NCBI GenBank assembly: GCA_002796325.1
Contig: PCXA01000007.1
Span: forward strand, 1 to 64,000
DNA: 64,000 nt
Direction: 5' to 3'
Source: Deltaproteobacteria bacterium CG11_big_fil_rev_8_21_14_0_20_47_16
GTDB lineage: Bacteria; UBA10199; GCA-002796325; 1-14-0-20-47-16
The position numbers and the translations under genes are program-made. Positions 1 to 64,000 of the stretch are shown one piece after another; position 1 is the stretch's first letter, and each line of letters starts with the position of its first letter. Under the pieces are notes generated by a model. The model worked only from the letters and a program-made list of their open reading frames with translations. It ran no database searches and was not told the origin of the DNA.

Positions 1-282
1 GCTGACGCCGATGGCGATGGTGTTGCGGATTCATCGGTTGAACCGGATGCTGACGCCGATGGCGATGGTGTTGCGGATTCATCGGTTGAACCGGATACAG
101 TTCAAGATACAGAAGACACCTTCATTGAACCAGATACCGTTGCTGATGCCGATGGCGATGGTGTTGCGGATTCATCGGTTGAACCTGATACTGTTCAAGA
201 TACAGAAGACACCTTCATTGAACCAGATACAGTTGCTGACGCCGATGGTGATGGTGTTGCGGATTCATCGGTTGAACCGGAT
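1..282 (+). repeat. In-frame tandem repeats A-A-B-A-B-A
   Basis: Unit A is 48 bp (16 codons) and occurs at 1-48, 49-96, 142-189 and 235-282. Unit B is 45 bp (15 codons) and occurs at 97-141 and 190-234. Copies are almost identical at the DNA level and differ mostly at synonymous positions, so they were probably made by recent duplication or kept alike by recombination. All units are multiples of three, so copy-number change would keep the reading frame. The array may extend upstream of the window. Confidence 0.95.
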
Positions 283-1299
283 GTAGTCAACGACGCAGGA
301 GACACACTTGCTGCATCAGATGGTGATGTGGGTGAGGATGCCGATGCTCCGATTAAGCCTGATACTATGACGGCTCCAGTTTTAGGCGAACCACTAGTTG
401 ATAGTGCTTTGCCATCAGGCAATGGCTGTTTTAATGCGAATAACGACGTGACGGTCAACTGGTATGGATCTGATCAGGAAAACCAACCACTGTCCTGTGA
501 AGTGTCAGTTGTAAATGTGGGTAATAAGGTTGAAGTAGCCAAAGTCGCAGTGCCTGCGCAAAACCCTTCACCTAAAATGAAGGCAAAAATTCCTGCCAGC
601 CTGATCGAACCGTTTATTGATTATGACATTACGGTCAAATGTACGGATACGGATGGTCTTAGTGCAAGTGAAACAACTAATCAGCCTGTTAACTTCTTCC
701 ACAAAAATACAATTATGTGGGTACGCTTTAAAGATGGCGTGGGCAATGTTGTTACAGATTCAGGACCAAGTAAATTACATGGTACTGTTGTCGGTAAGGC
801 AGATTGGGTAGTTAAGAGTGGTTTGATTTTGGATGGTAATACGCGCGTGGAATTTCCAAAATCATCGTTGTTTAATTCTGCCAATGAACTGTCTGTGTTT
901 TTAGTATTTGAGCCAAAAACATTGGACCAATCTCCATTTGCCACAGTTTTGGAAGTCATGAACCAATTGCAAGGTCAGCGATTGGCAGTAGATGTGCCGG
1001 AGAAGGGGAAGGTACGTTTCTCTCAGAGCTATGTTGGAGCTGCTCAGTCTATTCAAGATGTGATGGCTGCAGGAATTAACGAACTTTTGTTCATCCAAGA
1101 TGGCAGTGGTGCACAAATTGTAAAATGGGTTGGTGGATGGAAAGCTGTTGCCCAAAGCAATACATACACAGGTCCTGTTAAAATTGATGATGGTGGCTCA
1201 ATGACCTTGGGATGTTGGGCTGATGGCACCCATTGTTTTGTAGGTACACTCTATGAAGTGCAGATTGTTGCCAAGAATACTATCGCAACTTGTCAGTAA
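1..1299 (+). CDS. Asp-rich repeat surface protein with C-terminal LamG-like domain (5' partial)
   Basis: The frame is open from base 1, so the N-terminus lies outside the window; the stop is the TAA at 1297-1299. The first ~95 residues are Asp/Glu-rich repeats (ADADGDGVADSSVEPD alternating with a TVQDTEDTFIEPD-type unit), which resemble calcium-binding or spacer linkers of surface proteins. Next come an Ig-like or cadherin-like stretch (about residues 120-230) and a region of ~190 residues beginning NTIMWVRFKDGVGNVVTDSG. That last region has the LamG/concanavalin-A-like pattern (LDGNTRVEF, LSVFLVFEP, LGCWADGTHCFVGTLYEV). It is probably an exported surface or adhesion protein; the ligand is unknown. 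Its 3' end overlaps the convergent methyltransferase gene by 20 bp. The domain assignment comes from pattern recognition, not from a search. Confidence 0.8.
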   Translation, partial: ADADGDGVADSSVEPDADADGDGVADSSVEPDTVQDTEDTFIEPDTVADADGDGVADSSVEPDTVQDTEDTFIEPDTVADADGDGVADSSVEPDVVNDAGDTLAASDGDVGEDADAPIKPDTMTAPVLGEPLVDSALPSGNGCFNANNDVTVNWYGSDQENQPLSCEVSVVNVGNKVEVAKVAVPAQNPSPKMKAKIPASLIEPFIDYDITVKCTDTDGLSASETTNQPVNFFHKNTIMWVRFKDGVGNVVTDSGPSKLHGTVVGKADWVVKSGLILDGNTRVEFPKSSLFNSANELSVFLVFEPKTLDQSPFATVLEVMNQLQGQRLAVDVPEKGKVRFSQSYVGAAQSIQDVMAAGINELLFIQDGSGAQIVKWVGGWKAVAQSNTYTGPVKIDDGGSMTLGCWADGTHCFVGTLYEVQIVAKNTIATCQ

Positions 1300-2158
1300 T
1301 CCATGCGGACTTCAGGTTTGGAAACTCGGTTAATGTCGGGTTGATTCTGGATGTGCCAACAAGTGTCTTAAACTTCTCGATACTCATATTATGTGTGTTG
1401 ATGCAGAGTAGCATCGTCCCATTGGACGATAATACACTTTTAGCTAATGTGAGTAGTTGAGGGTAATCGGCATTTGTTTTGAATAGGCGTCCCAACTTTC
1501 CTGTCGAAAATGTGGGGGGATCCAAAATAATCATGTCCCAGCTACGACCCTTTTTGGCAAAGCGGGGAAGCCATTCAAACACATCCCCAAAAATGAAGTC
1601 ATGTTGGGTGTCATCTATGTTGTTGGCCCGAAAGTTTTCGCGCCCCCATTCCAAATATTTTTTAGAGAGATCCAGGCTGGTAACGGTTGCACCCGCCTTT
1701 GCAGCGCAGACACTAAAAGCGCAGGTATAAGAGAAAGTGTTGAGAACTGTTTTGTGGCGTAGATCCATGTCCAATATCGATTTTCGATTCATCCGTTGAT
1801 CCAGAAAAATACCGTAGGAGTAGCCCTCTGAAAGGCTGAGTTGATATGCGACGTCGTTTTCCCTTATCAAAAACCGAGAAGGGGCTTGCGGGCCTAGAAT
1901 GTGCTGTGCGTTTGCTTCTTGCTTGCCCTTGGCTCGGACGTGAGGCGTTGTGTTCTTGTAATAGAGCCCTGCGGTTGGGAAGTGGGTGTGTAGGGCATCA
2001 ATAAGATCCTGCTTTGGATAAGATGCAGACTGAATCAGTAAAAAATCCCCTAATTTATCAATAGTTAAACCGGGTAGGTGGTCGCCCGCCTCGTTAACGA
2101 GGCGATAGGCGGTTGTTTCTTTTGAAATGAGGGGTATGCGCTTTGAAAGGTCAATCAT
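1280..2158 (-). CDS. Class I SAM-dependent methyltransferase, RlmI/YccW-like
   Basis: 292 aa. The order of motifs matches the RlmI/RlmK-type rRNA cytosine methyltransferase domain: a short RNA-binding-like N-terminus (PGLTIDKLGDFLLIQ), GIFLDQRMNR (about 117-126), SAM motif I NTFSYTCAFSVCAAKAG (about 139-155), acidic motif SLDLSKKYLEWGREN, and the catalytic-type ILDPPTFS motif (about 210-217). Full RlmI proteins are ~400 aa with an N-terminal PUA domain; most of PUA is missing here, which is common in shorter family members. The likely substrate is 23S rRNA, but it cannot be read from sequence. The gene is divergent from the metalloprotease gene at 2254 and overlaps the LamG gene at its 3' end. 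Confidence 0.8.
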   Translation of the reverse strand: MIDLSKRIPLISKETTAYRLVNEAGDHLPGLTIDKLGDFLLIQSASYPKQDLIDALHTHFPTAGLYYKNTTPHVRAKGKQEANAQHILGPQAPSRFLIRENDVAYQLSLSEGYSYGIFLDQRMNRKSILDMDLRHKTVLNTFSYTCAFSVCAAKAGATVTSLDLSKKYLEWGRENFRANNIDDTQHDFIFGDVFEWLPRFAKKGRSWDMIILDPPTFSTGKLGRLFKTNADYPQLLTLAKSVLSSNGTMLLCINTHNMSIEKFKTLVGTSRINPTLTEFPNLKSAWITDKLR

Positions 2159-2253
2159 GGGGCTGAGGTGCCCTAATTGTGAAATTTAAGCAACTTTTTT
2201 GGTGGGGCGCCGATATGGTGTGAGAGTGGGGATTTGGCGGTGAGAGGTCACAT

Positions 2254-4668
2254 ATGAAGCATTTGGGATTTTTGTTAACCATTATTGCAATTGCGGGCTG
2301 TAGCTCAGGATCATCAGCGCCGGCAACATCTGTAGAGGCCTCGGAAAGTGGTGCCATCGCTACAGCACCCATGACCAATTATTTTAAAGCGGATGGTACA
2401 TCACTTGCGATTTCTCCAAAGGCATTTGATAAGCCCTTTTTACTAGAAGCCACAATTCAATCCCAAACGGCAGTTGAGAAAGATGTCGATACCCTTCAGA
2501 GTCAAATTATTATCTTCAAAAGAAAGGGCGACAACATCACAATGTTGCGAAGTGGCTCCGGCCATAATTCTGATACTGATTTTGCAAGTGACTATCTGCT
2601 AGCTAAATTCAAAATAACAAAAGAAGACGCCAGTTGGATTAATTTTGATTTCGAAAATGGCATGTCACTCATTTTGCAAAGAGAAAATGATTATGGTTTG
2701 GATGCGGAAAAGCAGACCGTAACAGCGCTTGAAATCAAAAACGCCATTGTGGATTCCATTACGATTGATTCCGATTCTGTTGCGGTCGCAAATATTACGC
2801 AAGTTCTTGTGCCACGCGCTGAGTTAGAGGCGAAATCGGATACAGATATCGTCACAGAGCAAAATCTTGAGTTGGACGGTTACCGTGTCACCTATACATT
2901 TTCATCGTACGTTAGTAATCAGGATTTCAAAAAGGTCTTTGCAGAAAACAAGGTCGGACAAAATATGTACTTTACGAGTGATACACAGTTGTTGCCAGTG
3001 CTGGGTGTGCCTGTGAGATACATTACCCGATGGGATATTTCAAAGCCGATCCGATATTATTATTCCGCCAATATCCCAGAGGAATTCGTGCAGGCAGTCA
3101 AAGATGGTGTTTTGTATTGGAATAAGGTGTTTGGTCGAGAAGTGCTCACTATTGAGAAAGTCCCCGATAACATTGTTGCCCCACATCCCAAGCTGAACTT
3201 GATTCAATGGCAGGCCTATGATGGCAGCGCCTCTGCTTATGGTCGGATACAGCATGATCCAATGACGGGCGAAATTCGTAAGGCCATTATTTCGATTACT
3301 TCGGGATGGGGTTGGAAAAAGGAACCAGCCGACTACAGAGCGGTTGCACGTGCTCCGAATGTGATTATTGCAGGACTGCAAGATGGAACAATTTGCAATG
3401 AAGATGATGAAGCTGGATTTGTAGTGACGCAGGAGCGTTCCCTGATGGCAGCGCAGGATGAAATGCGCCGCTTGGTTGCGCATGAGGTTGGCCATACGCT
3501 GGGATTACGTCATAATTTTGCGGGTAGCACAGCGAGCCAATGGTCGATGAATGAGACAATGGCACAGTACCGAGAATATCTTAAAACAGGATCGCCATCG
3601 AAAATTGTACCTTTAACATCATCGGTGATGGATTACTTCAAATCTGAGCAAAGCTCCCTGATTGGATATTGGATTCGTACCCAGAGCGAGCCCTTTTCAT
3701 ATGATCGAGAAGTAATTAACTGGGGATATTTTGCGAATGGAGATGCAGCCCAGTACCCTCAAGAAATGTTTTGTTCTGATAGTGGTATCAAGAGCTTTTT
3801 AGATTGTAGCCAGCGAGTATGGGATGGTCAGCACCCTCTTGCAGAGCGCATCTATGAATTTCATGCCAATCTTGAAAATCTATCTGTCTTTGTTGCTGAA
3901 AAACTTGCACGCAATATTCGTCTACTCCCGGGCATGTCAAATTCAGAGCGTTGGCAGTCTGCATTACCAACAGCTCAAGATATTGCAGACACTGTTACCG
4001 AGCCGATTTTACAGTTACGTGCTTGGCTGTTTGTTAATAGTCAGTCGGTTCATGTGGCATATCGCGATCAGGAAATGACACAGTGGCTGGATAAACAAAT
4101 TGCAGATGCAGGCGGATTTGGTTCACTTTTCTCACCACTTTTTGATCTTGGATTGAATAATATGCCGACGCGTTTAATGAAGGATTTTGAGATATATATA
4201 TCAACACCTGAGTTTTCTGATAACCGATCGCAGATTGAGTTGGATGGAATGAAGATTGCTGCAAAAGCAATCTTTGATAAAATGCCACGAGAGTTGGTGC
4301 GTTCCATTACCAGTCAGCTATCCAAAACAGATAAGAAAGTAACACCTTATCGCAAATTTGCAGACTTCGAGGGGTTAGAATCTGTATTGGCGCGCTGGGC
4401 GTCGTATGTCATTTTGAGCACTAACGGCAAGGGCGACTTTCAGTTTGATATTGATACACGTGCAATGGCAGTGAGAATTTTGAAATCCGACATGGGCCCA
4501 GTGATTGATTGGGAGTCAACTGCGCGCAGTCAAATTGGCGATGGCATTATAAAGCATTGGGAAGATCGTTTTGGAAAATCATTTAAAGATATAGCTGCTA
4601 TTGAAATGACACGTGAGCAGCGACAGCAGCTCTTGCAGGATGTTGATTTAATGAATGCCCTGCAATAG
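2254..4668 (+). CDS. Zinc metalloprotease lipoprotein (metzincin-like, DUF5117/DUF4953 type)
   Basis: 804 aa. The N-terminus is a lipoprotein signal peptide with lipobox IAGC (Cys16), so the protein is probably anchored in the outer membrane. The catalytic zinc motif HEVGHTLGLRH lies at residues 410-420 (ligands H410, H414, H420; catalytic E411) and is followed by a Met-turn-like SSVMDYF. Regions on either side match the general layout of bacterial zinc-dependent metalloproteases annotated as DUF5117/DUF4953 (large N-terminal beta region, then the catalytic helix, then a long alpha-helical C-terminus). A GAGAGG Shine-Dalgarno precedes the ATG. It ends 3 bp before the convergent OmpA-family gene. 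The substrate is unknown. Confidence 0.85.
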   Translation: MKHLGFLLTIIAIAGCSSGSSAPATSVEASESGAIATAPMTNYFKADGTSLAISPKAFDKPFLLEATIQSQTAVEKDVDTLQSQIIIFKRKGDNITMLRSGSGHNSDTDFASDYLLAKFKITKEDASWINFDFENGMSLILQRENDYGLDAEKQTVTALEIKNAIVDSITIDSDSVAVANITQVLVPRAELEAKSDTDIVTEQNLELDGYRVTYTFSSYVSNQDFKKVFAENKVGQNMYFTSDTQLLPVLGVPVRYITRWDISKPIRYYYSANIPEEFVQAVKDGVLYWNKVFGREVLTIEKVPDNIVAPHPKLNLIQWQAYDGSASAYGRIQHDPMTGEIRKAIISITSGWGWKKEPADYRAVARAPNVIIAGLQDGTICNEDDEAGFVVTQERSLMAAQDEMRRLVAHEVGHTLGLRHNFAGSTASQWSMNETMAQYREYLKTGSPSKIVPLTSSVMDYFKSEQSSLIGYWIRTQSEPFSYDREVINWGYFANGDAAQYPQEMFCSDSGIKSFLDCSQRVWDGQHPLAERIYEFHANLENLSVFVAEKLARNIRLLPGMSNSERWQSALPTAQDIADTVTEPILQLRAWLFVNSQSVHVAYRDQEMTQWLDKQIADAGGFGSLFSPLFDLGLNNMPTRLMKDFEIYISTPEFSDNRSQIELDGMKIAAKAIFDKMPRELVRSITSQLSKTDKKVTPYRKFADFEGLESVLARWASYVILSTNGKGDFQFDIDTRAMAVRILKSDMGPVIDWESTARSQIGDGIIKHWEDRFGKSFKDIAAIEMTREQRQQLLQDVDLMNALQ

Positions 4669-4671
4669 TGG

Positions 4672-7600
4672 TTACTTGATTTCCAAAATATGGAATTCGA
4701 CACGCCGATTTTTGGCGCGCCCGTCTTCAGTGCTATTGCTTGTCAGGGGCTTACTCATGCCCCACCCGCGTGAGGTAAGGCGGTTGGCGCTAACGCCACG
4801 GGTCACCAAGGAATCGACAACTGCTTTGGCGCGTTCTTCTGAGAGTTGTTGATTGAGTTTTTCACCGCCAACATTATCGGTATGCCCTTCAACCAGCACC
4901 TTCTTGAGTTCTGGAGATTGCTGTATGAGCGCTGCGATTTGATCGATGACCATCATGGAATCACCTGTGATGACAGATGATCCCGTTTCAAAGTTGATTG
5001 GTCGGAAGATCAAGATGCGATCACCCACAATTTTAACAACACGATTGATGTTGGGACATCCTGGTCGTGCACCTGGATTTTCAGTATCCATAAATTGTGT
5101 GGGGCAGTAGTCTTCGGGGTCGTGTATGGTGTCATCGTCACGATCATTTGCGGGATGGCTGAAGTAAGAGAGGTTAGCCATGGTGCGAACGCGAGGTGCG
5201 CCATAACCGGAATCAATACCCGTACCTACGCTGACGGTGGCGGCAATTGCGCGATTGAACCAGTACTTGCGTAGACCACCATTCATTTCAACAGGGGATG
5301 TGTTTTCCTGATGCATAAACTTGTTGAACGTTGTTGAGCCTGAGAATTCACCTAAAATAATAAAGTCGTGGTGTGTGGAGATGGGGTGTTGCGCGCCAAT
5401 TGCAAACAGGAAGTTGCTGCCGACATTCAGATTAATCTGCAAATTTTCAGTACTTTTGAATAGGGCACCCATCATCGCATAGACATCAGTGCGGCCAAAG
5501 TAGCGCTCGCCCACCACTTTAAATCCGCCAGTCATGCCATCGTTACCAAAATACCGACTATCATCGCCGGTAGGGAAAGTTACGAATGGAATGACCACCA
5601 ATCCCAGCCCATAACGTTCTTCGACAGGATCTAGGAGTTGAAACTTGGTGCTGATCATGAGATCCCCAAAATTGGCTTCAGTAGTCGCCGTCGTGGCGCC
5701 CACTGGTTCGACTTTAGATGGTGTATTGCTTTGGAAGGCTACGTTGACGTCTAACCAATCCGCAATACCAAAGGCGATGTTGGTGTCTTGGGTTACAAAA
5801 TAATCGACAACGTTATCGAGTCGCCCACCTGTACTAATTAAACTCATTTGCAGTGGGCGCAATGTGTAATCAAATCCAACGGCCACGTTCCAATGGTATT
5901 GACCCAGCATCTGGGTGTTATCCATGAAAAGACCGCCGTAGCCGTTCATGGGTAGACGTTGTAGTTGAACATCTAAGGCCTTTGCAGGAGACGCAATCAT
6001 CAAGAGCCCAAATAATGTGACTGCGGTAATCGCAACCTTCTTCTTGCGAAAGAAAACTGGAACGACAATCATCGCACAAATAATGATGATGATAGATGGT
6101 GTGGCAGATGAATCATTTGTTGGATTCAAGCTGCAACTTGTAAGGCCTGATCCAGACAGGTGAACTTCGTTTGTGCTGTATCCCGCCAAGTTGGGATCAA
6201 TGGTACCAGCGTCCACTTCGCCTGGAGCAACAGATGTGGTCGGACCCGCCAGTACAATATTATCATCACCAGGGTTTAATGGATCTGTGCCCTGCTGAAC
6301 TTCAAGCCCATCGCGCGCGCCGCCGCCATCCGTATCTGCCTTTAAAGGATCGGTTCCATAGAGATTGACTTCGTCACCATCACTGAGGCCGTCGTTGTCG
6401 GAGTCGGGTTTACTGGGATCCGTGCCGTAGTTTTCAATTTCATCGCCATCCGATAATCCATCGCTATCGGTATCCACCAAAAACTTATTAAATTCATCCA
6501 AGTCTGAAATGCCATCATCGTCGGTGTCGGTATCCAGTGGGCTGGTTTCGCCAGTATCAACGATACCATTCCCATTTTTATCTTCGTTGTTGTCACTGAG
6601 TCCGTCGCCATCGCTGTCCGTGTCTAAGTAGTTGGGAATGCCATCGCTATCAAAGTCAGGATAGACACCGCCTGGAAAGGCAGCCTTGCGAACAATATCA
6701 ATACCACCTGCATTAAATCCACCTGCAGTGCATTTGAGAATTTCGCCTTCTTCGCCTGCGTCAAATTGACCATTACCATTAGCATCTTGAGAGACAGACA
6801 AAACACCACCACCATCGAGATCACAGGAATTGATACCCATCTCAATCAAATCCGAAATGCCATCGCCATCGTCATCGGTATCTAGATCGTCAATGATACC
6901 ATCGCCATCTGCATCGGTTTGTAGAAGGTGGGCAACGGTGAGCGGGTAGAAACCATAGTAAAAGCGAGAATCAATTTTACTTGGGAATGTTTCGCTGGGA
7001 ATGGGGGTTGCGGCGGCATTACCCATTGTAAAGTAAAGTGCAATGGCATCGTTGGGATCTGTCCAATCAAGCGTCAATCCCGGCATACTTTTAAAGTGAG
7101 CTACTGAAAATTCTAAATGGGGTTGAGATGTGGATGGAGAGGCAAAGACGGCGCTTCCAATTGCTGCACCTTCAGCCGCACCAAACATGGAGGCGGTATT
7201 GCTGTCGTCAATAGAAGTGCTGCCCGCCGCAAACACACCATAATCGGTCAGTGCCTTATTAGATGCCTTACCCACAACAATTGAAAAGCCGTTATTAACG
7301 GTGAAATCAAAATCCATGAGTAATGAAAAGAATTCGGGTGCACCTAAGTTGGCAATATCTTGAACGCCGGATCCAGAGAGATCACTGGAAATGCCGGCGG
7401 GATCCCCGTTGCCATCGGCATCACCTGTAATAACATCAGTATTTGCGGTGTTGTTGTGTGTCAGTGTTGCAACCTGAAGGCTATCACTTGTGCTATCGTA
7501 AAGAATGCAAAGCTTTGTGGCATCAAAACCACTGACGCGAACAGCACCACTCACTACAAACTGGACGTCCTGCCCATTGGGATCAAATGGTGTGGGGTCA

Positions 7601-7722
7601 GTAATGCACGCAGTTGATGGAAAGTCAGTGGAAGCATGACCCGTAAATGTTACCGCATATATGGTAGGTGAAAAAATAAGTGAGGCTAAAAATACAATTG
7701 TCGGCAAAAGGCGATGGCGCAT
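4672..7722 (-). CDS. Large OmpA-family protein with thrombospondin type-3 repeats and an internal membrane/sorting-like segment
   Basis: About 1016 aa from the ATG at 7722 (GGGGA upstream); a TTG at 7734 is an alternative. Order: a signal peptide (cleaved near YAVTF), a beta-rich exported region, and Asp-rich TSP3-type calcium-binding repeats (about residues 280-480: DADGDGIIDDLD, DTDSDGLSDGDE, DSDNDGLSDGDE and others). A Cys + hydrophobic + RKKK segment follows (about 535-560), then directly a second signal-peptide-like helix ending ASPAKA. After that come an outer-membrane beta-barrel region and an OmpA peptidoglycan-binding domain (VEGHTDNVGG, NRRVEF). The barrel presumably sits in the outer membrane with the OmpA domain gripping peptidoglycan. 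The middle looks like two proteins joined head to tail; no stop codon separates them. Confidence 0.85.
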   Translation of the reverse strand: MRHRLLPTIVFLASLIFSPTIYAVTFTGHASTDFPSTACITDPTPFDPNGQDVQFVVSGAVRVSGFDATKLCILYDSTSDSLQVATLTHNNTANTDVITGDADGNGDPAGISSDLSGSGVQDIANLGAPEFFSLLMDFDFTVNNGFSIVVGKASNKALTDYGVFAAGSTSIDDSNTASMFGAAEGAAIGSAVFASPSTSQPHLEFSVAHFKSMPGLTLDWTDPNDAIALYFTMGNAAATPIPSETFPSKIDSRFYYGFYPLTVAHLLQTDADGDGIIDDLDTDDDGDGISDLIEMGINSCDLDGGGVLSVSQDANGNGQFDAGEEGEILKCTAGGFNAGGIDIVRKAAFPGGVYPDFDSDGIPNYLDTDSDGDGLSDNNEDKNGNGIVDTGETSPLDTDTDDDGISDLDEFNKFLVDTDSDGLSDGDEIENYGTDPSKPDSDNDGLSDGDEVNLYGTDPLKADTDGGGARDGLEVQQGTDPLNPGDDNIVLAGPTTSVAPGEVDAGTIDPNLAGYSTNEVHLSGSGLTSCSLNPTNDSSATPSIIIIICAMIVVPVFFRKKKVAITAVTLFGLLMIASPAKALDVQLQRLPMNGYGGLFMDNTQMLGQYHWNVAVGFDYTLRPLQMSLISTGGRLDNVVDYFVTQDTNIAFGIADWLDVNVAFQSNTPSKVEPVGATTATTEANFGDLMISTKFQLLDPVEERYGLGLVVIPFVTFPTGDDSRYFGNDGMTGGFKVVGERYFGRTDVYAMMGALFKSTENLQINLNVGSNFLFAIGAQHPISTHHDFIILGEFSGSTTFNKFMHQENTSPVEMNGGLRKYWFNRAIAATVSVGTGIDSGYGAPRVRTMANLSYFSHPANDRDDDTIHDPEDYCPTQFMDTENPGARPGCPNINRVVKIVGDRILIFRPINFETGSSVITGDSMMVIDQIAALIQQSPELKKVLVEGHTDNVGGEKLNQQLSEERAKAVVDSLVTRGVSANRLTSRGWGMSKPLTSNSTEDGRAKNRRVEFHILEIK

Positions 7723-7774
7723 GAGATTCCCCAAGGTTCCAAGCCGGAGTATCGTAGAATGCAGAAGGAATCAA

Positions 7775-10700
7775 CTATTCAATTACGGTTCGCTTGCCTT
7801 CGAATCGTGTAAACAGACTATACACGCAGGGAATTACAAAGAGTGTGAGAATGGTGGAGACGATAACACCACCAATGACAGCTGCGGCCATGGGGGTTCG
7901 GGATTCAGCCCCGGGTCCAAAGGAGAGTGCCGGTGGGATGGCCGCTGCAATGGTGGCTATACTGGTCATTAAAATGGGTCGTAGGCGCAATGGACAGGCT
8001 TTGAGTAACGCATCATGCACATTGGCGCCTTCATGATCACGTACTTGATTGGTGAAATCCACCAACAGAATGGAGTTCTTTTTCACAATCCCCATCAGCA
8101 GAATAATGCCAATCATGCTGTAAATGTTGAGTGAAAATCCGCCTAATAGCAGACCAATAAAGGCTCCTGAGACACTAAAGGGGAGGGCTAGCAAGATGGT
8201 AATGGGGTGCAAGAAGCTATTAAATTGGGATGCCAGTACCATGTAGGACACAATAATACCCAGCCAGAGCGCAAATAAGAGCGACTGGAATGAATCTTTA
8301 AAGGCTTCAGCGCTTCCAGAGAAAACAATACGGTATCCATCTGGAAGTAAGGGCGTTGATAGTGTCTTCACTTCCTTTAGGGCGTCGGCTTGTGATTTTC
8401 CTTTACCAACGTTGGCATAAATGCTCACGGCACGTTCGCGATTGAAACGCGTGATGGTAATGAGGGCTGGCTTTTCAACAATGGTGACAACGTCTGAGAG
8501 CTTGACCAGCTCACCGCGGTTATTGCGGACGTATAAATTTTCTAGCTGACTCTTGTCCTCGCGGTCTTTTGCTTTTAGGCGAAGGCGAATGTCATTTCGA
8601 TGGCCGTCTTCTGTAAATTTACCATCGCGAATACCACCTACTAAAATGTTGAGTGTTGTGGTGATATCTTCCACACTCACCGCGTGGGCAGCGGCAGCCT
8701 CACGGTTGGGCACTACCTGCACCTCCATCATGCCATCTTTATAATCGGAATCAACGTCGCTAAAGAAGGGGCTCTTCTGCATGGCATCCACAATTTTTTT
8801 GGATGTATCTGTGATGGTATCCCAATTTTGGCCGCGTATGCTGAACTCAATGGGAAAGCCGCGTTGAGCGGTGAATCCTGACAGTGACAAATCTTGGATG
8901 ATGGCCTGTACATCGGGAGAGATGCTGTTGAACTGCTTACGCAATACTTCCATGAATTGCTGTTGGGAAAGCTTTCGTTCTTTGCGTGGTACCATTGAAA
9001 CAAATATGATGCCGGAGTTGACTTCACCGCCATTAAATCCACCAATGGCGGCATAATATTTGCGAACTTCGGGCCGTGACATCAGAAATTCTTCGGCAGC
9101 TTTGAATTTTTCATTGGTGTAGTCGATAGACGATCCTGCGGGTGCCTGCATGCGTACAAAGACCATGCCTTGATCTTGTGCGGGAACAAATTCCTTCTTC
9201 AAACAAGATGACAATCCTAATGAGAGGAAAAAGAAGAGAAGTGATCCTGTTACAACCTTCCAGCGGTGCTGAAGTGCTAAAGCCAAGTAGCGATGATAAG
9301 CAACGGATAGTTCGTGGACCATACGATCAAGTCGTTGACCCAATTTGGAGGTGCGGCTGCCTGCCACTACAAATTGAGCACATCGCATAGGGGTCAGCGT
9401 GAGCGCTTCTAAAAGTGAGATAGCTACTGCGATTGAGATGGTGACACCAAACTGATAGAAGAACTTTCCAATGATGCCACGCATAAATGCAACAGGTAAG
9501 AAGATGGCGATGATGGCGATAGTAGCTGCAATCGCAGCGAACGTAATCTGGCGCGCACCCTTTGATGCTGCAGTGACATGGTTTTCGCCAGATTCTTGAT
9601 AGCGGAAAATATTTTCCAAGACCATGATGGAGTCATCCACCACGATACCAATTGCTAAGATCAACCCAAGTAACGTGAAGGTGTTGAGGGTGAATCCCAT
9701 GAAATAAATAATCATGAATGTTCCGAAGATTGACGTCGGGATGGCCATGAGAATGTTGAATGTGGAACTCCATGAACCTAAAAATAGCCAACACACCATG
9801 GCGGTGAGAAGTGCTGATAGAAGAAGTGTGAATTTAAGTTCATCAACGGAATCTTTAATAAATTCTGTGCCGTCGAAGTTAACGCTGAGTTTCATGCCAG
9901 AGGGCAATCCCTTTTGAACGATATCCATCTTCTTCTTAACAGCATCAGCAATAGCAACGGCATTTTGGCCGCGTTGCTTCTTGATACCCAGACCCACAGC
10001 GGGATGGCCATAAGATCGAGAAATGCGCCTCAGGTCTTCCATGCCGAGTTCAACATCAGAGACATCACCAACATGAATGGGGGTGTAAATAGGGAGACCA
10101 CCACGTTGACTGATTAGGATATTACTGAAATCTTTGACATTTTGAGTTTCGCCCATGACACGGACGATGCTCTCTTTGGTGTTGGTTTCCAGGCGGCCAG
10201 CGGGCTTTTCGATTTGACCTCGTTCAATGGCATCAAATAAATCTTTGGCTACAATTTGATAATAATTGAGTTTATCGGAATCAACCCAGACCCTCAAATT
10301 GGGTTCCAAAAAGCCACCCAATACCACTTCACCAACGCCTGGAATTGTTTGGAATTGATTTTTCAAATAATCCCGGGTGTAGGCCATGAGTTCGCGTACT
10401 GGTTTGTCGCCGGATAGTGCTACCCACATAATAGGCTGGTCTTCGGGATTTGTCTTAGTAACAACGGGTGGATCAATGTCTTTTGGGAGTCGTAGTTGTG
10501 CTTGAGCAATTTTAGTTTGCACTTCTTGTAAGGCCGCATCGATGTTGCGGTTTAATTCAAATTCGATGGTGACGTTGGTTTGACCTTCGCGTGAAGTAGA
10601 TGTTACATTGCGAATACCATCAACGCTCATGACGGCATCTTCAACAATGTCCGCGACATCGGACTCCATAATGGAGGGTGCCGCACCTTCAAGTGTGACA

Positions 10701-10843
10701 AAGACATTAATGACAGGAAAGTCCACGTCGGGCATTTGGCTGATTCCCAGTCGGTCAAACCCAATCCAGCCAAAGAAAATGAGAGCAGCCATGAGCATCC
10801 AAGCAAAGACAGGATTGCGAATGGCAATATCTGAAAGTGTCAT
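7775..10843 (-). CDS. RND-family efflux permease (AcrB/HAE1 type)
   Basis: 1022 aa, the usual length for inner-membrane RND pumps. It begins MTLSDIAIRNPVFAWMLM, the typical first transmembrane helix, followed by a periplasmic porter domain (GAAPSIMESDVADIVEDAV). It then has the helix-rich core with LLGLILAIGIVVDDSIMVLENI (the acidic proton-relay positions of RND pumps), a second periplasmic domain, and the C-terminal helices with GIILLMGIVKKNSILLVDF. It exchanges protons for the export of drugs, detergents, lipids or other substrates. It overlaps the upstream tolC-like gene by 4 bp (ATGA), so the two are translationally coupled. No membrane-fusion adaptor gene lies in the operon. The substrate is unknown. 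Confidence 0.95.
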   Translation of the reverse strand: MTLSDIAIRNPVFAWMLMAALIFFGWIGFDRLGISQMPDVDFPVINVFVTLEGAAPSIMESDVADIVEDAVMSVDGIRNVTSTSREGQTNVTIEFELNRNIDAALQEVQTKIAQAQLRLPKDIDPPVVTKTNPEDQPIMWVALSGDKPVRELMAYTRDYLKNQFQTIPGVGEVVLGGFLEPNLRVWVDSDKLNYYQIVAKDLFDAIERGQIEKPAGRLETNTKESIVRVMGETQNVKDFSNILISQRGGLPIYTPIHVGDVSDVELGMEDLRRISRSYGHPAVGLGIKKQRGQNAVAIADAVKKKMDIVQKGLPSGMKLSVNFDGTEFIKDSVDELKFTLLLSALLTAMVCWLFLGSWSSTFNILMAIPTSIFGTFMIIYFMGFTLNTFTLLGLILAIGIVVDDSIMVLENIFRYQESGENHVTAASKGARQITFAAIAATIAIIAIFLPVAFMRGIIGKFFYQFGVTISIAVAISLLEALTLTPMRCAQFVVAGSRTSKLGQRLDRMVHELSVAYHRYLALALQHRWKVVTGSLLFFFLSLGLSSCLKKEFVPAQDQGMVFVRMQAPAGSSIDYTNEKFKAAEEFLMSRPEVRKYYAAIGGFNGGEVNSGIIFVSMVPRKERKLSQQQFMEVLRKQFNSISPDVQAIIQDLSLSGFTAQRGFPIEFSIRGQNWDTITDTSKKIVDAMQKSPFFSDVDSDYKDGMMEVQVVPNREAAAAHAVSVEDITTTLNILVGGIRDGKFTEDGHRNDIRLRLKAKDREDKSQLENLYVRNNRGELVKLSDVVTIVEKPALITITRFNRERAVSIYANVGKGKSQADALKEVKTLSTPLLPDGYRIVFSGSAEAFKDSFQSLLFALWLGIIVSYMVLASQFNSFLHPITILLALPFSVSGAFIGLLLGGFSLNIYSMIGIILLMGIVKKNSILLVDFTNQVRDHEGANVHDALLKACPLRLRPILMTSIATIAAAIPPALSFGPGAESRTPMAAAVIGGVIVSTILTLFVIPCVYSLFTRFEGKRTVIE

Positions 10844-12198
10844 GGGCGATCCTTTAATTTCAGTTCGGGACTTGCTTCTCGTTCAACATTCAGAACTGCC
10901 GAGGAAATGCCAGTTCCAGGGATTTTCCCAGATGCAACTAGGAGTTGTGCGTAATTTACTTTGGCCTGGAAACGCAACTGATTGGCACGTCGCTCAGCGT
11001 TGAGCCAGTCGGCAAATGCTTGAAGAACTTCGAGATTACTTACCAGGTTGGTTTGATAATCTGCAGTTTGTGCTTCATAGTTAATACGATTCTTTTGGGC
11101 GGCACGATTGTAGCTGTTCATTTGGCTAAGCGTTGATTTCCAGGTAGAATATGCCGAACGAATATCTTGCTCAGATTGTCTTCGGGTGAGCTGCTCATTC
11201 AGTTCGCTTGCAACAAGCTTTGATTTTGCCTCTTGAATTTGTCCCCGAATATTTCCCTGAAAAATGGGTAATGTCAGATAGAATGTCGCGTCCCATTTAA
11301 TCGGCTCATAAAAACCAACGCGGTATGGGTAGTAATTGGCAGATAAACTGATGGTGGGTGAATAGCCTGCGCCACTAACTTTTAAATTATTTTGAGCCTC
11401 TTGTACCGCAATGCTGGCGGCTAGTACGTCATCGCGTGATTCTGAACTTTCCAAAAAGTAATCAATGGATTGTTTGTTGCTGGCAGGTTTTGAATCTTGA
11501 ATCTTTTGGTTGATAGAAACACCCGTTAAAAATTCAAGCATTTCACGTGCAACCAATAGTGTACCACGAATTTCAGACAAAGCGGCGGCAACATTGGCCT
11601 CTTGGGCTTCGGTAGCCGCAATTTCTGATTCCCGAGAACGTCCTACTTTTGCACGATCGCGTAGTTCAGCAATTCGTTTGCGTAGAACGCTTTCTTGCCG
11701 GACAAGAATTGCAATATCCGTTTGTACTTGCAGGACAGTATAAAAGCTTTGTGCAACATCACGATAAAGCAATTGAGCTGCGCGTTGATGCTCATGTCGC
11801 AAACGCTTCTGACTGGCTTTCAAACCTGCCATGGTACGAAATTCCTTCAGTCCAGAAAAGATCGGTTGTGTAAGATTAATGGATGTATTGGGAATGCTGC
11901 GTCGTAAAAAGGTGCTGGAGATGGATGTGCTATTGTTGGCGGCCTGATCTGAACTTGGTACATCCTGCAAGAGTTCGGTACCTTTGAATGCCAATTGTGG
12001 AAGTACTGCACCAAGCGCTTGGCTGAATTTAGCCGCTGCTTGGTTAATATCTTCCTCTTTCATTTGAAGTGTTTCACTGCGGCGCACTGCCATCAAAAAA
12101 CATTGATCTAAATCAATTATGTTCGAGGATAGGATCTCTGCACGTGCGAATGATGCGCCCAAAAGCAGGACGGTAATAATGGATAGAAGACGTTGCAT
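10840..12198 (-). CDS. TolC-family outer-membrane efflux protein
   Basis: 452 aa with an N-terminal signal peptide (LLSIITVLLLGASFARA). The protein has two related halves made of long amphipathic helices and short beta segments, the architecture of TolC/OprM outer-membrane factors. Recognisable elements are NLTQPIFSGLKEFRTMAGLKASQKRL in the first half and LTLPIFQGNIRGQIQEAKSKL in the second. It forms the outer-membrane and periplasmic tunnel for the RND pump encoded immediately downstream, with which it shares an ATGA junction. It lies 3 bp after the PilZ gene, so the three form one transcription unit. Confidence 0.93.
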   Translation of the reverse strand: MQRLLSIITVLLLGASFARAEILSSNIIDLDQCFLMAVRRSETLQMKEEDINQAAAKFSQALGAVLPQLAFKGTELLQDVPSSDQAANNSTSISSTFLRRSIPNTSINLTQPIFSGLKEFRTMAGLKASQKRLRHEHQRAAQLLYRDVAQSFYTVLQVQTDIAILVRQESVLRKRIAELRDRAKVGRSRESEIAATEAQEANVAAALSEIRGTLLVAREMLEFLTGVSINQKIQDSKPASNKQSIDYFLESSESRDDVLAASIAVQEAQNNLKVSGAGYSPTISLSANYYPYRVGFYEPIKWDATFYLTLPIFQGNIRGQIQEAKSKLVASELNEQLTRRQSEQDIRSAYSTWKSTLSQMNSYNRAAQKNRINYEAQTADYQTNLVSNLEVLQAFADWLNAERRANQLRFQAKVNYAQLLVASGKIPGTGISSAVLNVEREASPELKLKDRP

Positions 12199-12201
12199 AG
12201 T

Positions 12202-12579
12202 TTATTTGGCGTGCGTGACCATCTTGGACATCTGATCAAATACGAATTCCATGAACCGCCGTTTGTCGATGTCAGGCATGCTGCGAATGGCAACACCTGT
12301 TTCAAAGCTAGTGGATGAAATTTTATTTTGCCAAAGGACTTCGCCGGTCGCGTGGACGGGTGAATCATCTTGCCCTTCGAGGTAAATCATTAAATCAAGA
12401 GCTGCGCCCATTTGGGACTGAGTTGGCATCATAAGGCGCAATCCACCGGCACTCAAATCACTACTTAAAGCTTCACGGGGATCCACTGGAGCCCCTGTAG
12501 AATCGAGGGGGGCATAGCTAACAGTAAGCGCCAAGTCCAGTCGTGCGAATTTTCGTCTGTTGGCCACATCATTGTTCAT
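12202..12579 (-). CDS. PilZ-domain protein, putative c-di-GMP receptor
   Basis: 125 aa consisting essentially of one PilZ domain. The two c-di-GMP-binding signatures are present: RRKFARLDL near residue 8 (RxxxR) and the DLSAGGLRL motif near residue 42 (DxSxxG). It is the first gene of a unit with the TolC-like and RND genes and ends 3 bp upstream of the TolC-like gene. c-di-GMP may therefore influence this export system or something co-regulated with it; that link is inference from position. The gene is divergent from yqgE across an 79-bp spacer. Confidence 0.88.
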   Translation of the reverse strand: MNNDVANRRKFARLDLALTVSYAPLDSTGAPVDPREALSSDLSAGGLRLMMPTQSQMGAALDLMIYLEGQDDSPVHATGEVLWQNKISSTSFETGVAIRSMPDIDKRRFMEFVFDQMSKMVTHAK

Positions 12580-12658
12580 GGTGGGTTCGTGTATGCGACT
12601 TTGAATCTTATGGCAAGAAAGAGTTGCGCCGAATTACAACATCTTCTAGAGGGGATTT

Positions 12659-13252
12659 ATGTTGGACTTGCGAAATTTTAAACCTTGCCTATTGCTTGCG
12701 ATGCCGCAGCTTCAGGACCCTAATTTTCACCACAGTGTTGTTCTTTTGGTTGAATACGATAGTGAGGGTGCGTTTGGTTTGGTCGTCAATCGACAAATTG
12801 ACCGAACTTTGGGTCAAGTGGAGCGCCCAGAATCGCCTGTTGATCAACAACTTCATGCTGCGTCCATTTGGTATGGGGGGCCTGTCGAGTTAGACAATGC
12901 GATGGTTATTTTTGAGGCCAAAGAACCAGATCTAGTGTTAGCTCTAGGGGATAAAGTTGCCTCACTGGGAGATGGTTTGCATGTCACAGGCAATACATCA
13001 ATTTTAACAACACATGCCGATTTGCTGTCGAAGTCGCGCTTTAAAGTTGTTGCGGGTCATGCCGACTGGGGAATGGCCCAACTCGATAATGAAATTGCAC
13101 AGTCCTCCTGGTTGGCAGCACCTCTTGATCGAGATTTAATTTTTTCAGAATTTGATACCATGTGGACGCGAGCTGTTCGTTCTTTGGGGATCGACCCCAC
13201 ACAGCTCGCAACGGCCATGCCTGCCGAGGGTGAATCAGAATTAGCTAATTAG
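12659..13252 (+). CDS. yqgE: YqgE/AlgH family protein (UPF0301)
   Basis: 197 aa, close to the family's usual ~190. Family signatures visible are FKPCLLLAMPQLQDPNFHHSVV at the N-terminus, GAFGLVVNR, WYGGPVELDNAMVIFE and GHADWGMAQLDNEIAQSSW. The molecular function of the family is not settled (AlgH was first linked to alginate regulation in Pseudomonas). A GAGGGG Shine-Dalgarno lies 5 bp before the ATG. The 3' end overlaps the convergent alcohol dehydrogenase gene by 8 bp. Confidence 0.93.
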   Translation: MLDLRNFKPCLLLAMPQLQDPNFHHSVVLLVEYDSEGAFGLVVNRQIDRTLGQVERPESPVDQQLHAASIWYGGPVELDNAMVIFEAKEPDLVLALGDKVASLGDGLHVTGNTSILTTHADLLSKSRFKVVAGHADWGMAQLDNEIAQSSWLAAPLDRDLIFSEFDTMWTRAVRSLGIDPTQLATAMPAEGESELAN

Positions 13253-14447
13253 TTAATACAACTTTCACGCTTTTATGCCGTACTTTGTTGAGAGCGGCAT
13301 CGAATGCGGCCACATAGTCTGTCACAGGAAATTCATGCGTGACCAATCCATTTCCCGATAGTCGACCATCGCTTAACATATCAATGACGTGTTGGTATGT
13401 GCGCTGACGTTTTTCTTGGATGGTTGTTTGTCCAAACATGGCGCTACCGGTGAGCACAATTTCTTTAAACCAGATAGGGCTGGCATCCATTTTGAGTGTT
13501 CCCGCAGTGCCGACAAGTACCACTTTGCCGCGTTTGCGCGTCACACGCAGAGCAGAATCCACGGTTTGTGATGATCCCACGCAATCAAACACCAGATCCA
13601 CACCACCCTCCAACACCGGTGGTCCCATGATCGGCTTTAATACGCGTGCATGGGTATGCTGAGCGACGTCGTTATAAATATTTTTAATGATATGTGTGGC
13701 GCCTAATTTTTTGGCCCAATTGGCCTGAAATACATGACGCGCAACTGCCAGAATGGTTCCTGTAAATCCAATGGCACGCAAACACTGAATTGTATTGAGG
13801 CCAATAATACCCGCACCAATAACCAGCACTGTATCAGTATTTTTGGGTGCATGCGTGGCCACGGGTTGCATGGCAGATGCGAGCGAATCCACTAAAACAG
13901 CGCTATGCAATGGAAGCGAATCGGGAATGGGAAATAACTGTGATTTGTGAGCCACAACGTGTTCTGAAAATCCGCCCCCCAAACCGCGCGTGAACCCAAT
14001 GCATACACCGGGTGCTACTTTGCCATCAATAAAATGTCCGCAGAGGTTATAATCACCATCTGCACAATGGCGACATGGTGGCACAATGTCACGTGTGCAG
14101 CAGGGAAGAATATTTTCCACGGCGACGCGGGTGCCGTCTTCGGTGCGTCCAATAATTTCGTGCCCCATGATGGCTGGAAAACTGGAGTAGGGTTCCATGG
14201 AATAGGATTCATTGCCACGGAGCGCGTTGAGATCGCTGCCACAAATGCCACAAGCCTCGACTTTGACATGCACCCAATCTGGACTGGGAAGTATTGGGGT
14301 TGGAACTTGGGTAAGATGGAGGCAGCTGGCTTTGGGAAAGAGGCGATGTGGGAATAGTGTTGAGAGCCCTTTTGAAATTAAATACCGCGGAATGGAGAGA
14401 CGAAATTCCAGTGCGGTCATCTGTTTTTTGGTCATAACGTCCTTCAT
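13245..14447 (-). CDS. Zinc-dependent alcohol dehydrogenase, MDR superfamily
   Basis: 400 aa, about 50 longer than usual because of an N-terminal extension. Visible motifs are CGICGSD (about 66-72; C69 is the catalytic-zinc type Cys), a GHE motif with IMGHEIIGR, structural-zinc-like cysteines in CCTRDIVPPCRHCADGDYNLCG, and the NAD(P)-binding VIGAGIIGLNTIQ. The substrate is unknown. It is divergent from the SPT-like gene, so it may act with it (for example on a keto or hydroxy intermediate), or the pair may echo a threonine dehydrogenase arrangement; both are guesses. The ATG at 14435 follows an AAGGA that could be its Shine-Dalgarno and is an alternative start. Confidence 0.85.
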   Translation of the reverse strand: MKDVMTKKQMTALEFRLSIPRYLISKGLSTLFPHRLFPKASCLHLTQVPTPILPSPDWVHVKVEACGICGSDLNALRGNESYSMEPYSSFPAIMGHEIIGRTEDGTRVAVENILPCCTRDIVPPCRHCADGDYNLCGHFIDGKVAPGVCIGFTRGLGGGFSEHVVAHKSQLFPIPDSLPLHSAVLVDSLASAMQPVATHAPKNTDTVLVIGAGIIGLNTIQCLRAIGFTGTILAVARHVFQANWAKKLGATHIIKNIYNDVAQHTHARVLKPIMGPPVLEGGVDLVFDCVGSSQTVDSALRVTRKRGKVVLVGTAGTLKMDASPIWFKEIVLTGSAMFGQTTIQEKRQRTYQHVIDMLSDGRLSGNGLVTHEFPVTDYVAAFDAALNKVRHKSVKVVLTN

Positions 14448-14495
14448 ATTATCAAATTGACTTCCAAGATCCTGCCGTATATCCGTCGCCGCTCT

Positions 14496-15767
14496 ATGGC
14501 AAAAGATTTATTCGAGAAGTGCCGCAACTTCCAACATCCCAAATTTTTAAAGGCGCTGGGGGTCTATCCCTTTTTTCAGCCCATTGAAGAATCTGAGGGT
14601 AATCGTGTGGTGTGCAACGGCCAAGAATTGGTCATGGCCTGTTCCAATAATTATTTGGGTTTGACGCATGATCCCCGTGTCAAAGAGGCTGCCGCCCAAG
14701 CGGCGATGCGTTTTGGTGCCGGATGCACAGGGTCGCGCCTGCTGAATGGTAATCTGGCATTGCATGATGAATTGGAAGAACGCTTGGCCAAATTTTTGGG
14801 CAAAGAGTCGGCACTTGTCTTCTCAACAGGGTTTTTGAGTAATTTGGGCGCCATTAGTAGTCTGTTTGAGCGTGGTGATATTATTTATAGCGATGCGGAT
14901 AACCATGCATCCATCATCGCGGGCTGCAAAGAGAGTAAGGCGACGGTTGTTCGTTACAGACATGCCGATATGGATGATTGCCGCGCCCAACTAGCGACAC
15001 ATCCCCAAGATGCCGCGGCGTGTATTATTACAGATGGTGTTTTTTCAATGACCGGTCGTGTGGTGGATTTACCCTCGCTTGTAAAAATTAAAAGTGATCA
15101 TCCTGATGTAAAACTCTATGTCGATGATGCGCACGGTATTGGCGTATTTGGACAACAGGGTCGTGGTGTGTGCGAGCATTTTGACTGTATGAATCATGTC
15201 GATTTGGTGATGGGCACATTTTCAAAATCACTCGCGTCGATCGGCGGATTTGTAGCGGGCGAAAAGGATGTGCTGAATTACATGCGTCATATTGCACGTG
15301 GACTTCTGTTTAGTGCGGCCATCCCTGCAGCATCAGCCGCAGCTGCACTGAAGGCATTAGAAATTATCGAAACCGAACCTGAACATCGCGAGCGTCTATG
15401 GGATAACGTCACTTATGCACGCGCGATTTTGGAAGACAGTGGCGTCTATATTATGCCATCAGATGCACCCATTTTATCGATTTGGGTGGGTGGCGAAGGA
15501 CTTGCCATGAAGTTGGTGGCTGATTTGAAAGAGATGGGTGTGTTTGCAACGCCTGTAGCCTACCCAGCGGTACCATATGGTCAGGCGCTTATTCGTACAT
15601 CGTACATGGCCACGCATACCAAAGAAGACATCGACTGCATTGGGCACGCGTTCAAGACATTGGCCCCCAAACACAAAATTACACGCGCCGATTTGCCAGA
15701 ATCGCCAGAGTGTCAACCGCCGTCTCCAACGTACAATATGGATGCATTGATGGAGTCCTTTGCATGA
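14496..15767 (+). CDS. Alpha-oxoamine synthase, probable serine palmitoyltransferase-like
   Basis: 423 aa from the ATG at 14496 (in-frame TTG at 14457 is weaker). It is a PLP enzyme of the class that condenses an amino acid with an acyl-CoA (SPT, KBL, BioF, HemA). The PLP lysine is K244 in MGTFSKSLASIGGF, and DDAHGIGVFG supplies the cofactor-binding Asp/His. The TFSKS.AS.GGF form of the lysine motif is closer to bacterial serine palmitoyltransferases than to KBL (LGKALGG) or BioF (FGKALG). The reaction would be serine + palmitoyl-CoA (or acyl-ACP) to 3-ketosphinganine. It overlaps the next gene by ATGA, and that gene is a GNAT acyltransferase. KBL-like activity is the main alternative. Confidence 0.75.
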   Translation: MAKDLFEKCRNFQHPKFLKALGVYPFFQPIEESEGNRVVCNGQELVMACSNNYLGLTHDPRVKEAAAQAAMRFGAGCTGSRLLNGNLALHDELEERLAKFLGKESALVFSTGFLSNLGAISSLFERGDIIYSDADNHASIIAGCKESKATVVRYRHADMDDCRAQLATHPQDAAACIITDGVFSMTGRVVDLPSLVKIKSDHPDVKLYVDDAHGIGVFGQQGRGVCEHFDCMNHVDLVMGTFSKSLASIGGFVAGEKDVLNYMRHIARGLLFSAAIPAASAAAALKALEIIETEPEHRERLWDNVTYARAILEDSGVYIMPSDAPILSIWVGGEGLAMKLVADLKEMGVFATPVAYPAVPYGQALIRTSYMATHTKEDIDCIGHAFKTLAPKHKITRADLPESPECQPPSPTYNMDALMESFA

Positions 15768-16882
15768 CGATTGATGTTCGACCGGTCCGCACTGCCAAGG
15801 AACGTCGCGATTTTTTGAATGTGCCACGTTGTATTTATGCGTGTGATGCAGCTTGGGTAGAACCCCTACGTATTGAACTCAAAACCCGATTAAACCCCGA
15901 AAAAAATCCCTATTTTCGTAAGGCAGAGTCCGAGATGTTTGTGGCATATCAAGATGGTAGGGCCGCAGGGCGTATTACTGCGCAAATCGATCGCGCCGCC
16001 TTTCCAGGGGATGCCCCCAAAGAAGGCCACTTTGGGTTTTATGAATGTGTGAATGATATTGCAGTATCACAGGCGCTATTTTCAGCTGCAACCGAGTGGC
16101 TCAAAAAGCAGCGCGCCCAAAAAATTGTGGGTCCCTATAATTTCCGCTTAGAAGATCCGGCACCGGGTTTTCTAACCCATGGGTTTGACAAGCGCCCCAT
16201 GTTCATGATGGCCTACTCCAAACCGTACTATCTCAAACAGGCGGAAGCATTCGGATTTTCAACGGTCATGGAACTCAAGTCGTATGCAGTATCGAAAGAC
16301 CGTTATATTCCACAAGAAATACAAGAGAAGGCGTCTGTCGCAGCGCAAATTCCAGGAATGACGCTGCGTGAAATCGACATGAAGCGCATGTATGACGAAG
16401 CCGAAATGATCGGCAGTATTTTTAATGAATCGCTTAAAAATAATTGGGGCTTTGTGCCATTTTCAAAAGCGCAAGTGCGTGCGATGGCCCGCGATCTGAA
16501 AATGCTGGCCGACCCGCGCATCATTTTAATTGCGGAAGTCGATGGTAAACCTGTGGGTGCGGTGATCAATTTGCCAGATTATCATGATCTGTTTTGGGAT
16601 TGCCGTGGTCGGTTGTTCCCAAAAGGATTACTGCGTATGACATTCCAAAAGAAAAAGATTCGGGGTTTGCGCGGTTATGCGATGGCAATTTTACCTGAAT
16701 ATCAAAAGCAGGGTGTCGGAACATTGTTGCTCAATGAGTCCTTCGTGCGCGCTATTCCGGCGGGCTACACCCATGGTGAAATCACCTGGATCCTGGGTTC
16801 CAACCACGCCATGAGCGATCTGTCTCAAGTCTTTGGTGGTATTGAAGACAAGTGTTACACCATCGTTGAAAAATCCCTGTAG
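15764..16882 (+). CDS. GNAT-fold acyltransferase, possible bacterial ceramide synthase
   Basis: 372 aa from the ATG that overlaps the SPT-like stop (ATGA); an upstream in-frame start at 15710 would lie inside the SPT-like gene. It opens with RTAKERRDFLNVPRCIYACDAAWVEPLR, followed by NPYFRKAESEMFVAYQDGRAAGRITAQID. Later sections are VGPYNFRLEDPAPGF, and a C-terminal GNAT-like AILPEYQKQGVGTLLL with the acetyl-CoA-loop pattern QxxGxG. This layout matches YghO-type/GNAT proteins; a GNAT-family enzyme performs N-acylation in bacterial ceramide synthesis (Caulobacter bCerS). Coupling to an SPT-like gene supports that role, which remains inference. It ends 1 bp from the convergent helicase gene. Confidence 0.75.
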   Translation: MTIDVRPVRTAKERRDFLNVPRCIYACDAAWVEPLRIELKTRLNPEKNPYFRKAESEMFVAYQDGRAAGRITAQIDRAAFPGDAPKEGHFGFYECVNDIAVSQALFSAATEWLKKQRAQKIVGPYNFRLEDPAPGFLTHGFDKRPMFMMAYSKPYYLKQAEAFGFSTVMELKSYAVSKDRYIPQEIQEKASVAAQIPGMTLREIDMKRMYDEAEMIGSIFNESLKNNWGFVPFSKAQVRAMARDLKMLADPRIILIAEVDGKPVGAVINLPDYHDLFWDCRGRLFPKGLLRMTFQKKKIRGLRGYAMAILPEYQKQGVGTLLLNESFVRAIPAGYTHGEITWILGSNHAMSDLSQVFGGIEDKCYTIVEKSL

Positions 16883-16883
16883 T

Positions 16884-18146
16884 TTAGCGACGTCCGCGGC
16901 CACGACTGCGGTTGCGGCTAGAGCCAAAGCGTGGATTGACGGTGCGCTTGGATTTGGCAGCAGCTGCTCTAGCAATTTCCTTATAAGGTGCAATGCCTTC
17001 CAGTTCTTCACGAGGAAGAGTCATTCCAATCAATTTTTCAATACTGCGGATATCATTGATGTCCATCCATGTGCCGATCGTTGATGAAATACCAGTGCGC
17101 GATGCACGTGCGGTGCGTCCTGCACGGTGTACATAATCATCTTCTGATGGGGGCACATTAAAGTTAATCACGTGAGTAATACCTGCAATATCCAATCCAC
17201 GCGCGGCAATGTCGGTACCCACAAGTGTGGATACTTTTCCTTTTTTGAAGTTATCCAATGCGCGTACACGCTGCGCTTGCGATAAATCAGAGTGGATGCG
17301 TTCACATGGAAAGCCTTGCTTGCTAAGCAATGTTGAAATGCGATCAGCGTCGCGTCGCATCTTAACAAACACAAGCGTGCTGCCTGGTTCTTTTTTGATC
17401 AATGTGGTGAGTGCTTTAATTTTATCTTCGGGTTCAACCAAAAAGAGGCGATGTGTAATGCCTGCTGCAGCAGTTCCAGGACGTGCGACCTTAATGACTT
17501 CAGGATCTTTCAAATAATTCTGAGCCAGCTTTTGAATTTCCATGGCCATGGTTGCCGAGAACATCATGGTGTGGCGCTTTGCTGGAATGACTTTCATGAT
17601 GCGTTGAATCTGTGGCAAAAATCCCATGTCTAACATGCGATCTGCTTCATCAAAAACGAGCTCTTCAATGCTATCGAGTTTGACAATCTTTTGCTCCACC
17701 AAGTCCCAAAGGCGACCTGGTGTTGCAATAATAATGTCTGGGTGCTTGCGAATGGCTTGAATTTGCGGGCCCATCTTGACACCGCCGATAAATACAGCCG
17801 CGCGCAAGTGATGGCTTTTGCCAAATTGATCTAAAAACGCCTTGGTCTGCAGTGCGATTTCGCGTGTAGGGCAGAGCACAAGGCCACGAACGCCTTTGCC
17901 GTGCGTGAGTCGTTGTGCCATAGGCAGACAGAATGCAGCAGTTTTACCTGTTCCGGTCTGTGCGCAGGCAATGAGATCTTTCCCTGAAACTGCAGCAGGG
18001 ATGGCTTTTTGTTGTACAGGGGTTGGATGGGTATATCCAACGTGCTTAATCGCCTTTAAAATGTCGGGGGCAAGGCCCAAATCATCAAATGTGGCCGGCG
18101 TGGTTTCGAGAGGCTGTGCCTCAACATGTGGCTTATGTGTTGTCAT
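16884..18146 (-). CDS. rhlE: DEAD-box RNA helicase (RhlE/RhlB type)
   Basis: 420 aa. All core motifs are present in order: Q-motif (TFDDLGLAPDILKAI...PTPVQ), motif I AQTGTGKT (about 58-65), Ia PTREIALQ, Ib TPGRL, II DEAD (about 165), III SAT, V ARGLDIAGI and VI HRAGRTARA. The C-terminus is short, Lys/Arg-rich and ends NRSRGRGRR, a tail that helps bind RNA. It uses ATP to unwind short RNA duplexes in ribosome assembly or mRNA decay; the exact paralogue (RhlE, RhlB, CsdA-like) is not certain. Confidence 0.93.
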   Translation of the reverse strand: MTTHKPHVEAQPLETTPATFDDLGLAPDILKAIKHVGYTHPTPVQQKAIPAAVSGKDLIACAQTGTGKTAAFCLPMAQRLTHGKGVRGLVLCPTREIALQTKAFLDQFGKSHHLRAAVFIGGVKMGPQIQAIRKHPDIIIATPGRLWDLVEQKIVKLDSIEELVFDEADRMLDMGFLPQIQRIMKVIPAKRHTMMFSATMAMEIQKLAQNYLKDPEVIKVARPGTAAAGITHRLFLVEPEDKIKALTTLIKKEPGSTLVFVKMRRDADRISTLLSKQGFPCERIHSDLSQAQRVRALDNFKKGKVSTLVGTDIAARGLDIAGITHVINFNVPPSEDDYVHRAGRTARASRTGISSTIGTWMDINDIRSIEKLIGMTLPREELEGIAPYKEIARAAAAKSKRTVNPRFGSSRNRSRGRGRR

Positions 18147-18259
18147 GCATCATCTACTTTCTGCGTGCGAAGCCGAGCTTTTCTAGGCTGGAGCGTGGCA
18201 CCCTGATCTGATTAAAGCGCGGCTTGTAGGGGATGCGGCCCTATAACACAAGACCTCAT

Positions 18260-19477
18260 TTATAAAGGCTTTTGGGGCATAGGAATGTTTTTAAGGCGCC
18301 ATTGGAGCAGTGGTGGTGTGATAAGTGTGGTGGCCAAAACCATGAAAACGATCATGGCGTACTCATTTCCATCCACAACCCCCAGTGAAGATCCAATGGC
18401 CGCAAAAATCAACCCCACTTCGCCGCGTGGGATCATTCCGAGGCCCACCGCAAGCTTATCAATCCCAGGTCGCTTGATAAAAATGCCCGAAATGAGTTTA
18501 CCCACAACTGCAAGTACAGTGAGTATAAGTGCACCTTTAACAATAGCGAGTGATGCAAATGCAGAGAGGTTAACACCAATACCCATTAATACAAAAAAGA
18601 CGGGAACAAAAAGTTCAGCAACAGGTTTAACTAATTGTTCAAGTGAGTAGGAGCGTGCATCGTGGAATTGTTTGAAATGGACGTCATCTAAAATGAGTCC
18701 GGCTGCAAATGCACCTACAATGGGGGCGAGCCCAACAACATCTGCTAGCCATGCACAGAGAAAACACATTGAGAATGCAATGGCACCCATGAGACCACCT
18801 GAATCAAAGCGCCCCGAAATGTAAATGAAACGAGGTAAGAGCAGGTTTCCCGCGAGTGCAGTGCCACCCAAAAAGAGAACGGCTTTTGCTGTGATCCAAA
18901 TAACGCCCATTAAATCAATTTGCCCCTGTTTGATTAATGCACTTACAACAGCCAAAATGATGAGTCCTAAGACGTCATCAATAACTGCAGCCCCCAAAAT
19001 GATTTGTCCTTCCGTGCTGCCTACGCGACCCAAATCTTTGAGAACACGCGCTGTAATGCCTACACTGGTGGCCGTTGCAGTTGCTGCTAGGAATATTTGT
19101 TGATGAATGTTGCCATGATCAAATGGCATGAATTTCCATCCCAAAATAATCAGAAGAAATGGTGCGACAACACCAGCGCAAGCAACGACAAGTGCAGGTC
19201 GTCCTGTTTTAACAAACTGACGCAAATTGCCTTCGAGGCCTACCATGAATAGTAAAAGAATAACGCCCACTTCTGAAAGTGTGTGGAAAATTTCACTTGT
19301 CTTGAGTTGCTGAACAAGATCAACGTGGAATCCGAAAATACTGATGTTGCCAACGACAATGCCCGCAACTAACTCGCCAACAACGGCTGGAATTCCAAGT
19401 CGTTCACAAATGACGCCTCCAACGCGGGCGCCAATAATGACGAGAGCAAATAGTAATAGAAATGTGGCAAGTGTCAT
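18260..19477 (-). CDS. Cation/proton antiporter, CPA2 (KefB/GerN-like) membrane domain
   Basis: 405 aa with about 12 hydrophobic segments. Family features include ERLGIPAVVGELVAGIVVGN in the first helices, a long SEVGVILLLFMVGLE segment, ATATATSVGITARVLKDLG, and the ion-binding-type AAVIDDVLGLIILAVV. There is no C-terminal RCK/TrkA-N domain, so this is a GerN/NapA-like antiporter rather than a full KefB. It likely exchanges Na+ or K+ for H+ across the inner membrane. The start overlaps the stop of the upstream outer-membrane protein gene (ATGA). Confidence 0.92.
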   Translation of the reverse strand: MTLATFLLLFALVIIGARVGGVICERLGIPAVVGELVAGIVVGNISIFGFHVDLVQQLKTSEIFHTLSEVGVILLLFMVGLEGNLRQFVKTGRPALVVACAGVVAPFLLIILGWKFMPFDHGNIHQQIFLAATATATSVGITARVLKDLGRVGSTEGQIILGAAVIDDVLGLIILAVVSALIKQGQIDLMGVIWITAKAVLFLGGTALAGNLLLPRFIYISGRFDSGGLMGAIAFSMCFLCAWLADVVGLAPIVGAFAAGLILDDVHFKQFHDARSYSLEQLVKPVAELFVPVFFVLMGIGVNLSAFASLAIVKGALILTVLAVVGKLISGIFIKRPGIDKLAVGLGMIPRGEVGLIFAAIGSSLGVVDGNEYAMIVFMVLATTLITPPLLQWRLKNIPMPQKPL

Positions 19478-20724
19478 AGGCTGTCATCCTCCTCAATTTC
19501 ACCGATTGCATTTAATTGTTCGATTTCACTCTTACCTTTATAGACTTCGTTTGGTGATGGAATGTCCTTATACCAAGGGACCCAGGTAATGTGAAAAAAT
19601 ACTTCGTTTGCGGGATTGCTGGCGCGATTCAGTCCATAGCAGGCGCCATAGGCCACATCCCACAAGAACTTCTTTTTAATGCGGCCCATGATGTGTGCGC
19701 CAGCGCCCCAAACAGTATTGTATCGTAAATTATTTCCGGTCAACTGCTCATTATAGCTGGCCCAATGAACAAATGGCATAAAGGCAACCTTGGATTTGGC
19801 TTCACGATCTAAAATAACTCGTGGCCCAATAGAACCCCCAACGCTCCACTTGGCAAATACCTCGTTGGAATACATACCAGGAACAGGCAAGGTTGTGGTG
19901 CTATTACCCAAAACAATCATAGAACCCAATTTGATATTGTCAATCCGGTCAGGTCGATTGACATAGGCCCCAAATGCGCGTCCAGTAATGATAACGCGCT
20001 TTGAGACGGGGATGCCAAATGGAACGAGGCTGGATGCACGAAAATATTGATTTACATCATTCTCGGCACCAACGGGTCCCCATGGGGGCAAGTCATGGCG
20101 CCATTTATATTCAAGTTTTGCCAGTGGGTAGATACCAAATAATATCAATTCACTCGGTGGAATTTCTTGGGCTTCTATGAACAGTGTGGGGCCTTGTTCA
20201 AAAAAGAAATCGGGGCGAATAAATACGGTTGGATCGGTGTTGCCATACGGAAAATAAAAATTGAAGTCGTAGCGAACACCGCCGCGCCAATTGAAGTGAA
20301 ATAATTTGAAGAGATATTGAAATCCAACATTGTTACCAAATTGATTGGCGTGGAATGATTCATCGCTAACTGATTGACCGTCAACAACAGGGGCATCACC
20401 AGCATAAATGAGGGTGAGGTTGTGTTCCCAAAAGAAGTTCCATTTGTGATTGGCTTGTCGGTCGCTATCCAGTGAGAATCGGACGCTATTATACAAGCCA
20501 GCAATCAGGGTACGCGCTGCCAGCTTGGTTCCCAGTACGCTGGGTGTGTTGTAGAGCAATATGGGATAGACGCGAGGGGTGTCGCGATCGTCATTATTGT
20601 TAGTCGGAATTGAAGTTTGGATGTCTGTAATAAAAGTGCGGGCTGCAGCAAATATAGAAAGTGGAAAAAATAGAAAAACGAGTAAGTAGGAAAGAAAGAT
20701 AATCGATTTTATGCGGTCTCGCAC
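19474..20724 (-). CDS. Predicted outer-membrane beta-barrel protein, unknown function
   Basis: 416 aa with a GTG start preceded by GGGGAA. The N-terminal signal peptide is SIIFLSYLLVFLFFPLSIFAAA. The mature part is rich in alternating aromatic/hydrophobic strands (FFWEHNLTLIYAG, FHFNWRGGVRYDFNFYFPYG, FFEQGPTLFIEA), typical of a barrel. The end carries an acidic tail. No family is recognised with confidence. It is translationally coupled to the antiporter downstream, which is an odd pairing. Confidence 0.75.
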   Translation of the reverse strand: MRDRIKSIIFLSYLLVFLFFPLSIFAAARTFITDIQTSIPTNNNDDRDTPRVYPILLYNTPSVLGTKLAARTLIAGLYNSVRFSLDSDRQANHKWNFFWEHNLTLIYAGDAPVVDGQSVSDESFHANQFGNNVGFQYLFKLFHFNWRGGVRYDFNFYFPYGNTDPTVFIRPDFFFEQGPTLFIEAQEIPPSELILFGIYPLAKLEYKWRHDLPPWGPVGAENDVNQYFRASSLVPFGIPVSKRVIITGRAFGAYVNRPDRIDNIKLGSMIVLGNSTTTLPVPGMYSNEVFAKWSVGGSIGPRVILDREAKSKVAFMPFVHWASYNEQLTGNNLRYNTVWGAGAHIMGRIKKKFLWDVAYGACYGLNRASNPANEVFFHITWVPWYKDIPSPNEVYKGKSEIEQLNAIGEIEEDDSL

Positions 20725-20758
20725 GTCGGTTCCCCAAGTAAAAGGGCCCCCCAGCCCC

Positions 20759-20799
20759 GTTCCGTATTGTGGAACTTCCCTCTCCCATAGGGGAGAGGG
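20759..20799. repeat. Two adjacent REP-like inverted repeats
   Basis: GTTCC (20759-20763) pairs with GGAAC (20771-20775). CCCTCTCCC (20778-20786) pairs with GGGAGAGGG (20791-20799) across a 4-nt loop. The pair sits in the spacer between two divergent genes, so it is not a gene-end terminator. The CCCTCTCCC/GGGAGAGGG type resembles dispersed intergenic repeats seen in many proteobacterial genomes. Confidence 0.6.
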
Positions 20800-20859
20800 A
20801 GATTAAGGAAAAGGCCTATAATAGGCAACTTTTTTAAGTTATTGCCGATAATAAAAGTG

Positions 20860-22071
20860 ATGGGGAATCGACTCCAAAAATGGCGTTTTGTGGTGATGAT
20901 TTTGGCGGGAATAGGGGTCATGGCCCCTGTTTATCCAGCTATTGCAGCGCCAAATGTTTATTGTGTGGTGACGAGTGATAAAGACGTCGATGCTGTAAAA
21001 TTGAATATCTTTCCAGGCACCCTTCGGAGCATGTTGCTCAATGCCATGCAGGGCATTTGCATTGATAATAAAATTACGATCAAGGTACCTAAAATTGTGC
21101 TTAATGCACCTTTAGGCTCAGCGACGTTCACGGCACTTAAAGGCTTAACAGTTGAGCCAGATCCTTCATTGTCTCAGGTCGAAATCGTGGCCAAGTACGA
21201 TAAGGAAAACATCGTTGCCAGCTGCACAGCAAGCTCGCCATTTGATAACTGTCTTGTTTATTTACCCGCTCAGGGCATTACAATCCGCCGATTAAAGCTT
21301 GGTGTTGATCCAACAAGTAAGCTGCCTCCAACGCGCGGTATTTGCATTGATAAAGATGAAGGTAAGCCAAAGGATCCCTCATCCTATAATAAAATTACGA
21401 TCGAAGACAGTGCGTTCGAAGGATTTGTAGATGGTGGTATTGTTCTCTCTCCTACGGCATATGGTGTTCTAATTAAGCAAACCGTATTTAGCAATAGTGG
21501 CGATGGTATTTTGGTAGAAACAGATCCCAATGTAGTACAGTCAACACCATTACCGCCAATCATGGGTGGTGGTATAGGGGCTGTATTTGCAAAAACTGAT
21601 AGTAAGGGACAGTTGGAAGAATACCATTTGCGTGGTTTATCTTTGTTGAATAATAAACTGTTGGTAGTGGAACTATTTGAACGAACAGGAAAAGCAGGAA
21701 GTAAATTTGTGCAGACATGTACAATCAATAACGTACAACCCATTGGTGGACAGTGGAATATTGATTGTGTTTTGCCAAAGTCGATCAAATTGCCATACAA
21801 TTATGCAGTGACCGTGACTGATAACGACGGCAGCACATCAATGTTTGCAACAGGCACGATTCCAGCTGATGTGACTAAGGTGCAAACAGTGATACCGACG
21901 GATCCTCAGGCTCCTGTCACACCGCCTACAACACCAGTTAACACTTCAAATCCACCCATATACCAAAATCCAGTAGCTACACCGGGTGGTGCAACAACAA
22001 ATAACAGTGAAGCAAAATCACTGACGCTCGAAGCTCAATCAACTTCATCCGGCTGCACATTAATTCGATAA
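20860..22071 (+). CDS. Exported protein with probable right-handed beta-helix
   Basis: 403 aa from the ATG at 20860; a TTG at 20842 is also in frame. The signal peptide is FVVMILAGIGVMAPVYPAIAA. The body has repeated short strands (NKITIKVPKIVLNAPLG, NKITIEDSAFEGFVDGGIVLS, GVLIKQTVFSNSGDGILVE), the pattern of parallel beta-helix proteins. These often bind or cleave polysaccharides or act as surface adhesins. No catalytic site is recognisable. A Pro/Thr-rich linker precedes the C-terminus, which ends SGCTLIR with a lone cysteine. Confidence 0.7.
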   Translation: MGNRLQKWRFVVMILAGIGVMAPVYPAIAAPNVYCVVTSDKDVDAVKLNIFPGTLRSMLLNAMQGICIDNKITIKVPKIVLNAPLGSATFTALKGLTVEPDPSLSQVEIVAKYDKENIVASCTASSPFDNCLVYLPAQGITIRRLKLGVDPTSKLPPTRGICIDKDEGKPKDPSSYNKITIEDSAFEGFVDGGIVLSPTAYGVLIKQTVFSNSGDGILVETDPNVVQSTPLPPIMGGGIGAVFAKTDSKGQLEEYHLRGLSLLNNKLLVVELFERTGKAGSKFVQTCTINNVQPIGGQWNIDCVLPKSIKLPYNYAVTVTDNDGSTSMFATGTIPADVTKVQTVIPTDPQAPVTPPTTPVNTSNPPIYQNPVATPGGATTNNSEAKSLTLEAQSTSSGCTLIR

Positions 22072-22097
22072 TCTTGCTATCTCAATAATGTCATGTA

Positions 22098-23489
22098 ATG
22101 GGTGGAGATATGAGCCACCCATTTGAATCCTATGTGATATCTGTTGTGCGACCCATTCAAATGACGACGCGCGAAGAGCGTGAGTCTATTATTAAAGAGT
22201 CGCATTACAATTTATTTCAACTTCCTGCAGATAAGGTCATGATTGATCTTTTGACCGATTCAGGAACAGGAGCCATCAGTAATCATCAGTTGGCTGGCAT
22301 TGTATCTGGTGATGAAAGTTATGCAGGATCAGAATCATTTGAAAAAATGCGAACCGTCATTCGCGAATTAACGGGTTTATCTCATGTCATTCCAACCCAT
22401 CAAGGGCGTGCTGCAGAAAACGTTCTCTTCTCTGCGCTGGTAAAACCAGATGACATTGTTCCGGGTAATACCCACTTTGATACAACCAAAGGGCATATTG
22501 AATTTCGAAAAGCAGTGGCGCTTGATTGTACCATTTCTGAAGCGGGTGATCCCACATCGCCGCACCCATTTAAGGGAAATGTGGATCTTGACAAGCTAGA
22601 AACAGCTTTAAAAACCAATCCGCGTGAAAAACTGCCCCTTGTTATGATGACGGTGACTTGTAATTCTGGCGGCGGTCAGCCGGTATCACTTGCCAATATT
22701 AAGTCGGTAAAAGCGCTGTGTCAAAAACATGGAGTGCCACTTTATTTTGATATGGCCCGCTTCGCAGAAAATGCCTATTTCATTAAAACCCGTGAAGCTG
22801 AGTATGCTGACTGGACGATTCCTGACATCTGTCGTGAAATGTTTTCTGATGTAGATGGTGCCACAATGTCTGCTAAAAAGGACGGCATTAGCGCAATGGG
22901 TGGCTTTGTGGCACTGCGAAGTGATGATGTGTACCAACAGTGTGGTGTTTATAGCATTTTGTTCGAAGGCTATCTCACCTACGGTGGTATGACCGGTGGA
23001 ACGATGGCCTCCATTGCACAGGGTCTTAAAGAGGCTACAGATTTTGATTATCTTCACAGTCGTGTAGGGCAGGTAGCGCGCTTCGGTCATCAGTTAAAGG
23101 AGTATAGCGTTCCAATACTGGAACCTGTGGGTGGCCACGCCGTCTACGTTGATGCATTGAGATTCTTGCCCAAGATGCCGCGCGATCAATTCCCAGCGCA
23201 GGCATTGGCTTGTGCAGCATATGTTGAAGGCGGTGTACGTGGCGTTGAAATTGGAACTGTTATGGCAGATCGTGATCCCAAAACACGCGAAAATCGGTTT
23301 CCCAAAATGGAATTGGTGCGCTTGGCTGTTCCGAGACGCACATTGACTGACAATCATTTACACTATGTGGCACAAACGTTTGGAAATTTATTGAGAAGTG
23401 CTTCTACGATCCCTGGCTTAGAAATTACTTGGGAAGCGCCAATTTTGCGACATTTCACATGTCGATTTAAACCCCGCGATAATAAGTAG
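22098..23489 (+). CDS. tnaA: Tryptophanase (L-tryptophan indole-lyase)
   Basis: 463 aa, full length for the tryptophanase/tyrosine phenol-lyase family. It has IDLLTDSGTGAIS, IPTHQGRAAENVL, SARFAENAYF-type MARFAENAYFIK, and the PLP lysine K261 in SAKKDG. Two positions separate tryptophanase from tyrosine phenol-lyase. The residue before TT in HFDTTKGH is Asp (D128), as in tryptophanase, and the VEIG segment has Val where TPL has the substrate-binding Arg. The enzyme would split tryptophan to indole, pyruvate and ammonia. An ATG at 22110 is an alternative start. I see no TnaC-like leader in the 26-bp gap upstream. The 3' end overlaps the convergent QueD-like gene by 23 bp. Confidence 0.9.
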   Translation: MGGDMSHPFESYVISVVRPIQMTTREERESIIKESHYNLFQLPADKVMIDLLTDSGTGAISNHQLAGIVSGDESYAGSESFEKMRTVIRELTGLSHVIPTHQGRAAENVLFSALVKPDDIVPGNTHFDTTKGHIEFRKAVALDCTISEAGDPTSPHPFKGNVDLDKLETALKTNPREKLPLVMMTVTCNSGGGQPVSLANIKSVKALCQKHGVPLYFDMARFAENAYFIKTREAEYADWTIPDICREMFSDVDGATMSAKKDGISAMGGFVALRSDDVYQQCGVYSILFEGYLTYGGMTGGTMASIAQGLKEATDFDYLHSRVGQVARFGHQLKEYSVPILEPVGGHAVYVDALRFLPKMPRDQFPAQALACAAYVEGGVRGVEIGTVMADRDPKTRENRFPKMELVRLAVPRRTLTDNHLHYVAQTFGNLLRSASTIPGLEITWEAPILRHFTCRFKPRDNK

Positions 23490-23874
23490 CTGCGGATCGA
23501 TCAGATTCCCACAGCGTTACAGATGCAATGGGTAACTTCATGGCATGGGCAGCTTCGAAGATAAGCCGCGCAATATTCTCAGCAGTAGGGTGGCAGGGTA
23601 GTGGATGATGAGGCTCCTTGGCACGATCGAGTTCTATACAAATGGGATCCTTATTAAATAGCAACATCTGATGATCCAGTTCTCGATCAATCCACTCTCC
23701 TATTTTAGATTTAATTTCAAAAAAATCGATCGCCATGCCACTGGACTGAAGGGTGTCATAATGCAGTTCAATTTCAGCGGTTGCTGTATGACCGTGCAAG
23801 TTACGACATTTTCCCGGATGGTGTTGCAATCGGTGACCATAGCAAAATTGAAATTTTTGAGTTAGTTGGTACAT
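23467..23874 (-). CDS. queD: 6-pyruvoyltetrahydropterin synthase/QueD family protein
   Basis: 135 aa, the usual length. Zinc-ligand histidines are H14, H28 and H30 in CYGHRL...NLHGH, and the catalytic-type cysteine is C23 in PGKCRN. LDHQMLL, PTAENIA and WESDRSAATYY complete the family pattern. In queuosine synthesis QueD makes 6-carboxy-tetrahydropterin from dihydroneopterin triphosphate. It follows a pteridine-reductase-like SDR (13-bp overlap) and folB, so it may serve a tetrahydropterin or folate branch instead. queF occurs at 62784, which supports queuosine. Confidence 0.85.
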   Translation of the reverse strand: MYQLTQKFQFCYGHRLQHHPGKCRNLHGHTATAEIELHYDTLQSSGMAIDFFEIKSKIGEWIDRELDHQMLLFNKDPICIELDRAKEPHHPLPCHPTAENIARLIFEAAHAMKLPIASVTLWESDRSAATYYRGV

Positions 23875-24515
23875 AAAATCTCCATGACACGATTTACTAC
23901 GGAATCCAATGTGTCTGTTATAGGCGGTGACTTAATGCGTGTATCTTCAGGTGGGAGTGTGGGGCCCAATTCCAATAAACTCCAATGAATATATGAGTCC
24001 ACATCTTTGAACCCTGCCACCATGGCGCGTAACCCCATCTTGGTGATGGCATAAGGAACAAGTCTGGCGGCCGGAGTCTCACACTGAATGTCCCCCAAGA
24101 ATATAACATGAGGACATGGGGATTTTTTCAGATTTGGAAACAGGGCTTGCGTTAAGAAGTAAGGTCCCTTCAAGTTGCTATCGATGGTGGTATTCCATTC
24201 TTCTTCAGTTGTACTGCCAAATGGTGTTGGAAAAAACACAGCAGCGTTATGAATGAGAATATCAATTTTAGGCCAGTGAGAAGAAACTTGGTCCACAGCG
24301 CTTTGAATTTCTGTAATACTCGTGAGATCAGCTTTGATAAGATAGGCATGTCCTCCATGGCGATGAATTTCTTCTGCAGTAGCTTCAGCCTCATCGGGTG
24401 AGGTGTTATAATGCACAACAATATTGGCGCCATATTTGGCGCAGGCAATGGCAATTGCATGACCAATACGACGTGCAGCACCTGTGATCCAAATTGTTTT
24501 TCCCTGTAATTTCAT
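23862..24515 (-). CDS. Short-chain dehydrogenase, pteridine-reductase-like (PTR1/FolM)
   Basis: 217 aa, short for an SDR. The cofactor loop is TGAARRIG (11-18); the extra arginine pair is typical of pteridine reductases and of NADPH use. The catalytic Tyr-Lys motif is YAITK, and the NAA motif is in LIHNAAVFF. The likely role is NADPH-dependent reduction of a dihydropterin to a tetrahydropterin. It is coupled to folB upstream (ATGA overlap) and to the QueD-like gene downstream. A generic SDR with another substrate remains possible. Confidence 0.78.
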   Translation of the reverse strand: MKLQGKTIWITGAARRIGHAIAIACAKYGANIVVHYNTSPDEAEATAEEIHRHGGHAYLIKADLTSITEIQSAVDQVSSHWPKIDILIHNAAVFFPTPFGSTTEEEWNTTIDSNLKGPYFLTQALFPNLKKSPCPHVIFLGDIQCETPAARLVPYAITKMGLRAMVAGFKDVDSYIHWSLLELGPTLPPEDTRIKSPPITDTLDSVVNRVMEILCTN

Positions 24516-24868
24516 GGGCGTTCTCTGTGAATTTGGACAACCGCTGTTTGGGCTGCGGTTTTGCTAATATCCTTTGTGATAATGACATCAATCCACATAA
24601 CAGGTGTATGCGTTAGCACCCAGTTGGCAATCTGTTCAGCAAATGTTTCTATGAGTTGGATACGCTTTCCTTCAAATGTAGCAAATAGGCCATCGGCAAC
24701 TACACGGTAATCGATCGTATGTTGAATGCAATCTGTTGCTGCTGCAGTGGTGGCTGAAATGGGAAAGTGAAGGTCAATTACTAGGGTTTGTAGAGTCTTG
24801 GCCTCCCAGTCATCCACCCCGATAAAACAGGGGATTCGAATTTCCTGAATTTTGCAAAGGTCGCTCAT
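24512..24868 (-). CDS. folB: Dihydroneopterin aldolase family protein (FolB)
   Basis: 118 aa from the ATG at 24868 (MSDLCKIQEIRIPCFIGVDDWE), the standard FolB length; the longer in-frame extension to 24958 runs into a terminator hairpin and is unlikely. Family features include the N-terminal IPCFIGVDDWE strand, DYRVVADGLFATFEG, the active-site region IETFAEQIANWVL, and a final DVIITKD segment. The enzyme would convert dihydroneopterin to 6-hydroxymethyl-dihydropterin in folate synthesis. It is the first gene of the folB, SDR, QueD-like unit. Confidence 0.85.
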   Translation of the reverse strand: MSDLCKIQEIRIPCFIGVDDWEAKTLQTLVIDLHFPISATTAAATDCIQHTIDYRVVADGLFATFEGKRIQLIETFAEQIANWVLTHTPVMWIDVIITKDISKTAAQTAVVQIHRERP

Positions 24869-24931
24869 GACCAAAGGGCCATGACATGCAGATGCTACAG
24901 CTGTAAAGCGCTTTTCAACCAACGCTCCAAT

Positions 24932-24971
24932 AAAAAACCCCAGTGATCTTGCGATCACCGGGGCTTTTTTT
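24932..24971. terminator. Bidirectional intrinsic terminator between nrdJ and folB
   Basis: CCCC-A-GTGATC pairs with GATCAC-C-GGGG across a TTGC loop (24938-24963) with one mismatch. The hairpin is flanked by six A (24932-24937) and seven T (24965-24971). For the minus strand it lies 20 bp after the nrdJ stop and gives a GGGG-TTTTTT end, so its main job is probably ending nrdJ transcription. Confidence 0.85.
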
Positions 24972-24991
24972 GGAGGAGGACGGCAAAAGTC

Positions 24992-27900
24992 TTAGCTGCA
25001 GCCCATGCTGTTTCCGCAGTTGGTGCAGCGGTAACAGCTGCCGTTGCGTACCGTGGTGTGACCACAGCTATCGCAGAACGGGGCATCGCCCATAAAGCTG
25101 GATTGAAATTGGCTGACAGCACCGGCGGTGGTTTGAACCGTCGTGGCTTTGGTTACGACAATGGATGTTACCTTTTCTGTTTGTTGTGTGGCGGCAACGG
25201 TTTTGATGGGGGCTGCCGATTTATTGCGATCAGCGGCTGGCACGAATTGCTTTTGCGCCACTTCTAGTCCCTTAGGCAGCGCTTTGCCTTTACCCGCTTC
25301 ACGGGCCTTGATATTCAAGGCCAAGTCTTCATCTTTAACTTCGGTAGGCTTGACTTGCACAAAGTCGGTGCGTCCCAGGTATTCCATGCCAAGTACGCGG
25401 AAGACGTAATCAATGACCGATGTCGCCATCTTGACATTGGGATGATCCACCACGCCATTTGGTTCAAAGCGTGTGAAGGTGAAGCTTTCTACAAATTCCT
25501 GCAGTGGCACACCATATTGTAATCCCATGGATACGGCGATGGCAAAGCAGTTCATCATGCTGCGGAAGGCGGCACCTTCTTTGTGCATATCGATGAAGAG
25601 TTCACCCAATGTACCGTCGGGATATTCACCAGTGCGCAAGTATACTTTTTGTCCACCCACACGGGCTTCTTGTGTAAAGCCAGTACGCTTGAGCGGCATG
25701 CGCTTGCGGCGTAACACAGGGGCAGCAGCTTGATCAGAGGCAGCGGCCTTGGCGTCCACTTTGTCTTCCTTCTTATCACTATCTTCATCGCTTTTAGAAT
25801 TCAGTGGCTGTGCGGCCTTGCTGCCATCGCGATACAATGCGCTGGCCTTGAGTCCTAAGCGCCATGATTCAATATAGAGGCGCTCGATTTCTTCGACGGT
25901 TGTCTCGTTGGGCACGTTGATCGTCTTGGAAATAGCACCCGAGATGAACGGTTGGGCAGCAGCCATCATGGTGATGTGGGCCATGGGTAGAATGAAGCGT
26001 TGACCATACTTACCACACTTGTTGGCGCAATCAAACACGGGCAGGTGCGCATCTTTTAAGTGAGGCGCACCTTCAACGGTCATTTTGCCACAGATATGAA
26101 TGTTCGCAGTTTCAAGTTGCTCTGCTGTAAACCCAAGCGCCTTGAGAAGTGAGAATCCTGGCGCATTGTATTGCGCTGGTGTGAACCCAAAGCGGCGCAT
26201 GGATTCTTCACCAAGTGCAAATCCGCTGAATGCAAATTGTAAATCAAACGTGCCGGGCAGTTGGCTTTCCACTTTGCTCAAGTCTTCGTCGTTAAATCCT
26301 TTGGCACGTAGCGATTCAGAATTGATCACTGGTGCACCCACCAATGTGGAGGTTCCTTTGACGTAGGTGATGATGTCTGTGATTTGTTTTTCGGTATACC
26401 CCAAGCGCTTTAATGCCAGCGGCAATGATTGGTTCACAATCTTGAAGTAACCGCCACCTGCGAGCTTCTTGAATTTGACAAGTGTATAGTCGGGTTCAAT
26501 GCCTGTGGTGTCGCAATCCATGAGTAACCCAATGGTGCCTGTTGGAGCAATCACTGTGGCCTGTGCATTGCGGTAGCCATATTTTTTGCCGAGGTTCAGG
26601 GCATTATCCCAATCTTCCTTAGCAGCATCTAACAAATAGGTGGGGCAGCTGCTCGCGGTGATTTGGTAAGCGGCATCGCGGTGCATTTCCATGACACCCA
26701 ACATGCTCTCACGGTTTTTGGCATAGCCTGGGAAAGCGCCTTTGCTTTCTGCAATTTGGGCAGAAGTGGCGTACGCTTGTCCAGTCATGATCGCGGTCAA
26801 TGCACTGCAAATGGCGCGACCTTCATCGGAATCATAGGGCGTGCCGTTTACCATGAGCATGGTGCCCAAGTTGGCATATCCTAACCCGAGTGGACGATAA
26901 TCATGACTGTTTTGTGTGACTTGTGCGGTGGGGTAGCTGGAGAAGTCGACCAGAATTTCTTGTGCGGTGATAAAGGTCTTACAGGCATGACGGTAGCCTT
27001 CGACATCAAACTCACCTGTTTCGGGATTGTACAACTTCATCAAGTTAATGGATGCCAAGTTGCACGCAGAATCATCCAAGAACATATATTCGCTGCATGG
27101 ATTGCTGCCGTGAATGCGATCGGTTTCCTTGCAGGTATGCCACTTATTAATGGTGGTGTCATACTGCATGCCTGGGTCGGCACATTCCCATGCAGCTTGT
27201 GAAATCTGGCGCATGACATCGCGGGCCTTGAAGTTTTCGCAAGCTTCGCCAGTGGTACGCATCTTGGTTTGCCAAGCGCTATCATTTAAGTAGGCGTACA
27301 TGAAATCATCTGAGACGCGCACGGAGTTGTTGGAGTTCTGTCCGGAAACGGTCTTGTAGGCTTCGCCGTTAAAGTCAGCGGGGTAACCTTGCTTGATGAG
27401 GGCGCGTACTTTGCGTTCTTCACGTGACTTCCAGTTGATGAAGTCGATGATTTCAGGGTGATCAATGTCAAGACTGACCATTTTTGCTGCACGACGTGTG
27501 GTGCCACCTGATTTGGTAGCGCCTGCGCCACGATCCAAAACTTCTAAGAAGCTCATAAGTCCTGATGACGTGCCACCGCCGGATAATTTTTCTTGGCGAC
27601 CACGGAGGCGTGAGAAGTTGGTGCCGGTACCGGATCCATATTTAAAGAGGCGGGCTTCGTTCTTGGCCAATTCAAAAATGCTCATCAAATCATCATCTAC
27701 TGATTGAATGAAGCAGGCGGAACATTGAGGGTTGGTATAAGCACCTTTGGTCTGAACGGTTGTCTCAGTCTTGGGGTCCCAGTACCAGTTGCCGCTGTTA
27801 CCTTCGATGCCATAGATCTGACCCAATCCGCAGTTGAACCAAACGGGGGAGTTAAATGCACCGAGCTGGTGGATCAATATATAGGAGAGCTCTGCTTCGA

Positions 27901-28297
27901 AACTGTCAGCATCTTCTGTTGTGGCAAAGTAGCCACCAAAGTTTTCGCCGGCTTCGCGAATGGAGTGGGCAATGCGATACACCACTTGGCGCGCGCTGTT
28001 TTCGTGGCCCACGCCTGGAACGCCCCGTTTGCGGAAATACTTGGACACAATAATATCGGTGGCTAGTTGGGACCATGACATGGGGACTTCGACGTCCTTC
28101 ATTTCAAAGACTACCGATCCATCTGGGTTGGTAATCACAGAGTCACGCTTGGTATACTCGACCTGATCCAGTGGGTTTTTTCCAGCGGCTGTCCAGCGAC
28201 GGTTAAATTGCATACCACGTGCTACGCCGGTAAGGCGCCCCTTGGTGGTTGCAGTTTCAGTGGATTTCTCGACTTTTTTGGGGACTTTTACGGCCAT
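24992..28297 (-). CDS. nrdJ: Vitamin B12-dependent (class II) ribonucleotide reductase
   Basis: 1101 aa, typical of the long NrdJ form. It reduces ribonucleotides to deoxyribonucleotides using adenosylcobalamin to make a thiyl radical, with or without oxygen. Visible features are [20 protein letters not shown] (the first redox-active cysteine region), [34 protein letters not shown] (the Cys/Glu/Asn active-site cluster), [19 protein letters not shown], and a C-terminal zinc-ribbon-like CDSCG...[14 protein letters not shown] with redox cysteines. A GGAGGAG Shine-Dalgarno stands before the ATG. The upstream spacer carries NrdR-type boxes and DnaA boxes. No other ribonucleotide reductase is in the window. 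Confidence 0.97.
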
Positions 28298-28344
28298 AAC
28301 TCTCCTCCGGCGTCAATTTATTGGCGCCTCTTGTTGTGCCAAAG

Positions 28345-28397
28345 ACACAATATGTTGGTGATGAAACTCATAGTAATACTATATCTTGTGGTGGCAA
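28345..28397 (-). promoter_or_regulatory. nrdJ promoter with tandem NrdR boxes
   Basis: Two sites match the NrdR palindrome ACACWATATATWGTGT: 28345-28360 at 12/16 and 28376-28391 at 13/16. Their starts are 31 bp apart (three helical turns), the standard tandem layout. On the minus strand a -35 (TTGCCA, 28392-28397) and a -10 (TACTAT, 28370-28375) enclose box 28376-28391 exactly in a 16-bp spacer, and the other box lies just past the expected start near 28363. A repressor bound here would block polymerase. The 28298-28712 intergenic stretch otherwise holds the DnaA boxes and the doxX terminator. Confidence 0.75.
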
Positions 28398-28430
28398 AGC
28401 GATTTTATACAGTTTTGTCAGCTTATCGGC

Positions 28431-28463
28431 CTATACACAGCCTGTGGATAAGGTTGGGGATAA
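28431..28463. promoter_or_regulatory. DnaA-box cluster upstream of nrdJ
   Basis: TGTGGATAA (28443-28451) is an exact DnaA box on the minus strand (TTATCCACA). CTATACACA (28431-28439) is 8/9 to TTATACACA and faces it across 3 nt. TGGGGATAA (28455-28463) and a further AGGGGATAA (28558-28566) are weaker. In E. coli DnaA also acts at the nrdAB promoter, so regulation of nrdJ is a sensible reading. No origin-type AT-rich unwinding region or dnaA/dnaN neighbours are seen. Confidence 0.6.
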
Positions 28464-28646
28464 TTCACAACTTCTATTAACTTGTCGAAGTGAATTACCC
28501 GCTATGAAGCGAAGCTATTGTGAACAGTGTGTTTTTTGGGGGGTGCATTTTTTACCCAGGGGATAAAGACAAGAAGATATTCACCGGAAATCCCCAGAGA
28601 TTTCCCCAACACAAGAACTACTATTTAATTTAGTTTTCGAAAAACA

Positions 28647-28670
28647 AAACGGGGTGCAAGGCACCCCGTT
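28647..28670 (-). terminator. Intrinsic terminator of the doxX gene
   Basis: GGGGTGC (28651-28657) pairs with GCACCCC (28661-28667) across AAG, extended by outer A-T and C-G pairs. Read on the minus strand it is followed by TTTTGTTTTT. It lies about 45 bp after the doxX stop. Confidence 0.85.
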
Positions 28671-28712
28671 TGTTGATTGAGCAGTAAAAGAATTTTGAAA
28701 TCAGCGAGTTGC

Positions 28713-29174
28713 TTAACAACACCCTGATTTTTTGCAGCACATGTTATCAATAGCACATTTTCCTGGGCCGCCAATGACGACAGCGAGTGCCATTGCAATC
28801 AACGCCAGGTTGTATTCAAACCCATTACCCTTGTCTGGACTCATGCTTAAGAAGAATCCATTTTGCCAATGGACGGTAGCGACCGCGCCAAACATGATGA
28901 TGGCAATGCCCCCGGCGGCCCAGCGGGAGAGACAGCCGACAATGAGTCCGATGCCACCCAAGAATTCACCAAAACAAACAGCATAGACCAGCGCCACAGG
29001 CATTCCCATGCCACTCATCATTGTGACGGTTGCGGTAAGTCCATGACCACCGAACCATCCCATGACTTTTTGGCTGCCGTGCATGAAAAAGATAATGCCC
29101 AAAACGACGCGAACAATGCTGAGTGACCACTTGCCCCAACTGCATCCACATCCACCACCGCTTCCACAACTCAT
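28713..29174 (-). CDS. DoxX-family membrane protein with cysteine-rich ends
   Basis: 153 aa with four hydrophobic segments. The DoxX pattern is clear: VRVVLGIIFFMHGSQKVMGWFGGHGL, GMPVALVYAVCFGEFLGGIGLIVG and the late ALIAMALAVVIGG helix. Unusually, both ends carry clusters of cysteines: MSCGSGGGCGCSWG before the first helix and CAIDNMCCKKSGCC at the C-terminus. These could bind a metal or form disulfides; the function is unknown. It has its own terminator, and an AAGGGGG Shine-Dalgarno precedes the ATG. Confidence 0.9.
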   Translation of the reverse strand: MSCGSGGGCGCSWGKWSLSIVRVVLGIIFFMHGSQKVMGWFGGHGLTATVTMMSGMGMPVALVYAVCFGEFLGGIGLIVGCLSRWAAGGIAIIMFGAVATVHWQNGFFLSMSPDKGNGFEYNLALIAMALAVVIGGPGKCAIDNMCCKKSGCC

Positions 29175-29265
29175 TGTTTCCCCCTTTGTAATGGTTTGTT
29201 GATAAACGCTGTGCTAATAGCATAGTGAATTTTGGCTGGCATCTATTTAATTAATGGAGAGGCTT

Positions 29266-29580
29266 ATGATTAAGCGTTTGTTGCCGTTTCGGGGGTCGTC
29301 AAAAAATTTTGAAACACTAATGCAATCCTTTGAGCGGTTTCGTGGGCGGGAATTGGATGAATTTCGCAACTATCTCGATAAGCCGTGGCGCGTTGTATGG
29401 ATTAATTTTTTAGCAGGTACAGCGCGTGGCCTTGGATTTTGGTTGGGAGCCGCAGCAGTGATTACTATTTCAGGGTTTGTTTTGAAGAAATATTTAACCC
29501 ACCTACCTATTGCGGGTGAATTTTTTCAGGCTGTCCAGCGTTGGATTGAAATTTCTATTCGCCATATTCCACGACCATGA
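29266..29580 (+). CDS. Small membrane protein, DUF5665-like
   Basis: 104 aa from the ATG at 29266, chosen because GGAG at 29256-29259 is spaced 6 bp from it; the ATG at 29254 overlaps that site. The layout is a charged N-terminus (FERFRGRELDEFRNYLDKPWRVVWINFLAGTARGLG), one long hydrophobic segment (FWLGAAAVITISGFVL) and a short amphipathic end. This matches small proteins labelled DUF5665; function unknown. It overlaps the peptidase gene by ATGA. Confidence 0.7.
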   Translation: MIKRLLPFRGSSKNFETLMQSFERFRGRELDEFRNYLDKPWRVVWINFLAGTARGLGFWLGAAAVITISGFVLKKYLTHLPIAGEFFQAVQRWIEISIRHIPRP

Positions 29581-30116
29581 TTCAAATCGATTCTCTTATT
29601 CGTAGCCGGCGTCGTAGTATTGGGTTACGCATTACACCCGATGCCAAGTTGGTTGTGCGTGCGCCATTGCGAGCATCGCAGCGGTGGATTGATGAGGTGT
29701 TAGAGCGAAAGCGGTCGTGGATTTTGGCTCAGCAGGCCGCCATGCGAGAGCGGCTGCAGGAAATGCCAAAGCCATTGCCCAAATCTTATATTCGCGACTA
29801 TAAAAAACAAGCCCTTCAGATTATTGCGTCGCGCGTGCGATTTTATGCCATCCACATTGGGGTCTCTCCGAAAGTGGTGAAGGTAAATAATGCCCAACGC
29901 CGGTGGGGTTCATGTAGTCATCGAGGGTCGTTAAATTTTAGTTACCGTCTTATTTTTGCACCACTTCCTGTTTTAGATTACGTGGTGGTGCATGAGTTGG
30001 CACACATGAAGCATTTGAACCATTCACAGGCGTTTTGGGCGGTAGTAGCCACTATTTTGCCGGACTATAAGAAACACCACAGATGGTTGAAACAAAATGG
30101 GCATCGATTGGGGTAG
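29577..30116 (+). CDS. YgjP-like metallopeptidase domain protein (DUF45)
   Basis: 179 aa. It has the YgjP/DUF45 layout: an N-terminal beta part (RRRSIGLRITPDAKLVVRAP), a helical middle, the NAQRRWGSCSHRGSLNFSYRLIFAP signature, and the zinc motif VVHELAHMKHLNHSQAFW with H139, E140 and H143 and a further His149. The family is related to the WLM/SprT-like zinc proteases, and its physiological substrate is unknown. Its start overlaps the preceding small membrane protein gene by 4 bp, and it ends 3 bp before the convergent gene at 30120. Confidence 0.88.
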   Translation: MIQIDSLIRSRRRSIGLRITPDAKLVVRAPLRASQRWIDEVLERKRSWILAQQAAMRERLQEMPKPLPKSYIRDYKKQALQIIASRVRFYAIHIGVSPKVVKVNNAQRRWGSCSHRGSLNFSYRLIFAPLPVLDYVVVHELAHMKHLNHSQAFWAVVATILPDYKKHHRWLKQNGHRLG

Positions 30117-30119
30117 CAA

Positions 30120-30890
30120 TTAAAAGTGATAGTCAATCTTTGCCAAATAGTTTGCAGAAAAGAAAATTAATCGAAAATCATCTTTGCTCGTAAAGACCAT
30201 AGTCATGCTGGCATCAACCATAAACGGTGTGATGCCCAGACCGATGCCCTGGTGGAATAGCCGTAGAGGGCTAAGGAGAAGGTGGCCACCGCCGCCTCGG
30301 CTGAAGTACCATTGTCCAGTTGTATTGCCATCGCTTGATACTGAAACGTGCACTGCGCCTAAGTGAACAAATGCACCCACGCCAAGTTCGCCAAGCTCAG
30401 CACACCAGTTTTGTCGAATGCAAAAGTCGGGGCCACTACCCAAGAGAGTCATGCCAATTTCAGCTGCATAATCTGATAACATGATGCCGCGAGCAACTTC
30501 ACTTTTGACTGCCTCTGCACCATCTTTTCGAATTTCGTCCGTGGCAAATCCATTCGCGATGCGCTCAATGAAGTTTGCAAATGGTTTTGAAATGTCACCC
30601 AACTCTTTAAGTGTGATCGGTGGAATTTTTGAATAGAGAGATCTGAAGTTTAAGCTATATCGAAGTGACAGTTTTGCCATTGGATTTTGGGTGAGTGATA
30701 AAAGTGCACCAAGTCCGAAGAGTCGATTATATTGCTTTGCACCGCTGCCAAAGATAAGTGCTGTGTAATTGTCACCTGGAAATGCGCTACTGTCAGATCC
30801 ATATGGCAATATCAGGCTATACCTTGGTGGTGGGGGTTTTGGCAGATATACGGACACTGTGCATTTTCCGTCACATGTGGCGTCAGACAT
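30120..30890 (-). CDS. Hypothetical barrel-like protein without a signal peptide, possibly 5'-truncated
   Basis: 256 aa. The sequence alternates glycine-rich turns with amphipathic strands (LFGLGALLSLTQNPMAKLSLRYSLNF, GVGAFVHLGAVHVSVSSDG, FRLIFFSANYLAKIDYHF) and ends in an aromatic residue, as outer-membrane proteins do. The N-terminus (SDATCDGKCTVSVYLPKPPPP) looks like the start of a mature exported protein, yet no signal peptide is encoded and a TAG lies in frame four codons upstream. Either the start was lost by mutation or the protein is not exported. No family is recognised. It is divergent from hpnC. Confidence 0.55.
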   Translation of the reverse strand: MSDATCDGKCTVSVYLPKPPPPRYSLILPYGSDSSAFPGDNYTALIFGSGAKQYNRLFGLGALLSLTQNPMAKLSLRYSLNFRSLYSKIPPITLKELGDISKPFANFIERIANGFATDEIRKDGAEAVKSEVARGIMLSDYAAEIGMTLLGSGPDFCIRQNWCAELGELGVGAFVHLGAVHVSVSSDGNTTGQWYFSRGGGGHLLLSPLRLFHQGIGLGITPFMVDASMTMVFTSKDDFRLIFFSANYLAKIDYHF

Positions 30891-30990
30891 GCATTCTGCC
30901 TACAGTTGCGACGAGGGCTTGTCTAGTGAAATGCGCGTGCAAGTCGAAGAAAATATGGCCTTCAATAAAATTGAGTGCTAGGGCGCCTGC

Positions 30991-31860
30991 ATGCATTCTA
31001 CGATGACAATGGAAACCGCCCAGACCGAATGTCGCCGGATTTGTTATGGTCATTATGAAAATTTTCCGGTGGCCTCCGTGTTAGTGCCCAAGCATCTCCG
31101 GCAGCATGTGTGTAACATCTATGCGTTCGCACGCACATCCGATGACTTTGCCGATGAGGCTAAATATGCAGGTCAGCGAGCGGAGCGATTGGCCGAATGG
31201 CGTCATTGGACCGAAGAGTGTTATCGCGGCGTCTATCATAATGCCATTTTTATGGCGCTATCTGAAACCATCCGGGAATTTTCGTTGTCGCCAAGCTTGT
31301 TTTTGGATTTGATCACTGCATTTCAGATGGATGTTGATAAATCGCGCTACGCCAATTTTGATGAAGTTCTTTTTTATTGCCGTCACTCCGCAAATCCTGT
31401 GGGACGATTGATTTTGGCACTGTATGGCTATCACAATACGCAATGGGAATTCTGGTCAGATGAAATTTGTACGGCATTGCAACTTGCTAATTTTTGGCAA
31501 GATGTTGCAGTGGATTTAAAAAAGGATCGGATTTACTTGCCGCAAGAGGAAATGGCACGATATGGCGTGACTGAACAGGATCTGTTTGCAGGTAAAATGA
31601 GCGAAGCCGTAAGACAGTTGATGATATATCAAGTCGATCGTACGCAGGCAATGTTTGATCGGGGCTTGCCTCTCTGCACTGCAGTTACTAATAAACGGTT
31701 GTCGATGGAGCTACGGTGCACGTGGTTGGGTGGATCAACCATTCTTCGACGCATCCGCGATAATGATTTTAACGTGTTTGATAGACCCACCATTACATGG
31801 CGGGATAAAGGAATGATATTATGGAAGGCGCTGATGCAGTTTCCAAGGGTGCAGCAATGA
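30991..31860 (+). CDS. hpnC: Hydroxysqualene synthase (HpnC)
   Basis: 289 aa squalene/phytoene synthase family. The HpnC-type start HYENFPVASVLVPKHLRQHVCNIYAFAR is followed by the first Asp-rich motif SDDFADE, and the second Asp motif is in FWQDVAVDLKKDRIYLPQEE. In the HpnCDE route it converts presqualene diphosphate to hydroxysqualene. It is the first gene of hpnC-hpnD-hpnE, joined to hpnD by ATGA. ATG codons at 31003 and 31009 are alternative starts. Confidence 0.93.
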   Translation: MHSTMTMETAQTECRRICYGHYENFPVASVLVPKHLRQHVCNIYAFARTSDDFADEAKYAGQRAERLAEWRHWTEECYRGVYHNAIFMALSETIREFSLSPSLFLDLITAFQMDVDKSRYANFDEVLFYCRHSANPVGRLILALYGYHNTQWEFWSDEICTALQLANFWQDVAVDLKKDRIYLPQEEMARYGVTEQDLFAGKMSEAVRQLMIYQVDRTQAMFDRGLPLCTAVTNKRLSMELRCTWLGGSTILRRIRDNDFNVFDRPTITWRDKGMILWKALMQFPRVQQ

Positions 31861-32705
31861 CGCAGGGTGCATCCAGTCGCTATACAGAACGAGTCGTCAA
31901 AGAAAGTGGGTCCACGTTTGCTTGGTCGTTTGGCAGTTTGTCGCGAAAGCAACGCAGGGGAATGATGGCGCTTTATGCGTTTTGCCGTGTGGTGGATGAT
32001 ATTGTGGATGAGGCCTGGGAACCGCTCATTAAGGAGAAGCAGCTGCTCTTTTGGCGTAATCAAATTCAAATTGCCGCAGGCGGTACATCGCAGCATCCGC
32101 TTACAATAGAGCTGGGATTTTTGATTCAGAATTTTGGTGTGACGGAAGAAGAGCTAACGACGTTGTTAGATGGCGTTGCAGCAGACTGTCAGCCGGTTAC
32201 TCCTCGGACACGTGCAGATCTGGAGCGGTATTGTTACGGTGTTGCTTCCATTGTAGGAATTATGTGTTTGCGGATCTTTGGTGTATCCCAAACCGCAGCC
32301 GCGCGTCATGCAGCAACGCAGTTGGGCTATGCATTTCAATGCACCAATATCTTGCGTGATGTTACAACTGATGCGGCAACGGGCCGGTGTTATTTTCCCA
32401 GCCAGGAGTTAGTAGAATTTAATTTAACACCCGAAACATTGTTGGATTCAACGCATCATTCTGATGCGGTGGCATTCCTTGAAAAGCAATGTGACCAAAC
32501 ATGGGGATACTTCAATGCGGCATGGGCAGAATTTCCAAAGTCAGATTCTGCAAAGTTGTATCCCGCGCGCATTATGAGTACCTATTATGAAGCCATCCTG
32601 AAAAAAATTGCTCAAGACCCAGCGGCTGTTTTGAAGGCACCTGTTAAATTAGGGCTTTTCCGAAAAATTGGTCTCTTACTGTGGGCGGGGTTAAAACGGT
32701 CATGA
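31857..32705 (+). CDS. hpnD: Presqualene diphosphate synthase (HpnD)
   Basis: 282 aa from the ATG overlapping the hpnC stop; a longer in-frame start at 31821 would overlap hpnC by 40 bp. Asp-rich motifs are VVDDIVDE and ILRDVTTDAATGRCYFP; GSTFAWSFGSLSRKQR and the CRVVDDIVDE helix are typical of HpnD. It condenses two farnesyl diphosphates to presqualene diphosphate. It is joined to hpnE by a second ATGA junction. Confidence 0.93.
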   Translation: MTQGASSRYTERVVKESGSTFAWSFGSLSRKQRRGMMALYAFCRVVDDIVDEAWEPLIKEKQLLFWRNQIQIAAGGTSQHPLTIELGFLIQNFGVTEEELTTLLDGVAADCQPVTPRTRADLERYCYGVASIVGIMCLRIFGVSQTAAARHAATQLGYAFQCTNILRDVTTDAATGRCYFPSQELVEFNLTPETLLDSTHHSDAVAFLEKQCDQTWGYFNAAWAEFPKSDSAKLYPARIMSTYYEAILKKIAQDPAAVLKAPVKLGLFRKIGLLLWAGLKRS

Positions 32706-34012
32706 CGACAGTTGTTGTTGGCGGAGGTCTTGCGGGGCTATCTGCCGCAACCGCTCTTGCGCAGCGAGGCGAGAGTGTTACTCTGCTTGAATCTCGGTCC
32801 TTTTGTGGCGGTCGCGCGTATTCATATAATGCGCCAGTAGTCGGTGATATTGTTGATAATGGCCAGCATGTGATGCTGGGTTGCTATACAGCGACGCGTC
32901 AGTATGTATCTCTGATTGGTAGTAGCGCTAATCTCATTATCCAACCGCAGTTGGCGATTCCGATGGTATCCAGTGCGGATACACAACAGTGGTTTCGCTG
33001 TCCACAATTGCCATCTCCATTGAATTTAGTTGTGGGGCTTGCTCGATTTTGCGGGTGGCAGCAGGCATGGAGGTTGGTGCAACAACGACATGTGTTACAA
33101 CAAGACCCCTCCAAAAAATATATCAATTGGGATCAGCTCAGTTGTGCAGAATGGTTTAAGTCTGTTGGTATTTCAAATGATGCCATTCACCGATTTTGGG
33201 AGCCACTCACACTTGCTGTGATGAACGATAGCCCGGGTAGAGTATCTGCCGCTCCCTTTCTTTCAGCACTCCATCGCATCGTAACAGGCCCTCGTAATGC
33301 GGCGAGTTTGGCGATTAGTCGTGTGGGTTTAAGCGATTTACTTGTAAACCCAGCGATTGAATTTTTGAAAAGTAAGGGCTCGGAGGTGCGTAGTGGTGTG
33401 ACGATTTCACGGGTGGTGGTGCAAGATCAAAAGATTACATCACTAGTATCGAATGCGGGTGAGACCTTTATTGCAGACAAGGTAATTTTTGCAATGCCAC
33501 CCGCAGCGCTATCCAAAACACTGAGCGAGACGCCTGGGACAATTGTATTGCGAGAAATGCTTAGCTGCTTTGAAACCAGCCCCATTCTATCGGTTTATTT
33601 GTGGTACGATCGGCCGGTTGTAGATCAACCTATTGTGGGATTGCTCAATAGTCCATTCCACTGGATGTTTAGTCGGCACGCAATTCTTGGGGGTAATGCG
33701 CCGTATGGTGTGACGCTGGTGGTAAGTGGTGCTGCCGATTTTGATAAAATGAACCGGGATGATGTCGTTGAGATGGCATTGAAGGCTATGCAAGAATTTT
33801 TCCCAAAGAGTCGTGGGGCGCAACTGGTGCATCGCATGGTGAGTCGTGAACCTCATGCAACGGTTCGTTTGGCGCCGGGAACGCAACGGTTACGCGCAGC
33901 AATCAAGTCACCGTGGTCGAATGCTCAATTTGTTGGAGATTGGACAGACACCCAACTTCCCGCTACGATCGAAGGCGCCATTGCCAGTGGCATTATCGGC
34001 TCTGCCACTTAG
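32702..34012 (+). CDS. hpnE: Hydroxysqualene dehydroxylase (HpnE), FAD-dependent
   Basis: 436 aa from the ATG overlapping the hpnD stop. The FAD dinucleotide-binding motif is VVVGGGLAGLSAATALAQRG at the N-terminus, then SRSFCGGRAYSY and DNGQHVMLGCY, as in the phytoene-desaturase-like amine oxidase fold. The C-terminal FAD motif is FVGDWTDTQLPATIEGAIASG. It reduces hydroxysqualene to squalene and completes the pathway. No squalene-hopene cyclase is in the window, so the end product (hopanoid, sterol or carotenoid-like) is open. The 3' end overlaps the convergent permease gene by 20 bp. Confidence 0.93.
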   Translation: MTTVVVGGGLAGLSAATALAQRGESVTLLESRSFCGGRAYSYNAPVVGDIVDNGQHVMLGCYTATRQYVSLIGSSANLIIQPQLAIPMVSSADTQQWFRCPQLPSPLNLVVGLARFCGWQQAWRLVQQRHVLQQDPSKKYINWDQLSCAEWFKSVGISNDAIHRFWEPLTLAVMNDSPGRVSAAPFLSALHRIVTGPRNAASLAISRVGLSDLLVNPAIEFLKSKGSEVRSGVTISRVVVQDQKITSLVSNAGETFIADKVIFAMPPAALSKTLSETPGTIVLREMLSCFETSPILSVYLWYDRPVVDQPIVGLLNSPFHWMFSRHAILGGNAPYGVTLVVSGAADFDKMNRDDVVEMALKAMQEFFPKSRGAQLVHRMVSREPHATVRLAPGTQRLRAAIKSPWSNAQFVGDWTDTQLPATIEGAIASGIIGSAT

Positions 34013-35024
34013 CCCATATCATTGATAGAAGAAGAATAACGGTACATGGGAAATACAGCACACTACTCATGTCATGATCCATGATGTGGTGACTGATCGT
34101 TGGTGCGATATCCAATCCCACATAAATCATGTCCAACATATAACCAAAAAATACTGACATCACTGCAATAGTCCCCACGTATATCGCGGTGGAACGAAGC
34201 CCCAGAAAGCGTGATAGTACAGCAAGTGATGCTGCATTGGTGGCGGGTCCTGCCATCAACAAAACAAGTGCAGCGCCTGGGCTCATTCCTTTAATGATGA
34301 GCGCTGCAGCAATAGGGGTAGACCCCGCAGCGCAGATGTAGAGTGGAATGCTGATCGCAAGAATCAGTATCATCGAAGTAATCCCACCACCTAAATACTG
34401 TTCGATTAAAGTTTGAGGGACCAATACGCTGATAACGCCCGCGGCGAGAACGCCAATGAGGAACCACCCTGCAATGTCGTTGAGTAATGTTACAAAGGCA
34501 AAGCGAAAGCCTGTCAGAAGACGTTGCATCACTGGTGGTTGTTTCTGTGGTTGCTCACTAAAATGATCCACGCACTTATCGCATTTAGGAGCAGAGGCAA
34601 CTGTGACATCTTTTGTTCCCAGAAAAATATCCAGAATGCCCGCAATAATACCGGACAAGAGTGCAGCGATAGGGCGGGCCACTGCCATCAGGGGATCAAT
34701 AAGTGCATAGGTCATTGCGATTGAGTCCACACCCGACTCGGGTGTGGAAATGAGAAAGGCCAAAACAGCGCCGCGCGATGCGCCTTGTTTACGTAATGAC
34801 ACAGCGGTTGGGACCACACCACAAGAACATAGTGGGAGAGGAACTCCAAAGAGTGCGGCGAGAACAACTGATTTTAACGATTGTTTTCCCAGATATTTTG
34901 TAATGGTTGCGGGACTGATGAAGCTACGAAGAACTCCAGAAATCAAAAGCCCCAAAAGCATATAGGGGCTGGCCATCAACAGGAACTGCCATGCACCCAG
35001 AAGGCTATTGTAGATAACTGTCAT
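33993..35024 (-). CDS. Permease of the ArsP/SO_0444 (DUF318) family, probable metal or organoarsenical exporter
   Basis: 343 aa with two homologous membrane halves. The first half has LFGVPLPLCSCGVVPTAVSLRKQGAS (a cysteine pair inside the membrane), and the second has ISIPLYICAAGSTPIAAALIIKGMSPGAALVLLMAGPATN. A cytoplasmic loop carries KCDKC, a possible metal-sensing site. Family members export metals or methylated arsenic; the substrate here cannot be fixed. It stands alone, with no linked ArsR-type regulator. Confidence 0.88.
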   Translation of the reverse strand: MTVIYNSLLGAWQFLLMASPYMLLGLLISGVLRSFISPATITKYLGKQSLKSVVLAALFGVPLPLCSCGVVPTAVSLRKQGASRGAVLAFLISTPESGVDSIAMTYALIDPLMAVARPIAALLSGIIAGILDIFLGTKDVTVASAPKCDKCVDHFSEQPQKQPPVMQRLLTGFRFAFVTLLNDIAGWFLIGVLAAGVISVLVPQTLIEQYLGGGITSMILILAISIPLYICAAGSTPIAAALIIKGMSPGAALVLLMAGPATNAASLAVLSRFLGLRSTAIYVGTIAVMSVFFGYMLDMIYVGLDIAPTISHHIMDHDMSSVLYFPCTVILLLSMIWAKWQSR

Positions 35025-35061
35025 AAGCGTGGCCTATCAGATCTTTTCAGAATTCAGAAAT

Positions 35062-35093
35062 AAAAACGCCACGAAGTTATACACTTCGTGGCG
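35062..35093 (-). terminator. Intrinsic terminator downstream of the 35115-35594 gene
   Basis: A perfect 11-bp stem, CGCCACGAAGT (35067-35077) with ACTTCGTGGCG (35083-35093), loop TATAC. On the minus strand it is followed by TTTTTA. It lies 21 bp after the stop of the small exported-protein gene. Confidence 0.9.
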
Positions 35094-35114
35094 ACCCCTC
35101 ACGATTGAAGCCTA

Positions 35115-35594
35115 CTATCCCACGCGATTGAGTGGTGGAATGTCGGCGAGCACTTCACGTCGAAATTCATTGCGTGTGCCAGACGATAATGAATGATCCA
35201 CATTTTCCAACTGAATATCCAATGTTTGTAAGAGGCTGCGCAAATGCTGGCGTTCTTCGATACTGAGTCGTGACGGGTGTGAAATATCGACATCACTCAG
35301 CTCAGCCAAGACAGCGCGCATATCAGAAGGGCTGCCGCCTAACATGCTCATGCGCTCTGCCAGTAGGTCGCTGTCGAGCAATAGACTGTAAAAGAGGCGC
35401 ATTTGCTCTGTTGTGCTTTCGGCGGGATAGCGTTTGGCAAAGTCTTGATAATAGCGCGCCAAGACGGATTGATTGTTAATGAAGGACCCGAGTGGCCATT
35501 TCACATCGCCTGCGGATTTGGCCTCGGATGTGACCGAAAATGCCAAGCCAACTGCTACCACTACAGCCAAAATGAGACCCCATCGCTTTAACAT
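35115..35594 (-). CDS. Small exported helical protein, unknown
   Basis: 159 aa with a signal peptide (WGLILAVVVAVGLAFSVTSEA). The mature part is helical and charged (RYYQDFAKRYPAESTTEQMRLFYSLLLDSDLLAERMSML, SIEERQHLRSLLQTLDIQLENVDHSL). A CTGGAGGT Shine-Dalgarno and a strong terminator mark it as a genuine single-gene unit. No family is recognised. Confidence 0.75.
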   Translation of the reverse strand: MLKRWGLILAVVVAVGLAFSVTSEAKSAGDVKWPLGSFINNQSVLARYYQDFAKRYPAESTTEQMRLFYSLLLDSDLLAERMSMLGGSPSDMRAVLAELSDVDISHPSRLSIEERQHLRSLLQTLDIQLENVDHSLSSGTRNEFRREVLADIPPLNRVG

Positions 35595-35745
35595 GCAGAC
35601 CTCCAGTTATCTGCATATTAGTGCAATCGGAATGCCAAGCAGTCCGGGCTATATTGATATATAAATTAGCTAGTTGGATTCGTTTTGGATTATAAATATG
35701 GAAAAGATGGGGTGATTTCAACCCCAAGGCGTCAAAAAAGCGGCT

Positions 35746-36228
35746 TTATCCGATATATTCTACCCGGAGGATTTCGAGGATTCGCATGCCTTTAGGGCTC
35801 TTGACGGTGGTTTCATCGCCCTCGGATTTTCCAATAAGGGCACGGGCAATCGGGGATTCTACCGATATTTTAAATGCAGATATGTCGGCTTCGTCGACAC
35901 CCACGATTTGATAGGTAATTTCATCACCGGAATCAACGTCGAGCACGGTAACGGTGGCACCAAAGACCACTTTGTCATGGTCCATTGTCGCTGGGTCAAT
36001 GACGTGGGCTGCAGCTAGCTTTGCTTCGACATCTGAAATTTGCTTTTCCAGCTGGCTCAATGTTTCTTTGGCAATGTCATACTCGGCATTTTCAGAGAGA
36101 TCCCCATGGCTGCGTGCAACGGATAAGGCGGTAATGGCGGTTGGGCGGTCAACAGCCTTGAGGCGTTTGTATAGCTCGTGTAGTTTGCGCAGTCCCTCTG
36201 GGGTCATGGGAATTTTTTTAATGGTCAT
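35746..36228 (-). CDS. greA: Transcription elongation factor GreA
   Basis: 160 aa from MTIKKIPMTPEGLRKL (ATG at 36228 with GGAGG 5 bp upstream); the longer in-frame extension to 36396 runs through the leader hairpin and promoter. The N-terminal coiled coil carries SHGDLSENAEYDIAKE with the acidic tip residues that enter the polymerase channel, followed by the FKBP-like C-terminal domain (FGATVTVLDVDSGDEITYQIVG, ISVESPIARALIGKSEGD). It rescues backtracked RNA polymerase by stimulating transcript cleavage. It is divergent from serB. Confidence 0.96.
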   Translation of the reverse strand: MTIKKIPMTPEGLRKLHELYKRLKAVDRPTAITALSVARSHGDLSENAEYDIAKETLSQLEKQISDVEAKLAAAHVIDPATMDHDKVVFGATVTVLDVDSGDEITYQIVGVDEADISAFKISVESPIARALIGKSEGDETTVKSPKGMRILEILRVEYIG

Positions 36229-36240
36229 TGCAGCCTCCAA

Positions 36241-36273
36241 AATAAACACCCCGCACATAAAGTGACGGGGTGT
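36241..36273 (-). promoter_or_regulatory. Terminator-like hairpin in the greA leader
   Basis: ACACCCCG (36246-36253) pairs with CGGGGTGT (36266-36273) across 12 nt. On the minus strand the stem is followed by TTTATTTT and then directly by the greA Shine-Dalgarno. It could act as an attenuator. In E. coli the greA leader also terminates to give a small RNA (GraL), so an analogous control is plausible. The spacer is only ~50 nt from the predicted transcription start. Confidence 0.55.
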
Positions 36274-36283
36274 GAACGGTGAT

Positions 36284-36312
36284 GTTCTAGTCCAGAGGGG
36301 TAATTGGGTCAA
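36284..36312 (-). promoter_or_regulatory. Predicted greA promoter
   Basis: Minus-strand -35 TTGACC (36307-36312), 17-bp spacer, -10 TAGAAC (36284-36289). Transcription would start near 36277, so the leader would consist mainly of the hairpin at 36246-36273. Confidence 0.5.
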
Positions 36313-36332
36313 TAAAAAGTGTCCGACACGTG

Positions 36333-36361
36333 TTGACGGGACTTGGATTTCCCGCAATACT
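36333..36361 (+). promoter_or_regulatory. Predicted serB promoter
   Basis: -35 TTGACG (36333-36338), 17-bp spacer, -10 AATACT (36356-36361). Transcription would start near 36368, only ~13 nt before the GTG start, with AAGGAGG in between. It faces the greA promoter 20 bp away, so the two may interfere. Confidence 0.6.
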
Positions 36362-36380
36362 AGAGATTCAAGGAGGCTGT

Positions 36381-37607
36381 GTGGTAGCCCAATCAAGACG
36401 CTCCAAATCCAAAAGCGATGTTATCTTAGTGACCGTTCGGGGTCCTGACGGACCCGGTATCACGGCCCGCTTGACGGGTATTATTGCGGAAGACAAGGGG
36501 GCTGTGCTGTTGGATATTGAGCAGTCCATTGTTCATAAGAAGCTGTTTTTGTCGCTTCTGTTACGATTTGAAAAGGGTCCAAACAATAGCCGCAATTTGC
36601 TCAAAGAGCTTCTTTTTGCTGCCAAAGATATGAATATGGATTTGGCGTTTGAAGTATTTGATTCCAAGTTGTTGGGAGAATCAGCGCCATTGCATCAGTA
36701 CGCCATTACCTGTGTGGGTACTCAACTGGGCGCTTATCCATTACACCGTATTGCACAAGCGTTGGCACGTAAGGGAATGAATATCGACAAAATTGGTAAG
36801 CTGACTATGCATACTTTAAGTTCGGTTGAAATTGTGGCGCATAGTCCACGTCAATTGGATCCCAAAAAAGTTTCACAAGATTTGCTGCAGCTTTCTTCAG
36901 AACTACAAGTGGACATCGCCATCCAACGATATGATTTATTGCGCCGTGCAAAGCGTATGATTGTATTTGATATGGATTCCACACTCATTGCCCATGAGGT
37001 AATTGATGAATTGGCACGCGAAGCAGGTGCCATGAAGAAAGTATCTGCCATTACTGAGAAGGCAATGAATGGCGAACTTGATTTTGCAGAGAGTCTGAAA
37101 GCCCGTGTTCGTTGTTTGAAGGGATTGCCAGAGTCAGCGTTGAATAAAGTTTGTAAACGGCTGAAGTTGACTCCAGGTGCGGAGCGACTGCTGACAGTAT
37201 TGCGCCAATTGGGCTTCAAAACAGCGGTCGTGAGCGGCGGATTTACTTATTTTACAGAGCGCCTCAAAGATCACCTCTCTTTAGATTACGCCTTTGCCAA
37301 TCAACTTGAAATTCGAAATGGAAAGCTCACGGGTAATGTCCAAGGCGAAATCATCGATGCTCATCGTAAAGCATTCATCTTGCAAACTCTAGCACAAGGC
37401 GAAGGTATCTCACTGGATCAAGTGATTGCAGTAGGTGATGGTGCGAATGATCTGCCAATGTTGTCCAAGGCAGGCTTGGGAATTGCATTTCACGCCAAAG
37501 AAGTTGTACGCCGCAAGGCATCGTATGCCATTCACCAAGCAGGATTAGATGCCATTCTCTATTTGTTGGGTATTTCAGAAAAGGAACTACGTCATCTTAA
37601 AATATGA
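36381..37607 (+). CDS. serB: Phosphoserine phosphatase with N-terminal ACT domains
   Basis: 408 aa from the GTG at 36381, placed after AAGGAGG (36370-36376); the in-frame GTG at 36330 lies upstream of the predicted promoter -35. Two ACT-like modules (VTVRGPDGPGITARLTGII and ITCVGTQLGAYPLHRIAQALARKG) precede a HAD phosphatase domain. In that domain the nucleophile pair is D197/D199 in VFDMDSTL, then VVSGGFTYF and the GDGANDLPML motif. It dephosphorylates 3-phosphoserine to serine, the last step of serine synthesis. It overlaps the methyltransferase by ATGA. Confidence 0.93.
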   Translation: MVAQSRRSKSKSDVILVTVRGPDGPGITARLTGIIAEDKGAVLLDIEQSIVHKKLFLSLLLRFEKGPNNSRNLLKELLFAAKDMNMDLAFEVFDSKLLGESAPLHQYAITCVGTQLGAYPLHRIAQALARKGMNIDKIGKLTMHTLSSVEIVAHSPRQLDPKKVSQDLLQLSSELQVDIAIQRYDLLRRAKRMIVFDMDSTLIAHEVIDELAREAGAMKKVSAITEKAMNGELDFAESLKARVRCLKGLPESALNKVCKRLKLTPGAERLLTVLRQLGFKTAVVSGGFTYFTERLKDHLSLDYAFANQLEIRNGKLTGNVQGEIIDAHRKAFILQTLAQGEGISLDQVIAVGDGANDLPMLSKAGLGIAFHAKEVVRRKASYAIHQAGLDAILYLLGISEKELRHLKI

Positions 37608-38242
37608 ACGAAACCGATAACCATAAAGTTGTAACTGCATATCGTCGTATGGCATCCGTCTATGACTGGGTGTATCGCTTGTATCTTAAAAAGACTATGG
37701 CCGTTGCCATTGATCTACTGCATCCAGATGGTCACGAGCGTATTTTAGATGTGGCGTGCGGTACCGGTGAACTGGAGCGCCACGTAATGGATGTTTATCC
37801 TGCACAAGCGATTGTGGGTGTGGATTTAACAGATGCAATGTTGGTTCGAGCCCGCAGTAAGCTGGCTTCCTTTCCACATGTGGTTTTTCACCAAGGCACA
37901 AGCACCGCGCTACCGTTCCCAGATGCCAGTTTTGATTGTGTAATTACATGTAGCGCCTTTCACTACATGAGACAGCCTGAGCGTGTGATTGAAGAATGTG
38001 CTCGCGTGTTAACGCCTGGTGGACGCTTTATCATGATTGATTGGACGCGTGATGCCTGGCAGGGGCGCGTCTACGATTGGTTCCGTCGCAAAACAATTCC
38101 GTCTCATTATAAGGTGACAACGGAAAAGGAAGTGCGTGAACTGTGTCAAAAATCAGGGCTAGAAGTCAGTGCAGTAAAACGCTTTTCAGTTGTATGGTGG
38201 TGGCGCATGCTCGCCATCGAATCCCGCAAACAAAACATATAA
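37604..38242 (+). CDS. Class I SAM-dependent methyltransferase, UbiE/type-11
   Basis: 212 aa. Motif I is ILDVACGTGELERHVM, motif II-like GVDLTDAML, and the later CVITCSAFHYMRQPERVIEECARVLTPGGRFIMIDW segment is typical of type-11 methyltransferases. The substrate is unknown. It is translationally coupled to serB. Its last codons (AAC ATA TAA) lie inside the left terminal repeat of the structured element at 38235-38639, so that element supplies the stop codon. Confidence 0.85.
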   Translation: MNETDNHKVVTAYRRMASVYDWVYRLYLKKTMAVAIDLLHPDGHERILDVACGTGELERHVMDVYPAQAIVGVDLTDAMLVRARSKLASFPHVVFHQGTSTALPFPDASFDCVITCSAFHYMRQPERVIEECARVLTPGGRFIMIDWTRDAWQGRVYDWFRRKTIPSHYKVTTEKEVRELCQKSGLEVSAVKRFSVVWWWRMLAIESRKQNI

Positions 38243-38639
38243 ACGGTTATACGTCGTTCATTCAGTTCAATGCACGCCGCCATCGTTCGGCGACCAACCC
38301 CCAGCAGGCGTATGGCGCCTACCGCTGGCGCGCGCTGATACTTCACTCATGTGAGCTTGCCATTTCATTCGGAGACCTACGTTGTACTGAGTATCAAGGC
38401 GCGTTTATGAGCGTAGTCGTATGACGATGGCAAAAAATGCCATTGGCCACCGAGCTTGAAGGCCGACCAGCAGGAGGACATTCAAGCTTGTTTTGTGGCC
38501 AAGGCATTTTTGTCGAGTCATGACGGAGCGATTGCGCCACTCAGTACAACGTAGGGTCGGAGGATGAAATGGTGAGTGAGCAGGTCGGAAAGGTCATAAA
38601 ACTGTTGAGCGAAATGAAGTCGTATAACCGTTTATATGT
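38235..38639. mobile_element. Long nested-palindrome element, copy 1 (undescribed family)
   Basis: 405 bp, non-coding, filling the space between two convergent genes. The ends are a perfect 19-bp inverted repeat (ACATATAAACGGTTATACG at 38235-38253; complement at 38621-38639). Inside are two branches. Branch 1 is 38301-38328: CCAGC-AGGCG pairs with CGCCT/GCTGG. Branch 2 is 38360-38572, with 17 perfect pairs (38376-38392 with 38539-38555), CCATTTCAT (38360-38368 with 38564-38572), TTGGCCAC (38443-38450 with 38495-38502) and AGCTTGAA (38453-38460 with 38481-38488), closing on a 20-nt loop. A 41-nt core at 38499-38539 recurs in copy 2. No convincing ORF lies inside. Confidence 0.8.
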
Positions 38640-38643
38640 CAGT

Positions 38644-39003
38644 TTAGCGGAAGAAAATCATGCGGATGCCAACAAGCGTGAGCAATACGCCAAATCCACG
38701 TTTGAGTGTAAGGCCATCAATGTGAATGGCCCAGCTAGCACCAAAATAACCACCAATAAAAAAGCCGATCGCGATACCAATGGCCGCCATGATATTGATT
38801 TGACCCTGCTGGTAGTAACGCCATGCCGCTAAAATGCCAATGGGTGGAATCATTGCGGCGAGTGTTGTGCCTTGCGCAAAATGTTGGGGGAATTTTAGAA
38901 GAATAACCAAGATGGGTACGATAATTATAGCGCCACCAATACCAAAGAGGCCTCCGCAAACACCCGAAACGAGACCAATTGCAATGTAGAGAAGAAATTG
39001 CAT
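38644..39003 (-). CDS. Small TauE/SafE-like membrane protein (half-size)
   Basis: 119 aa with about four hydrophobic segments. GLVSGVCGGLFGIGGAIIIVPIL is the hallmark TauE repeat, and a related VGIRMIFF end follows. TauE/SafE exporters normally have two such halves (~250 aa); only one is present, so the protein may work as a dimer. It lies 3 bp after the APC permease and is likely co-transcribed with it. Its stop codon is 4 bp from the structured element. Confidence 0.85.
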   Translation of the reverse strand: MQFLLYIAIGLVSGVCGGLFGIGGAIIIVPILVILLKFPQHFAQGTTLAAMIPPIGILAAWRYYQQGQINIMAAIGIAIGFFIGGYFGASWAIHIDGLTLKRGFGVLLTLVGIRMIFFR

Positions 39004-39006
39004 TGT

Positions 39007-41004
39007 TTATCCTAAAACATACTTATATTCGGTATTGTCCCAAACCACGCGCAGATTGATTTTGCGGGGGTTGCGTGCAGTGATGTAGCCCCACGCAAAT
39101 GTAAACTTCTCAACTTGAACTTCAACAGTGGTCTTCTCAGAGCGACCCAAAATAATTTCATGGGCCTTCAAGTCGAATGCAGCTTTAGCAATTGCATAAA
39201 TGGGATCCACTGCTGGTACAATCAGTGGGATAACATGGAGCCCAAATTTTTCTGCTGTTGTAACAATTTGTGTCAAGAGCTGCTGCTCTTCGACGGGCAA
39301 CTCTTCGGAGCTTCCTTGTGAAGAATCCAACATGCGGCTGACAGTCATCACAACAACGTCAGTTGTTTGGGCGTCAATCCCTTCCATGGCTTTGCGTAGT
39401 TGAGATAGGTTGTTGGGGTCGCGGGTGGCAACCAGGACACACTGTTCGTGTTCGCAACCAATGGCTTCTGGGGTTGCCGCTGATTCTAATTGGATATTAA
39501 CGCGTTCAAGATGATGTTGGGTATCGGCGCCCGACTTTTTACGTGTGTAGGATTCAGATAAGCGAAGTGCAAGATAGCATAAACCGGTAAATATAATTCC
39601 CCACTTGGTGGCGACTGTCTTCGTTAAGAAGTTGCCAATAGCCAACATGAAGAGAACAAAGAAAACTAAGAAGATCCCGAGAGGAACACGGACCTTCTTG
39701 ATCGTGATATTCAATGGAACAGTATATTCGCGTGGGCGGCGGTCCCTCCAGCGCAATATCATAACAGCTGCGGTTTGTGACACGAAACTCCACACCACAC
39801 CGAATGCATACGCTTCACCAAGTGTGTAGACATCGCCTTGACATAAGAAAATGGTGAACAGTTGCAGTCCCATCACCAAGTGAATCATTCGTGATGTTGT
39901 GCCAAAACGGGGATGTGGTTTACGCATGACGGGTGGAATGAGTCCGTCTTCAGCGACGCGATTTAAAACGCCGTTGGCACCTACAAATGCTGTATTCACA
40001 GCACCCGACAAAACTAGCGCTCCTACCAATACCACAAAGCCTTGAAGCGCAAATTTGACAGTTTCAGGCCCCACCAAGTTCATGGCGAGTCCCGATAAAA
40101 GGTTGTCTTGATATGCTGCGCGCACACCATCTGGAATGATCATGACGGCTAACAGCGAAACCACACCGGTCAGTAAGAAGCTGCAAATAAAAATAACGTG
40201 AGCCGCCCGCACCAAGTTTTTCATTTTGGGGGCAGCCAGCTCTCGGTAGACTTGGGCCAGTGATTCCTCACCACTCATTGCCAAAAGGGAGTGTCCTAGC
40301 GCAATGATAACACCAATAGCTCCTATAGACCGAGCCCAGTTGACACCGCTTAACCAACCCCATGCCTCGTCAGTGATGTGAGGCGCAAATGGAGGAAGTG
40401 GTTGGGGATCTAAGTAGAGGGTTACTAGGCTCCATACAATTAAAACAATTGTCATGATGCCCGTCAGTTGAATGATGCGCAGGGATTTTTGGCTGCTCTC
40501 TTCGATGCCCACAATATTTTGTCGCCAGAAATAGAGTGTGATGACGACGGCAATCAGAACCGACGTGCTGCGCGGATCCAAATGCATGTTGACACCAAAA
40601 TAGGCAGCCAATTGATTGGCAAAGCCAACCAAATAGTGGCCAGCGGATACTGCACTAATAGGACCCGTTAAAATGTAGTCGAATAAAAGCGCTGAAACAG
40701 AAATTTTGGCAAGTGATGGACCAATGCCTTCTCGGACCACTTTATATACGCCGCCACGTACAAACATGGAGCAAGACTCCATATAAACCATGCGTACACC
40801 ATATGAAAAAAGCATAATACACAGAATGAACCATGGTGCGGCTTTGCCGACGGCTTGTTCGGCAACACCGCAGGCATAATAGGCAGAGGATGCAAGGTCA
40901 CAGAGTACAAGTGCGGCACCGCGCCATGCCGAGATAAACGTCAGCATAGCGGTGGTAATCACGATAGCGGTTGTTCGTTTGCTATACGATGATGGTGGGT
41001 TCAT
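39007..41004 (-). CDS. APC-family amino-acid permease with C-terminal USP-like domain
   Basis: 665 aa. The first ~450 residues hold about 12 hydrophobic segments of an APC-type permease (TAMLTFISAWRGAALVLCDLASSAYYACG, VRGGVYKVVREGIGPSLAKISVSALLFDYILTGPISAVSAGHY). A cytoplasmic C-terminal region of ~170 residues has a Rossmann-like pattern (CVLVATRDPNNLSQL, DVVVMTVSRML, EIILGRSEKT) as in universal-stress-type domains of such transporters. The substrate is unknown. Its start overlaps the stop of the EIIA gene (ATGA). Confidence 0.9.
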   Translation of the reverse strand: MNPPSSYSKRTTAIVITTAMLTFISAWRGAALVLCDLASSAYYACGVAEQAVGKAAPWFILCIMLFSYGVRMVYMESCSMFVRGGVYKVVREGIGPSLAKISVSALLFDYILTGPISAVSAGHYLVGFANQLAAYFGVNMHLDPRSTSVLIAVVITLYFWRQNIVGIEESSQKSLRIIQLTGIMTIVLIVWSLVTLYLDPQPLPPFAPHITDEAWGWLSGVNWARSIGAIGVIIALGHSLLAMSGEESLAQVYRELAAPKMKNLVRAAHVIFICSFLLTGVVSLLAVMIIPDGVRAAYQDNLLSGLAMNLVGPETVKFALQGFVVLVGALVLSGAVNTAFVGANGVLNRVAEDGLIPPVMRKPHPRFGTTSRMIHLVMGLQLFTIFLCQGDVYTLGEAYAFGVVWSFVSQTAAVMILRWRDRRPREYTVPLNITIKKVRVPLGIFLVFFVLFMLAIGNFLTKTVATKWGIIFTGLCYLALRLSESYTRKKSGADTQHHLERVNIQLESAATPEAIGCEHEQCVLVATRDPNNLSQLRKAMEGIDAQTTDVVVMTVSRMLDSSQGSSEELPVEEQQLLTQIVTTAEKFGLHVIPLIVPAVDPIYAIAKAAFDLKAHEIILGRSEKTTVEVQVEKFTFAWGYITARNPRKINLRVVWDNTEYKYVLG

Positions 41005-41534
41005 GTGGCGTTGGCCGTTGGGATGAGGGAACGTTCACGTTGTTGCATGAGATGGAAGGCCTCATCCTGTGTTTTGGCTTTCAAAAGTTTATCCATGAAT
41101 TCACCGTCTTCAAATAAAGCGGCGATTTGAGACAGCAGTTTTAAGTGAGCCGAAAATTCGGTCTCGCGAGCTGGTGAAATAAAAATGCAAATAACATGAG
41201 TTTGGGGAAGTGTGGGGTCGTCACTGTTATCCAAGCCTTTTGGCATTAAACAGATCGCTAGCTTGATTTCATCCAACCCGACGACGCGTGCATGAGGAAC
41301 TGCGACGCCCATGGGTAAAAATGTAGATGCAGATTGCTCACGATCCCAAATCAGCGTGAAGAGCTGTTGGGGATCCTTGAGTCCATTGCTCTCGGCTAAG
41401 AAATCTGTCGCCTTGCGCAGGAGGTCTTCCTTGGAGGTGCCCTCCAAATTTAGCATAATGTTATGCGGCACCAGATAGTGACAAAGTCCCATAAGTAGAG
41501 GCGCGGGGGTAACACCAGTGGATAGGCTTGTCAA
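41001..41534 (-). CDS. PTS EIIA (PtsN/fructose-type) domain protein
   Basis: 177 aa. The phosphoryl-accepting histidine is H81 in MGVAVPHARV, with LNLEGTSKEDLLRKATDFLA and SPARETEFSAHLKLLSQIAALF as further family signatures. An ATG at 41492 (MGLCHYLVPHN) is a shorter alternative start. No EIIB or EIIC is nearby. The ATGA overlap with the APC permease suggests the protein regulates that transporter rather than carrying sugar phosphoryl transfer; this is inference. Confidence 0.85.
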   Translation of the reverse strand: MTSLSTGVTPAPLLMGLCHYLVPHNIMLNLEGTSKEDLLRKATDFLAESNGLKDPQQLFTLIWDREQSASTFLPMGVAVPHARVVGLDEIKLAICLMPKGLDNSDDPTLPQTHVICIFISPARETEFSAHLKLLSQIAALFEDGEFMDKLLKAKTQDEAFHLMQQRERSLIPTANAT

Positions 41535-41573
41535 TGATTGCTGCAGTGTTCCAAATTCTGCAAGTGCTTGATT

Positions 41574-42971
41574 TTACAGAGAGACTGTTTCGAGGTAGCG
41601 TGGGATATAGACGGGCCAGTGCAATTCATCGCGTAACCGTTCCGCTAAAGCCTGGCTGCAGCGGGGTTCGCCATGGACCAAAAAGGTCTGGCGTGGGGGG
41701 CGATCAAATTGTTTGAGCCAATGCATAATATCTGCAACGTCCCCGTGGGCGGACAGGGAATCAATATGCTCCACTTTGCAGCGTACTGAAATAGGTTGGC
41801 CATGAATCTTGATGCTCTTTGCGCCGTCGAGCAGGGCACGGCCACGTGTTCCGTCTGCTTGATAGCCCACAATGACAAGCCGAGTGGTGGGATTACCCGC
41901 AAATGCTTTAAGATGATGCAAGATGCGACCACCCGTAATCATACCACTTCCTGCAATAATAACGGCGGGTCCTTCATGGGCATTGAGTCGTTTAGAGGCT
42001 TCCATGTCGTGCACATAATAGATGTTGGGTGCCTGAAAGAGGCTCTTGCCGTTGCCATTACGAATCTTGTGTTCGGTGGCAAAGCGCAAGTAGATGCTGG
42101 TGGCATCAATGCCCAGTGGCGTGTTGAGGTAAACGGGCAAATCCGCCGGAATGCGACCTGTTTCTGTTAGCTTCTTGATGATGAACAAAATATCCTGGGT
42201 GCGGCCCACTGCAAATGCTGGGATGAGCACCTTGCCGCCGTCTTTGACTGCAGCATTAATGATGTCCGCCATGCGAGTGAAAATGTCTTCTTCGGGATGT
42301 GTGCGATCACCATAGGTGGATTCCAAAACCAAGTAGTCTGTTTCGTGAATGGGTGTTGGGGCATTTGCAACCAGCGAGTCATAGCGGCCAATATCACCGG
42401 CAAACAAAATACGATTGCGACTCCCATTTTGAACGGTCACTTGAAGAAAGCGTGCACCCAAGATGTGACCTGCTTTGAGCAGTTGAACCGACATATGGTT
42501 GTCCAACTTGGTCACATCGCCGTTGGGAATCGGTTGAAAATAGCTTAAGGCATGAATGGCATCTGCATAAGTATAGAGAGGTAGTGCATTGCTGTGGCGG
42601 CTGTAACCTTTTTTGGAAGCATATTTTGCATCTTCTTCCTGCAAATAGCCGGAGTCGGGCAGTAAAATTTTACACAGCTCAATTGTAGGTTCACTTGCAA
42701 AAATGTGTCCTCGGAATCCATTTTTAATGAGTAGTGGAATGTAACCACTGTGATCAATGTGTGCGTGAGTGAGTAAAACGCCTTGAATGTCACGTGCTGC
42801 AAAGGGAAGAGGCGACCAGTTGCGTTGGCGATGTTCTTTGATACCCTGGAAAAGGCCGCAATCGACCATCCAGTTAGATTCTCCAGATTTGAGAAGGAAT
42901 TTCGAGCCCGTGACAGTGTCCGTGGCTCCTAGGAATTGCAATGTTGGCCCACCTTGACCGGTTTTACCCAT
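41574..42971 (-). CDS. MBL-fold ribonuclease, beta-CASP family
   Basis: 465 aa. The metallo-beta-lactamase motif is THAHIDHSG, and the gene follows the typical beta-CASP order: FLGATDTVTGSKFLLKSG, VDCGLFQG, LESTYGDRTHP, IPAFAVGRTQDILFII, IAGSGMITGGRILHHLK, GYQADGTRGR and SLSAHGD. It is most like bacterial homologues of CPSF-73/YSH1-type RNases. It is probably an RNA endo- or exonuclease using two zinc ions. Confidence 0.93.
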   Translation of the reverse strand: MGKTGQGGPTLQFLGATDTVTGSKFLLKSGESNWMVDCGLFQGIKEHRQRNWSPLPFAARDIQGVLLTHAHIDHSGYIPLLIKNGFRGHIFASEPTIELCKILLPDSGYLQEEDAKYASKKGYSRHSNALPLYTYADAIHALSYFQPIPNGDVTKLDNHMSVQLLKAGHILGARFLQVTVQNGSRNRILFAGDIGRYDSLVANAPTPIHETDYLVLESTYGDRTHPEEDIFTRMADIINAAVKDGGKVLIPAFAVGRTQDILFIIKKLTETGRIPADLPVYLNTPLGIDATSIYLRFATEHKIRNGNGKSLFQAPNIYYVHDMEASKRLNAHEGPAVIIAGSGMITGGRILHHLKAFAGNPTTRLVIVGYQADGTRGRALLDGAKSIKIHGQPISVRCKVEHIDSLSAHGDVADIMHWLKQFDRPPRQTFLVHGEPRCSQALAERLRDELHWPVYIPRYLETVSL

Positions 42972-43076
42972 CAGAGTGTGGCATCCTTTCGATCACTGGG
43001 TGTTGGAAATCATACCAGCGATAGAAACAGTGTAACGCACTTTCGATAATTTGGCAACCACTCTTCATGCATCACT

Positions 43077-43934
43077 TTAGTTTTTCTCCTTTCGATAGAG
43101 CTCATTTGATAATGAATTCCCAATTTTGAGCCTGTAGCGACCCAGTGGAAGTGGTTTTAAAATAGCGTTTGTAATTGTAAAACGATTTCCGTGGATTGTA
43201 GATTTTGATGATGCGGTTGTTTTCCAGTCGCCACGGTCGAATCTCTCCAGTGCCCATTTGATGCTATTTTCCGGCGGTTCAATTGTAAACGAAATGCTGT
43301 CGTTTGGAAAATAGCGGTTAGTATTGCTTCGAATTTCGAGAGGCCCCGTGTTGTTGTTGAGTCCAACAAATTTGCGTTTTGATTCGGCATGACCCCAAGT
43401 GCGCACGGGTCCAACATCTATGTGCACAAAATCATTTTGGGGATACCATCCCACGCCACCGCGATGGAGTGACAATGCATAATCGCGTACATTTTCTTCG
43501 GTGGTTGTATCAAGGTGGATATCAATGGCCATGCCTTGCATGTGAAGACTTTCATTCGCAACGGAGTGGCCTGTCTCCTTTAGGTTATGATTGTACGCGG
43601 GGCTGCGGTAGCCTGAGATAATCTCAATCACAGGTTCGTGAAAGTGGTCTTGAATAGTGTCCACAAGATCAACGACATCAATATTGATGGGGTGTTCCTG
43701 ATTGTCGGGTGATCTGAGGAGGTGGGCAATTTTCTGAAGTGCTTTTGGGATTGGGGTACCATTTTGATCGCGAAATTGGATGGTGAGAGACTCTTTGCGT
43801 GCATCATAATATAGAGAGAGTATGCCGTCGCCATGTGGAGGTTGTGTTTGGGCGAGTAAGGAAATGGGCGTACACATAATGGCAAGAGAGAAAATGATAA
43901 ATGATTTAATTAGATGCTGTTTGGGTGGTGTCAT
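43077..43934 (-). CDS. DUF882/M15-like peptidase (YcbK type)
   Basis: 285 aa with a signal peptide (FIIFSLAIMCTPISLLA). The catalytic core is IISGYRSPAYN, SLHMQGMAIDIHLD and GVGWYPQNDFVHIDVGPVRTWG, with the zinc-ligand His/Asp pattern of M15 peptidases. It probably trims peptidoglycan stem peptides in the periplasm. A ~80-residue C-terminal region is of unknown fold. The start overlaps the L,D-transpeptidase gene by 29 bp, so the two are co-expressed. Confidence 0.88.
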   Translation of the reverse strand: MTPPKQHLIKSFIIFSLAIMCTPISLLAQTQPPHGDGILSLYYDARKESLTIQFRDQNGTPIPKALQKIAHLLRSPDNQEHPINIDVVDLVDTIQDHFHEPVIEIISGYRSPAYNHNLKETGHSVANESLHMQGMAIDIHLDTTTEENVRDYALSLHRGGVGWYPQNDFVHIDVGPVRTWGHAESKRKFVGLNNNTGPLEIRSNTNRYFPNDSISFTIEPPENSIKWALERFDRGDWKTTASSKSTIHGNRFTITNAILKPLPLGRYRLKIGNSLSNELYRKEKN

Positions 43935-44796
43935 TGTGGGGTGGTGTAATAAGCTCCTCTAGTGGAAATTCTTGAGTGCCCTTTTTACCACCAAGTTTAA
44001 CGCGTTGCCAGAATTCTGGTTGAATATCATTTTCAGTAATTCCATAAAATGAAACGGCGGTTAGAACGAGATCGCGACGCTTGCCAGCCCACCCATAAAT
44101 GTCGGGGTGGATATAAAGCGTTTTATTTGCCACCTCGACGGGTTCATAAACGATATCAACTTCCACAGGTTGAAGTAGATTGACGACGTGGGTTCTATGG
44201 CGGTTCTTGGCATAACTTTCCCGATAGCTATCGTCCGTTTTGTCACTGTCATTCTGTTGAATGAACCAGGCCAATGCGGAGGCGTCTTTGTTGTGCATGC
44301 GAAAACATCCATGCGATGCGGCACGCCCAATGGAGCTATCTTTGGTGGTGCCATGGATGCGAATTCCCTGTTCGAGCGGCATTTTTACAGGACCCAATGG
44401 GTTGCGGGGTCCAGGGGGTTCGGTTTTAAGTCCGATAGCCCAATCAGAATCAGGTGGAGGGATCCATGACGGATTCCAAATCAGCTGTGTGAGTTGGTTG
44501 TGCATTACGGGACTCTTGTGTGCGAGCATGCCGACTGAAATGGGGAAGGTTTTTGCGAGAACGTTATCCTTATAAACTTCCAGTTTGGTGGCTGGAATGT
44601 TGATGCGAATACGGAGTTGAGGGATGATCATGGCGGGTTCGGGGGTTGGTGTTTCGGTATTGGGTTGTACCCCGACCATACCAATAGTGGCAACAACACC
44701 TGTGTTTGTTTCTGACCAGCCGACGGCCGTTGCCCATAAAACCAAAATGACAGCTGAGACTCCCAGACTAAACTTTTTCAAAAGTGACCATGCCAT
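43906..44796 (-). CDS. L,D-transpeptidase (YkuD domain)
   Basis: 296 aa with an N-terminal signal or anchor (FSLGVSAVILVLWATAVGWS). The YkuD domain starts at LRIRINIPATKLEVYKDN; the active-site signature is HGTTKDSSIGRAASHGCFRM with catalytic C164. It makes 3-3 or protein-peptidoglycan cross-links in the periplasm, and the downstream DUF882 peptidase supports a cell-wall role. Confidence 0.94.
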   Translation of the reverse strand: MAWSLLKKFSLGVSAVILVLWATAVGWSETNTGVVATIGMVGVQPNTETPTPEPAMIIPQLRIRINIPATKLEVYKDNVLAKTFPISVGMLAHKSPVMHNQLTQLIWNPSWIPPPDSDWAIGLKTEPPGPRNPLGPVKMPLEQGIRIHGTTKDSSIGRAASHGCFRMHNKDASALAWFIQQNDSDKTDDSYRESYAKNRHRTHVVNLLQPVEVDIVYEPVEVANKTLYIHPDIYGWAGKRRDLVLTAVSFYGITENDIQPEFWQRVKLGGKKGTQEFPLEELITPPHNDTTQTASN

Positions 44797-44892
44797 GATG
44801 AAAAGGATTGTAAGGGAAAAGCGGAGGGTAGAAAAGAACTAATCACCTATGACGCGTCAATAAATTGACTAAATCTGCATAATTATCTGATT

Positions 44893-46257
44893 TTATAGCC
44901 ATTTTTCGTGATGTTTAATTTGGGCTTGAACCGAAAGCGGGCCAGTACCCCCAATGAGGTTGCGGCGGTCGAGACATTTTTTGACATTAAAACAGTCCAC
45001 CACTTCCTTTTCAAAGTCGGGACAGAACTTTTGAAGCTCGGGCAAGGTATATGAAGATAATGATTTATTTTGGGTGATGGCATCTTGAACCAATTTGCCG
45101 ACGACCGCATGCGCGGCACGGAACGGAATGCCGCGACTGGTGAGATAGTCGGCCACATCCGTTGCAAAAAGGAGCGGATCCAGATTGGCGGCCATGCGTT
45201 CTGTGTTCCATTGGGCTGTTGCAACAGATTCAGTAAATAATTTAAGACAGATGAGTGTCTGGTCGATGGCATCAAAGAGTGCCGGCTTGTCTTCCTGTAA
45301 ATCCTTAGCGTAGTGGAGTGGCAATCCTTTAACTAAGGTGAAGAGCGTTTGCATGTCACCAATAACGCGTGATGCCTTTCCTCGAATGAGCTCCATCGCA
45401 TCGGGATTTTTCTTTTGAGGCATCATGCTGCTACCTGTTGTGACCGCATCGCTCATGCGTAAGTACCCAAACTCCTTTGTGGAGTAGGTAATCCAGTCTT
45501 CAGCATAACGACTTAAGTGAACCATTATAATAGAGAGTGTGCTGGCCAGTTCGAGCGCTTCGTCACGTTGGGAGGTTGCGGCCAAGCTGTTGATTGTGGG
45601 GCGTGAGAAGCCTAGGTTTTTGGCGAGCGCTGCCCGGTCAATGGGAAATGCGGCACCTGCAATGGCGCCGCTGCCGAGGGGGCATTCATCCACGGCCTTA
45701 GCCACATTTTGTAAGCGTCTAAAGTCGGCTTCAAGGGCGGAAACAAATCCCAGTAGATAGTGTGCGAGTGTAATGGGTTGTGCTTGCTGCATGTGGGTAT
45801 AGCCCGGCATGACTGTTGTGATGTGGGATTCTGCTTGCGCAGCAAGCGCGCGTCCCAGATCGCGCACGGTATCGCAGAGTTGGGCAACGGCTTCTTTGAG
45901 ATAGAGGCGAAAGTCGGTGGCAACTTGATCGTTGCGACTGCGACCTGTGTGGATTTTTTTTCCGGCATTGCCGATGAGTTCGGTCAAACGGCGTTCAACT
46001 AACGAGTGAACATCTTCGTCGTTAGGAAGTGGGAAAAATTTCCCAGCAACATGTTCTTCGCTGATTTGCTGTAATCCCTTTTCAATTGCTTTTACTTCAT
46101 CTGGTGTGAGGAGTTGGGCGTTGCATAATGCATTGGCCCAAGCTCGGTTGACGCGAAGATCGTAAGGAAGCAAGCGAATATCAATGGGCAACGAATGGTT
46201 ACATGCCTGCATGACATCGCTCATTGTGCCTTCAAATCGTCCATGCCAGAGTGTCAT
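44893..46257 (-). CDS. argH: Argininosuccinate lyase
   Basis: 454 aa from the ATG overlapping the argG stop (ATGA); GTG at 46263 is an alternative start. It has the fumarase/aspartase-superfamily signature [12 protein letters not shown], and [17 protein letters not shown] and [19 protein letters not shown]. It splits argininosuccinate into arginine and fumarate. It forms an argG-argH operon. Confidence 0.96.
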
Positions 46258-47465
46258 GACCACTTCTTCCCGACCAATGCCCGTACCGTCAATGGAAGGG
46301 CAAATAGGTTAATGAAACCTTCGGCATCCCGTTGGTTGTACACTTCATCTCGACTGAAAGTCGCAAAGTCTTCGCGATATAATGAGTATGGCGATGTTCG
46401 GCCTACCGGAGTGCAGTTGCCCTTATAAAGCTTGAGTCGTACGCGACCGGTCATGCGCTTTTGCGTTTCCTTAATAAACCCATCCAGTGCCTCACGAATT
46501 TGCGTAAACCACTGACCATTATAGACGAGGTCGGCATACTTAAGGGCCAAATCTTGTTTGAAGTGTTGGGTGTCTCGGTCGAGTACCAATGACTCAAGCT
46601 CTGCGTGGGCCTTCACAATAATATCGCCACCTGGTGTTTCATAGACGCCACGCGATTTCATGCCGACCAAGCGATTTTCAACGATATCTACACGTCCAAT
46701 GCCATGCTTGCCACCCAGCTTATTGAGTGTTTCGACGAGTAAAACAGGATCCAGCTTTTCCCCATTGAGGGCCACAGGGACTCCTGCTTCAAAATCGAGT
46801 TCAATATATTCGGCCGTGTTTGGTGCATCTTCTGGTGCAACTGTCATTTGCCACAGGTCTTTGGGGGGTTCATTCCATGGATTTTCAAGAATGCCGCCCT
46901 CGGTGGATAGGTGCCACAAGTTGCGATCGTTACTATAGAGCTTTTCTTTGGTAGCAACGATGGGCACTTTATGTTGGGCTGCATAGTCAATGGCATCTTC
47001 GCGCGATTTGATATCCCATTCCCGCCAAGGGGCGATGATACGGACTTTGGGATCGATGGCTTTGAATGTTAGTTCGAATCGGACTTGGTCGTTACCTTTT
47101 CCAGTGCATCCGTGAGCAACGGCATCAGCACCTTCTTTGGCGACAATATCCATCATGCGTTTGGCGATGAGGGGGCGCGCAATGCTGGTACCGAGCAAAT
47201 ACTTTCCTTCGTAAATAGCACCTGCTTGCACCATTGGAAAAACATAGTCTGTTAAAAATTCTTTACGCAGGTCTTCGATATAAATTTTGCTCGCACCAGT
47301 TTTGATGGCTTTGTCCCGAAGGCCTTCCAACTCTTGGCCTTGTCCAACGTCTGCAGCATAGGCAATAACTTCACATCCATAATTTTCTTTAAGCCATGGA
47401 ATGATGATGGATGTGTCGAGACCGCCAGAATAGGCGAGTACTACTTTTTTTGCGTGTTTCGTCAT
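46254..47465 (-). CDS. argG: Argininosuccinate synthase
   Basis: 403 aa, the usual length. The ATP-pyrophosphatase motif is [17 protein letters not shown], followed by [24 protein letters not shown] and [17 protein letters not shown]. It condenses citrulline and aspartate using ATP, the step before ArgH. Confidence 0.97.
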
Positions 47466-47525
47466 AGGATGCCCCTTTTGGGATTAAGCGACGGTACTTA
47501 ATGCAGTTTTCGAGGCTGTCAATAA

Positions 47526-48146
47526 TCAACGCAATTCTGGGGTATCATTTTCGACTTTTTCGGAACGATACCAGAGGTAGATCATGTAGAGAATGATGAT
47601 GCTGATGGAGGCCACGATAAGGATACTTCGGATGGCATGGACGTCGTGCTTGAGCGCATCAATGTGGTTACCAAAGAAGTAGCCGAGTCCCACAAAGAGG
47701 GGGACGCTGACCAAAGATCCCAGTCCATCAAATAGGGCAAACCTGCGAAATTTAACATGCATGACGCCCGACAAGATGAATGTGGGTGAGCGCAAGCCGG
47801 GGAGGAATCGGGCAAAAAAGATGGTCCAATGTCCCCATTTTTTGAAGTGGTGGCGGATCATGGCAACACGTTCAGGGGGAGTGAGTTTGGATAGCCAGCG
47901 GTGTTCAAGTAGCTTTTGACCGTACCGATAGCCAAAGAAATAGAGAATCATGTCGCCTGACACGACGCCAATATAGCTAACGGCAAGGGCGACGATAGGG
48001 TCCATCATGCCCGTGTAAACAAAATAACCACCCGAAATCATGGTGAGGTCTTCGGGAATGGGGTTGCCGAATCCACAAAGAATGAGGAAAAGAAAATAGA
48101 CAGCGATTAACATGGGGCCCGAAAATTGGGCGAGAAAAGCATCCAT
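47526..48146 (-). CDS. DedA-family membrane protein
   Basis: 206 aa. Family features include FGNPIPEDLTMISGGYFVYTG, SYIGVVSGDMILYFFGYRYGQ, and the arginine-containing FFARFLPGLRSPTFILSGVMHV. DedA proteins take part in lipid scrambling and envelope stability. It lies 9 bp after the DUF6178 gene and is likely co-transcribed with it. Confidence 0.9.
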   Translation of the reverse strand: MDAFLAQFSGPMLIAVYFLFLILCGFGNPIPEDLTMISGGYFVYTGMMDPIVALAVSYIGVVSGDMILYFFGYRYGQKLLEHRWLSKLTPPERVAMIRHHFKKWGHWTIFFARFLPGLRSPTFILSGVMHVKFRRFALFDGLGSLVSVPLFVGLGYFFGNHIDALKHDVHAIRSILIVASISIIILYMIYLWYRSEKVENDTPELR

Positions 48147-48155
48147 TCAGACCTC

Positions 48156-49253
48156 TTACTCTGATTGGGGTAACTTGCTCAAGGGAAGTTTGCGCATTAA
48201 CGACACGCCAACTTTAAACAGATCTCTTGCCCAATAGGTTTGTAGGGCCACGCGCGCCTTTTCAACATCATTATTACCGATGGCTTCGAGTGCCAAATTG
48301 ATCATGGCAACGACTTTGGTCACGGACTCGCGTAACTCTTTGGGTTCCATTGCACGTTGGTCGGCGATCATGACTTTGTTAGCGAGACTTGCGAGTTCGA
48401 TACTAAACTCTTGTAAAAACCGACCATCTTGAATTCCTGCCATGACTTCTGTAATGAAAAGGCCTGCACGATCGCAGGTAATGAGCGGGTAACGTGGAAT
48501 GACATCCTTTTGATTGCCCTGCAATCGCGATGGGTTGCGCTTGGGCAAATGTTGAATGTCGCTGATGGAGAGCGGTTGATAGATGGCAATGGCTTCTTCG
48601 TAAGGAGGAAAGCCTTCTTCGGCCAGCCGTCGTTCGCGGACTTCGAATGCGGCTTCAACCTGTTCGGTAGGTAGTGCGTCCATGGCGACTTCGCACAGAT
48701 GGTGAACAAAGCCCGCATCCAGAGCGCCCAGGGGTTTGATGAGTGCGCGTGCAAGCTGATCGTATTCTTCGGTCTTGCCTTGAAAATAATACTGACCATC
48801 CAGAGTCCATGGGGGAAGTTCGCCAGGCCACTCATGATCATCCATAATATCTTGGTTGTTATCTTGGCGACGAGCCATGGCCACCAAAGATTGAAGTAGC
48901 AGCACCGCAAAATCAAAATCCAATTTATGAAACCACTGAGCCGCTTTATCTGGATCGACATCGATCATGGTTTGAAGCCACGCCAGCGCCTGCGGTACAT
49001 TGAGTTCGTCTTTATTCCACGCAGCCAAGTCAAATAGGGTTTGCCACTGATCCGCTGTGGCAAATTCCATGACCGTTAGCGCATCGTTTTTTCCTACTTC
49101 ACCCACGGTAAGCCAGAGTTCGCCGGGGGGGAGGAGGGGCACAATGGTGGCGATGTGCTGTGAATGCATGAGGAGGTCGATGCGCTTTTTGCCACCTGCT
49201 TGTAAGATCGTATCGATTTGTTGCGCCAAAGGGAATGTTGCAATATCAGTCAT
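48156..49253 (-). CDS. DUF6178-like protein, unknown function
   Basis: 365 aa, predicted soluble and mostly helical. Segments such as HIATIVPLLPPGELWLTVGEVGKNDA, DPDKAAQWFHKLDFDFAVLLLQSLV and EEGFPPYEEAIAIYQPLSI match the layout of the DUF6178 family of deltaproteobacterial proteins as I remember it; the assignment is moderate. No catalytic motif is seen. Its start lies 4 bp from the divergent peptidase gene, so promoters must sit inside the opposite coding regions. Confidence 0.7.
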   Translation of the reverse strand: MTDIATFPLAQQIDTILQAGGKKRIDLLMHSQHIATIVPLLPPGELWLTVGEVGKNDALTVMEFATADQWQTLFDLAAWNKDELNVPQALAWLQTMIDVDPDKAAQWFHKLDFDFAVLLLQSLVAMARRQDNNQDIMDDHEWPGELPPWTLDGQYYFQGKTEEYDQLARALIKPLGALDAGFVHHLCEVAMDALPTEQVEAAFEVRERRLAEEGFPPYEEAIAIYQPLSISDIQHLPKRNPSRLQGNQKDVIPRYPLITCDRAGLFITEVMAGIQDGRFLQEFSIELASLANKVMIADQRAMEPKELRESVTKVVAMINLALEAIGNNDVEKARVALQTYWARDLFKVGVSLMRKLPLSKLPQSE

Positions 49254-49257
49254 GCCT

Positions 49258-50352
49258 ATGACATCTCACAAGCGCATGGCTTCATACAAGTCAATTGTCA
49301 GACAAGTTTTGAGTATTCCAACCGCATCATTTCAGGAGCAGTGCGTGGCAGATTGTGTGCGTCGTCTGGCCACTCAGTGGGGGTATGTGGTGCGTGAGAC
49401 GCCGGATGGTAATTTGTTGGTAGGTCGACAGGTCGCGCACCAAAATCCAAAGCTGATGCTGCTGTCACATATGGACCATCCCGCACTCAAAATATTGAAT
49501 GTCAGTGGAAAAGTAGCGCGTGTGGGGGTGATGGGAGGTTTGCCTCTGGATCAACTGGTGGGTGCCCAATTTTTATTTGTGTCTGGTGATGATAAAACCA
49601 CTGGGCGCGTTCGTCGTAAATTGAAAACCCAATGGATGGGACAGCCAGAATTTGAAGTGCACTTGAAAAAAGAAATTGCATCTGGTGGATTTGCAACACT
49701 GGATGTGCCGAGTCCGCAATGGCGCGGTGATCGATTATCAGCACGCGCGATAGATAACTTGGCCAATGTGGCGGGGCTATTGTGTCTATTGTGGTCCGAG
49801 CGCCACAATCGTCGATCACGACTATTGTGTGTGTTTACGCGTGCTGAAGAAGTGGGTATGGTGGGAACAAGCGCGCTCATTCATCGCAACACGCTGTCTA
49901 AAAAAATTCCACTCATTGTGTTGGAAGCCAGCTCTGCCATTGGCGGAAAGGTTGCAATTGGAGGTGGTCCTGTGATTCGCGTGGGCGATCGCGTTGCAAC
50001 GTATGACCCATCGATTGATTTGTGGTTGCAAGATGTAGTCGCAAAATTATCTGCTCATAATAAAAAGCTTCAGTCACAGCGTGCATTACTTGCAGGTGGA
50101 CGATGCGAGGCCACAGTATTTTTTGCACACGGATATCGCGTGGGAGGGTTGGCACTTCCATTGGGAAATTATCACAATCGAGGCGCCCGTCGTTTAGAAA
50201 CAGAGTTTATTAGTTGGAAAGACTTTGTTGGATTGCAGGAATTATTACAGCAGATACTGAAACATCCCTTTTCAGAAAAGCAGCTACGACGCCACCAGCA
50301 GTGGGGATTTGTCCACTACTACAATCGATGGAAATCCAAACTCCGCGCTTAA
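49258..50352 (+). CDS. M42-family aminopeptidase
   Basis: 364 aa; the ATG at 49276 is a possible start as well, and an in-frame start at 49057 would run through the divergent gene. Motifs of the two-metal M42 peptidases are LLSHMDHPAL, SARAIDNLANVAGLL and FTRAEEVGMVGTSAL, with the metal ligand His/Asp pairs and the catalytic Glu-Glu. It removes N-terminal residues from peptides in the cytoplasm. No clear Shine-Dalgarno is visible. It ends overlapping the convergent gene by 4 bp. Confidence 0.8.
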   Translation: MTSHKRMASYKSIVRQVLSIPTASFQEQCVADCVRRLATQWGYVVRETPDGNLLVGRQVAHQNPKLMLLSHMDHPALKILNVSGKVARVGVMGGLPLDQLVGAQFLFVSGDDKTTGRVRRKLKTQWMGQPEFEVHLKKEIASGGFATLDVPSPQWRGDRLSARAIDNLANVAGLLCLLWSERHNRRSRLLCVFTRAEEVGMVGTSALIHRNTLSKKIPLIVLEASSAIGGKVAIGGGPVIRVGDRVATYDPSIDLWLQDVVAKLSAHNKKLQSQRALLAGGRCEATVFFAHGYRVGGLALPLGNYHNRGARRLETEFISWKDFVGLQELLQQILKHPFSEKQLRRHQQWGFVHYYNRWKSKLRA

Positions 50353-51779
50353 AACCCTTCGGGTAGTCTTTGTGGAGCACGAGGTGCGCGCGGAGTGCGA
50401 GGACGGGCAACGCGCACAGGTTTGGCTTTTTGACTTGCTTGCTTCTCGGTAGGTTTTTCGTTCTTCTTGTCTCCTTTGGATTCTTCTTCTGCCTTGACCG
50501 TTGCGAGTGTTGCACTGGTTAAGACCTGCTCATTTATGACCCGAGAGCCATAATTTCTGTTATCGCAACTCTTCTCATTGCCAACAGCAGCGAGGCATTC
50601 TTCATAAATGAGTGCACCCATAACGAGCTGTTGATCGATCAGCTTATCTTTACATGCCTCCGTATCAATGTCTGCATGTTGACCATTTTTACCGTAAAGG
50701 ATGTCAAATGGATTGGGTAGAGTTGTAATATAATGGCTTCTGTAGTGATCTCGTGCAGCATCAAAAGCAGATCTACACGCAGCACCCAATGGGTCATCGT
50801 AGTCGTGCGAGACACATTGTAATGCAGCGCCATCCAAAATTTGGGCGGCGTTCGTCATCATTGGGCGGAAATTTTCAAATGCTTGCTTAAATTCTGCGTT
50901 AATGAGGGCGGCGCCTGCGTACGCCATCATGCGTTGAACGTATAGCGCGGCATTGCTTCGTGTCATGTGCAAAACTGGAGCACAGGCATCCCGACGATCT
51001 GGAAATTCTTTGGGCCCAAGGTCTTGTGCAGCGTATTCGGCAAGCTCACTTACACTTTTGCCCTTACAAGGATTGTCATAACTATTCAATTTGGGTTGGA
51101 CCAATTGCTTGTCGAGCCAAGCCTGAAAGGCTTGACGACTGGGGCTGCTTTTAATGAATGGAAATGATGACTCATTGGCGGAACAGATTTTATCAAATTC
51201 TGCAGCGTCGCTAATTCTTTGGGGTTCAACATCTTCAGCTGTTTTAAATGGCTTGGCCAGTGCCAATTGAGGTTTGAACCCAATGGATGCGACTCTTTTG
51301 GTGGCGCGGTTTACCGCTAACTTTTCAATCTCTTGGCATTGCGTACCGGTGATGCATGCAGCATTTTTACCTTGGAGCATTTCATTCACAAATTCACATG
51401 GGTTTTTACTGTGCCACCAATCCTGAATCATCCAGATGCCCATGCGAACAGGGCTACCATACCGTGCAAGCGGTGCAGGGTTTCTCAATACTTGCTCAGC
51501 TGCCCATACCAAATCGCCGGATTGTGATTGTATTTGAGCATCATATAAAGGATTTTGCAGACGCTTTTGCATCTCCACGTAAGAATGCCAGACGTATGTC
51601 TTGGCCTTTTGGGTGAGTTGAATGAGGTCTTTCCCATTAGAAGCGTCGCCATTTTGAGAAGCCTTTTCAACAAGTTGGGCAACACGGCTCATCAAATTAT
51701 CAACATTACTGATTTGGTTAGATTGATTGCTTGGCCAGTCGGTAGTGGTAACCAATGTACATTGTTTCACGTTCGTCAT
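50349..51779 (-). CDS. Hypothetical cysteine-containing protein with basic Pro-rich tail
   Basis: 476 aa, a solid start (GAGGAG 8 bp before the ATG) and no signal peptide. It has about 13 cysteines spread through the middle, many in a Cys-rich helical region (PCEFVNEMLQGKNAACITGTQC, DRRDACAPVLH, GAACRSAFDAARD). The last ~60 residues are Lys/Arg/Pro-rich (EKPTEKQASQKAKPVRVARP, then RTPRAPRAPQRL), a tail that could bind nucleic acid or polymers. No family is recognised. Confidence 0.65.
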   Translation of the reverse strand: MTNVKQCTLVTTTDWPSNQSNQISNVDNLMSRVAQLVEKASQNGDASNGKDLIQLTQKAKTYVWHSYVEMQKRLQNPLYDAQIQSQSGDLVWAAEQVLRNPAPLARYGSPVRMGIWMIQDWWHSKNPCEFVNEMLQGKNAACITGTQCQEIEKLAVNRATKRVASIGFKPQLALAKPFKTAEDVEPQRISDAAEFDKICSANESSFPFIKSSPSRQAFQAWLDKQLVQPKLNSYDNPCKGKSVSELAEYAAQDLGPKEFPDRRDACAPVLHMTRSNAALYVQRMMAYAGAALINAEFKQAFENFRPMMTNAAQILDGAALQCVSHDYDDPLGAACRSAFDAARDHYRSHYITTLPNPFDILYGKNGQHADIDTEACKDKLIDQQLVMGALIYEECLAAVGNEKSCDNRNYGSRVINEQVLTSATLATVKAEEESKGDKKNEKPTEKQASQKAKPVRVARPRTPRAPRAPQRLPEGF

Positions 51780-51891
51780 GGGAGTTCTCCTCTATGTATG
51801 GGTATCGGCAAATCCATCAAAAAGTTGCTTAAAAAGCGCAGATAAAAATCTTGTAATTTCAGTATTTTAGAGCGATGCCCCTGTTACTCAG

Positions 51892-52818
51892 ATGATTTCC
51901 ATTTTCCTTACCATTCTTATCGGCGCCTTTTGGGGCGGCTCATTTGTCGCCATCCAGGCGGTTGTGGCGCAGTTTCCACCTTTGGTTGCGGTATTTTGGC
52001 GGATTGCGTTGGCTACGGTGGTGATGGCCCCCATCGTTTGTGTGAAGCGCAAACCCCTATGGCCTCAGCATAGCAAGCGACTTGCGATGGTGTCCGGCGC
52101 ATTGGCCATGGGGATTCCGTGGTGTCTGCTATTTTGGGCTGAGCAACATGTGAATGGTGCGCTTGGCGCGATTATGAACGCAACGGTCCCCGTGTTTGTT
52201 TTGCTGCTTTCGCCGCTCTATCATCCCAAGGCTGTGACGCGCCAACAGTGGTTAGGTGTGGGTATGGCGTTCATGGGAATTGTGGTGGTGTTTATGCCGG
52301 GCCTGCAAACTGGGGGAGCGTCTAATGCATGGGCGGTGGCTGCGCTTGTGGGTATGGCCATCGCATATGCAAATGGGCTTTTGTTTGCGCAGCGATTTTT
52401 GCGTGGCTTAGCACCCACCACGGCATCACTATGGCAAGGTGTTGGAGGTGCGAGCTTTGTGGCTGTGGTTGCACTAAGTTCCGGGTATTCATTGTGGAAT
52501 CCGGATTTGATTTTGGAACCGATTCCCCGATGGGGAATTTTGTATCTGGCGGTTTTTAGCACAGCAATTGCGAATATTATTCTGCTTTGGCTGCTTCAAC
52601 AAAAGGGGAGTGTGACCACATCGCTTGTGACATTTTTGATTCCACTTTTTTCAATTATAATCGAGTGGATGTATTTTGGCACAGAGCCGTCTCGTACAAC
52701 TTGGGCTGGAACGGTGATGGTACTCATGGGATTGTATATTGTGCAATTTTGGCGTCAGCGCAAAAAAGTGCGGATGGATGCGCCAATACTATCCAGTGCA
52801 TCAGGCGATGAAACGTAA
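51892..52818 (+). CDS. EamA/DMT-family transporter
   Basis: 308 aa with about ten transmembrane segments and two EamA repeats (IGAFWGGSFVAIQAVVAQFPPLVAVFWRIALATVVM and GMAIAYANGLLFAQRFLRG). It probably exports small metabolites or amino acids. The start is the ATG at 51892. It overlaps the convergent small gene by 64 bp. Confidence 0.9.
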   Translation: MISIFLTILIGAFWGGSFVAIQAVVAQFPPLVAVFWRIALATVVMAPIVCVKRKPLWPQHSKRLAMVSGALAMGIPWCLLFWAEQHVNGALGAIMNATVPVFVLLLSPLYHPKAVTRQQWLGVGMAFMGIVVVFMPGLQTGGASNAWAVAALVGMAIAYANGLLFAQRFLRGLAPTTASLWQGVGGASFVAVVALSSGYSLWNPDLILEPIPRWGILYLAVFSTAIANIILLWLLQQKGSVTTSLVTFLIPLFSIIIEWMYFGTEPSRTTWAGTVMVLMGLYIVQFWRQRKKVRMDAPILSSASGDET

Positions 52819-53162
52819 CAATCGGTGTGAGGTTCAACCGGGCTTAACGGAAATACCTGAGCAGCTGTGACGCGGCTGCGGCCATTCGGCAATTGTTCTG
52901 CAAATCGCACGAATTGATAGAGACTTCCCTTATAATTGAATTGTCCCGTTAACGCTGAAAGTGTCGATGTGACAGGGTATGTGGAAATGGCTTGGAGTGC
53001 GCCGTCTTCCATCAAGCGGCACCCTTTGCGGAGCGCTGCATGGGCGTCTGTTACCTCGGGATGCTGGGACCGCGCATCATCCAGGCTGGCATGGACAGTT
53101 TCTTCCCCATTCTTGCGGACCGCCCAGCCCTCGCGCGTGGCATTAATATAGATATTGGCCAT
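52755..53162 (-). CDS. Small hypothetical protein
   Basis: 135 aa, starts MANIYINATREGWAVRKNG. It is neutral, without signal peptide or membrane segment, and has no recognised domain. Its 3' 64 bp overlap the DMT gene. Its upstream spacer (53163-53239) separates it from the structured element copy 2. Coding status is likely but not certain. Confidence 0.55.
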   Translation of the reverse strand: MANIYINATREGWAVRKNGEETVHASLDDARSQHPEVTDAHAALRKGCRLMEDGALQAISTYPVTSTLSALTGQFNYKGSLYQFVRFAEQLPNGRSRVTAAQVFPLSPVEPHTDCYVSSPDALDSIGASIRTFLR

Positions 53163-53239
53163 GGCGCAGATAGCTAGTGCCGCGGGTAGTAGAAGTCAAG
53201 GCCGTCACGCATGATATGGTTCTAGCCCGTGTCACCAAT

Positions 53240-53693
53240 ACCATAATGTCGCTTATGCGAATTTTCCTCATTAGCCGCCTGACTTCGCCGATGTGGTCCC
53301 TTCGGGCGCCGGTGGATTTATTCAGGTCATATGCGAATTTGCCTCACCGCCTCGCTCGTCGGGCACGACGTCGGTTTTTCGTTACGGCGAAAAACCGCGT
53401 CTCACTCTCGCCGTGCGCTGCAAAGAACCATGGACGCGCACGGCTCCGAGAGTCCCTCCTCCGCGAGACGCCATCGTCAAATTCGCATAGGGATCCTTCA
53501 CTCATACGGCGGCCACAATGTGAAAAGTTGGAACGGTATGCTGCGCGAGGCAACAAGGTTCGGTAGGCGTTCCCCCAAGGCCTTTTTGTCAAGTCATGAC
53601 GGAGCTCCTGCGCCATACGCCTACCGAACCTTGTTGACGAGGGTAGCAGCATGTCGTTCCCTTAGAAGATCGCCGTATAAGCGACATTATGGT
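53240..53693. mobile_element. Long nested-palindrome element, copy 2 (undescribed family)
   Basis: 454 bp. The ends are a perfect 17-bp inverted repeat (ACCATAATGTCGCTTAT at 53240-53256; complement 53677-53693), with pairing continuing imperfectly inward. Branch 1 (53330-53489) is closed by 12 perfect pairs (TATGCGAATTTG/CAAATTCGCATA) and carries two hairpins: 53372-53397 (10 bp) and 53398-53470 (three stacked stems). Branch 2 (53530-53660) pairs GGAACG and ATGCTGC with their complements and then 20 perfect base pairs (53551-53570 with 53617-53636). Its loop holds the 41-nt core 53575-53615, 36/41 identical to copy 1. Open frames inside run through the repeats and look non-coding. Confidence 0.8.
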
Positions 53694-53718
53694 GTGGGGT
53701 GGTCAATGATGATACGGG

Positions 53719-54873
53719 CTAATACATCAAATAGCGTTCGCGGGTGGTAAGAAAGTCGGCGGGGGTGGGGCCGATCAGTTTGCGCAGGCCGGACCACGAC
53801 TCCTGGTGATCAATGGCCTTGCGAATGCGGCTGCTGCCCGTGAGTAAATCGATTGCAGGAATATCATCTACAAATTCATATCGCTCGGTGCGCCAGGCAA
53901 ATCCCTTGTGGGTGGCTAGTGCTGCAATAAGTGCGACACCGGTTTCATAAGGTCGCAATGTCGTCTGATTTGTAATTGTAAATTTAATGCCATGGCAAAT
54001 GCGTGCGGTGTGTTTTTGAAACGTCGGCGTGAATTCTGTGGGTGTGAATTCAATGCCAGGTAGCTTCAAGTCCGACATTTGCTTGGCCAATTTTTCACTG
54101 TCTATCCAAGGTGCACCACAAAGTTCGAATGGTGTGGCTGTGCCACGACCTTCCGAGACATTGGTGCCTTCGAGCAGACACATTCCCGGATATAATAGTG
54201 CAGCATTGAGAGAGCGCATGTTGGGTGAGGGGTTGATCCACGAAAGACCTGTTTGATTCCAGAGCATGTCGCGTTTCCACCCTGTCATGGGAATTACTTT
54301 CAAATCACAATCAATACCGCAGGTGTCATTGAAGTAGCGCGCCAATTCACCAATCGTCATCGCGTGCCGCACGGGCAGTGGATACAATCCAACGAATGAA
54401 TGAAAGCCCTTATCAATCAGGCCGCCTTCAATCGTAGTCCCATTAATGGGGTTGGGTCGATCACAAACGATAACAGGTTTGCCAGTGGCCGCTGCGGTTT
54501 GCATGCAGAAGGCCATGGTATAAATATAGGTGTAGTATCGGCTGCCAATGTCTTGCAAATCGATGATGAAGACATCCATATTGTTGCACATATCCGCTTG
54601 CGGTTTGAGCGATGCAAAAGAATCCCCGTACAAGCTGTAGATGGGGATATTGCGAGCCGCATCTTCGTTGTGACCAACGCCTTCCATGTCTTGGGCAACG
54701 GTTGTGATGCCATGTTCGGGTCCAAATAGTGTGGTGAGGTTGTAAGGCGCCAGAGCGTCAACTGTGGGTGTGCCATCGGAAAGAACGCTTGCTTGATGGA
54801 GCACTGCGCCGATGCGTTTGCCATCGAATAGTTCGGGAGTGAGTAGTAGGTTGTCGATTCCGAGCTGGGTCAT
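53719..54873 (-). CDS. DUF1343 protein, NamZ-like exo-beta-N-acetylmuramidase
   Basis: 384 aa. Family signatures are GAVLHQASVLSDGTPTVDAL, TTLFGPEHGITTVAQDMEGVGHNED, IFIIDLQDIGSRYYTYIYTM-type FIIDLQDIGSRYYTYIYT, DRPNPINGTTIEGGL and EGTNVSEGRGTATPFE. NamZ enzymes remove N-acetylmuramic acid from the end of peptidoglycan fragments, a cell-wall recycling role. There is no signal peptide, so it acts in the cytoplasm here. It overlaps ridA by ATGA. Confidence 0.88.
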   Translation of the reverse strand: MTQLGIDNLLLTPELFDGKRIGAVLHQASVLSDGTPTVDALAPYNLTTLFGPEHGITTVAQDMEGVGHNEDAARNIPIYSLYGDSFASLKPQADMCNNMDVFIIDLQDIGSRYYTYIYTMAFCMQTAAATGKPVIVCDRPNPINGTTIEGGLIDKGFHSFVGLYPLPVRHAMTIGELARYFNDTCGIDCDLKVIPMTGWKRDMLWNQTGLSWINPSPNMRSLNAALLYPGMCLLEGTNVSEGRGTATPFELCGAPWIDSEKLAKQMSDLKLPGIEFTPTEFTPTFQKHTARICHGIKFTITNQTTLRPYETGVALIAALATHKGFAWRTERYEFVDDIPAIDLLTGSSRIRKAIDHQESWSGLRKLIGPTPADFLTTRERYLMY

Positions 54874-55259
54874 AAGGACTCAATATGCGCAATGGCGTCC
54901 ATTTCCACAAGGACATCTTTGGGAAGGCGCGCCACCTGTACGCAGGCGCGTGCAGGTTTATGACTACCGAATGCTGTGGCATAAATGTCATTAATCTTGG
55001 CGAAATCATCCATGTTGGCGACAAAGATGGTGACCTTGGCAACATCGTTCATGCTGCCACCCGCTGATTTTAATACCGCTGCCAAATTTTTCAGAACAAG
55101 GGCGGCTTGTTTTGCGGCATCGTTATTATAGAGCGCAAGTTCTCCAGTTGCGGGATCAATTGGGATTTGACCGGAGCAATACACAATATTGCCCACTTGA
55201 ATGGCTTGGTTGTAGTGACCCACTGCTTTGGGGGCGTTTGTTGTGTTGATTTCTTTCAT
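54870..55259 (-). CDS. ridA: RidA-family enamine/imine deaminase
   Basis: 129 aa, the family length. GHYNQAIQVGNIVYCSGQIPIDPATGEL, NLAAVLKSAGGS and the catalytic-Arg segment KPARACVQVARLPKDVLVEMDAIA are clear. It hydrolyses reactive enamine/imine products of PLP enzymes. It is the first gene of the ridA-namZ pair. Confidence 0.95.
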   Translation of the reverse strand: MKEINTTNAPKAVGHYNQAIQVGNIVYCSGQIPIDPATGELALYNNDAAKQAALVLKNLAAVLKSAGGSMNDVAKVTIFVANMDDFAKINDIYATAFGSHKPARACVQVARLPKDVLVEMDAIAHIESL

Positions 55260-55283
55260 GAGCGATCTCCGTTGAAAACAAAA

Positions 55284-55316
55284 AGGCCGTCCGCTCTTTT
55301 CTATATCGGACGGCCT
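55284..55316 (-). terminator. Intrinsic terminator after the small Lys/Ala-rich protein gene
   Basis: AGGCCGTCCG (55284-55293) pairs with CGGACGGCCT (55307-55316) across 13 nt, followed on the minus strand by TTTTGTTTT. It separates the 55337-55588 gene from ridA. Confidence 0.88.
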
Positions 55317-55336
55317 CTTCTTATAGCAAAAAATAA

Positions 55337-55588
55337 TTACTCAGCGACTTTTTTCTTCTTAGCTTTCTTTGCAACTTGAGCGTCGGTATCAGCTGGTTGT
55401 GCCTTGTCAGCTACTGCATCAGTGGCTTTCTTGGCGGCTGCATCGGTTGCTTTGTCGGTTGCCTTGTCTGCTGCTTTGTCAGCGGTTTTGCTAGCAGCAT
55501 TTTGCATGGTGTTGCCTAAATCTGCAAAGCTCACATAGCTAACGCCCATGACTGCGGCGGCGACTGCGATTGCGATGATCTTTTTCAT
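55337..55588 (-). CDS. Small exported Lys/Ala-rich repeat protein
   Basis: 83 aa with a signal peptide (IIAIAVAAAVMGVSYVSFA). The mature part is a run of four-residue ADKA/TDKA repeats (SKTADKAADKATDKATDAAAKKATDAVADKA) forming a long amphipathic helix, then a basic end. Such sequences occur in envelope-spanning or stress proteins, but no family is assigned. It has its own terminator. Confidence 0.7.
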   Translation of the reverse strand: MKKIIAIAVAAAVMGVSYVSFADLGNTMQNAASKTADKAADKATDKATDAAAKKATDAVADKAQPADTDAQVAKKAKKKKVAE

Positions 55589-55675
55589 GTATATTCACCC
55601 CCTTTCATATGAGAATGAGCGGGCGCATAGAGCAAGTGTCAGGTGAAATCAAGCGCCATTATCAATATTTTTGGA

Positions 55676-57295
55676 CTAGTTTCGAACCCGGTTTTTTACC
55701 ATATTCCAAGGGGTTAACTGGGGTCCAGCGCCTTCGATATAAATGTACTGCCAAGGGTGGCTGTCCAATAAGTTCCCGTAATACCCCTTAATTTCGGGCT
55801 TGATGAGATAGTCCTTATTGTTTTGCAATAATGTAATGATGGGCGTTTCATCTAGCAGAATCGCCTCGGCCTGACTCAAAAGTTGTAGGCGCTTTTGTGC
55901 ATTGGGTTCCAGTCGGGCCTGGGAAATGAGCTTGTCATATTGGGCATTTCCCCAATTACTAAAATTGCCAGTTGAATGGGTGGTCAGCATGTCCAAAAAT
56001 GTCATGGGGTCCAAGTAATCACCAACCCATCCTTGGCGGCAAAGAGACGGAAATGTCTTTTGTTGTAGGTCTCGAATCCAAGACTTCCACTCCTCGTTGT
56101 GAAGTGTGGCATTGACCCCAAGGTTTTGTTTCCACATCTGTTGAACCACTTGGGCAACGGTTTTACGCTTTTCGTGCGTGTTATATAAAATTTCGACCGG
56201 GAGTGTTGTCGGATCTACGCCCGCCTCTTTCAATAGCTTGCGTGCACCTTCTGGATCAAATTGGGGTGCATTGCTAGGAGATGTGTAGCCCGGAATGCCC
56301 CGTACCACAAATGCACTTAAGGGTTCATCCACACCATATAAGAATTGGTCGGCCAATGTTTTGCGATCAATGGCCATGGCGAGTGCGCGACGCACGCGTT
56401 TATCTTTGAGCTTGGGATTGGTAACATTGATCCAGTAATACTCATTTGCAAACCAAGGTGACTTTCTATAATCGGGCCGCGTGCGGAGTGAGGGAATTTT
56501 GGAGGGCGGAAGATACCATGCCACATCCAATTGCCCATCTTCGTACATCTTGAGTGCAGTTTCTTGGTCTTCTACAGGCCAGAATCGAATTCCATCTAAT
56601 TTGACCGTATCTTTATTCCAGTAAGTGGGGCTTTTGGTGACGGTGGCATATTTGTGAGGAGTCCAATCTTTCAAAATAAAGGGACCATTGCCGACAATAT
56701 TTTCGGGCCGCGTCCATGAAGACCCATACTTCTCAATGGCCTGCCGCGGTGTGGGCAGATAGGTCATGTGGGAAGTGAGGTAGTCCATGTAGGGCACAGG
56801 GTATTCCAGCGTGATCACCAAAGTTTGGGGATCCTTGGCTTTGACGCCAAGCAGTTTGGGGTCCGTGATCTTGCCCGTATTAAATGCCTCGGCATTCTTG
56901 ATGGGATAGAGCATGGATGAAAATTTGCCGCCCGTTTTGGGATCTAAGAGTCGTGTGTAAGAATAGACAAAATCGGCCGCTGTGACCGGCGTGCCATCAC
57001 TCCACTTGGCATCTTTGCGGAGATGATAGGTGTAGGTTTTGTTGTCAGCTGAATGTTCCCATTTTTCGGCGACACCGGGGTGTGGGCTTAAATCTTTGGG
57101 ATCATAAACTGTCAAACCTTCGAAGAGAGCAAAGATATATAACATCTCCACGTTACCGGTTGCCAGATTGGAATCCAGCGTCTCAGGCTCTGCATTGCTG
57201 TGCATATTCAAATAGCGCTCTGCATGTGCAGAAGATGCGCCGCATATGACAGCGAGCGCAAGCAATAGAGCGATCATGTATCGTCGAATCATCAT
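55676..57295 (-). CDS. oppA: Oligopeptide ABC transporter, substrate-binding protein (OppA-like, copy 1)
   Basis: 539 aa with a signal peptide (MIALLLALAVICGASSAHA). The peptide-binding-protein signatures are EPETLDSNLATGNVE, GLTVYDPKDLSPHPGVAEKWEHS, DAKWSDGTPVTAADFVYSYTRLLDP and ALAMAIDRKTL. It captures oligopeptides in the periplasm for the OppBCDF permease encoded divergently at 58989. It is a close paralogue of the next gene and lies 3 bp downstream of it in one transcription unit. Confidence 0.93.
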   Translation of the reverse strand: MMIRRYMIALLLALAVICGASSAHAERYLNMHSNAEPETLDSNLATGNVEMLYIFALFEGLTVYDPKDLSPHPGVAEKWEHSADNKTYTYHLRKDAKWSDGTPVTAADFVYSYTRLLDPKTGGKFSSMLYPIKNAEAFNTGKITDPKLLGVKAKDPQTLVITLEYPVPYMDYLTSHMTYLPTPRQAIEKYGSSWTRPENIVGNGPFILKDWTPHKYATVTKSPTYWNKDTVKLDGIRFWPVEDQETALKMYEDGQLDVAWYLPPSKIPSLRTRPDYRKSPWFANEYYWINVTNPKLKDKRVRRALAMAIDRKTLADQFLYGVDEPLSAFVVRGIPGYTSPSNAPQFDPEGARKLLKEAGVDPTTLPVEILYNTHEKRKTVAQVVQQMWKQNLGVNATLHNEEWKSWIRDLQQKTFPSLCRQGWVGDYLDPMTFLDMLTTHSTGNFSNWGNAQYDKLISQARLEPNAQKRLQLLSQAEAILLDETPIITLLQNNKDYLIKPEIKGYYGNLLDSHPWQYIYIEGAGPQLTPWNMVKNRVRN

Positions 57296-57298
57296 AAC

Positions 57299-58903
57299 TT
57301 ACCCCTTCTTAAATTGTTTGCGAATGGATTGCCATGGGGCTGTGGTATCATCGCCGTCGATGAATACAAACTGCCATGGATGGACATCTAGACTGTTGCT
57401 GTAATAGCCTTTGACATATGGTTTGATCATGAAATCTTTGTTCTGCTGCATAATAGGAACGAGTGGCACCTCTTCAATCAAAACGGCTTCTGCGTCATGG
57501 AGTTGTTGGTTGCGTTTGGCGACGTTGGATTCATTTTGGGCTTGGTTAATGAGCGCATCATACTTAGCACTGGACCAGTTGGAATAATTTTGTGGGCTCG
57601 CGCTGGTCATGTTTTCCAAAAAGGTCATCGCATCTGGAAAGTCGCCGCCCCATGCTGCGCGACAGATCATAAAGTTCTTCTGCTGCATGTCCTTAAGATA
57701 AGATTTCCATTCTTCGTTGTGGAGTGTGGCATTGACACCCAAATTTTGCCGCCACATTTGTTGAATGACTTCAGCAATGCTCTTGTGAAGATCCATGGTG
57801 TTATACAAAATTTCGATTTGCAAGCTGGCGGGATCTACACCCGCCTCCTTCAACAATGCCTTGGCTTTGACGGGGTCAAACGTAAATCCACTGAGTGGGG
57901 TGTAGCCGGGAATACCAGGTACAGAATAATTACCAGATGGGGAGTGTAAACCGTGGAGATACTTTTCAGTCAAAGTCTTGCGGTCAATGGCTAGTGCCAG
58001 TGCTGTGCGCACCCGTACATCTTTGAGTTTGGGATCTTGGGTGTTGAGCCAGTAGTAGTAGCTTGAGAGTTGCGGTGCTGAACGATAGTCTGGATGGCTG
58101 CGCAATGCCGGCGCCTTGGAGACGGGTAGATTCCACAAGACATCCAGCTGGCCCCCTTCAAACATTTTGAGTGCTGTCTCGTTGTCTTCAATGGGTAAAA
58201 AATTGATGCCGGAGGCCTTGATGGCCGACGCATTCCAATAGCGATGGTTTTTAACGACAGTAATCGTCTTTTGAGGAACCCATTCTTTCAACATAAAAGG
58301 TCCACTCACCACAATGTTCTCTGGGCGCGTCCACCTGTTGTCATGTTTGGCAATGGCTTGCTGGGGAACTGGAAAGAATGGGTAGTGAGACGTCATGTAT
58401 AAAAAGTAGGGTGCGGGGTGATTGAGGGTAAGGACAAGTGTGTGGGGATCCCTGGCTTTAACACCCACTGTCTGAAAGTCTTTGGTCTTGCCGGCATTGT
58501 AGTCTTGTGCGCCCTTAAGGATAAACAGGTGATGCGCAAAGTGTGCACCGGTGTTGGGGTTCAGCATCCGCTCATAGGAATAGACAAAGTCTTGGGCGGC
58601 AATGGGGGTACCATCACTCCACTGGGCATTGTTGCGGAGAAAAAAGGTGTAGGTTTTTCCATCAGGCGATACGGTCCAGCGTTCTGCAATTCCAGGCACA
58701 GCAGTCATCTTTTGTGGATGGTAAATCGTGAGTCCTTCGAACATGGATGTTAGCACGCGATGCTCAACATTGCCCGATGCCATGCCCGGATCAATAGTTT
58801 CTGGTTCTGATCCACTATGAATGTTGAGGTAACGATCTGCTGATTGCGCAGGAAAGGAAGCCAAGGAGAGAAACACTATGAGAAGTGCCGTAAGTTGTTT
58901 CAT
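57299..58903 (-). CDS. oppA: Oligopeptide ABC transporter, substrate-binding protein (OppA-like, copy 2)
   Basis: 534 aa with a signal peptide (LLIVFLSLASFPAQS). It shares the OppA layout and many identical segments with the neighbouring copy (EPETIDPGMASGNVEHRVLTSMFEGLTIYHP, LALAIDRKTLTEKYLHG, HSSIAEVIQQMWRQNLGVNATLHNEEWKS-like tail), so the two arose by tandem duplication. It is divergent from oppB across an 85-bp spacer. Confidence 0.93.
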   Translation of the reverse strand: MKQLTALLIVFLSLASFPAQSADRYLNIHSGSEPETIDPGMASGNVEHRVLTSMFEGLTIYHPQKMTAVPGIAERWTVSPDGKTYTFFLRNNAQWSDGTPIAAQDFVYSYERMLNPNTGAHFAHHLFILKGAQDYNAGKTKDFQTVGVKARDPHTLVLTLNHPAPYFLYMTSHYPFFPVPQQAIAKHDNRWTRPENIVVSGPFMLKEWVPQKTITVVKNHRYWNASAIKASGINFLPIEDNETALKMFEGGQLDVLWNLPVSKAPALRSHPDYRSAPQLSSYYYWLNTQDPKLKDVRVRTALALAIDRKTLTEKYLHGLHSPSGNYSVPGIPGYTPLSGFTFDPVKAKALLKEAGVDPASLQIEILYNTMDLHKSIAEVIQQMWRQNLGVNATLHNEEWKSYLKDMQQKNFMICRAAWGGDFPDAMTFLENMTSASPQNYSNWSSAKYDALINQAQNESNVAKRNQQLHDAEAVLIEEVPLVPIMQQNKDFMIKPYVKGYYSNSLDVHPWQFVFIDGDDTTAPWQSIRKQFKKG

Positions 58904-58988
58904 CGGACCGCGACGTGTATGAAGTTTTTTGCCACAGTGTCAATTGAAAATCGTTGACATTAATATAGGTAGGTCTTAGCTCCGTTAT

Positions 58989-59909
58989 GTGATCCGTTAT
59001 CTACTGCAACGTTTGTTTGGAATTGTGATCGTGGTGTGGGTCATCATGACGGTGTCTTTCTTCATGATCCGCATTGCCCCCGGCGGTCCATTCGACATGG
59101 AACGCAGTCTTCCGCCCGATATCCTCCGCAACATTGAAGCCAAGTACCATATGAACGAACCCCTCTATCAGCAGTACTTCCGCTATTTGGGGGACATTGT
59201 GCTGCACGGGGATTTGGGTCCGTCGTATAAGTATTCCGATCGTAGCGTGAACGAATTCATTGAAGAAGGCCTGCCAGTGACACTTACACTGGGTGCGTAT
59301 GCGCTGATCTTTGCATGTATGATTGGCATCTTCAGTGGTGTGATGAGTGCGCTCAAGCACAATACGCGCTGGGACTACACCTTTATGGGAATTGCCATTC
59401 TGGGAGTGTCAATTCCAGACTTTGTGTTGGGGCCGCTCCTGCAGCTCTACTTTGGTTTGGATCTGCGCTGGTTTCCCGTCGCTGGTTGGGAAGGGTTGAG
59501 TTATTATGTCCTTCCATCCATTACACTGGGATCCATGTATGCCGCGTCTATTGCACGGCTAACCCGTGGTGGCATGTTGGAAGTTACTCGCCAGGATTAT
59601 ATTCGTACGGCCTATGCCAAGGGGTTGCCTGGGCGACTGGTCGTGATCCGCCATATGTTGCGTGGGGGCTTAATGCCAGTGTTGACCTATATGGGTCCCG
59701 CCACTGCATCGATTTTGTCAGGGTCACTGGTGATTGAAAAAATCTTTAATATCCCCGGTCTCGGTCGGCACTTTGTAAATAGTGCACTTAATCGTGATTA
59801 CACGGTTACGTTGGGTATGGTCATTTTTTATAGTGCTTTGATTCTGCTCTGCAATTTTGTGGTGGACGTGTTGTATTCCTTCTTTGATCCGAGGGTTCGA
59901 AACGCATGA
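58989..59909 (+). CDS. oppB: Oligopeptide ABC transporter permease (OppB)
   Basis: 306 aa with a GTG start and six hydrophobic segments. It begins MIRYLLQRLFGIVIVVWVIMTVSFFMIRIAPGGPF, the usual OppB start, and has the EAA-type coupling loop RQDYIRTAYAKGLPG. It forms half of the membrane channel. The first gene of oppBCDF; it overlaps oppC by 4 bp. Confidence 0.96.
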   Translation: MIRYLLQRLFGIVIVVWVIMTVSFFMIRIAPGGPFDMERSLPPDILRNIEAKYHMNEPLYQQYFRYLGDIVLHGDLGPSYKYSDRSVNEFIEEGLPVTLTLGAYALIFACMIGIFSGVMSALKHNTRWDYTFMGIAILGVSIPDFVLGPLLQLYFGLDLRWFPVAGWEGLSYYVLPSITLGSMYAASIARLTRGGMLEVTRQDYIRTAYAKGLPGRLVVIRHMLRGGLMPVLTYMGPATASILSGSLVIEKIFNIPGLGRHFVNSALNRDYTVTLGMVIFYSALILLCNFVVDVLYSFFDPRVRNA

Positions 59910-60808
59910 CGCTATCGGCAACAACAGTAGACGAGAGTGGCCACTTGGTGGGCACTGAAAAGTCCAGCAGCCTGTGGAAGGATGCAATTCGTCGTCTGAT
60001 GAAAAATCGGATGGCGGTGGTGAGCCTAATTTTTCTGGGCGTGTGTATTGTCTTGGCGCTTTTCACACCTTGGGTTGCACCTTACTCATTTGAAGCGATC
60101 GATTATCATTTAATTGGTCAAGCACCCAGTTGGTCGCATTGGTTTGGCACGGATGTCTTGGGTCGCGATCTATTCACACGCACTCTTTATGGCATGCGCA
60201 TTTCACTGGCAGTGGGTGCGATTGCAACCCTTGTAAGTTTTTTCATTGGCATTACATGGGGTGCTGTCTCTGGATTTGTAGGTGGTAAAGTTGACTACGT
60301 CATGATGCGTTTTGTCGATATCATGTACAGCCTACCATATATGTTCTTTGTGATTATCTTGATGACCATTTTTGGTCGCAACGTATTCAATTTGTTTTTG
60401 GCATTGGGTGCCGTGCAATGGCTGACCATGTCGCGCATTGTGCGGGGTCAAGTGTTGTCGCTGAAGCATAAAGAATTTGTTGAAGCGGCGCGCTCCATCG
60501 GTTTGAGTAAGCGGGCCATTCTTTTTAAACACATTGTTCCCAATACGTTGGGGCCCGTGATCATTTATGTCACGCTCACCATCCCACGTATTATTTTGGA
60601 AGAAGCCTTCTTGAGCTTTTTGGGTTTGGGTGTGCAGCCGCCAATGGCAAGCTTGGGATCGTTGGCGTCTGATGGTGCGCAAGGGATGGAGATGTATCCG
60701 TGGTTGATTATTTTTCCTGGTCTAACCCTGGCAGCCATTTTGTTTGCATTGAATTATCTGGGTGACGGATTGCGTGATGCCTTGGATCCGCGAATGGGGA
60801 GAGAGTAA
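59906..60808 (+). CDS. oppC: Oligopeptide ABC transporter permease (OppC)
   Basis: 300 aa. N-terminal cytoplasmic region, then RLMKNRMAVVSLIFLGVCIVLALFTPWVAPYSF, HWFGTDVLGRDLFTRTLYGMRISLAVG, and the coupling loop HKEFVEAARSIGLSKRAILFKHIVPNTLGP. It is the second half of the channel and is coupled to oppD by a one-base overlap. Confidence 0.96.
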   Translation: MTLSATTVDESGHLVGTEKSSSLWKDAIRRLMKNRMAVVSLIFLGVCIVLALFTPWVAPYSFEAIDYHLIGQAPSWSHWFGTDVLGRDLFTRTLYGMRISLAVGAIATLVSFFIGITWGAVSGFVGGKVDYVMMRFVDIMYSLPYMFFVIILMTIFGRNVFNLFLALGAVQWLTMSRIVRGQVLSLKHKEFVEAARSIGLSKRAILFKHIVPNTLGPVIIYVTLTIPRIILEEAFLSFLGLGVQPPMASLGSLASDGAQGMEMYPWLIIFPGLTLAAILFALNYLGDGLRDALDPRMGRE

Positions 60809-61794
60809 TGTCACTTTTGGATGTCCAAAACCTGACGACTGAATTTCGCATGCGCGATGGATTGGTGCGCGCGGTCAATAACGTCTCGTTTTCATTAGAG
60901 CCGGGGCAGGTGCTGGGCATTGTGGGTGAGTCGGGTTCGGGTAAAAGTGTGACGAACATGTCGCTGTTGCGATTGATTCCGCAGCCACCGGGTCGCATTG
61001 TATCAGGAACGGCCAAGTTTAAAGGAACAGATCTCTTGCAGATGCCAATGAATGAGTTGCGCAAAATTCGTGGCAAAGACATTGCGATGATCTTTCAAGA
61101 TCCCATGACGTCACTGAATCCATTTCTGCGCATTTCAACACAGATGTGTGAAGTGTTGGAAGTTCACGAAGGCCTTTCAAGTAAACTGGCACTCAAGCGC
61201 GCCATTGAAATGATGGAGGTTGTAGGTATTCCGGCGGCGGAACGACGCATTCATGATTATCCTCATCAATTTTCAGGCGGCATGCGGCAGCGTGTGATGA
61301 TTGCGATGGCGCTTTTGTGCAACCCATCACTTTTGATTGCGGATGAACCCACAACGGCGCTGGATGTGACTATTCAGGCACAGATCCTGGATCTTTTGGC
61401 CAAGTTGCGACGCGAGTTTAACATGGCCATGATCTTGATCACGCACAATTTGGGCGTGGTCGCAGGCGTGGCAGATAGTATTGCCGTGATGTATGCGGGA
61501 GAAGTGGTAGAACGTGCACCCACAGACCAACTGTTTGCACAGCCCACACATCCTTATACGCAAGGCTTGCTCAAATCAGTGCCGCGTCTGGATGAAACCA
61601 CGCGATCCAAATTGGCACCTATTCGGGATCAACCGCCCGATTTATCGCACTTACCGCATGGTTGTCCGTTTCATCCGCGATGTGATGCATGCATTGACAA
61701 GTGTCGGCATCATCGACCCCAGTTGGAATCTTGTGGTGATCGTCATGAAGCGGCGTGCTGGGTGACAGCGCCCGGTCATGGGAAGGCAACATGA
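60808..61794 (+). CDS. oppD: Oligopeptide ABC transporter ATPase (OppD)
   Basis: 328 aa. Walker A is GESGSGKS, the signature [10 protein letters not shown], Walker [12 protein letters not shown], and the C-terminal cysteine cluster [14 protein letters not shown] typical of OppD/DppD (often an iron-sulfur or disulfide site). It powers transport together with OppF. Confidence 0.97.
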
Positions 61795-62774
61795 GTACAA
61801 AGCCCTTACTTGAAGTCCAGAATCTTGCGGTCCACTTTCCAGTGGAGTCGGGTGGCTTGTTGCGCAAACAAGTGGGACTGGTGCGCGCAGTCGATGACGT
61901 GAGCTTTCATATTAATGCCGGCGAAACGGTAGGTCTGGTGGGTGAGTCGGGTTGTGGCAAGAGTACGACCGGGCGTGCCATCATGCAGTTGATCGAAGCA
62001 ACAAGTGGCCGCGTCTTGTTTGAAGGAAAAGATTTGCGGCAAATGCCACACGCTGAACTCACTCATGCACGCCGCAATTTTCAAATGATCTTTCAAGATC
62101 CGTATGCCTCACTCAATCCACGTAAGACGGTGGGCGATGCGGTGGGTGAACCCATCAAACTCTTTGGAACAGCGGGTGGAAAATCCGTAAATGAACGCGT
62201 ACAAGAGGTCTTTCATATGGTGGGCCTCAATCCACGCTACATTCGACGCTATCCTCATGAGTTTTCGGGTGGCCAACGTCAGCGTATCGGCATTGCGCGT
62301 GCCTTGGCGGCAAATCCAAAATTGATTATTGCAGATGAACCCATCAGCGCGTTGGATGTATCGATTCAGGCACAGATTTTGAACTTGATGACGGATTTAC
62401 AGGAGCAATTAAATTTAACTTACCTGTTCATTTCGCATGACTTGGCCGCTGTGCGCCACATCAGTCAACGCATCATTGTAATGTATCTGGGTAAAATTGT
62501 GGAAGTGGCGTCTTACGAGGCGATCTACTCTTCTCCCAAACATCCATACACGCAGGCGCTACTCTCTGCTGTTCCAATTCCAGATCCAGTGGTGGAAAAG
62601 CAACGTCGCCGACAAGTATTGGTGGGTGATATTCCCAATCCCATCAATCCACCCACGGGCTGCGCATTTCATCCGCGTTGCCCTCTTGCAATGGCACATT
62701 GCAAAACAGTAACCCCTAAACTGCAGCAAACTGAATCCGGTCACTGGGTCAGTTGTCACTTATACGATAAATAA
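61791..62774 (+). CDS. oppF: Oligopeptide ABC transporter ATPase (OppF)
   Basis: 327 aa from the ATG overlapping the oppD stop. Walker A is GESGCGKST, the signature [16 protein letters not shown], Walker [13 protein letters not shown], and a C-terminal cysteine cluster [15 protein letters not shown]. It pairs with OppD in the ATPase dimer. It ends 9 bp before the convergent queF. Confidence 0.97.
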
Positions 62775-62783
62775 TTTTGGAAA

Positions 62784-63146
62784 TTAATTTGGTTTTTTGC
62801 CGTGTGTGGCGATGACGGACGTGGTGATACCACCACGTACCCAAAAGGCCGCAGTGACTTCCATCCAATGTGGCTTTGTAGCCGACACCAAATCGTTTAA
62901 GATTTGGTTGGTAACCGCTTCATGGAATGCGCCTTCGTTGCGGTAACTCCACAAATAGAGTTTCAAACTTTTGAGCTCAAAGCAGGTCTTGTCAGCAACG
63001 TATCGGATCGAAACGGTTGCGAAATCAGGCTGACCGGTCTTGGGACACAGGCAGGTAAACTCCGGACAGACGCACTCTATTATATAGGGCCGGTCGGGTT
63101 GGGGGTTTGGAAACGTATCAATGGTCTTGCTCGGTGATGTTGTCAT
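62784..63146 (-). CDS. queF: NADPH-dependent 7-cyano-7-deazaguanine reductase (QueF)
   Basis: 120 aa from the ATG at 63146 ([10 protein letters not shown]), preceded by GGAAGG; a longer start at 63191 is unlikely. The family core is [16 protein letters not shown] (catalytic C34, D41) and [21 protein letters not shown]-type [20 protein letters not shown]. It is the short unimodular form. It makes preQ1 in queuosine synthesis; a QueD-like gene occurs at 23467. Confidence 0.94.
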
Positions 63147-63241
63147 GGGAGCCTTCCTACCCAAGCGATTCTGGCCTGGCAATAAAAACATCGATGACGC
63201 TGCTTCACAAAGCTTCCAAACTTCGGTAGGATTACAAGTCT

Positions 63242-64000
63242 ATGGGGGATGGTAGAGAGCCATTATATGCATTGGTACTGGCGGGCGGTGGCGCCCGCGG
63301 GGCATATGAGGCCGGTGTCATCCATTATCTGAGGACACAGCTCCCTCCAAAAGCTGCCAAAAAGCGCTTTCAAATCTATTGTGGTTCTTCTGTGGGGGGC
63401 ATCAATACCACATTTTTAGCGGCATTGGCTGATTATCCCAAGGTACAGGGTGAAGAACTGCGCCATGTCTGGGAAACCTTGCGCCAGGAGGATATCTATC
63501 GTCGCGACTTGGCGGCGTTGGGTAGTTTTGGGCTCAGATCTGCGACAGGTGCGATATGGAATTTATTTCGACGCCAATCCAGCAATCCAACTCGCGGTCC
63601 GCACTTTAATGGATTTTTTGATACAAGCCCGTTTCCTGCATTTTTGAAACGCATTATTCCGTGGCAACATCTGCATCGGGTGGTGCGTGAAGGTATTGTC
63701 GGTGCAGTGAGTTTGACTGCCACCAATTTACATAATGGTAAGATGGAACTCTTCATCGATCACCATTCATCCATTGTCTATAGTGGCAACTACACTGCGC
63801 GCATGGGACCCTTGCATTGGGTACAGGCCATGGCGAGCGCCGCCATTCCCATCATGTTCAGTCCCGTCAAAATTGGCGGCATTTATTATGCTGATGGTGG
63901 TGTGCGCGCCAATACACCCATGTCGCCAGCCATTCATTTGGGTGCAGACCGTCTGTTGGTGGTGGGAATGCACAGTCAATCTGAAATTGCCTCATCAACA
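63242..64000 (+). CDS. Patatin-like phospholipase (3' partial)
   Basis: The frame runs off the window end after 253 codons without a stop. The oxyanion-type motif GGGARGAYEAGV is at about residues 16-27, the nucleophile motif is GSSVGG (Ser in GxSxG), and the Asp of the dyad is in YADGGVRANTP. It cleaves acyl chains from membrane lipids, and members of this RssA-like subset are often cytoplasmic. It is divergent from queF across 95 bp. Confidence 0.9.
   Translation, partial: MGDGREPLYALVLAGGGARGAYEAGVIHYLRTQLPPKAAKKRFQIYCGSSVGGINTTFLAALADYPKVQGEELRHVWETLRQEDIYRRDLAALGSFGLRSATGAIWNLFRRQSSNPTRGPHFNGFFDTSPFPAFLKRIIPWQHLHRVVREGIVGAVSLTATNLHNGKMELFIDHHSSIVYSGNYTARMGPLHWVQAMASAAIPIMFSPVKIGGIYYADGGVRANTPMSPAIHLGADRLLVVGMHSQSEIASST

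Follow-up and report, generated by a model that had tools for sequence, protein, structure and literature searches.

Pneumococcal BOX sequences, ERIC and other large palindromes are modular, hairpin-forming, non-coding and mosaic repeats located between genes, traits which are also those of the family reported here. REPINs consist of inverted REP doublets (PMC3116915), and the TnpA-REP proteins recognize a single strand of REPs when folded, by means of its loops and mismatches (PMC8266576). Folded single strands are also recognized via mismatches and loops at the end hairpins of IS200/IS605 and at integron attC sites, by transposases and integrases, respectively (PMC8266576).

In this study, we report a family of large palindromic elements found in the window, i.e., the whole stretch of 64,000 nucleotides of Deltaproteobacteria bacterium CG11_big_fil_rev_8_21_14_0_20_47_16 that was analyzed. 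Their conserved unit is a hairpin, hereafter H. The family was previously uncatalogued and is restricted to one little-known bacterial class, and searches of the open-access literature revealed no description of it.

Results

The element under study lies 3' of namZ (exo-beta-N-acetylmuramidase; ORF at 53719..54873, minus strand) and 5' of the gene at 52755-53162, also on the minus strand, in a gap which is not convergent. The neighbor that had been called NamZ-like is a real NamZ, matching both Pfam domains (NamZ_N, 256.6 bits; NamZ_C, 167.2 bits), and its TAG stop codon (53719-53721) is overlapped by the right end of the element. The initial annotation described a 454-bp element with a 17-bp perfect terminal inverted repeat, two further hairpins in branch 1 and a 20-bp perfect stem around the core of branch 2. 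All these structures are present and the palindrome stands; the extent does not, since the paired ends reach 53223 and 53721. The whole element, of type A (53223..53721, about 499 bp), has its outer ends paired (TAGCCCGTGTCACCAAT, 53223-53239, with ATGATGATACGGGCTA, 53706-53721), with a bulge of ~12 nt in the right one (GTGGGGTGGTCA), and its two outer-end variants were seen again at other copies. Inside them are the left (53240..53256) and right (53677..53693) arms of the 17-bp repeat. Branch 1 (53330..53489) is a module closed by a stem of 12 bp (53330-53341 with 53478-53489) and containing the two inner hairpins (53372-53397 and 53410-53444); no strand is assigned to it, to the arms or to the whole element. 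At least six other copies also carry this module, with the closing stem altered (TATGCGAATTTG, ACACCCAAATTTA, ACAACCAAATTTA) yet paired. Branch 2 (53530..53660, plus strand) corresponds to the outer stem of the H hairpin and pairs 53530-53544 with 53646-53660 and, as the 20-bp perfect stem, 53551-53570 with 53617-53636, around a core at 53577-53605. Only four perfect inverted repeats of at least 17 bp within 1.5 kb were found in the 64-kb window, all of them in this element or in the other copy of the window (copy 1), which excludes a chance origin.

A sister copy of the element, at C14:31855-32440, is 96% identical to it and 103 bp longer. These 103 bp were lost from the window element between CCAAGGC direct repeats, with the junction at about 53575-53581, and the missing pieces are the 5' side of H, the apical stem and the conserved tip, while a remnant of the 3' side of H persists at 53577..53614 (plus strand). 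Judging from this comparison with the sister, the window element is a deletion derivative, that is, a damaged copy of the family. Copy 1 (38235..38639, plus strand) has type B ends with a 19-bp perfect terminal repeat and an intact H hairpin located by the covariance models at 38398..38538 (plus strand), which scored 160.4 bits with the first model, R1, copy 1 being among the R1 source sequences, and 137.9 bits with the second model, R2. Another module was lost from copy 1 between TGGCGC repeats. At C8:73k, H was lost at a GCG repeat, and one module has its loop in the opposite orientation to that of copy 1. The loop inversion and the short-repeat deletions fit a hairpin-driven rearrangement (PMC8604942).

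The element had been taken for the second of two copies. In the 1.95-Mb assembly (20 contigs, 99.75% complete), the genome holds related sequence at 23 places, eight of them at contig ends, so the elements explain the assembly breaks at the repeats. Each copy is a mosaic assembled from a small set of modules, namely two kinds of ends, the branch-1 module and the core hairpin H. Type A ends (ACCATAATGTCGCTTATGCG) are extended outward by CTAGsCCGTGTCGCCAAT, and type B ends are ACATAAAATCGATTATACG. A protein-coding origin of the elements was rejected, as the shared ORFs merely translate the repeat itself.

H is a hairpin of ~140 nt composed of a closing GGCGC/GCGCC stem, an A-run/T-run stem and an apical stem. 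Its purine internal loops (GTATGAGGA / ACGAGTAGC) include tandem G.A, and its tip is GGGGCTGACAGmGGAAGACACC. The exact core pattern had no matches in the genome and viral collections nor in 145 relatives; in the latter the failure is explained by the divergence of the stems, and the covariance model then found copies. The covariance search proposed in the initial annotation was thus carried out and gave, in addition to the 23 places indicated above, with R1 (built from eight copies of the window's genome), full-length H in 12 of the 46 genomes of the class and, with R2, H in 16 of the 46, R2 finding none in 339 genomes outside the class; in the R2 search eight candidates were scored per genome and the copy numbers are minima. 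In total, 88 H copies were present in the fetched class loci. A gapped H pattern matched five loci in three MAGs of the genome_contigs collection and none in viral contigs. The matching public records are MAGs whose labels read Deltaproteobacteria or Bdellovibrio; where the titles name a source, it is groundwater or a mine. The plasmid and phage collections gave no match to the element, the window had no Rfam match at the gathering threshold, and a permissive Rfam scan of five element loci returned only chance-level matches at E<1.

The H copies were amplified separately in each genome. Many of them are singlets, some being deletion derivatives, while the eight loci with two H all have the same geometry, minus then plus (8/8). 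At one locus of another class genome (G029, L109:667-1245), there are two giant hairpins and the second H holds an extra long nested hairpin, which suggests that one hairpin was inserted into another.

Compensatory changes in the stems were sought, as the initial annotation had proposed, in the 88 copies. Double changes were present in 41 of the 44 pairs, amounting to 1009 cells vs. 283 in the shuffles, and the covariation score was 0.642 compared with 0.143 for shuffled alignments and at most about 0.10 for slid registers; the covariance-model alignment is biased towards its own structure, and the effect far exceeds the slid controls. It must be noted that G-U pairs made up only 1.1% of the pairs in the core stems and were as frequent as A-C (30 vs. 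33, p=0.80), unlike those of RNase P, in which, from Rfam alignments of three class genomes (the window's own, G011 and G017), G-U reached 8.4% with a G-U:A-C ratio of 24:4. This argues against ordinary RNA selection. Regarding the unpaired positions, the tip and the internal loops show conservation between families, unlike the adjoining stems, which are variable.

The two strands of the elements are not equivalent. The more stable fold was on the same strand in 83 of 86 copies with DNA parameters and in 84 of 86 with RNA parameters, and the median strand bias fell on the same side in all 16 genomes. In Watson-Crick-only alignments, isolated mismatches were G.A rather than C.T (23 vs. 5) and G.T rather than A.C (25 vs. 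10); the copies are related, hence the p-values of strand bias and mismatches are optimistic. An unfiltered mismatch count (29 G.T vs. 26 A.C) included spurious pairs and was replaced by these restricted counts. Given the differences in fold stability and mismatches, the folded single strand seems to matter. With respect to its nature, single-stranded DNA fits better than RNA, the outer arms being less clear than the core stems on RNA-like pairing: their isolated mismatches (19 G.T vs. 5 A.C) would be expected from RNA selection too and count against the single-stranded-DNA reading.

The outer arms evolve in a different manner. The median arm complementarity, out of 45, was 25 within a copy, 9 with other copies of the same genome and 6, i.e., background, across genomes. 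Among pairs from the same genome with cores at least 75% identical, 29 of 108 had both arms below 60% identity, the chance arm identity having a median of 0.40 and a 95th percentile of 0.55. Copies with cores 75-93% identical can therefore have outer arms unrelated between copies and complementary within each. In one genome (G009), the arms can still be aligned and show numerous compensated changes, and the copies share the ends beyond them, which indicates that the arms change in place. The shared ends also led to the rejection, for this genome, of an inverted duplication of the target as the source of copy-specific arms. Template switching between the arms of an inverted repeat homogenizes the arms and inverts the spacers (PMC8604942), and the signs of both processes were seen in the family. 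Therefore, compensatory change is not a clean proof of selection, and the wholesale divergence of arms that keep their self-complementarity is what arm-to-arm template switching would be expected to produce. In this regard, pairing kept through stem change, which had been taken as the sign of selection on structure, is not by itself proof of it, and that interpretation finds only partial support. What speaks for such selection is the conservation of the tip and purine loops together with the strand bias, while the equality of G-U and A-C and the alternative of template switching in the arms speak against it. The class-wide tip, the purine loops and the strand folding bias point to a function of the folded strand.

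Concerning their location, the elements are flush with stop codons, which they sometimes supply. The placement at gene 3' ends suggested for this locus holds for almost all copies of the genome, and it is only the convergent gap that the window copy lacks: of the 15 interior copies, 11 are between convergent genes, three between co-directional genes (including the window copy) and one between divergent genes. The share of convergent sites (11/15) exceeds the 20% of convergent gene pairs estimated from rough ORF calls in the window only (p=1.5e-5). Convergent genes of this genome otherwise nearly always overlap or touch, the distances seen in the window being -23 to +9 bp, and the element is often the sole spacer between them. 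All three co-directional copies carry H in antisense to both of their neighbors. In other genomes the placement is less strict and the orientation of H relative to co-directional neighbors is mixed, with about five sense and eight antisense by rough ORF calls. These orientations, antisense in all three cases here and mixed elsewhere, disfavor a cis-acting mRNA element.

A survey of the genome with PF01797 revealed a single relative of the REP-type tyrosine transposases, of 209 aa and with an HSHVH motif (C1:479120-479749, i.e., L146:721-1350, minus strand). It was above the Pfam cut-off for Y1_Tnp and reached 68.4 bits for REP_Tyr_transpos, below the NCBI cut-off of 80 bits. No H was present within about 1 kb of the Y1-transposase genes at seven loci in four genomes, the genome's own included, and such transposases are about equally common in class genomes without H. 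Co-occurrence with RAYT was thus discarded as evidence because it is not discriminating, and a role of this protein in H mobility would be a guess. No shared protein or autonomous version was found in the flanks of H, no target-site duplication was visible at the complete copies when read by eye, and comparison of two pairs of genomes (G020 vs. G015 and G019 vs. G007) gave no usable empty site.

Other repeats were observed in the same class. Beside an H element of G019 (L159:1736-1876), there is a different palindromic repeat of ~111-141 bp, with more than 20 copies in this genome and relatives in G007, which contains ATTGGTT...AACCAAT, as does H. In addition, G020 and G042 contain dozens of short REP-like repeats (at L164:1161-1334 in G020), several of which form close inverted pairs, and the class apparently also has a population of REPINs of ordinary size.

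Discussion

The explanation that we favor, to which we give as much credence as doubt, is that the family is a giant REPIN-like, class-restricted and non-autonomous DNA element which would spread as a folded single strand via a transposase acting in trans. From the features described above we infer that single-stranded DNA is the active form and that the elements are moved by a transposase. The conserved unit H, often as two inverted H inside longer, fast-changing and self-complementary arms, would be recognized as a folded single strand, and on one strand only, by this enzyme, the REP-type tyrosine (HUH/Y1) transposase of the genome being the leading candidate mobilizer. Template switching during replication would copy one arm onto the other, so that the arms largely stay complementary, and insertions would persist almost exclusively at the 3' ends of genes, chiefly where two genes converge; the purging of insertions elsewhere would be the simplest reason for this placement. 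Against this REPIN-like reading it must be considered that no REP approaches H in size and that H is devoid of a GTAG foot, that neither a target-site duplication nor an empty site was found, that the transposase is not adjacent to H, that no autonomous version was detected and that Y1 transposases are about equally common without H. Tentatively, and with less confidence, H, as a large folded hairpin whose loops are conserved throughout the class, could be the recognition structure of a new kind of single-stranded-DNA mobile element, used as an inverted doublet, moved by a dedicated enzyme and bearing hypervariable arms rewritten in matched pairs.

Other explanations must also be weighed. If H were a structured RNA selected for RNA pairing, for instance a 3'-UTR element or a bidirectional termination or insulation element between convergent genes, the class-wide covariation, the conserved tip and the purine internal loops with tandem G.A would be expected, as would the gene 3' end placement in the window's genome, the more stable folding of one strand and the excess of isolated G.T over A.C in the outer arms. 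The rarity of G-U in the core stems and its equality with A-C, unlike RNase P, make such an RNA rather unlikely, as do the antisense orientation of H in all co-directional copies of the genome and its mixed orientation elsewhere, the lack of a U-tract beside H and of any Rfam match. It is likewise improbable that these are old palindromes without any selected structure, in which template-switch repair alone keeps the arms alike and which, scattered by recombination, are tolerated where convergent genes end. The unpaired tip and internal loops are conserved class-wide though flanked by variable stems, G.A mismatches are strand-specific, the doublets have a fixed geometry and the copies were amplified separately per genome, all of which speaks against such an origin. 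What it does explain is that the arms are near chance identity between copies and complementary within them, that G-U equals A-C, and that loops are inverted and short-repeat deletions occur, all in line with the homogenization of arms and inversion of spacers by template switching (PMC8604942).

Finally, the elements could be MITEs of a classical DDE transposon, whose terminal repeats would be the recognized ends and whose inner hairpins would be passengers. Long terminal inverted repeats are present in each genome, and the elements are multicopy, non-coding and intergenic; nevertheless, the lack of any visible target-site duplication when the complete copies were inspected by eye, the ends that differ between types A and B and between genomes, H being the conserved part, and the lack of an autonomous partner in the flanks render this highly unlikely.

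This is a new class-wide repeat family with a large and strongly covarying hairpin, absent from the family libraries tested. It also provides a clean natural case to separate selection on folding from arm-to-arm template switching as causes of compensatory change, given that the core, the loops and the arms visibly differ in the way they evolve.

Among the described systems, REPINs or BIMEs with their RAYT share with the H family the multicopy extragenic palindromes, the inverted doublets and compensatory arm changes, the preferential location at the 3' ends of genes and at convergent ones, a RAYT relative in the genome, and conserved unpaired bases, which in the known systems are recognized on one strand (PMC3116915, PMC8266576, PMC3733652). 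They differ in that the H core has ~140 nt and the elements 300-600 bp, compared with 20-50 nt of REPs, and in that the H family is without a conserved GTAG/CGTC foot at the hairpin base and without a RAYT beside the repeats, has nested branches and is limited to one class. By its working, the H family is closest to REPINs, two REP-defining features (size with the GTAG foot, and RAYT adjacency) being absent. With respect to BOX and ERIC as described, the H elements are much larger and have several nested hairpins, hypervariable self-complementary arms and an apical hairpin conserved class-wide. Unlike the end hairpins of IS200/IS605, they have no insertion-sequence ORF in cis, and unlike integron attC sites, the copies lie isolated among ordinary genes, without cassette arrays. 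If the single-strand reading is true, REPIN-type mobility would extend from palindromes of 20-50 nt to elements about ten times larger.
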